IMG/VR virus record: IMGVR_UViG_3300012928_001071
Coordinates: 1-23,263 of that record
From: a virus
DNA: 23,263 nt
Reading direction: 5' to 3' (one strand)
A model generated the notes under the pieces. It was not told the origin of the DNA, searched no databases, and saw only the letters and a program-made list of their open reading frames with translations. Position numbers and translations under genes: made by a program. Positions 1 through 23,263 of this stretch are shown in pieces. Within the stretch, counting starts at the first letter, position 1. Each line of letters starts with the position of its first letter.

Positions 1-501
1 ACTACTGACGACTTTTTCAAAGGTAAGAGAGTTGTATTGTTTAGTTTACCAGGAGCATTTACTCCAACTTGCTCATCACAACAACTACCAGGTTTTGAAA
101 AAGAATATGAAAATATTAAAAACATGGGAGTAGATGAAATATATTGCGTATCAGTAAATGATTCATTTGTGATGAACGCATGGGCAAATCATATGAACAT
201 TGAAAAAGTAAAAATGATTCCAGATGGATCTGGTAACTTTACAAGATTTATGGGTATGCTGATTGGTAAAAACCATTTAGGATTTGGAAACAGAAGTTGG
301 AGATATATGTGTGTTATTAACGACAACACAATAGAAAAATGGTGGCAAGAGCCTGGCATAAACAATGAAGGCACAGATGATGATCCATACATAGAATCAA
401 CTCCTGACAACATGATAAAATATTTGAACACAACTACAAATGCTGAGATGAACACAATGGTGGGCATTGATGTATCTGCAAATGACAACCACTCTGTCTA
501 A
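1..501 (+). CDS. Peroxiredoxin, Prx5/AhpC-TSA type (5' end cut by window)
   Basis: Thiol peroxidase expected to reduce hydrogen peroxide or organic peroxides in the infected cell. The reading frame is open from base 1, so the true start lies upstream; 166 residues are visible. The peroxidatic cysteine motif PGAFTPTC is clear, with the Cys at visible residue 24 (bases 70-72), followed by the SSQQLPGF stretch typical of the Prx5-like branch. YCVSVND and the later WRYMCVI strand also fit the thioredoxin fold. The last ~30 residues look like a phage-specific tail. The gene end overlaps the next small gene. It is probably an auxiliary gene acting against oxidative stress. The family call is firm; the electron donor is unknown. 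Confidence 0.88.
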   Translation, partial: TTDDFFKGKRVVLFSLPGAFTPTCSSQQLPGFEKEYENIKNMGVDEIYCVSVNDSFVMNAWANHMNIEKVKMIPDGSGNFTRFMGMLIGKNHLGFGNRSWRYMCVINDNTIEKWWQEPGINNEGTDDDPYIESTPDNMIKYLNTTTNAEMNTMVGIDVSANDNHSV

Positions 502-676
502 AAAGAAATTGATAAAGATATTAAGTGGTGAACAAGATGCCTTGGAAAAACAGTTACAGGAATTCCAGGATTTAGCAGATTGTATTAGAAGTGATCAAGT
601 ACCTGCATCAGATGTTGCAAAGTTTTTTAAAGATAAAAAATTTTATAGTTGGTATAAGAGAAAATATTTAAGATGA
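482..676 (+). CDS. Small basic helical protein of unknown function
   Basis: A 64-residue protein I do not recognise. It is Lys-rich and predicted helical (SGEQDALEKQLQEFQDLADC), ending in a very basic aromatic tail (FYSWYKRKYLR). It overlaps the peroxiredoxin end by about 20 bp, and its stop overlaps the GMP reductase start as ATGA. That arrangement suggests translational coupling and supports its being real. The start is uncertain: ATG at 470 or TTG at 467 is also possible, and no good ribosome site distinguishes them. A nucleic acid-binding role is only a guess from charge. Confidence 0.6.
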   Translation: MTTTLSKKKLIKILSGEQDALEKQLQEFQDLADCIRSDQVPASDVAKFFKDKKFYSWYKRKYLR

Positions 677-1725
677 GAATAGATTATAACATACATTTAG
701 ATTATTCAGATGTGTTGTTACAGCCCAAAAGGTCAACATTAAGTTCAAGACGAGATGTAGATATACAACGTCAGTTTAAATTTAGAAACAGCGGAAAAGA
801 ACTATCATATGTGCCTATTGTCGCATCTAATATGGACGGTGTTGGTACTTTTTCAATGGCAAGAGTACTGCAAGAATTTAAAATGCTTACAATAATACGA
901 AAGCATTACACTTTAGATGATTGGAAACAAGCCGCAGGCACAGGATTAAAATTTAAATATGTTTCTGCCTGTGTAGGCACTGGTGCTATTTGGGATAAAG
1001 ATGCACAAGATTATCAAACATTGAAGCAAGTGATGTCTGCATTTCCTGATATTCCTTGTATAACAATTGATGTTGCAAATGCATACCATGAATCATTTGT
1101 GGACTTTGTGTCACAAATTAGATCAGAGTATCCTGACAAAGTTATCATAGCAGGTAATGTTGTAACGCCAAACATGACTGAAGAATTAATTATAAAAGGT
1201 GCTGACATTGTAAAAGTTGGCATAGGTCCTGGATCAGTTTGCACAACAAGAACACAAACAGGCGTAGGAGTTCCACAGTTTTCCGCTATTATGGAATGTT
1301 CAGATGCGGCTAATGGAGTTGGTGGACACATAATTGCTGATGGTGGTTGCACAGAGCCTGGTGATGTAAGTAAAGCATTAGGTGGCGGCGCTCACTTTGT
1401 TATGCTTGGTGGAATGTTAGCAGGGCACAATGAATCTGAATTACAATTAGTTGATGGTAAAAGAGTTTTTTATGGAATGGCTTCTCAGACAGCATTGAAC
1501 ACACATGGACAAAGAAAAGATGGCTATCGAGGAGTTGAAGGCAAAACTGTCACATTAGAAGATAAAGGACCAGTTAAAGACACCATAGAACAAATATTAG
1601 GCGGTGTAAGAAGCACTTGCACATACATAGGAGCAAGACGTATTAAAGATATGCCTAAATGTGCTCACTTTGTATGTGTTAATAATGTAATTAATAGAGT
1701 ATTCGATAAGTTTGAATCTAAATAG
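673..1725 (+). CDS. guaC: GMP reductase (GuaC-type)
   Basis: Converts GMP to IMP and ammonia with NADPH, returning guanine nucleotides to the IMP branch point. The 350-residue length matches bacterial GuaC (~347), with no CBS insert such as IMP dehydrogenases carry. The catalytic loop GIGPGSVCTTRTQTGVG places the nucleophilic Cys near residue 190. Phosphate-binding IADGGC and FVMLGGMLAGHNES, then EGKTV, GGVRSTCTYIGA and a C-terminal NRVF segment, match GuaC more closely than GuaB. The start overlaps the preceding stop (ATGA). A phage-borne GMP reductase is unusual. With the phosphoribosyltransferase at 13435 and MazG at 12961 it points to purine pool control, perhaps feeding adenine nucleotides for an AT-rich genome. 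IMP dehydrogenase is the main alternative and looks unlikely. Confidence 0.9.
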   Translation: MRIDYNIHLDYSDVLLQPKRSTLSSRRDVDIQRQFKFRNSGKELSYVPIVASNMDGVGTFSMARVLQEFKMLTIIRKHYTLDDWKQAAGTGLKFKYVSACVGTGAIWDKDAQDYQTLKQVMSAFPDIPCITIDVANAYHESFVDFVSQIRSEYPDKVIIAGNVVTPNMTEELIIKGADIVKVGIGPGSVCTTRTQTGVGVPQFSAIMECSDAANGVGGHIIADGGCTEPGDVSKALGGGAHFVMLGGMLAGHNESELQLVDGKRVFYGMASQTALNTHGQRKDGYRGVEGKTVTLEDKGPVKDTIEQILGGVRSTCTYIGARRIKDMPKCAHFVCVNNVINRVFDKFESK

Positions 1726-1728
1726 TAT

Positions 1729-1968
1729 ATGACAAAAGTAAACACAGGCAACAAATTAAAATGGCTCGCAACAGCAGTATTAATAATAGGCACTTTTATA
1801 AACGCAGGCTTTCCTGAATTATATCCAGCAGGCCCTTTGCTTTTGGCATTGGGAGGTATAATTTGGTTGATTGTTTCTTTCCTTTGGAAAGAACCGGCAC
1901 TCATTGTTACAAATTTAGTATTGACAGCAATGGGTTTCGGAGGTATACTGTTATATTATATAAAGTAA
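1729..1968 (+). CDS. Small membrane protein, three predicted helices
   Basis: A 79-residue hydrophobic protein with probable transmembrane segments at about residues 10-27, 33-52 and 58-77, and short charged ends. It begins three bases after the GMP reductase stop, without a convincing ribosome site, so it may rely on coupling. Its last ~50 bases contain the -35 and -10 boxes of the promoter for the DNA polymerase. The family is not recognised. It is probably an inner-membrane protein. Confidence 0.65.
   Translation: MTKVNTGNKLKWLATAVLIIGTFINAGFPELYPAGPLLLALGGIIWLIVSFLWKEPALIVTNLVLTAMGFGGILLYYIK
1921..1949 (+). promoter_or_regulatory. Sigma70-type promoter for DNA polymerase (inside the upstream gene)
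   Basis: TTGACA at 1921-1926, a 17-bp spacer, and TATACT at 1944-1949 (five of six consensus bases). Transcription would start near 1956 and give a leader of about 76 nt holding two hairpins before the polymerase ATG at 2032. It lies in the coding sequence of the membrane protein, so sequence alone is the evidence. Confidence 0.65.
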
Positions 1969-1973
1969 GGTTT

Positions 1974-1991
1974 AATCAGCCACAAATGATT
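1974..1991 (+). promoter_or_regulatory. RNA hairpin 1 of tandem operator upstream of polymerase
   Basis: Perfect 5-bp stem AATCA/TGATT enclosing the 8-nt loop GCCACAAA. The inner 14 bases recur exactly at 2004-2017. Size and position resemble the T4 gp43 translational operator (5-bp stem, 8-nt loop). The loop sequence differs from that of T4. Confidence 0.6.
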
Positions 1992-2001
1992 TTTGGTATT
2001 T

Positions 2002-2019
2002 TGTCAGCCACAAATGACA
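2002..2019 (+). promoter_or_regulatory. RNA hairpin 2 of tandem operator, abutting the polymerase ribosome site
   Basis: 5-bp stem TGTCA/TGACA around the same 8-nt loop GCCACAAA as hairpin 1. The two outer base pairs differ between copies but pairing is kept (A-T/A-T versus T-A/G-C). It ends two bases before the Shine-Dalgarno AGGAG at 2022-2026, 12 nt before the ATG. A bound protein here would block ribosome loading. The polymerase itself is the likely ligand, by analogy with T4 gp43 autoregulation. Confidence 0.65.
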
Positions 2020-2031
2020 TTAGGAGAATAA

Positions 2032-4704
2032 ATGAGTTACATAGATGGTTTTTTCGATAGAAACGCAGACACAATTAGAGTTGTAGAACGAAAAGACGGC
2101 AAAAGAGTTTTCAAAGAGTTCCCTGTAAGATATACATTTTTCTATGAAGACCAAAAAGGAAAATATAAAAGTACAACAGGCAAACCACTTCATAGAATTG
2201 TTTGTAAGAACACAAAAGATTTTCATAAAGAATTAGCAATTAATAGAAACAAAAATTTATTCGAGTCTGATATAAATCCAATATATCAGTGTCTAAGCAC
2301 AAATTATATTAATCAAGACGCTCCAGATTTAAAAATTGCATTTTTTGATATTGAAGCAGACTTTGATCCAGAAAAAGGATTTAGTTTGCCAAGTGATCCG
2401 TTTATGCCAATCACAGCAATCACTGTATCATTGCAATGGATGAACAGTTTAGTTACACTTGCAGTTCCGCCAAAAGGCATGACTGTGACACAGGCAAAAC
2501 TGCTTGTTGAAGGATTTGAAAATGTATTCATATGTGAAACAGAAGCAGATATGCTTAAACAGTTTTTAAACTTGATAGAAGATGTTGACGTGTTAAGTGG
2601 TTGGAATTCTGAAGGTTATGACTTGCCTTACATGATAAACAGAGTAAGCAAAGTATTAAGCAAAGATGATACAAGACGTTTTTGTTTATGGAAACAACTT
2701 CCTAAGAAAAGAACATTTGAAAGATATGGGCGTGAACAAGAAACATATGACCTAGTAGGACGTGTACATTTAGATTCATTAGAACTTTATAGGAAGTACA
2801 CATATGAAGAAAGACACAGTTACAGATTAGATGCTATAGGTGAACATGAATTAGGTGAAACTAAAACAGTGTATGAAGGATCTTTAGATCAACTTTACAA
2901 TCAAGATTTTAGAAAGTTTATTGAATACAATAGACAGGACGTTGCACTTTTAGATAAACTTGATAAAAAATTAAAATTTATAGACTTAACAAATGAATTA
3001 GCACACGCAAATACTGTGTTGTTACAAACAACACTAGGAGCAGTTGCAGTTACTGAACAAGCAATTATTAATGAAGCACATAGAAGAGGACTGCAAGTTC
3101 CTAATAGACCTAAAAGGGATATGCTAGGCAGTACAACAGCCGCAGGTGCATATGTGGCATTTCCTAAAAAAGGATTCCATAATTGGATTGGTTCTATGGA
3201 TTTGAATTCACTGTATCCTTCTGTGATTAGAGCATTGAATATGGCTCCAGAGTGTGTGGTTGGTCAACTGCGTCCTTTAGATACTGATGCATTTATCGAT
3301 GAACAAATGACATTACAGAAAAAGTCATTTGCAGGCGCCTGGGAAAACCGTTTCGGATCATTAGAATATGATTATGTAATGCAACAAAGACGTGACGCGG
3401 TTGTAACAATTGACTGGGAAGATGGCACATCTGAAACAAAAAGCGGAGCAGAGATTTACAAAATTATATTTGACAGTAACAATCCGCTTATCTTGAGTGC
3501 TAACGGTACAATTTTTACAAGTGAGTTTGAAGGAGTTATTCCTGGATTATTAAAACGTTGGTATACTGAACGTCAAGATATGCAAGGCATGAAGAAAAAA
3601 GCCGTCAATGCCGGCAATAAAGCAGAAGAAGAGTTTTGGGACAAAAGGCAACTTGTTAAAAAAATTAATTTGAATAGTTTGTATGGTGCTATACTTAATC
3701 CAGGTTGTAGATTCTTTGATAAACGTATAGGTCAGTCTACAACACTTACAGGAAGACAGATTGCAAAACATATGGCTAGTAAAGTAAATGAAGTGATCAC
3801 AGGAACATATGACCATGTAGGACAAGCAATAATATATGGTGATACAGATTCTGCATACTTTTCAGCATACGAAGTTTTGAAAAAAGAAATAGAAGATGGC
3901 AAAATTCCTTGGACTAAAGAAAGTGTTGTAAAATTATATGATCAAGTGTGTGAAGAAGTAAATGGCACATTTAAAAAATTTATGAGTGATGCATTCCATT
4001 GTCCTAAATCAAGAGCAGAAGTTATACAAGCAGGTAGAGAATCTGTTGCAGAGTCAGGACTGTTTATAACAAAGAAAAGATATGCAGTACTAATATATGA
4101 TTTAGAAGGACATAGAACAGATGAAGGTGAATCGCCAGGCAAAGTAAAAGCAATGGGTCTTGATTTGAAAAGATCAGATACTCCTTTATTTGTGCAAAAC
4201 TTTTTAAGTGAACTATTGCTTATGGTCTTAACAGGTAAAACTGAAAAAGAAGTTTTAGAACGTATTGCAGTGTTTAGACAAGATTTTAAAAAACTTCCTG
4301 GATGGCAGAAAGCATCTCCTAAACGTGCAAACAATATCGGTGAGTATGCTAAAAAAGAAGCAAGACTAGGTAAAGCAAATATGCCAGGTCACGTAAGAGC
4401 AAGTTTAAATTGGAACAATCTAAAGAAAATGAATTCAGACAAACATTCTATAGAAATTGTAGATGGCATGAAAGTAATGGTTTGCAAACTGAGAAAAAAT
4501 CCGTTGGATTACACATCTGTTGCATATCCTGTTGATCAACTGCGTATTCCGATGTGGTTTAAAGAGTTGCCTTTTGATGATGACAGTATGGAAAAAACAT
4601 TGATTGATAGCAAATTAGGAAATTTGCTTGGTGTTTTGAAATGGGATATTTCCAGCACAGAAACAAAAAACACATTTAATACATTATTTGACTTTGGAGA
4701 CTAG
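2032..4704 (+). CDS. 43: DNA polymerase, family B (T4 gp43 type)
   Basis: Replicative DNA polymerase with 3'-5' proofreading, 890 residues (T4 gp43 has 898). Exonuclease motifs: Exo I FFDIEAD (D106, E108), Exo II GWNSEGYDLPY, Exo III YNRQDVALLD. Polymerase motifs: A with MDLNSLYPSVI (D390), B with KKINLNSLYGA, C with YGDTDS (D604, D606). The C-terminus NTFNTLFDFGD resembles the gp45 clamp-binding tail of T4 gp43. The gene is intact, with no intron, intein or split, which some T4 relatives show. It is expressed from the promoter at 1921 and has AGGAG at 2022-2026. Two tandem hairpins just upstream probably mediate translational control. The DexA-like gene begins immediately after the stop and the clamp follows. 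Confidence 0.97.
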   Translation: MSYIDGFFDRNADTIRVVERKDGKRVFKEFPVRYTFFYEDQKGKYKSTTGKPLHRIVCKNTKDFHKELAINRNKNLFESDINPIYQCLSTNYINQDAPDLKIAFFDIEADFDPEKGFSLPSDPFMPITAITVSLQWMNSLVTLAVPPKGMTVTQAKLLVEGFENVFICETEADMLKQFLNLIEDVDVLSGWNSEGYDLPYMINRVSKVLSKDDTRRFCLWKQLPKKRTFERYGREQETYDLVGRVHLDSLELYRKYTYEERHSYRLDAIGEHELGETKTVYEGSLDQLYNQDFRKFIEYNRQDVALLDKLDKKLKFIDLTNELAHANTVLLQTTLGAVAVTEQAIINEAHRRGLQVPNRPKRDMLGSTTAAGAYVAFPKKGFHNWIGSMDLNSLYPSVIRALNMAPECVVGQLRPLDTDAFIDEQMTLQKKSFAGAWENRFGSLEYDYVMQQRRDAVVTIDWEDGTSETKSGAEIYKIIFDSNNPLILSANGTIFTSEFEGVIPGLLKRWYTERQDMQGMKKKAVNAGNKAEEEFWDKRQLVKKINLNSLYGAILNPGCRFFDKRIGQSTTLTGRQIAKHMASKVNEVITGTYDHVGQAIIYGDTDSAYFSAYEVLKKEIEDGKIPWTKESVVKLYDQVCEEVNGTFKKFMSDAFHCPKSRAEVIQAGRESVAESGLFITKKRYAVLIYDLEGHRTDEGESPGKVKAMGLDLKRSDTPLFVQNFLSELLLMVLTGKTEKEVLERIAVFRQDFKKLPGWQKASPKRANNIGEYAKKEARLGKANMPGHVRASLNWNNLKKMNSDKHSIEIVDGMKVMVCKLRKNPLDYTSVAYPVDQLRIPMWFKELPFDDDSMEKTLIDSKLGNLLGVLKWDISSTETKNTFNTLFDFGD

Positions 4705-5244
4705 ATGAGCACACACGCAATGATAGACTTAGAAACATTAAGCACCAGACCTGATGCTACTGTGATTACTATTGGTGCTATAAAATTTGATCCATATAAT
4801 GATAGTGAACCACATAGTGGCTTGTATCTTAGATTGAACGTTGACGAACAAAGTGAATTAGGTAGACACGTCGACGATGGTACAATGGAATGGTGGGGCA
4901 GACAAAAGAAAGAAATACAAGACGAAGCATTTGGTGATCATGAAAGAACAAGTGTAATGGACGCAATAAAACAATTAAACAAATTCAGTGTAGGTGTTGA
5001 TGAGTTTTGGTGTCAAGGTCCTTTGTTTGATTACGCAATACTGCAACACTTGTATAAGCAGATGGAAACACCTGTGCCTTGGAACTACTGGCAAATTAGA
5101 GATTCGAGAACAGTATTCAATATGATGCCACAAGATCCAAGAAAAGGTATGCAAACCGATTTACACAATGCTTTGGCTGATTGTTATTATCAAGCCAAAT
5201 GTTTACAAAAAGTGTATAAAAATTTTGGAGTCAAACAGAAATGA
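4705..5244 (+). CDS. 3'-5' exonuclease, DEDDh family (DexA-like)
   Basis: A 179-residue nuclease of the DnaQ/RNase H-like fold. Catalytic acids are visible: IDLE (D8, E10), FDY (D109), and the DEDDh signature HNALAD (H154, D159). The N-terminus AMIDLETLSTRPDATVITIG is typical of the Rv2179c/DexA branch of 3'-5' exonucleases. T4 DexA (227 aa) degrades DNA from 3' ends. This shorter protein could act on DNA or RNA. It starts directly after the polymerase stop, so it is co-transcribed and perhaps coupled. The fold call is firm; the substrate is inferred. Confidence 0.85.
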   Translation: MSTHAMIDLETLSTRPDATVITIGAIKFDPYNDSEPHSGLYLRLNVDEQSELGRHVDDGTMEWWGRQKKEIQDEAFGDHERTSVMDAIKQLNKFSVGVDEFWCQGPLFDYAILQHLYKQMETPVPWNYWQIRDSRTVFNMMPQDPRKGMQTDLHNALADCYYQAKCLQKVYKNFGVKQK

Positions 5245-5247
5245 TGC

Positions 5248-5276
5248 TTGACATTTACCAAAAACCTAAATATAAT
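5248..5276 (+). promoter_or_regulatory. Consensus sigma70-type promoter for the sliding clamp
   Basis: Perfect TTGACA (5248-5253), exact 17-bp spacer, perfect TATAAT (5271-5276) in a 52-bp gap. Predicted start is near 5283, giving a ~14-nt leader with AGGAG at 5286-5290. It should be recognised by unmodified host RNA polymerase. In T4, gp45 is served by MotA-dependent middle promoters, so this differs. Confidence 0.85.
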
Positions 5277-5296
5277 AAACCTAAGAGGAGAAAAAT

Positions 5297-6025
5297 ATGA
5301 AAGACGTGTTACAAGATATAGTTGCTCATACACATTCGTTGGGATTTTTAAGTCTAGTAAAAATTTCTAATGAAGAGCAAACAAAAATAGAAAGTATGGC
5401 AGAAGATAGAAGTGTTATCTTAAATGCAAATACAAATTCTAAAGTAAATGAATTTGATGGTGTGTTTGGAATGCCTAACTTGGACAAACTTGCTTTGCAT
5501 TTAAAATGTCCAGAATATCAAAAAGATGCAAAACTCAATGTAGTGACAGCAGAAAGAAATGGCAAAACTGTGCCAACACACATTCACTTTGAAAATGCAG
5601 GTGGTGATTTTAAAAATGATTACAGATTTATGAGTACTGAGATCATTAATGAGAAATTAAAATCTGTTAAATTTAAAGGAACTGCATGGGAAGTTGAATT
5701 CGAACCATCAGTTGCAAGTATACAAAGATTTAAATTGCAGGCGGCGGCACACACAGAAGAAACTGTGTTTACAGTGAAAACAGAAAATGGCAACCTTGTG
5801 TTTTATTATGGTGATGCAAATTCACACGCAGGATCATTTATATTTCAAGGTAGTGTTAGTAAAGATTTACAAAATGCTTGGAGTTGGCCGATTCAACAAG
5901 TGATGAGTATTTTGAATTTAGATGGCAAAATAACAATGGCTATCTCTGATGCAGGAGCAATGCAAATCACAGTAGATAGTGGTATCGCACAATACAATTA
6001 CATTTTACCTGCACAAACAAAATAA
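5297..6025 (+). CDS. 45: DNA polymerase sliding clamp (T4 gp45 type)
   Basis: Ring-shaped processivity factor for gp43, and in T4 also the activator of late transcription. 242 residues (T4 gp45 has 228). Recognisable features are the LSLVKIS strand, DGVFGMPNLDKLALHLKCPEY and the clamp-like segment QRFKLQAAA. The C-terminus is GAMQITVDSGIAQYNYILPA. It stands directly downstream of the polymerase and exonuclease but has its own consensus promoter, consistent with the high copy number such clamps need. The clamp loader genes (44, 62) are not in this window. Confidence 0.9.
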   Translation: MKDVLQDIVAHTHSLGFLSLVKISNEEQTKIESMAEDRSVILNANTNSKVNEFDGVFGMPNLDKLALHLKCPEYQKDAKLNVVTAERNGKTVPTHIHFENAGGDFKNDYRFMSTEIINEKLKSVKFKGTAWEVEFEPSVASIQRFKLQAAAHTEETVFTVKTENGNLVFYYGDANSHAGSFIFQGSVSKDLQNAWSWPIQQVMSILNLDGKITMAISDAGAMQITVDSGIAQYNYILPAQTK

Positions 6026-6045
6026 GTCATTGAGTAGGCAAAAAT

Positions 6046-7524
6046 ATGGATAACGGTATACCAACAGATAACCTTACTAATAAGCAGAAAGATTACGCAA
6101 CATTTCTTCCTGCTATGAGTAGTTTCTTTGCTAGAGATTTAGGTAAAGAAAAGCACGAGAAAGATTACATTCTTTCTTCAAGAGTGCCACCAGGATTTGA
6201 ACATGGTGTTCAAGGACTTAATTACATGAGTTCCAAAGATTCATATTTTTACTACAAATGGCATTTGTATTCGGCGGGTCACGCAGATTTAAACATGAAT
6301 AAATTTAGTGTGCGTGATGATATCATTAGGAATAGAGATAGAAATGATAATTGGGTATTAGGTGACTCTGGTGGATTCCAAATAGGTAAAGGTGTTTGGG
6401 AAGGAGATTGGAAAGATCCTAATTGTCCTAAGGCTAAAAAGAAACGTGAACAAGTGTTGGCATTTATGGATGGCAACATGGACTATGGCATGATACTAGA
6501 TATTCCTGCTTGGGTATCACGTTCTCCTCAAGGAGCCGCGGCAAGTAAGATTAATTCATATCAAGAAGCAGTGAATGGCACAAAAATTAACAATGACTAT
6601 TTTATGAAAAACAGAAATGGAAATTGTAAATTCTTAAATGTACTTCAAGGTGAAAACTTCCAACAGGCAGATGATTGGTATGCACAAATGAAAGATTACT
6701 GTGATCCAAAAAAATATCCTAGCACACACTTTAATGGTTGGGCAATGGGTGGACAAAATATGTGTGATGTACACTTGGCATTGAAACGTTTGGTTGCTTT
6801 AAGGTTTGATGGTCTACTTGAAAAAGGTGTACATGATGTGATGCATTTCTTAGGTACAAGTAAATTAGAATGGGCAGTGTTATTAACAGATATTCAAAGA
6901 GCAGTTAGAAAGTATCACAATGAAAACTTTATGATTACTTTTGATTGTGCAAGTCCTTTCCTAGCAAGTGCTAATGGTCAAATTTATACAGACATTGAAA
7001 TTGAAGACAAAAAGAAATGGACTTATAGAATGCAACCTAGTGCAGACAATAAAGCATATGCAACTGATACTAGACCTTTTAGAGACGCAGTGCTTGATTA
7101 TAAAATATTTGACACGTTCAAAGATAGTCCTGTAAGTGCTAGGTGGCAAATGAAAGATATCACTTGTTACAAACCAGGTGACTTAAACAAAATGGGTAAC
7201 GAAGGAAAAACTTCGTGGGATAGTTTTAGTTACACACTGCAAATGGCACACAATGTATGGATGCACATTACAGCAGTACAAGAAGCAAATAGAATGTACG
7301 ACACAAAAATTAATCCTAAGATGCTTGTACAAGAAAACTTTGACAGAGTTGCGTTTAAGGATGTTGTAAATGCCGTGTTTGCAACAAGCAGTAGAGATGA
7401 AGCAAACGCAGTTATAGAAGAGTATTCAAGATTTTGGATGTCTATAATTGGTACAAGAGGTGCAACAGGTAAGAAGACTGTAAATGCATCTACACAATTT
7501 GGAAACTTATTCGAGGAGGTATAA
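6046..7524 (+). CDS. dpdA: TGT/DpdA-like 7-deazaguanine transglycosylase
   Basis: Base-exchange enzyme of the tRNA-guanine transglycosylase superfamily, 492 residues. TIM-barrel motifs appear in order: LGDSGGFQ (D107), LDIPAW (D152, base recognition), VLQG (~199), GWAMGGQ (~231), MHFLG (~266) and FDCASP with D300 as the likely nucleophile (cf. FDCVLP in TGT). The CxCxxC zinc cluster of tRNA-type TGT is not evident after D300. In phages such proteins (DpdA) swap guanine in DNA for preQ0-type bases. The FolE, QueD-like and QueE genes in this window support that reading. A tRNA substrate remains possible. The ~100-residue N-terminal part and the C-terminal 150 residues have no motif I recognise. 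Confidence 0.78.
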   Translation: MDNGIPTDNLTNKQKDYATFLPAMSSFFARDLGKEKHEKDYILSSRVPPGFEHGVQGLNYMSSKDSYFYYKWHLYSAGHADLNMNKFSVRDDIIRNRDRNDNWVLGDSGGFQIGKGVWEGDWKDPNCPKAKKKREQVLAFMDGNMDYGMILDIPAWVSRSPQGAAASKINSYQEAVNGTKINNDYFMKNRNGNCKFLNVLQGENFQQADDWYAQMKDYCDPKKYPSTHFNGWAMGGQNMCDVHLALKRLVALRFDGLLEKGVHDVMHFLGTSKLEWAVLLTDIQRAVRKYHNENFMITFDCASPFLASANGQIYTDIEIEDKKKWTYRMQPSADNKAYATDTRPFRDAVLDYKIFDTFKDSPVSARWQMKDITCYKPGDLNKMGNEGKTSWDSFSYTLQMAHNVWMHITAVQEANRMYDTKINPKMLVQENFDRVAFKDVVNAVFATSSRDEANAVIEEYSRFWMSIIGTRGATGKKTVNASTQFGNLFEEV

Positions 7525-7525
7525 A

Positions 7526-7723
7526 ATGGCAAAAATAAAAAGCAAAAAGATAAAGGCAGTGCAAAAGGAATACGACTGGTACAAAAAGAAAGTAGATCAA
7601 ATGGAAGAAGAAAGAACTTTCGATAGAAGTTGGGATTCAAAACATATTCTCGTTAAATTTAAAAAAATAAAATTGGCTTTGAAGACGCAACTTGAATCAA
7701 TGAAAAGGAGTATACTAGGTTAA
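7526..7723 (+). CDS. Small Lys-rich protein of unknown function
   Basis: 65 residues, strongly basic (KIKSKKIKAVQKEYDWYKKK) and likely helical. A strong ribosome site (GAGGAGG, about 7514-7520) decides the ATG at 7526; a longer frame starting upstream would overlap the TGT-like gene. The stop overlaps the next ATG as TAATG. The family is not recognised. Its place between a DNA-modification gene and oxidoreductases makes nucleic acid binding conceivable, but that is a guess. Confidence 0.65.
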   Translation: MAKIKSKKIKAVQKEYDWYKKKVDQMEEERTFDRSWDSKHILVKFKKIKLALKTQLESMKRSILG

Positions 7724-8613
7724 TGAAGACTTTAATTGTTGGATTAGGCTTTGGACAATTATACAAAAGGATCTATGAATCAATGGGAGCAGAGATAATC
7801 ACAGTTGATGCAGATCAATCTCGACAACCTGATTTTGTAGAATTGACTACGGCAATAGATGCCCATCCTCAGTTTGATACAGCACATATTTGTACTCCCA
7901 ACAAAACACACTTTGCATTAGCAAAAGCATTATCGGGTCATGCAAAAATTGTTTTTGTTGAAAAGCCTGGTGTTAAGAATGTTGCTCAATGGACAGCATT
8001 AACACATGACAAGAAAACAAAGTATGTTATGACTAAAAATAATCAATACAGAGATAACATAGGTGAAATGGCTAATTTAGGACAAAAGATGTCCAGTGTA
8101 GAGTTAAATTGGAAAAATACAAACAGGATTCCAAGTCCAGGCACTTGGTTTACAAATAAGGATTTAGCATTTGGAGGAGTATCTAGAGACCTATTGCCAC
8201 ATATGTTATCTTTACTATTTGTGTTGGCTCCTAATGATTATGAAGCATACAACATAATAGATAAAAAAATTGAACAAAGATATAGATTAGAAGATTGTAC
8301 TGATACTGATTATGGCAAAGTAAAAGAAGATGGTGTATATGATGTTGATGACAATGTATATCTTAAATTAGTTGGCCCTAATAATATTATTAAAGTTAAT
8401 ACTGCTTGGCGTACAGATGAAGAAGATGATATTGCAGTCCATATGTACAAAGGAGATATTAAATTTAGATCATTTGAATTAGGATTGTGTCCTGAAGATG
8501 CTTACAAAAAAATGATTGATAACCATATGAAAAACCTAAATAATGAGGAGTTTTGGAAAGAGCAAAACAAACAAGATTTGTTTATTCATTCAATATTAGA
8601 AAATGCAATCTAG
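7723..8613 (+). CDS. GFO/IDH/MocA-type NAD(P)-dependent oxidoreductase
   Basis: 296 residues with an N-terminal Rossmann domain: the nucleotide-binding GLGFGQ (7-12), acidic VDAD after strand 2, HICTPNKTHFALAKAL, and the catalytic-region EKPG (E80-K81). These are hallmarks of sugar or inositol dehydrogenases and biliverdin reductase-like enzymes. The C-terminal part should form the substrate-binding beta sheet. The natural substrate is probably a sugar or polyol but is not readable here. The gene overlaps the following dehydrogenase by 11 bp, suggesting the two work on one pathway. A glycosyltransferase lies 2 kb downstream. Confidence 0.8.
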   Translation: MKTLIVGLGFGQLYKRIYESMGAEIITVDADQSRQPDFVELTTAIDAHPQFDTAHICTPNKTHFALAKALSGHAKIVFVEKPGVKNVAQWTALTHDKKTKYVMTKNNQYRDNIGEMANLGQKMSSVELNWKNTNRIPSPGTWFTNKDLAFGGVSRDLLPHMLSLLFVLAPNDYEAYNIIDKKIEQRYRLEDCTDTDYGKVKEDGVYDVDDNVYLKLVGPNNIIKVNTAWRTDEEDDIAVHMYKGDIKFRSFELGLCPEDAYKKMIDNHMKNLNNEEFWKEQNKQDLFIHSILENAI

Positions 8614-9502
8614 AATACTATACACAGAAGGCAAAGGACATTTCGCAGAAGGCACAATAGATATCAGCGATGTGGCTCCTAATCAAATAAGAGTTGCAAG
8701 TAAAAAGACTGGCGTGTGTAGAAGTGATATAGATATGATGAATGGTAACTTTGGACCTTTGCCTTTGAATATGCAAGGTCATGAAGGATTAGGGGAAGTA
8801 GTAGAAGTTGGTGCACAGATTACAGATGTTAAAGTTGGTGACTATGTAGCCACAAGAGGCGAACCAGCATATGCTGATTTTTACAATGCAGAAGATGGAA
8901 CTTATGTGAAAGTTCCAAGTTTAGATCCTAAATATATTGTAGAACCTGTTGCTTGTGGTTTGAATGTTGTTATGCAAGAAGAAGCACAATTTGAAGCCAG
9001 AAGCAATAAAGATGCCAAGTTGTGTATAATTGGAAGTGGATTTTTAGCATGGGTAGTATATCAATATCTTAATGCAAACTATTTTTTTAAAATAGATGTA
9101 ATTGGTAAGAGCAATAAAGAACTTTGGGGAGACAAACTCACAGATAATTTTGATAATGATTATGATATTGTAATTGATTTAAACACACGTGATGAAGTAT
9201 TTAAAATGGATTTGTTAAAGCCACAAGGTCTTATTATATTAGGTGCTGAAAAAACAAACAGCATAACAACTAACTTTGACAAATTACTTTGGAATGCAGT
9301 GACAGTTGTGTTTCCAAGTCCAAGACAAAAAGATTTCAAACGTTGTATGCAAACAGCAGTGAAAATGATTGAATCAGGACAATTAAATGTTGACAATTTT
9401 TGGACTAAAGGTTACAATAGAAATAAAGAATGGCAAACTGCATTTGCAGAAGGCAATAAAAGAATGCCAGGATACAGTAGAGGTTATATAGAATGGTGTT
9501 AG
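8603..9502 (+). CDS. Zinc-type alcohol dehydrogenase-like protein (MDR family), short
   Basis: 299 residues, shorter than the usual ~340. The N-terminal catalytic domain has GVCRSDID (C39, catalytic zinc) and the GHE signature (H60, E61) followed by GLGEVVEVGAQITDVKVGDYVA. EPVACGLN (E114) follows, then a Rossmann-like IIGSGFLAWVVYQY. The four-Cys structural zinc loop found in many ADHs is absent, which explains part of the missing length. It probably oxidises or reduces a sugar or polyol together with the overlapping MocA-type protein. The last 100 bp contain a candidate promoter for the next gene. Confidence 0.8.
   Translation: MQSRILYTEGKGHFAEGTIDISDVAPNQIRVASKKTGVCRSDIDMMNGNFGPLPLNMQGHEGLGEVVEVGAQITDVKVGDYVATRGEPAYADFYNAEDGTYVKVPSLDPKYIVEPVACGLNVVMQEEAQFEARSNKDAKLCIIGSGFLAWVVYQYLNANYFFKIDVIGKSNKELWGDKLTDNFDNDYDIVIDLNTRDEVFKMDLLKPQGLIILGAEKTNSITTNFDKLLWNAVTVVFPSPRQKDFKRCMQTAVKMIESGQLNVDNFWTKGYNRNKEWQTAFAEGNKRMPGYSRGYIEWC
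9390..9418 (+). promoter_or_regulatory. Candidate sigma70-type promoter inside the dehydrogenase gene
   Basis: TTGACA (9390-9395), 17-bp spacer, TACAAT (9413-9418, five of six). Predicted start is near 9425, about 70 bases ahead of the ATG at 9493. It is embedded in coding sequence, so chance remains possible. Confidence 0.45.
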
Positions 9503-10020
9503 ACACGCAAAAAAGAAAACAAGTTACTTATTTTACAGGAACAGAAATAGAAAATACTTGTATGAAAGGCTCACAAACTTTATTTGTTGTTGGCGTGAGA
9601 CCTGTTGAAGAAATAGAAATGTTAGCAAAAAATAACAATGCCAATCACATATACTTTGGTACTAGCCAAAGTTTCAATCCAGAGACTGATGATGAAATGC
9701 ATCAATGGACTGTTATGATGAGAGACTTATTAGATAGAGACTTTTATGTTACTTTAGACTTTGGTATAGAATATATTGAAAAAGTTACAGCCACTGGTTT
9801 AATGAAGTATGAAAAATTTGTGCCAATGATCAGTGCCAAAATACCAAACATCTATAAACTGAATAAAAATACAACTTTAAAAATTGATGACATTACTTGG
9901 GGATTAACCAATTCTGGAGTATGGAGTAAAAATTTAAAAGAGATCACAAACGATATGCACTACACAGACTGGGAAGAATATGTTGGTGATACTGTGATTG
10001 ACGTTGACAATAATGAATAA
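9493..10020 (+). CDS. Protein of unknown function, 175 aa
   Basis: No family recognised. An alternating beta/alpha pattern is visible (TLFVVGVRPVEEIEMLA, HIYFGTSQSF, FYVTLDFGIEYIEKV). A Trp-rich C-terminus (TWGLTNSGVWSKN, YTDWEEYVGD) ends in an acidic tail. VTLDFGIEY-type strands suggest a compact alpha/beta fold, perhaps a small barrel-like or flavodoxin-like domain. It overlaps the dehydrogenase by 10 bp, so it belongs to that unit, and it may also be driven by the promoter at 9390. Its 3' end carries the -35 box of the next promoter. Confidence 0.7.
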   Translation: MVLDTQKRKQVTYFTGTEIENTCMKGSQTLFVVGVRPVEEIEMLAKNNNANHIYFGTSQSFNPETDDEMHQWTVMMRDLLDRDFYVTLDFGIEYIEKVTATGLMKYEKFVPMISAKIPNIYKLNKNTTLKIDDITWGLTNSGVWSKNLKEITNDMHYTDWEEYVGDTVIDVDNNE

Positions 10021-10032
10021 AATTGTTATAAT
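10004..10032 (+). promoter_or_regulatory. Consensus sigma70-type promoter with start site at the next ATG
   Basis: Perfect TTGACA (10004-10009), exact 17-bp spacer, perfect TATAAT (10027-10032). Only five bases separate the -10 box from the ATG at 10038, so transcription should start on or within a base or two of the A of the ATG. That would give a leaderless mRNA. No Shine-Dalgarno sequence lies upstream of that ATG. Confidence 0.8.
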
Positions 10033-10037
10033 AAGAT

Positions 10038-10418
10038 ATGAAAAGTAAAAAAAACATTTGGGTAACATTTAGAAAAGAAGGCATCCACAAATATCCTGCG
10101 GCGTTAGATGATCCAAAACTAGCGACTGGTGATGAGTATGATGTTTCGTTTTTAGGCTATCCTCACAGACATATTTTTCATTTCAAAGTTGGTATAGAAG
10201 TATTTCATGATGATAGAGAAATAGAGTTTATCCAATTTAAAAGATGGTTAGAAAAATTGTACTCTGAAAAGACTTTACAATTAGACTATAAATCTTGTGA
10301 GATGATCAGCGATGATTTATATGCTGAAATATCTAAGAAATATCCTAATAGAGATGTTGAAGTAGATGTGAGTGAAGATGGAGAAAATGGAAGTCATGCA
10401 GTATATTACAAGGAGTAA
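10038..10418 (+). CDS. QueD/PTPS-like T-fold protein (divergent)
   Basis: 126 residues. The core aligns by eye with 6-carboxytetrahydropterin synthase (QueD). A HRHIFHFKVGIEV strand corresponds to the HGH-x(n) zinc strand, and REIEFIQFKRWLEKLY corresponds to the IIDFAELK helix. CEMISDDLYAEI corresponds to the PTSExLA helix, and VEVDVSEDGENG-x-HAVYY to the substrate Glu (vKET) strand. The catalytic Cys just ahead of HxH and the LDHxxLN block are missing, so chemistry may differ. QueD makes 6-carboxytetrahydropterin from the product of FolE; folE and queE are present at 16574 and 17359. It is probably translated from a leaderless mRNA. The fold assignment is inference; activity is less certain. 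Confidence 0.55.
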   Translation: MKSKKNIWVTFRKEGIHKYPAALDDPKLATGDEYDVSFLGYPHRHIFHFKVGIEVFHDDREIEFIQFKRWLEKLYSEKTLQLDYKSCEMISDDLYAEISKKYPNRDVEVDVSEDGENGSHAVYYKE

Positions 10419-10421
10419 CAA

Positions 10422-10592
10422 ATGATATCGTTGTTCTTAGGAACAATAGCATTTATATTTGTGGTTATATTTGCTTGGTTCATGCCTATGCCAGGTTTGT
10501 ATGGCGGTGATGAATTTATAAGTGATATGGCACTGATGGCGGCTGGACTCTTTGGTGGGTTAGCAGTAATAGGACATTTTGAGGACAATTAA
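10422..10592 (+). CDS. Small membrane protein, two predicted helices, 56 aa
   Basis: Starts at ATG 10422 after a good ribosome site (AAGGAG, about 10410-10415) and stops directly at the next ATG (10593). It begins MISLFLGTIAFIFVVIFAWF, one strong membrane helix. A Gly/Asp loop follows, then a second hydrophobic stretch (DMALMAAGLFGGLAVIG) and an acidic end. The family is not recognised. Spacing and ribosome site support translation. Confidence 0.7.
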   Translation: MISLFLGTIAFIFVVIFAWFMPMPGLYGGDEFISDMALMAAGLFGGLAVIGHFEDN

Positions 10593-11663
10593 ATGACAAT
10601 ATACATAGTTGATCTTGAAGCAGTAGATACAAGGTACACAAAAGAATGGAAGAAGTATCTGCCTTTACAACTTAAAAGACACACTAATTCAAAAATTGAA
10701 GTTATTAGTGGAGGAAATACTCCACAAGCAACCACTCCAGGAGCATTTTTAAACTTTGGTGGCACTAATGTTTACAAAGCAAAACAGATGCAACAGATAG
10801 GAGAGATGTTTTGTAATGGCAAGGTTAAAGATGGTGATTATTTTTTATACACTGATGCTTGGAATCCAACTGTATTACAATTACGTTACATGGCAGAGTT
10901 ACTGGGCATAAAAATTAAGATTGGTGGTCTTTGGCACGCCGGCAGTTATGATCCTCAGGATTTCTTAGGTAGATTGATTGGAGATAAACCTTGGGTTAGA
11001 AATACAGAAAGATCTATGTTTGAAACATATGACAACAATTTTTTTGCTTCTGACTTCCATATCAATATGTTCGTAGACACTTTTAAAGAGTTTGGTAACT
11101 ATGTAGGTCTTACTACTGACAAATCAAAAGTAAGACGTGTAGGGTGGCCTATGGAATATCTTGAAGGCTCTATGTCAGCATACAAAGGCATGGATAAAAA
11201 AGATATTATTTTATTTCCCCACAGAATTGCTCCTGAAAAGCAACCAGATGTTTTTTATGATTTAAAAGATGCACTGCCACAATATGAATTTATTGTGTGT
11301 CAGGAAAAAGAATTAAGCAAAAATGAATATCATAATTTATTAGGTGAAGCAAAAATGGTATTCAGTGCAAATTTACAGGAAACATTAGGTATCAGTTGGT
11401 ATGAAGGTTGTTTAGTTGATACAATGCCTTTGGTTCCTGATAGATTAAGTTATCAAGAGATGGCTATTGACGAATTCAAATATCCTAGTGAATGGACACA
11501 AGATTTCAAGTCTTATCAAAAAAATAAAAAACAATTAATAGAAAAAATAGATTTTATGATGACAAATTATAAAAAAATTATTCCGCATATTTGGAAACAA
11601 AAACAACGCCTACAGGAAAAGTTTTTTTCCGGTAAACAACTTTATGGAGATATAAATGGCTAA
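10593..11663 (+). CDS. Glycosyltransferase, GT-B fold
   Basis: 356 residues. The C-terminal half has the donor-binding features of GT4-like enzymes. ILFPHRIAPEKQPD (~206-219) carries the basic residues that contact the nucleotide-sugar phosphates. ETLGISWYE provides an E-x7-E motif (E263, E271). The N-terminal half has DGDYFLYTDAWNP and GGLWHAGSYDP, a likely acceptor domain. The acceptor could be modified phage DNA, as in T4 glucosylation, or cell-surface polysaccharide. Two oxidoreductases upstream could prepare the sugar. It overlaps clpP by 8 bp. Confidence 0.8.
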   Translation: MTIYIVDLEAVDTRYTKEWKKYLPLQLKRHTNSKIEVISGGNTPQATTPGAFLNFGGTNVYKAKQMQQIGEMFCNGKVKDGDYFLYTDAWNPTVLQLRYMAELLGIKIKIGGLWHAGSYDPQDFLGRLIGDKPWVRNTERSMFETYDNNFFASDFHINMFVDTFKEFGNYVGLTTDKSKVRRVGWPMEYLEGSMSAYKGMDKKDIILFPHRIAPEKQPDVFYDLKDALPQYEFIVCQEKELSKNEYHNLLGEAKMVFSANLQETLGISWYEGCLVDTMPLVPDRLSYQEMAIDEFKYPSEWTQDFKSYQKNKKQLIEKIDFMMTNYKKIIPHIWKQKQRLQEKFFSGKQLYGDING

Positions 11664-12219
11664 AAAAGGTGGAGGACCTAATGCACCAGTAAACAATCTA
11701 GCAAACAATGGTGTATATGTATTAATGGACGAAATAACAATGCAATCTTGTGCAGACTGTCTGAAATGGATAATGAATCAGAATCTAGCAGAAACAAGAT
11801 TACCACAATTAACAATTATAATTAATTCACCAGGCGGTGATGTTCATGCCGCGTTTGCTCTGATTGATACAATGAAAGCAAGTACTATTCCAATCAAGAC
11901 TGTTGGATTAGGACTTATTGCTTCTTGTGGATTTTTAATTTTTATTGCAGGGAAAAAAGGTTCAAGAATACTTACTCCAAACACATCAATACTGTCGCAT
12001 CAATACAGTTGGGGCAGTGCAGGTAAAGAACATGAGTTATATGCAAGAGTAAAAGAGTTTGAATTGAGTACACAACGAATGATTGAACACTATAAAAAGT
12101 GCATTGGAATGAGCGAGAAACAAATTAGAGAAATTTTGTTGCCGCCACAAGATGTTTGGTTATCTGCAAAAGAAGCCAGAAAACTTAAAATTTGTGATAA
12201 AATCGAAGAGTTGTACTAA
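11656..12219 (+). CDS. clpP: ClpP-type serine protease (peptidase family S14)
   Basis: 187 residues, near the ~195 of bacterial ClpP. The catalytic triad is readable: S90 in GLGLIASCGF, H115 in SILSHQYSWG, D166 in PPQDVWLSAKEA. The oxyanion-hole Gly-rich strand INSPGGDVHAAFALIDTM and the C-terminal KICDKIEELY also fit. The first ~15 residues (KKGGGPNAPVNNL) look like a flexible leader. In the cell ClpP forms tetradecamers fed by ClpX/ClpA. The phage copy may join host chaperones and redirect proteolysis. A capsid maturation role, as for some S14 phage proteases, is less likely among these metabolic genes. Confidence 0.9.
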   Translation: MAKKGGGPNAPVNNLANNGVYVLMDEITMQSCADCLKWIMNQNLAETRLPQLTIIINSPGGDVHAAFALIDTMKASTIPIKTVGLGLIASCGFLIFIAGKKGSRILTPNTSILSHQYSWGSAGKEHELYARVKEFELSTQRMIEHYKKCIGMSEKQIREILLPPQDVWLSAKEARKLKICDKIEELY

Positions 12220-12233
12220 TGCGGGAGGACTTG

Positions 12234-12614
12234 ATGGTTCAGCAACAGGTTGCAAATGCTTGGCAACACATGGTAGGTGTTATCTGTCTGAATCAAACTA
12301 ACCGTAAACAAGTCAAAGCAGTTCTGCCTAAACTGTTTAAAAAATGGGCAACGCACACTGAACTTCTCAGTTCTGCAACAATTTCTAAGTTAGAACAAAT
12401 GCTTCAACCTTTAGGAATGCAAAAAAAGAAAGCAGAAAGAATATACAGAATGAGTGAGCAATTTGATAATTGGGACGGCAATGATGCCACTGAACTATAT
12501 GGCATTGGCAAGTATGGTTCAGACAGTTACAGATTGTTTTATAAAAACGAGATACCAACAAATGTTGGCGATCACGAACTACAAAGATATATTAAAGAGG
12601 AGTTGAATACATGA
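12234..12614 (+). CDS. MBD4-like HhH-GPD DNA glycosylase
   Basis: 126 residues of the endonuclease III/MBD4 superfamily. The segments QHMVGVICLNQTNRKQVKAV and LEQMLQPLGMQKKKAERI match helices of MBD4. The helix-hairpin-helix LYGIGKYGSDSY closely resembles LHGIGKYGNDSY of MBD4. The catalytic Asp lies in VGDHELQRY (PEDHKLNKY in MBD4), about residue 113. MBD4 removes T or U from mismatches with G. There is no iron-sulfur Cys cluster. The start at 12234 is chosen because GGGAGG (12223-12228) sits at ideal distance; ATG at 12219 overlapping the clpP stop is the alternative. The substrate here is unknown. An unusual alternative is a modification enzyme of the HhH fold, as proposed for hypermodified thymine. 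Confidence 0.75.
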   Translation: MVQQQVANAWQHMVGVICLNQTNRKQVKAVLPKLFKKWATHTELLSSATISKLEQMLQPLGMQKKKAERIYRMSEQFDNWDGNDATELYGIGKYGSDSYRLFYKNEIPTNVGDHELQRYIKEELNT

Positions 12615-12961
12615 CTAAAAAAGATGATACAGTTAACATCACTTACAGTGTTGACAGTGATTCATTAACAGGCGGATGGGCACCAGCACCCGAAAATTTT
12701 TCAGTAAGTTTTTCTGAAGGTGATCAGTTAGATTTTAATGATATGTTAAGAGCAGATGCAGGTAAAGGTTTGGAAAACATGAAGTTTGAGGATTGGAATG
12801 AAACTGTTCCATTTGAAAACAGTGTTCCAAGTTTAGATAAGATTAACAAAGTATGTGAGGAATACCCAGCATTAAGAATAGCATACGAAAAATTTAAAAA
12901 TGTTTGGAGAATATGCTATGAAGACTATCGTAGTAACAACAAGGATGAAGGAACTTGGTAA
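12611..12961 (+). CDS. Acidic protein of unknown function, 116 aa
   Basis: No family recognised. The N-terminal half is Ser/Asp-rich and low in structure (TYSVDSDSLTGGWAPAPENFSVSFSEGDQLDF). The C-terminal half is helical and aromatic (CEEYPALRIAYEKFKNVWRICYEDYRSN). It overlaps the glycosylase stop (ATGA) and the MazG start (TAATG), so it sits in a translationally coupled run. The C-terminal pattern resembles short conserved proteins of marine T4-like phages, but I cannot name it. Confidence 0.65.
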   Translation: MTKKDDTVNITYSVDSDSLTGGWAPAPENFSVSFSEGDQLDFNDMLRADAGKGLENMKFEDWNETVPFENSVPSLDKINKVCEEYPALRIAYEKFKNVWRICYEDYRSNNKDEGTW

Positions 12962-13272
12962 TGCAAGAACTAATTGGAAAAGTGAACAAATGGTTTGAAG
13001 ACCGTAATTTAATACAAGGCAGTACTGACAAAGATCAAATATTAAAGTTATTGCAAGAATTAGGTGAATTGAGTGACCATGCTTGTAAAGGAGAAGACAT
13101 CCGAGATGATCTAGGGGATATGTTGGTTGTAATGTTGAATATTATGAAACGTAACAACTACACAATAGAAGAATGTTTGCAAATTGCATACGATGATATT
13201 AAAGACAGAAGAGGAAAAATGGTAGATGGCATATTCGTTAAAGAAAGCAAAGAGGAAGAAGCAAATGATTGA
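12961..13272 (+). CDS. mazG: MazG-like nucleotide pyrophosphohydrolase
   Basis: 103 residues. The metal-binding helices are visible: LLQELGELSDH (E33, E36) and RDDLGDMLVVMLNIM (D50, D53), corresponding to the ExxE...ExxD motif of MazG. The family hydrolyses (d)NTPs to monophosphates and pyrophosphate. Marine T4-like phages often carry mazG, and sanitising or rebalancing of nucleotides has been proposed. The start at 12961 overlaps the previous stop by one base. It is adjacent to purine-related genes. Confidence 0.82.
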   Translation: MQELIGKVNKWFEDRNLIQGSTDKDQILKLLQELGELSDHACKGEDIRDDLGDMLVVMLNIMKRNNYTIEECLQIAYDDIKDRRGKMVDGIFVKESKEEEAND

Positions 13273-13435
13273 AGTATTGAACCATATTGATGATGTGAAG
13301 AAAATTCGCCAACTCTTGTTAGGCGGTAAAGTGAAAGACGCTGTAAAAGAATGCGATGTTGTTATTGCTTATAAACAGCAAGAAGTTGAAGAGTTCGAAA
13401 AATGGGCTGAAAAAGAAAGTAAAAAAGAGGTGTAA
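13265..13435 (+). CDS. Small charged helical protein of unknown function
   Basis: 56 residues, almost all helix-forming and rich in Lys and Glu (HIDDVKKIRQLLLGGKVKDA, EVEEFEKWAEKESKKEV); possibly a coiled-coil hairpin. ATG at 13265 overlaps the mazG end by 8 bp, preceded by AGAGGAAG as ribosome site. The stop overlaps the next ATG as TAATG. Function unknown. Confidence 0.65.
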   Translation: MIEVLNHIDDVKKIRQLLLGGKVKDAVKECDVVIAYKQQEVEEFEKWAEKESKKEV

Positions 13436-13887
13436 TGTCAGATAAACAATATTTTACTATGATCCAAGTGCGTAATGCACTTAATCAAATCGCTGAACGT
13501 ATGTCAGAAGACAAGTGGAAACCAGATGTAATAATGGGAATAAATCGTGGTGGGTGTATTCCTGGAGTATATCTTAGTCATAAATTAGGAATACCGCATG
13601 AAGCATTGGATGTCAGACTAAGAGATCATAAAGCAAAACCTGATTTACGTAATTTAGAAAAAGCATATGCGTTTCAGAAAAAAATATTGATAATAGATGA
13701 TATAAACGATACAGGCGAAACTTTTCTTTTTATCAAAAATAATTTTGGTGGAGAAGACAGAGTCAAAACTGCCTGTCTAATTCATAATGCACCAAGCAAG
13801 TTTGACAAACTTGATTATTGGTGTTACACTATAGATAAAAACTTACACCCAACTTGGGTGGTGTTTCCGTGGGAAGAATGGCAGTAG
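13435..13887 (+). CDS. Purine phosphoribosyltransferase-like protein (Gpt/Hpt type)
   Basis: 150 residues with the type I phosphoribosyltransferase fold. The PRPP-binding motif KILIIDDINDTGETF is at 83-97. MGINRGGCIPGVYLSHKLG forms the pyrophosphate loop, and the C-terminal WVVFPWE is typical of xanthine-guanine phosphoribosyltransferases. The reaction would be base plus PRPP to nucleotide monophosphate and pyrophosphate; the likely base is a purine, but specificity cannot be read. With GMP reductase at 673 and MazG at 12961 it suggests purine salvage. Overlaps on both sides indicate coupling. Confidence 0.8.
   Translation: MSDKQYFTMIQVRNALNQIAERMSEDKWKPDVIMGINRGGCIPGVYLSHKLGIPHEALDVRLRDHKAKPDLRNLEKAYAFQKKILIIDDINDTGETFLFIKNNFGGEDRVKTACLIHNAPSKFDKLDYWCYTIDKNLHPTWVVFPWEEWQ
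13802..13830 (+). promoter_or_regulatory. Candidate sigma70-type promoter ahead of the HIT gene
   Basis: TTGACA (13802-13807), 17-bp spacer, TACACT (13825-13830, four of six) with an upstream TG giving an extended -10 (TGTTACACT). It lies inside the phosphoribosyltransferase gene. Start would be near 13837, about 40 bases before the HIT ATG. Confidence 0.35.
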
Positions 13888-14270
13888 AACTTAAACCAGA
13901 TACACTTGCATTGGCAAAAGAAGAAGGCAGAGCGCCTTGGACTGATGTTGTGCATGAATTTAAAGATTGCGTATGGTACAATGACGGATATCCTGTAACA
14001 GAAGGACATAGTCTAATTGTACCAAGAGAGGCTTCCCAACAAAACTTGTTGAGATGTTTTGATTTAGCATTGAAGATTGCAAATGATAATGTGCAAAGAG
14101 GCATTATCACAGGTTATAATATTGGAATAAACATGGGAGAATCAGCAGGGCAAACTTGTATGTACCCACACGTGCATTTGATTCCAAGAAAAGATGGAGA
14201 CTGTGAAGATCCAGTAGGCGGTGTAAGAAACGTAATCCCTGGAAAAGGCAATTACAAGAAAAATGGATAA
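13878..14270 (+). CDS. HIT-family nucleotide hydrolase/transferase
   Basis: 130 residues. Histidine triad region GQTCMYPHVHLIPRK (~91-105) aligns with GQTVKHVHVHVLPRK of FHIT. The middle (nucleophilic, H98) and last (H100) His are kept, but the first is Tyr (Y96). Upstream strands TEGHSLIVPREA and IGINMGESAG are typical of the family. Members cleave dinucleoside polyphosphates or nucleotidyl-phosphoramidates. The gene overlaps the phosphoribosyltransferase by 10 bp; a GGGAAG sequence just upstream suits ATG 13878. Nucleotide-related neighbours fit. Confidence 0.82.
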   Translation: MAVELKPDTLALAKEEGRAPWTDVVHEFKDCVWYNDGYPVTEGHSLIVPREASQQNLLRCFDLALKIANDNVQRGIITGYNIGINMGESAGQTCMYPHVHLIPRKDGDCEDPVGGVRNVIPGKGNYKKNG

Positions 14271-14853
14271 CGGACCAATCACAACAATTAATACAGGAAA
14301 ATTCTACAAAGTATATGATGATGTTGTGCCTAAATATCTTCAAGACTATATTGAATTGATTGCATTAGGTAAGAAAGGTAAAACAGAAGATGTGATTAAT
14401 CCTGCACTAGATTTCAAAGCAAAGTATGAAATAACAGCAGAAGAAGACAATCAAACACCTTTAAGTTTTGTGCATTTATTGAAATCGCACACAACAACAA
14501 GTCCGCATTTAGAAAACTTTGGAATGATTCCTGTGGCAGTGTGCAAACACAATAATTGGTCATTAGATAATATTTTACTTGCCAGATGTTTTGTATCTGT
14601 ACCACACGAGACCAAGTTGGAACACTATGCACCGCACACGGATCTAAATATTGAACATACAGTAATGATATACTACGTGAATGATGCAGATGGAGACACT
14701 ATTTTGTTTAATGATCAAGGTGACATAATGAAGAGTGTTACTCCTAAGAAAGGCAGAGTGTTGGTGTTCGATGGAAGTATTTTACATGGCGGAGGTATTC
14801 CTAAAAAAGGACCAAGATGCATTGTGAACTATGACGTGAAGGTTGTAAAATGA
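14263..14853 (+). CDS. 2-oxoglutarate/Fe(II)-dependent oxygenase-like protein
   Basis: 196 residues with the double-stranded beta-helix signature. HTD (H125, D127) supplies two iron ligands, VLVFDGSILHGGG supplies the distal H175, and R185 (GPRCIVNYD) is placed to bind 2-oxoglutarate. DADGDTILFND is the conserved strand seen in prolyl hydroxylase-like members. Related proteins are frequent in marine T4-like phages with unproven substrates; nucleic acid bases, proteins or sugars are all possible. It overlaps the HIT gene by 8 bp and the following 25-codon gene by 4 bp. Confidence 0.85.
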   Translation: MDNGPITTINTGKFYKVYDDVVPKYLQDYIELIALGKKGKTEDVINPALDFKAKYEITAEEDNQTPLSFVHLLKSHTTTSPHLENFGMIPVAVCKHNNWSLDNILLARCFVSVPHETKLEHYAPHTDLNIEHTVMIYYVNDADGDTILFNDQGDIMKSVTPKKGRVLVFDGSILHGGGIPKKGPRCIVNYDVKVVK

Positions 14854-14927
14854 AAATAGGAATTGGTGCTTTAATAACTGCAATAATGGCATTTGTTGCC
14901 TGGGTGATTAGAAAAATTAAAAAATGA
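14850..14927 (+). CDS. 25-aa single-helix membrane peptide
   Basis: Starts with ATGA overlapping the oxygenase stop and ends with ATGA overlapping the next start, so it exactly bridges two genes. It has a hydrophobic helix (IGALITAIMAFVAWVI) and a basic end (RKIKK), typical of a small inner-membrane peptide with its C-terminus inside. The double 4-bp overlap is the main argument that it is translated. Function unknown. Confidence 0.55.
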   Translation: MKIGIGALITAIMAFVAWVIRKIKK

Positions 14928-15742
14928 GTAGGACTTTGTTTATAGGAGATAGTCATACAGTTGGCTATCAAACAGTAGCCGGTAAAGTCGGCCCTGGCAG
15001 TTATTCATTTTGGAATTCAAACAACTACTGTGAAATATATCAAACACTTGCAAACAAACCAGTTGTGATATACGCACAACCAGGTTCAACAAATACTTTG
15101 TATACCACTTGGTTAAAAAATATGTTTGAAAAGTTTGATGATATTACAGAAGTTTATATTTGTTTGGCTCCATTGAATAGAATGGTTATAAGTTTTGATC
15201 CTAAATTAGAAAATGAATCAGTACCTGTAAATCATTTTACTATAGAACATCAAGAAAGCACAGAAAAAGTTAGGAAATTCAGTGACCAGGCGATTGCAGG
15301 AGAAACTGTTCAAATATTAACAAAGCCAACAGGCAATGATTATCAAAACAGTTTAGGTTTGGAATTTAATCCTGATAAAGGTTTGATTAAACCTGATCTT
15401 AGAAAAGACCCTTGGATGAACATTAAACTGTATAATGAGTGTAACACTATGATAGAGAAAAAGGAATTTTTACTTAACTTGTATGCTTGGGACAATATTT
15501 GTGCAGACAACAATGCAAAACTGTTTATTTTTAATTTTAGAAGTAGAGGTATATGGCCTAGTAAGACAGATTATTTTGGTAAAATGAAAGTAACAAAAAG
15601 GGCAGAAAAAAGTGTAGAAGACTATCTACAAAGCCTAAATATACAAGCAAAAGATTATTTTTTAGAAGACAATGAACATTTTAATTTTGATTATCACACA
15701 GCGGTTGCGGAGAAGTACATACCATGGCTAAAAAATTCATAG
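14924..15742 (+). CDS. SGNH/GDSL hydrolase-like protein 1
   Basis: 272 residues. Block I is FIGDSHTVGY with catalytic Ser10. A terminal DYHTAVAEKYIPWL gives the Asp-x-x-His pair of block V. The middle contains YICLAPLNRM where block III would lie. SGNH enzymes cleave esters, often acetyl groups on polysaccharides or lipids. No signal peptide is seen, so it acts in the cytoplasm or on the virion. It overlaps the second SGNH gene by 19 bp. Confidence 0.68.
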   Translation: MSRTLFIGDSHTVGYQTVAGKVGPGSYSFWNSNNYCEIYQTLANKPVVIYAQPGSTNTLYTTWLKNMFEKFDDITEVYICLAPLNRMVISFDPKLENESVPVNHFTIEHQESTEKVRKFSDQAIAGETVQILTKPTGNDYQNSLGLEFNPDKGLIKPDLRKDPWMNIKLYNECNTMIEKKEFLLNLYAWDNICADNNAKLFIFNFRSRGIWPSKTDYFGKMKVTKRAEKSVEDYLQSLNIQAKDYFLEDNEHFNFDYHTAVAEKYIPWLKNS

Positions 15743-16335
15743 CATTGTTGGGTGACAGTTTTGCGGCTGAATACAATGCCGGCACTCCTGGCTGGGTGGA
15801 CATATTGGCTGAACAGCATTCAGTAAACAATGTGGCAGAAGCAGGTGTAGGAGAATATAAAATTTTGAGGCAACTGCGTGATTTACAAAACACCAATCCT
15901 AATTGGAAAAGTTTATATGAATGCGTGATTGTTGCACACACCAGCCCATTCAGAGTGCATACACCAAAACATCCTTTGCACAAAAAAGGATTGCACAAAA
16001 ACTGTGATTTAATTTACAGTGATATAAAGAATAGATTTGATTGGTTTAATGAAAGTTTATCCACTGCCAAAAATTGGTTTGTGCATCACTTCGACGACGA
16101 CTATCAAATAGGCACATACAAATTGGTAAGAGAAGAAATAAAAAGAATTATTGGTGACGTACCATATCTAGCAATAGATCATTTTGGTTTGAGTGCCAAT
16201 ATAGCAACCGAAACCAACAAACTTGATTTCAGCGATTTTTGGTTATTAAATCGCGGTAATGTAAACCATTATACAGTTGAAGGAAATCAGATTGTTGCCA
16301 AAGCAGTTATTGACAAAGTACAACAAATTTGTTAA
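15724..16335 (+). CDS. SGNH/GDSL hydrolase-like protein 2
   Basis: 203 residues. Block I FIALLGDSFAAEY has Ser12, AGVGEYKILRQL supplies the block II Gly, and VAHTSPFR fits block III. Near the end NHYTVEGNQIVAKAV corresponds to block V, with Asn in place of the usual Asp three residues before what would be the His position; the catalytic pairing is therefore unclear. It follows a second SGNH-like gene, so the two may act on related esters or form a heteromer. Its last bases include the -35 box of the next promoter. Confidence 0.7.
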   Translation: MAKKFIALLGDSFAAEYNAGTPGWVDILAEQHSVNNVAEAGVGEYKILRQLRDLQNTNPNWKSLYECVIVAHTSPFRVHTPKHPLHKKGLHKNCDLIYSDIKNRFDWFNESLSTAKNWFVHHFDDDYQIGTYKLVREEIKRIIGDVPYLAIDHFGLSANIATETNKLDFSDFWLLNRGNVNHYTVEGNQIVAKAVIDKVQQIC

Positions 16336-16338
16336 TAT
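16310..16338 (+). promoter_or_regulatory. Sigma70-type promoter for the folE/queE unit
   Basis: TTGACA (16310-16315), 17-bp spacer, TAATAT (16333-16338, four of six). Start predicted near 16345, leaving a ~14-nt leader with AAGGAG (16346-16351). The distance from -10 box to ATG equals that at 5276 and 18293. Confidence 0.6.
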
Positions 16339-16358
16339 ACACAATAAGGAGAAAAATT

Positions 16359-16574
16359 ATGAGCAGTAGAAAAATGATATATGACGCTCTTGTGGAACAC
16401 GCAAAAGGGCATATCAAAAAACACGCCGCAAATGTAGAAATCTACATGGAAAAGGCAGTGGGTGTAGGAGAACATCCAGATATACTAGAAGCAATAGAAA
16501 AAGAATTAACAGTTATTGCACAATATCATGACCAACTAGAAGTTCTAGAAAAATATATTAGTAAGGCGGATTAA
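16359..16574 (+). CDS. Small helical protein of unknown function
   Basis: 71 residues, helical, with His-rich first half (ALVEHAKGHIKKHAANVEIY) and a second helix ending LEVLEKYISKAD. AAGGAG at 16346-16351 fixes the ATG at 16359; an upstream in-frame extension is unsupported. The stop overlaps the folE start (TAATG). It looks like the short conserved proteins of marine T4-like phages; function unknown. Confidence 0.72.
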   Translation: MSSRKMIYDALVEHAKGHIKKHAANVEIYMEKAVGVGEHPDILEAIEKELTVIAQYHDQLEVLEKYISKAD

Positions 16575-17248
16575 TGAAAGTATCTGATAAGATAAAGCAA
16601 AGGCTGAAAGAGGCTGGTACTAGATATCACAGTAATGACAATATTGCTGATTACATTAATGAAGGCGAGTTACAAGAACTACAAAATGAAGTGGCAGATT
16701 CTTTTGCAGGTGTGTTAGACAGTCTAGTTATTGACACTGAGAACGATCACAACACACAGGACACAGCAAGACGTGTCGCTAAAATGTATGTGAAAGAAGT
16801 ATTTGGTGGAAGGTTTGTTCAACCACCTAAAGTTACTGCTTTCCCGAACATGGGTTATAAGAGTTTATATACAAGTGGTCCAATATCAATTAGATCAACT
16901 TGTGCTCATCATTTTCAGAACATTGTTGGTAAATGTTGGGTAGGCATTGTTCCTAATGGAGAAGTAATTGGATTATCTAAATTCAATAGAATAGTGCATC
17001 ATATTGCTGAACGTCCTCAGATACAAGAAGAGATGACAACACAGATTGCTGACGCATTGAAAAAATATGCAAAGACTGAAAACATTGCTGTACTTGTGAA
17101 AGCAGAACATCATTGCATGACACACAGAGGTGTTAAAGAACATCAGTCAGATATGACCACAGCAATTATGCTAGGAGCATTTGATACTCATGCGCCATTA
17201 AAAAAAGAGTTTTATGATATTTGTTTGAGTATGAAAGGACATGGTTAA
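16574..17248 (+). CDS. folE: GTP cyclohydrolase I
   Basis: Converts GTP to 7,8-dihydroneopterin triphosphate, first step of folate and of preQ0/queuosine synthesis. 224 residues, as in E. coli (222). Zinc ligands are at C110 and H113 in STCAHHFQ and C181 in EHHCMTHRGV, the same numbering as E. coli FolE. LSKFNRIV (substrate pocket) and the C-terminal helical end are present. The gene starts on the previous stop and is followed by a 35-codon gene and queE, so its role is probably preQ0 supply for the TGT/DpdA-like enzyme at 6046. Confidence 0.94.
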   Translation: MKVSDKIKQRLKEAGTRYHSNDNIADYINEGELQELQNEVADSFAGVLDSLVIDTENDHNTQDTARRVAKMYVKEVFGGRFVQPPKVTAFPNMGYKSLYTSGPISIRSTCAHHFQNIVGKCWVGIVPNGEVIGLSKFNRIVHHIAERPQIQEEMTTQIADALKKYAKTENIAVLVKAEHHCMTHRGVKEHQSDMTTAIMLGAFDTHAPLKKEFYDICLSMKGHG

Positions 17249-17249
17249 A

Positions 17250-17357
17250 ATGAGAAAAAAGTTTGAAAAATACTTTGGCGAAGGCACAGCATATGATTTA
17301 GACTATGGCAAACTTTTAATTATTTGTTTGTTGGTTTATATTGCCTTTGTTAAGTAA
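17250..17357 (+). CDS. 35-aa single-helix membrane peptide
   Basis: Encoded between folE and queE. It has a charged N-terminus (MRKKFEKYFGEGTAYDLDYG) and a hydrophobic end (KLLIICLLVYIAFVK). It starts one base after the folE stop and ends one base before the ATG of queE (17359), filling the gap exactly. No family recognised. Confidence 0.5.
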   Translation: MRKKFEKYFGEGTAYDLDYGKLLIICLLVYIAFVK

Positions 17358-17358
17358 A

Positions 17359-18261
17359 ATGCAAGTTGAAGAAAAAAAATATTATTATTCAGAAATATTT
17401 CACAGTATACAGGGTGAAGGAGAATATACAGGCGTTCCAACAGCATGGATAAGATTTTTTCTTTGTAATTTGCAGTGTAATGGATTTGGACAAAAAGATC
17501 CAACGGATCCTAGCACATATGAACTGCCCTTTGAAAACTTTGATGTATCAACTGTAAAACGTGTTGAAGACTTGCCTGTATGGGATAAAGGTTGTGATTC
17601 TAGTTACACATGGGCAAAGAAGTTTAAAGGATTAATGGGACATGAAACTCCTTCTGTGTTAGCAGACAAAATAGTAGATGCTTTAAAAACTGACTCCAAT
17701 CCAGAAGGATTGTTTTTACATCCTGGATCAAAACAGTATCAACATCTATGTTTTACTGGCGGCGAGCCTTTAATGGCAACTGGACAATTGGCTAGTATGG
17801 GAATATACAAAGCACTCAAAAAGAAAAATAATTTGCCTAAGTCTATGACATTTGAAACAAATGGTACACAAACATTGAGAGAACCATTTAAACAATGGAT
17901 AAAAGAGATTCCAGAAGAAATATTTTTTAGTGTAAGTCCAAAACTATTCACAGTGTCGGGTGAGAAGACAGAGAAAGCAATCAAGCCTGAAAATGTTGCA
18001 GAATATACAGAATGTTCTGATAGAGGACAACTTAAATTTGTGGTAGGTGCCGCAGATAGAGAATGGGACGAAATGGAAATGACAGTTGAAAAGTTTCGAA
18101 AAGCAGGTGTGCAATGGCCCGTTTGGATAATGCCCACAGGTGCTAGAGAAGAAGAGCAAGTTGCAACTGCTGGACAGGTGGCTGAAAAGGCATTCAAAAA
18201 AGGATACAATGTGGCGGCAAGAGTTCATGTGTATCTATTTGGTAATGCAATTGGAACATAA
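17359..18261 (+). CDS. queE: QueE-like radical SAM enzyme (7-carboxy-7-deazaguanine synthase)
   Basis: 300 residues. The N-terminal EIFHSIQGEGEYTGVPTAWI is the QueE signature, followed by RFFLCNLQC. The third cluster cysteine is displaced: C36-x3-C40-x38-C79, with C79 in GCDSSYTW, instead of CxxxCxxC. CFTGGEPL and ETNGTQ bind SAM and substrate; FSVSPK is also QueE-like. It would turn 6-carboxytetrahydropterin into 7-carboxy-7-deazaguanine. The ATG at 17359 is chosen because QueE homology starts there; a TTG at 17341 is in frame but overlaps the small gene. It lies in the unit of folE. Confidence 0.85.
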   Translation: MQVEEKKYYYSEIFHSIQGEGEYTGVPTAWIRFFLCNLQCNGFGQKDPTDPSTYELPFENFDVSTVKRVEDLPVWDKGCDSSYTWAKKFKGLMGHETPSVLADKIVDALKTDSNPEGLFLHPGSKQYQHLCFTGGEPLMATGQLASMGIYKALKKKNNLPKSMTFETNGTQTLREPFKQWIKEIPEEIFFSVSPKLFTVSGEKTEKAIKPENVAEYTECSDRGQLKFVVGAADREWDEMEMTVEKFRKAGVQWPVWIMPTGAREEEQVATAGQVAEKAFKKGYNVAARVHVYLFGNAIGT

Positions 18262-18264
18262 CGG

Positions 18265-18293
18265 TAGACTAATTGGAAAAAATAAGGTATAAT
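18265..18293 (+). promoter_or_regulatory. Sigma70-type promoter after queE
   Basis: TAGACT (18265-18270, four of six), 17-bp spacer, perfect TATAAT (18288-18293). Start is near 18300, with a short leader carrying CGGAGG (18301-18306) before ATG 18314. Confidence 0.65.
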
Positions 18294-18313
18294 AATAATT
18301 CGGAGGTAAACAA

Positions 18314-18694
18314 ATGGATATAATCAAAAAGGTAAAAGACGCTTTCGTTAAAAAGAAAGATGTAAAAACTGAAGTGAAAGATCCTAAAATAGAAGCACTG
18401 ATGGCTGAAAAAGAAAAAGCAACTAAAGATGGAAAACCTTGGGTGGCTGTTTTGAACACGCACATTAATAAAGACAATATTAAAAATGGATTTTTTGAAC
18501 TCGATTGGAACAATGAATTTATTGAACAATTGGTAGACGCAGGATATAAAGGTGAAAGCAACGAACAGATTGTTGACTCTTGGTTTAAAACTATTGCTAG
18601 AAATATTCTTGCAGAACAAGGACAAGATCCAAGTAGAGGTGCAGGCTACATCAATACAAAAAATTTAAGTGACGACAAGTCAGAAATTAGTTAA
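18314..18694 (+). CDS. Conserved T4-like marine phage protein of unknown function
   Basis: 126 residues. Basic N-terminus (KKVKDAFVKKKDVK), then a compact domain: PWVAVLNTHINKDNIKNG, FFELDWNNEFIEQLVDAGY and QIVDSWFKTIARNILAEQG. The FELDWN-x-FI...W pattern recalls proteins I associate with T4-like cyanophages and pelagiphages that have no assigned role. It has its own promoter and ribosome site, so it heads a unit that includes the next small gene. Confidence 0.75.
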   Translation: MDIIKKVKDAFVKKKDVKTEVKDPKIEALMAEKEKATKDGKPWVAVLNTHINKDNIKNGFFELDWNNEFIEQLVDAGYKGESNEQIVDSWFKTIARNILAEQGQDPSRGAGYINTKNLSDDKSEIS

Positions 18695-18703
18695 GGAGAA
18701 ACA

Positions 18704-18955
18704 ATGTCAAAAGAAGATATAGATAAACATTCAGAGCATGGTAGAGATACTCACGATCAAGATTTAACTTACGAGAATGAACATAGTACAGATTTAAGTC
18801 CTATGGTCAGAATATCAATTAGAGAATATGATGCATTGAGAGATGAAGCAAAAGAGGCTGGCAAATATATTACAGATCCTGGTTTGATCAGCATTATAGA
18901 TAAAATTGAAGAATTAACAAGAGCATTAAGAAAGCATATTGTTAGGAAATATTAA
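18704..18955 (+). CDS. Small acidic protein of unknown function
   Basis: 83 residues. A His/Asp-rich start (DIDKHSEHGRDTHDQDLTYE) is followed by a likely helical region (VRISIREYDALRDEAKEA, IIDKIEELTRALRKHIVRKY). A strong AAGGAG ribosome site lies about 8 bases upstream. No family recognised. The C-terminal helix may support oligomerisation. Confidence 0.7.
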   Translation: MSKEDIDKHSEHGRDTHDQDLTYENEHSTDLSPMVRISIREYDALRDEAKEAGKYITDPGLISIIDKIEELTRALRKHIVRKY

Positions 18956-18956
18956 T

Positions 18957-19616
18957 ATGTTACAAATCCACAAAAGTATGCATCCAATGACTGAGTTTGC
19001 TCCTGTGTGGAATTTTCCATTATGGTTCGATCAATTTGGAAACAAAGAAGAACTTGGTACAATGAGACAGTGGATAATAGACAACGAAAAAAGTATTATT
19101 GATTCTAACAAACACAAATCAAAAGATGATGGGGGTACTGGTTTGGGTAAAGATAGCCTTACAGCACAATACAACAGTTTTAACTTATTTAAAGTTACTG
19201 AGGAAGTGAACGTTTTTAAAAATATGTTCAATTGGCTACAAGAGTCATACAAAAATTTTATGAATGAATATAAAACGCAACCAAGAAAGTGCATTATGTT
19301 TTGTTGGGCAAATGTAGTTAGACAAGGCCAACCTATCACTATACACAATCATGGAGCGAAACATTTTTCTTATTTGAGTGGTAATTTGCATTTTGAAGAC
19401 TACGCAACACAGACTGTATATCATAATCCTGTTAATCCAAGAATGGTATACGAAACAAAAAATATTGCTGGAGGACTTACATTGTTTCCCAGTTACATAT
19501 TCCATCAAGCAGATCAACACAAAGTGGACAGTGTAAGAGTAAGCATGGCTTTTGATTTGTTTGATACAAATTTTTATGAAGGAGACCGCACAAACGCAGT
19601 GGAGTTTAACGCATGA
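18957..19616 (+). CDS. Putative 2OG-Fe(II) oxygenase-like protein (PF13759-type pattern)
   Basis: 219 residues. The core reads CWANVVRQGQ, ITIHNHGAKHFSYLSGNLHF, GGLTLFPSYIFHQA and DSVRVSMAFDLF. This matches the conserved order of a cupin-fold oxygenase family common in marine T4-like phages: Trp-Ala-Asn, His cluster with SG, FPS...H, then Arg on the last strand. Candidate iron ligands are among H130/H132 and H183, with R194 for 2-oxoglutarate. ATG 18957 follows the previous stop by one base; an upstream in-frame start overlaps that gene and is unlikely. Substrate unknown. Confidence 0.68.
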   Translation: MLQIHKSMHPMTEFAPVWNFPLWFDQFGNKEELGTMRQWIIDNEKSIIDSNKHKSKDDGGTGLGKDSLTAQYNSFNLFKVTEEVNVFKNMFNWLQESYKNFMNEYKTQPRKCIMFCWANVVRQGQPITIHNHGAKHFSYLSGNLHFEDYATQTVYHNPVNPRMVYETKNIAGGLTLFPSYIFHQADQHKVDSVRVSMAFDLFDTNFYEGDRTNAVEFNA

Positions 19617-20599
19617 CATACATTTTAGTTGATACTGCAAATACATTTTTTAGAGCAAGACACGTGATTCGTGGAGATCTTAATGAAAAAATAGGTATGG
19701 CTCTGCACATTACTTTTAATTCAATACGTAAAGTTTGGAGAGATTTTGATGGCAGTCATGTTGTATTTTGTTTGGAAGGAAGAAGTTGGCGTAAAGATCA
19801 TTATGCACCTTACAAAAGAAATAGATCAGATGCAAGAGCAGTAAGAACAGAAACTGAAGTTGAAGAAGATGAAGTATTTTGGGAAACATTTGATAATTTC
19901 AGAGACTTTATTGATCAAAAAACTAATTGCACAGTATTAAGACATGAACAATTAGAAGCAGATGATTTAATTGCTGGTTGGATACAAGCACACCCTGATG
20001 ACAATCACGTGATAGTGTCAACAGATGGCGACTTTGCACAATTAATTGCACCTAATGTAAAACAATACAATGGCATTCAAGACGTTACAACTACACATGA
20101 AGGCTACTTTGATGAAAAAGGCAAACGTGTTATAGATAAAAAAACAAAAGAAGAAAAGCCTGCTCCTAATCCGCAGTGGTTACTATTTGAAAAATGTATG
20201 AGAGGTGACAGTTCAGATAATGTGTTTTCTGCTTATCCTGGTGTGAGAACAAAAGGCACTAAAAAGAAAGTTGGCTTACAAGAAGCCTTCGCAGATAGAG
20301 AATCAAAAGGATACAACTGGAACAATTTAATGTTACAAAGATGGGTAGATCATGAAGGCAATGAGCATAGAGTACTCGATGATTACAATAGAAATGTACA
20401 ACTATGTGATTTGTCTGCACAGCCTGATGATATCAAAGATAAGATTAAAGAAACTGTTTCTAAAGCAAAACAAAAAGAAATAGAACAAGTAGGTTTGAAA
20501 TTAATTAAATTTTGTGCAAAATGGGATATGCAAAGAATTGCAGATTCACCAGAATCATATGCAGAGCCTTTGAATGCACGATACAAAAAAGGAGAATAA
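19613..20599 (+). CDS. rnh: 5'-3' exonuclease / RNase H (T4 Rnh, FEN family)
   Basis: 328 residues (T4 RNase H 305). It removes RNA primers and flaps from lagging strands. Metal-binding acids of the FEN fold: D7 in LVDTAN, E115/D117/D118 in LEADDLIAGW, D138/D140 in STDGDFAQL, D199/D202 in RGDSSDN. PGVRTKGT then begins the helix-three-turn-helix that grips DNA. The start overlaps the previous stop by 4 bp. It works with the polymerase and clamp 14 kb upstream. Confidence 0.9.
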   Translation: MTYILVDTANTFFRARHVIRGDLNEKIGMALHITFNSIRKVWRDFDGSHVVFCLEGRSWRKDHYAPYKRNRSDARAVRTETEVEEDEVFWETFDNFRDFIDQKTNCTVLRHEQLEADDLIAGWIQAHPDDNHVIVSTDGDFAQLIAPNVKQYNGIQDVTTTHEGYFDEKGKRVIDKKTKEEKPAPNPQWLLFEKCMRGDSSDNVFSAYPGVRTKGTKKKVGLQEAFADRESKGYNWNNLMLQRWVDHEGNEHRVLDDYNRNVQLCDLSAQPDDIKDKIKETVSKAKQKEIEQVGLKLIKFCAKWDMQRIADSPESYAEPLNARYKKGE

Positions 20600-20600
20600 C

Positions 20601-21101
20601 ATGGTTACAAAGTATTTTGCTAAACCAATATTAGATGGTCGTTTTTGGATACTAGAAGAAGACGGTAGAAAACTTGGAACAATATGTAAACAAGAAGATC
20701 GAAGATATATGTTTAGTTGTGATACAGGCACAATGATATTTGACAATCAAAGGCAATTACAAAACAAGTTTAATGGTAGTTGGATGTGGGGCTCTACACT
20801 AGAGCAAACTGCTGAACCAACTCAAACTATAAAAGAAGTAAGTGTATATGATTACCCAAGCAAGTTCAAAGCATTCAACCAAATATTTGATGTGCAAAAG
20901 AAACTGCCTTTGTTTACCAAAAGTAAAAAATCTAAAAGTTTATATTGTGCAGGATATTATATTATAAAATTTGAAAAAGGATGGGTTAGAAGTTTTTGCC
21001 CTAAAATGCTTACACTAGATAGATACCCATTTAAAGGACCTTTTAGAACACAATTAGAAATGAAACAGGAGTTAGCAAATGCAAACAAGAACTCCTATTA
21101 A
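20601..21101 (+). CDS. Conserved T4-like marine phage protein of unknown function
   Basis: 166 residues. Mostly beta-rich at the start (GRFWILEEDGRKLGTICKQ, YMFSCDTGTMIFDN). A central YDYPSKFKAFNQIFDVQKKLPLFTK and a C-terminal part with GYYIIKFEKGWVRSFCPK and RYPFKGPF follow. This ordering of strands and the YPFKGPF motif recalls hypothetical proteins of marine T4-like phages. AAGGAG just upstream sets ATG 20601; an in-frame ATG at 20574 overlaps rnh and is rejected. It overlaps the next gene by 23 bp. Confidence 0.72.
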   Translation: MVTKYFAKPILDGRFWILEEDGRKLGTICKQEDRRYMFSCDTGTMIFDNQRQLQNKFNGSWMWGSTLEQTAEPTQTIKEVSVYDYPSKFKAFNQIFDVQKKLPLFTKSKKSKSLYCAGYYIIKFEKGWVRSFCPKMLTLDRYPFKGPFRTQLEMKQELANANKNSY

Positions 21102-21312
21102 TACAGCATCCATTGAAAGACTTCTTCAGCAGATTAAAAATGCTGATCAGTCACAGCAAAAACAGGTTACTTTAGATATTGCAAGTGCTAAAGAAGTGTC
21201 ATATGCACTTGCCACAGTGCTGGCTAGACTGGCTGGTGACTATGAGTCATTAATTGCAAAAGGCGATTCAGACCAAGAAATAGAAGTGAAAGTAGACGGC
21301 GGAAGCCTGTAA
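21079..21312 (+). CDS. Small protein of unknown function, 77 aa
   Basis: Gln/Asp-rich, largely helical (IERLLQQIKNADQSQQKQ, SAKEVSYALATVLARLAGDY), with a beta-like end (QEIEVKVDGG). An AGGAG about 13 bases before the ATG supports translation. No family recognised. It is the last gene before a 50-bp gap with a late-type promoter candidate. Confidence 0.7.
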   Translation: MQTRTPINTASIERLLQQIKNADQSQQKQVTLDIASAKEVSYALATVLARLAGDYESLIAKGDSDQEIEVKVDGGSL

Positions 21313-21345
21313 ACCATTAACTACTAATAATATACATCAAAATTG

Positions 21346-21353
21346 GATAAATA
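21346..21353 (+). promoter_or_regulatory. Candidate T4-type late promoter
   Basis: GATAAATA matches seven of eight bases of the T4 late box TATAAATA, in a 50-bp gap. It ends nine bases before ATG 21363, which has no Shine-Dalgarno sequence, so a leader would be almost absent. A short AT-rich match can arise by chance. Confidence 0.35.
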
Positions 21354-21362
21354 TGTTATATT

Positions 21363-21653
21363 ATGAGTAGACCTAAACCCACGATACTATTAGAAAACGT
21401 CAACAAAAGCGACTACAAATCTGAGCAAGTTTTGGCGGCGGAAGCCATTTGGGCAGTTTTCTACAAAAACAAACCCTTCAATTTGAAGTCATCTAATTTA
21501 TTGAACAATTATCCAGGACCAAAATACAAAAAGGTCTCTTTTTCAAATCCTGGACACGCATTCAATCTAGCAAAAAAATTGAACACTATGTTCAACACTG
21601 AAGAATTCACGGTGGTCAAATTGACCCAGGGTGAAACTGTCAGTGAAAAATGA
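21363..21653 (+). CDS. Conserved small phage protein of unknown function
   Basis: 96 residues. Segments LLENVNKSDYKSEQVLAAEA, NNYPGPKYKKVSFSNPGHAF and LAKKLNTMFNTEEFTVVKL suggest a small alpha/beta domain. The PGPKYKK-x-SFSNPGHAFNLA stretch is distinctive and, as I recall, recurs in T4-like cyanophage proteins of unknown role. No ribosome site is visible before the ATG. It overlaps the next gene as ATGA. Confidence 0.75.
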   Translation: MSRPKPTILLENVNKSDYKSEQVLAAEAIWAVFYKNKPFNLKSSNLLNNYPGPKYKKVSFSNPGHAFNLAKKLNTMFNTEEFTVVKLTQGETVSEK

Positions 21654-22033
21654 TATCCAAAGAAGCCTACACTAAAATATTCCTAAAACAGGCAAACATT
21701 TCTGTTGGCGAAAATACTATGAAAGAATATATGCCTGTTTGGTGGAAAAATACTAGAAGATCTGGTGGACTAAGATTGACAGAAGCAGGCTTTGAATTTA
21801 TCACAGAAAAATTAGAAATAAAAGTTTACGAAGTTCCATTTCCTATGGATTTCACTCTCACTACTCAGGTGATTATATTTTTAGACAAATATATTAATTG
21901 TCCATATTTTCTTGCAGAAGACGGTATAGTTGTAACCAATGAAAGAAAAGCAATGGAATTAATGCTATTTTCTGGAGATATTAGAAAATATGGTCTGAAT
22001 AAAGCAATATCTAGACTAGAATCTACAGAATAA
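21650..22033 (+). CDS. Conserved phage protein of unknown function, 127 aa
   Basis: Recognisable segments are MPVWWKNTRRSGGLRLTEAGFEFI, which looks like a winged-helix or DNA-binding beta hairpin, then VIIFLDKYINCPYFL and VVTNERKAMELMLFSGDI. The RLTEAGFEFI...FLDKYINCPYF order is, as I recall, typical of a small protein kept in marine T4-like phages without known role. It is coupled to the preceding gene by a 4-bp overlap and ends just before a 124-bp regulatory gap. Confidence 0.75.
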   Translation: MISKEAYTKIFLKQANISVGENTMKEYMPVWWKNTRRSGGLRLTEAGFEFITEKLEIKVYEVPFPMDFTLTTQVIIFLDKYINCPYFLAEDGIVVTNERKAMELMLFSGDIRKYGLNKAISRLESTE

Positions 22034-22042
22034 TTATCCACA
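22034..22042 (+). other. DnaA-box match
   Basis: TTATCCACA, an exact match to the strong E. coli DnaA box, directly after the stop of the preceding gene and inside the largest intergenic gap of the window. A single 9-mer can occur by chance in 23 kb of AT-rich DNA, and no second box is seen nearby. Confidence 0.25.
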
Positions 22043-22090
22043 GGTCAAATTACCCGCATAAACCTTGACGTTTTTAACCAATCTTTGTGG

Positions 22091-22119
22091 TTGACTTTTT
22101 TGGTACTAGAATATATTAT
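22091..22119 (+). promoter_or_regulatory. Sigma70-type promoter for the MoxR gene
   Basis: TTGACT (22091-22096), 17-bp spacer, TATTAT (22114-22119). A better -10, TATAAT at 22117-22122, would need a 20-bp spacer. Start falls near 22126-22129, with AGGAG at 22143-22147 before the ATG at 22157. A similar TTGAC-x-TTTTT block at 22065 precedes it. Confidence 0.55.
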
Positions 22120-22156
22120 AATACTATACAACAAGTTAATATAGGAGTACAAACAT

Positions 22157-23257
22157 ATGCCAAAAGCACAAGAAACAATAGGAACTAGACAAGTTAGCCC
22201 AAACAAGGCAAAGGCTAGTATCTTACACGCACTAAAAATTAAAAGACCAATATTTTTATGGGGAGGCCCAGGTATTGGTAAATCGGAAATTATACACCAA
22301 ATTGGTGATAACATGGATGCTCATGTTATTGATATTAGGTTAAGTTTATGGGAGCCTACAGATATTAAAGGTATCCCTTATTTCAATTCAAAAGAGAATA
22401 CAATGGATTGGGCTCAACCATCGGAACTTCCAGATGAGAAATTAGCAAAAAAACATAAGTGTATTATTTTGTTTTTAGATGAAATGAATTCCGCGGCACC
22501 TAGTGTACAAGCGGCGGCATATCAATTAATCTTAAACAGAAAAGTTGGTACATACAGCCTACCTGACAATGTTGTTATTATTGCGGCAGGTAATAGAGAG
22601 GCAGACAAAGGTGTAACTTACAGAATGCCTGCTCCGTTGGCAAATAGATTCATTCACTTGGAGATGAAAGTTGAATTTGATGACTGGTTTGAATGGGCGG
22701 TCGACAAAAGCATCCATAAAGATGTTTTAGGATATTTGACTTTCAGCAAAAAGGACTTATATGACTTTGATCCAAAGTCGCCGAGTCGTTCTTTTGCAAC
22801 TCCGAGATCCTGGTCATTTGTTAGTCAGTTGCTGACAGATGAATTGGACGAAAGCACAACTACTGACATGGTTAGTGGTGCAGTGGGCGAAGGACTAGCA
22901 GTTAAGTTCATGGCTCACAGAAAAGTGGCAAGTAAGTTGCCTAATCCATCAGAGATTTTAGATGGTAAAGTAGACACATTGAAATCTAAGGAAATTAGTG
23001 CTATGTACTCACTTACGGTTTCATTGTGTTATGAACTAAAAGACGCTTGTGATAAGAAAGATAAGAAATTTGACGACAAGGTCAATAAGTTTCTTAGATT
23101 TATGATGGACAATTTTGATACCGAACTTGTTGTAATGGGTATCAAACTTGCTCTAACGCAGTATCAATTACCTATTGATCCTGATAAGGTCAAGTGTTTT
23201 GATGAGTTCCACGAAAAATATGGCAAATATGTCACTGCCGCTCAATCAATCAAATAA
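22157..23257 (+). CDS. MoxR-family AAA+ ATPase
   Basis: 366 residues. Walker A GGPGIGKS (36-43), Walker B ILFLDEMN (D108, E109), sensor 1 AAGN (~143-146), and an arginine-finger ANRF (~163). LWEPTDIKGIP is the typical MoxR segment after the first helix. The C-terminal ~150 residues form the lid and a helical extension. MoxR ATPases usually work as chaperones with a von Willebrand A-domain partner, often encoded next door; the window ends too soon to see one. It is headed by its own promoter in a 124-bp gap. Confidence 0.9.
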   Translation: MPKAQETIGTRQVSPNKAKASILHALKIKRPIFLWGGPGIGKSEIIHQIGDNMDAHVIDIRLSLWEPTDIKGIPYFNSKENTMDWAQPSELPDEKLAKKHKCIILFLDEMNSAAPSVQAAAYQLILNRKVGTYSLPDNVVIIAAGNREADKGVTYRMPAPLANRFIHLEMKVEFDDWFEWAVDKSIHKDVLGYLTFSKKDLYDFDPKSPSRSFATPRSWSFVSQLLTDELDESTTTDMVSGAVGEGLAVKFMAHRKVASKLPNPSEILDGKVDTLKSKEISAMYSLTVSLCYELKDACDKKDKKFDDKVNKFLRFMMDNFDTELVVMGIKLALTQYQLPIDPDKVKCFDEFHEKYGKYVTAAQSIK

Positions 23258-23263
23258 AAGTGC

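What the first reader, a model, noticed from the sequence alone, without database searches (positions are those of the whole stretch)
1974..2031. Tandem covarying RNA hairpins with one identical 8-nt loop in front of DNA polymerase
Two 18-nt units, each a 5-bp stem around GCCACAAA, lie 28 nt apart in the polymerase leader. The inner 3 bp and the loop are identical, while the outer two base pairs differ yet stay paired (AA/TT versus TG/CA), which is compensatory change within one molecule. The second hairpin ends two bases before the Shine-Dalgarno. T4 gp43 represses its own translation by binding a 5-bp, 8-nt-loop hairpin at its ribosome site. Here the site appears duplicated and carries a different loop, so a two-site, possibly cooperative, operator is inferred.
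Basis: partly seen in the sequence, partly recalled or inferred. Interest (0 to 1): 0.85.

Follow-up and report, generated by a model that had tools for sequence, protein, structure and literature searches.

The report
Tandem RNA pseudoknots controlling phage polymerase
In a large group of uncultured phages the messenger RNA of the DNA polymerase begins with one or two tiny, strongly conserved RNA knots at or just before the ribosome-binding site, most likely a switch by which the polymerase turns down its own production; this RNA family is not in Rfam and was not found in the papers I could search.

Summary
Of 233 distinct relatives of the polymerase, 191 carry the element: 98 with two units, 93 with one unit behind a different covarying hairpin. 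Stems covary massively; slid controls do not. A conserved GGY (or AGY) before each hairpin pairs with the first three loop bases, GCC (or GCU), so each unit is an H-type pseudoknot of about 24 nt. The GGY/GCC to AGY/GCU change occurred several times independently. In a subclade the second stem contains the Shine-Dalgarno itself. All 240 hits of two pattern scans made without reference to the polymerase lie before the polymerase gene or before one gene inserted ahead of it. Records up to 374 kb hold one credible copy. No Rfam family matches. Best explanation: a cis-acting translational operator bound by the polymerase itself. It works like T4 gp43 autoregulation but with pseudoknots instead of a plain hairpin. 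Binding and repression are inferred, not shown. Two sites are common but not required.

The parts
1969..1991 (+). Pseudoknot unit 1: S1 GGT 1969-1971 with GCC 1979-1981; L1 1972-1973; S2 1974-1978 with 1987-1991; L3 ACAAA 1982-1986
   Evidence: sequence; covariation; model R1 matches 1969-2019 at E 4.7e-16, though the window's leader was one of the sequences R1 was built from
1995..2019 (+). Pseudoknot unit 2: S1 GGT 1995-1997 with GCC 2007-2009; L1 1998-2001; S2 2002-2006 with 2015-2019; L3 ACAAA 2010-2014
   Evidence: sequence; covariation; model R3 matches 1995-2019 at E 4.2e-5
2022..2026 (+). Shine-Dalgarno AGGAG, 2 nt after unit 2
   Evidence: sequence; in relatives the SD starts within a few nt of the end of S2 or, in a subclade, inside S2
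2032..4704 (+). Family-B DNA polymerase, 890 aa, T4/RB69 gp43-like
   Evidence: phrog_262 E 3e-200; Pfam DNA_pol_B; RB69 gp43 structures E 1.6e-63
1729..1968 (+). Upstream gene, DUF6552, 79 aa; its stop codon touches the first base of unit 1

Best explanation
A cis-acting translational operator of the phage DNA polymerase operon. Each unit folds as an H-type pseudoknot: GGY-(2-5 nt)-S2-GCC-NNAAR-S2', with S1 = GGY/GCC stacked on S2. The last unit lies against, or includes, the Shine-Dalgarno. SHOWN: both helices are kept by selection, the element belongs to the polymerase gene, and it touches the ribosome-binding site. INFERRED: the polymerase, when not busy on DNA, binds the pseudoknot(s), stabilises them and excludes the 30S subunit, so that polymerase supply follows demand, as for T4 gp43. 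Tandem units would give two binding sites; single-unit phages use another 5' hairpin in place of unit 1.
For: Structure: on 60 distinct ungapped units 99.4% of cells pair, with 79 double-change cells against 25 in shuffles and 25-35% pairing when slid; pair p1-l3 is GC in 52 and AU in 8 with no mismatch. Both S2 stems of the two-unit class covary, as does the extra hairpin of the one-unit class. On the polymerase tree the three inner pairs of the proximal S2 show 94 double changes keeping the pair and 1 break; S1 p1-l3 shows 8 double changes. In L330 and L343 unit 1 changed to AGT/GCT while unit 2 stayed GGT/GCC, so the pairing is local. Frequency: 172 of 233 leaders, shuffles mean 3.6, plus 18 with the element one gene further upstream. 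Specificity: 240 of 240 pattern hits head pol, or one gene that is directly followed by pol; one credible copy per record up to 374 kb; 26 different upstream gene families. Position: SD within or next to S2. Precedents: gp43 and gp32 autoregulation in T4 (PMC3014915); RegA was not found in these records.
Against: No binding or expression data exist. 42 of 233 relatives show no recognisable element, and the nine isolated jumbo phages examined lack it. Some T4-related gp43 do not autoregulate (PMC3014915), so homology of the polymerase does not imply it. The consensus loop differs from the T4 and RB69 -UAAC- loop. S2 pairing was part of the detection rule, so the fraction paired is partly by construction (S1 p1-l3 was not).
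Confidence: 0.62

Rival explanations
1. The same RNA operator is bound not by the polymerase but by another phage or host protein (RegA-like repressor, SSB, clamp or clamp loader, host RNA-binding protein).
For: T4 SSB gp32 binds a pseudoknot in its own leader (PMC3014915); the binder cannot be told from sequence.
Against: RegA (PF01818) not found in 18 records while T4 rings; a general repressor would need sites at other genes, but only the pol operon carries the element.
Confidence: 0.15
2. Ligand-free structure: the pseudoknots only set the basal translation rate or protect the mRNA 5' end.
For: The structure abuts or contains the SD; a late-promoter-like motif sits just upstream, so the element may be the mRNA 5' end.
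Against: Loop bases that do not pair (AA of L3) are conserved in nearly all units and architectures, and two identical motifs persist; simple occlusion would not need them, although A-rich L3 may be structural.
Confidence: 0.13
3. A small metabolite-binding pseudoknot riboswitch (dNTP, 7-deazapurine or similar).
For: Small H-type pseudoknots are known aptamers (preQ1-I, SAM-II; my knowledge); the window encodes GTP cyclohydrolase and a QueE-like protein.
Against: No Rfam riboswitch match; the element precedes the polymerase operon only and no nucleotide-metabolism gene; QueC found above cut-off in 0 of 18 records.
Confidence: 0.06
4. Plain hairpins as in T4 gene 43, with GGY conserved for direct protein contact rather than pairing.
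For: p2-l2 is invariant G-C and p3-l1 is mostly a U-G wobble, so one pair (p1-l3) carries nearly all of the S1 covariation.
Against: 8 double changes at p1-l3 with G-U never seen, C-G and U-A types at p3-l1, zero mismatches in 60 distinct units.
Confidence: 0.1

Closest known systems
T4/RB69 gene 43 translational operator (gp43 autoregulation)
   Same: Leader of a homologous family-B polymerase gene; 18-nt, 5-bp stem with 8-nt loop in T4 (AGCCT AATAACTC GGGCT); next to the ribosome-binding site; AA in the loop
   Different: Here H-type pseudoknots, loop GCCNNAAR, one or two units, SD sometimes inside the stem; gene 43 is reported to show no pseudoknot (PMC3014915)
T4/T2 gene 32 leader pseudoknot (gp32 autoregulation)
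   Same: H-type pseudoknot at the 5' part of a phage replication-gene leader, translational autorepression
   Different: Different gene; there the pseudoknot lies 67 nt upstream and nucleates cooperative binding over an A+U-rich stretch (PMC3014915); here it is at the SD, smaller and often tandem
preQ1-I and SAM-II riboswitches
   Same: Compact H-type pseudoknots near the SD (my knowledge)
   Different: No sequence or covariance-model match; the operon controlled is only that of DNA polymerase
Guanidine-II (mini-ykkC) tandem hairpins
   Same: Two short hairpins with identical loops before the SD (my knowledge)
   Different: No ACGR loops, no Rfam match, and each unit here pairs with its own upstream GGY

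Membership tests
T4-type gp43 autogenous operator | Lies in the leader of a T4/RB69-like family-B DNA polymerase gene | tested here: met
   240 of 240 pattern hits
T4-type gp43 autogenous operator | Hairpin with -UAAC- (RB49 -UAAA-) loop and no pseudoknot | tested here: not met
   Loop GCCNNAAR; S1 covariation shows a pseudoknot
T4-type gp43 autogenous operator | Polymerase binds it and represses translation | not testable with these tools
   needs gel shift and reporter
gp32-type leader pseudoknot | H-type pseudoknot in a replication-gene leader | tested here: met
gp32-type leader pseudoknot | Gene 32 (SSB) downstream, A+U-rich repeats between pseudoknot and start | tested here: not met
   polymerase downstream; unit directly at the SD
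Any Rfam 15 family | Covariance-model match at gathering score | tested here: not met
   no match in the window at gathering score, nor any match up to E = 1 in 10 relatives
H-type pseudoknot | Loop bases pair outside the hairpin, with compensatory change | tested here: met
   p1-l3 GC/AU exchange, 8 independent double changes

The most novel reading that the evidence does not exclude
The tandem pseudoknots form a cooperative, two-site sensor of free replisome (polymerase, possibly with other replication proteins) or of a nucleotide-like ligand: a new class of RNA regulator that sets replication capacity in a large uncultured phage lineage and moves as a unit with the polymerase operon.
Probability: 0.2. 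Interest if true: 0.88.

Novelty: new variant of a known kind. Interest (0 to 1): 0.74.

Why it matters
A 2010 review called the gene 32 pseudoknot possibly the only viral pseudoknot used in translational autoregulation (PMC3014915). It gives many natural operator variants with a homologous enzyme of known structure (RB69 gp43), so the open question of how a DNA polymerase recognises its own mRNA becomes testable by comparison.

Tried and rejected
Chance repeat: rejected. Rfam family: none. Multi-gene regulon: considered when 25 pattern hits lay before other genes or truncated ORFs (2OG-Fe oxygenase, tryptophan halogenase, a 231-240-aa protein, Cys-rich 57-63-aa ORFs); rejected because in 24 the next gene is the polymerase and the last is polymerase cut by the contig end. 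Second copy in the 374-kb record: it lies inside an ORF that looks GroES/gp31-like, so chance. Loop-loop kissing: GCC and GCC are not complementary. Cross pairing between units: disfavoured by L330 and L343. Loop pairing with the SD GG: considered, geometrically tight, not needed. Isolated phages as bearers: RaK2, PBECO4, Atu_ph07, Phosso, SCTP-2, Vibrio 2.275.O and others lack it. My automatic unit picker mis-assigned a few distal units with a bulged stem (L109, L347) and one GGT (L323); these account for some of the few apparent A-C mismatches.

Full report
Check of the observation. The two hairpins, their coordinates, spacing, identical loop and the swap of the two outer base pairs are exactly as described. 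The Shine-Dalgarno AGGAG follows hairpin 2 after TT, and the ATG at 2032 opens an 890-aa family-B DNA polymerase. No shuffled window (0 of 200) holds such a pair. Whole-leader folding energy is not unusual, so the case rests on comparison.

Relatives. Several scans of viral contigs gave several hundred loci and 251 unique polymerase leaders, reduced to 233 distinct polymerase loci on a tree. The close relatives (80% identity or more) keep both hairpins. In more distant ones the stems change almost completely (TGTCA/TGACA, TGCAA/TTGCA, TGCGA/TCGCA, GTTG/CAAC, GATTG/CAATC, GGCAG/CTGCC ...) while the loop stays GCCNNAAR.

The pseudoknot. A conserved GGY precedes the units. Where the loop begins GCU instead of GCC, the upstream triplet is AGY instead of GGY: in the clade L208-L251, in L058, L022 and L223, and in unit 1 alone of L330 and L343. 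L232 has ACU with AGU; L337 (unit 1) and L111 (unit 2) have ACC with GGU. On 60 distinct ungapped units p1-l3 is GC in 52 and AU in 8 with no mismatch, and the whole structure pairs in 99.4% of cells against 25-35% when slid. The polymerase tree gives 8 double changes for that pair (3 proximal, 5 distal) and 94 for the three inner proximal S2 pairs, with 1 break there. L1 of 2-4 nt over a 5-bp S2 and L3 of 5 nt over a 3-bp S1 fit H-type geometry (my knowledge). Caveats: S2 pairing was part of the detection rule; p2-l2 never varies; part of the distal set was mis-picked.

Architectures. Class A has two units (98 of 233, includes the window). Class B has a variable but covarying hairpin followed by CATGWAGA and one unit (93 of 233). 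In a subclade of B, S2 is CCG/CGG or CCA/TGG and its 3' strand is part of the SD (L253, L271, L278). 42 relatives have no recognised element. Architecture follows the polymerase tree: 19 changes against about 101 for shuffled labels.

Specificity. Two pattern scans made without reference to the polymerase gave 240 hits. 215 lie directly before a polymerase, one more before a polymerase cut by the contig end, and 24 before a single gene whose stop touches the polymerase start. That inserted gene is a 2OG-Fe(II) oxygenase-like protein, a tryptophan halogenase, an unknown 231-240-aa protein or a small Cys-rich protein. The same explains 18 relatives without a directly adjacent element. In 17 long records, 77 to 374 kb, covariance models give one credible match each, at the polymerase, in all but one; the only other candidate lies inside a coding gene. 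Upstream genes belong to 26 families. The element therefore belongs to the polymerase.

Mechanism. Shown: a conserved structured RNA whose last unit touches or contains the SD of one operon, the polymerase operon. Inferred: translational repression, and the polymerase as its binder. Support by analogy: T4 and RB69 gp43 and gp32 repress their own translation, gp43 when not engaged in replication (PMC3014915); this polymerase is homologous to RB69 gp43; the unit has the size of the T4 operator hairpin; RegA was not found in these records, while the T4 control rings. An inserted gene at the operon head would keep the polymerase under the same control through the touching stop and start codons (inference).

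Comparison with the known. It works like gp43 autoregulation but fails a defining feature of that operator (hairpin without pseudoknot, UAAC-type loop), so I do not file it as a member. It shares the fold class but not the gene or layout of the gene 32 pseudoknot. No Rfam 15 family matches. Literature searches found no description of such a polymerase leader, though most subscription papers are not held. Hence: new variant of a known kind.

Noticed in passing
16-20 nt (two-unit class) or 36-55 nt (one-unit class) before the first GG of the element in relatives; window 21347-21353: ATAA[AG]TA, like the T4 late promoter TATAAATA, is about 1000-fold enriched in the peak bins at a fixed distance before the element (26 of 92 and 39 of 80 loci), so the polymerase mRNA may start at the element's 5' edge. 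In the window ATAARTA is strongly depleted (2 found, 17 expected); one of the two lies 16 nt before the ORF at 21363.
   Followed up: partly
upstream of pol in L066, L086, L496, L522, L551, L583 and others: Single genes (2OG-Fe oxygenase, tryptophan halogenase, unknown 231-240 aa, Cys-rich small ORFs) have been inserted repeatedly between the RNA element and the polymerase with touching stop/start codons: a possible insertion hot spot for cargo genes.
   Followed up: partly
window 16574-18261: GTP cyclohydrolase-like and QueE-like radical SAM genes in a row, suggesting 7-deazaguanine synthesis; QueC not above cut-off in any of 18 related records.
   Followed up: no
window 1-1725: Peroxiredoxin-like gene and an IMP dehydrogenase/GMP reductase-like gene upstream of the polymerase.
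   Followed up: no
L600 (PAOW01000007.1): A MAG labelled Euryarchaeota archaeon SAT205 holds a contig with a polymerase 96% identical to the window's; misbinned virus contig or host hint, not resolved.
   Followed up: no
one-unit leaders, e.g. L260, L278 about 35 nt before GG: The extra hairpin has a conserved frame (GAGTCG before, CATGWA after) beyond its covarying stem; what recognises it is unknown.
   Followed up: no
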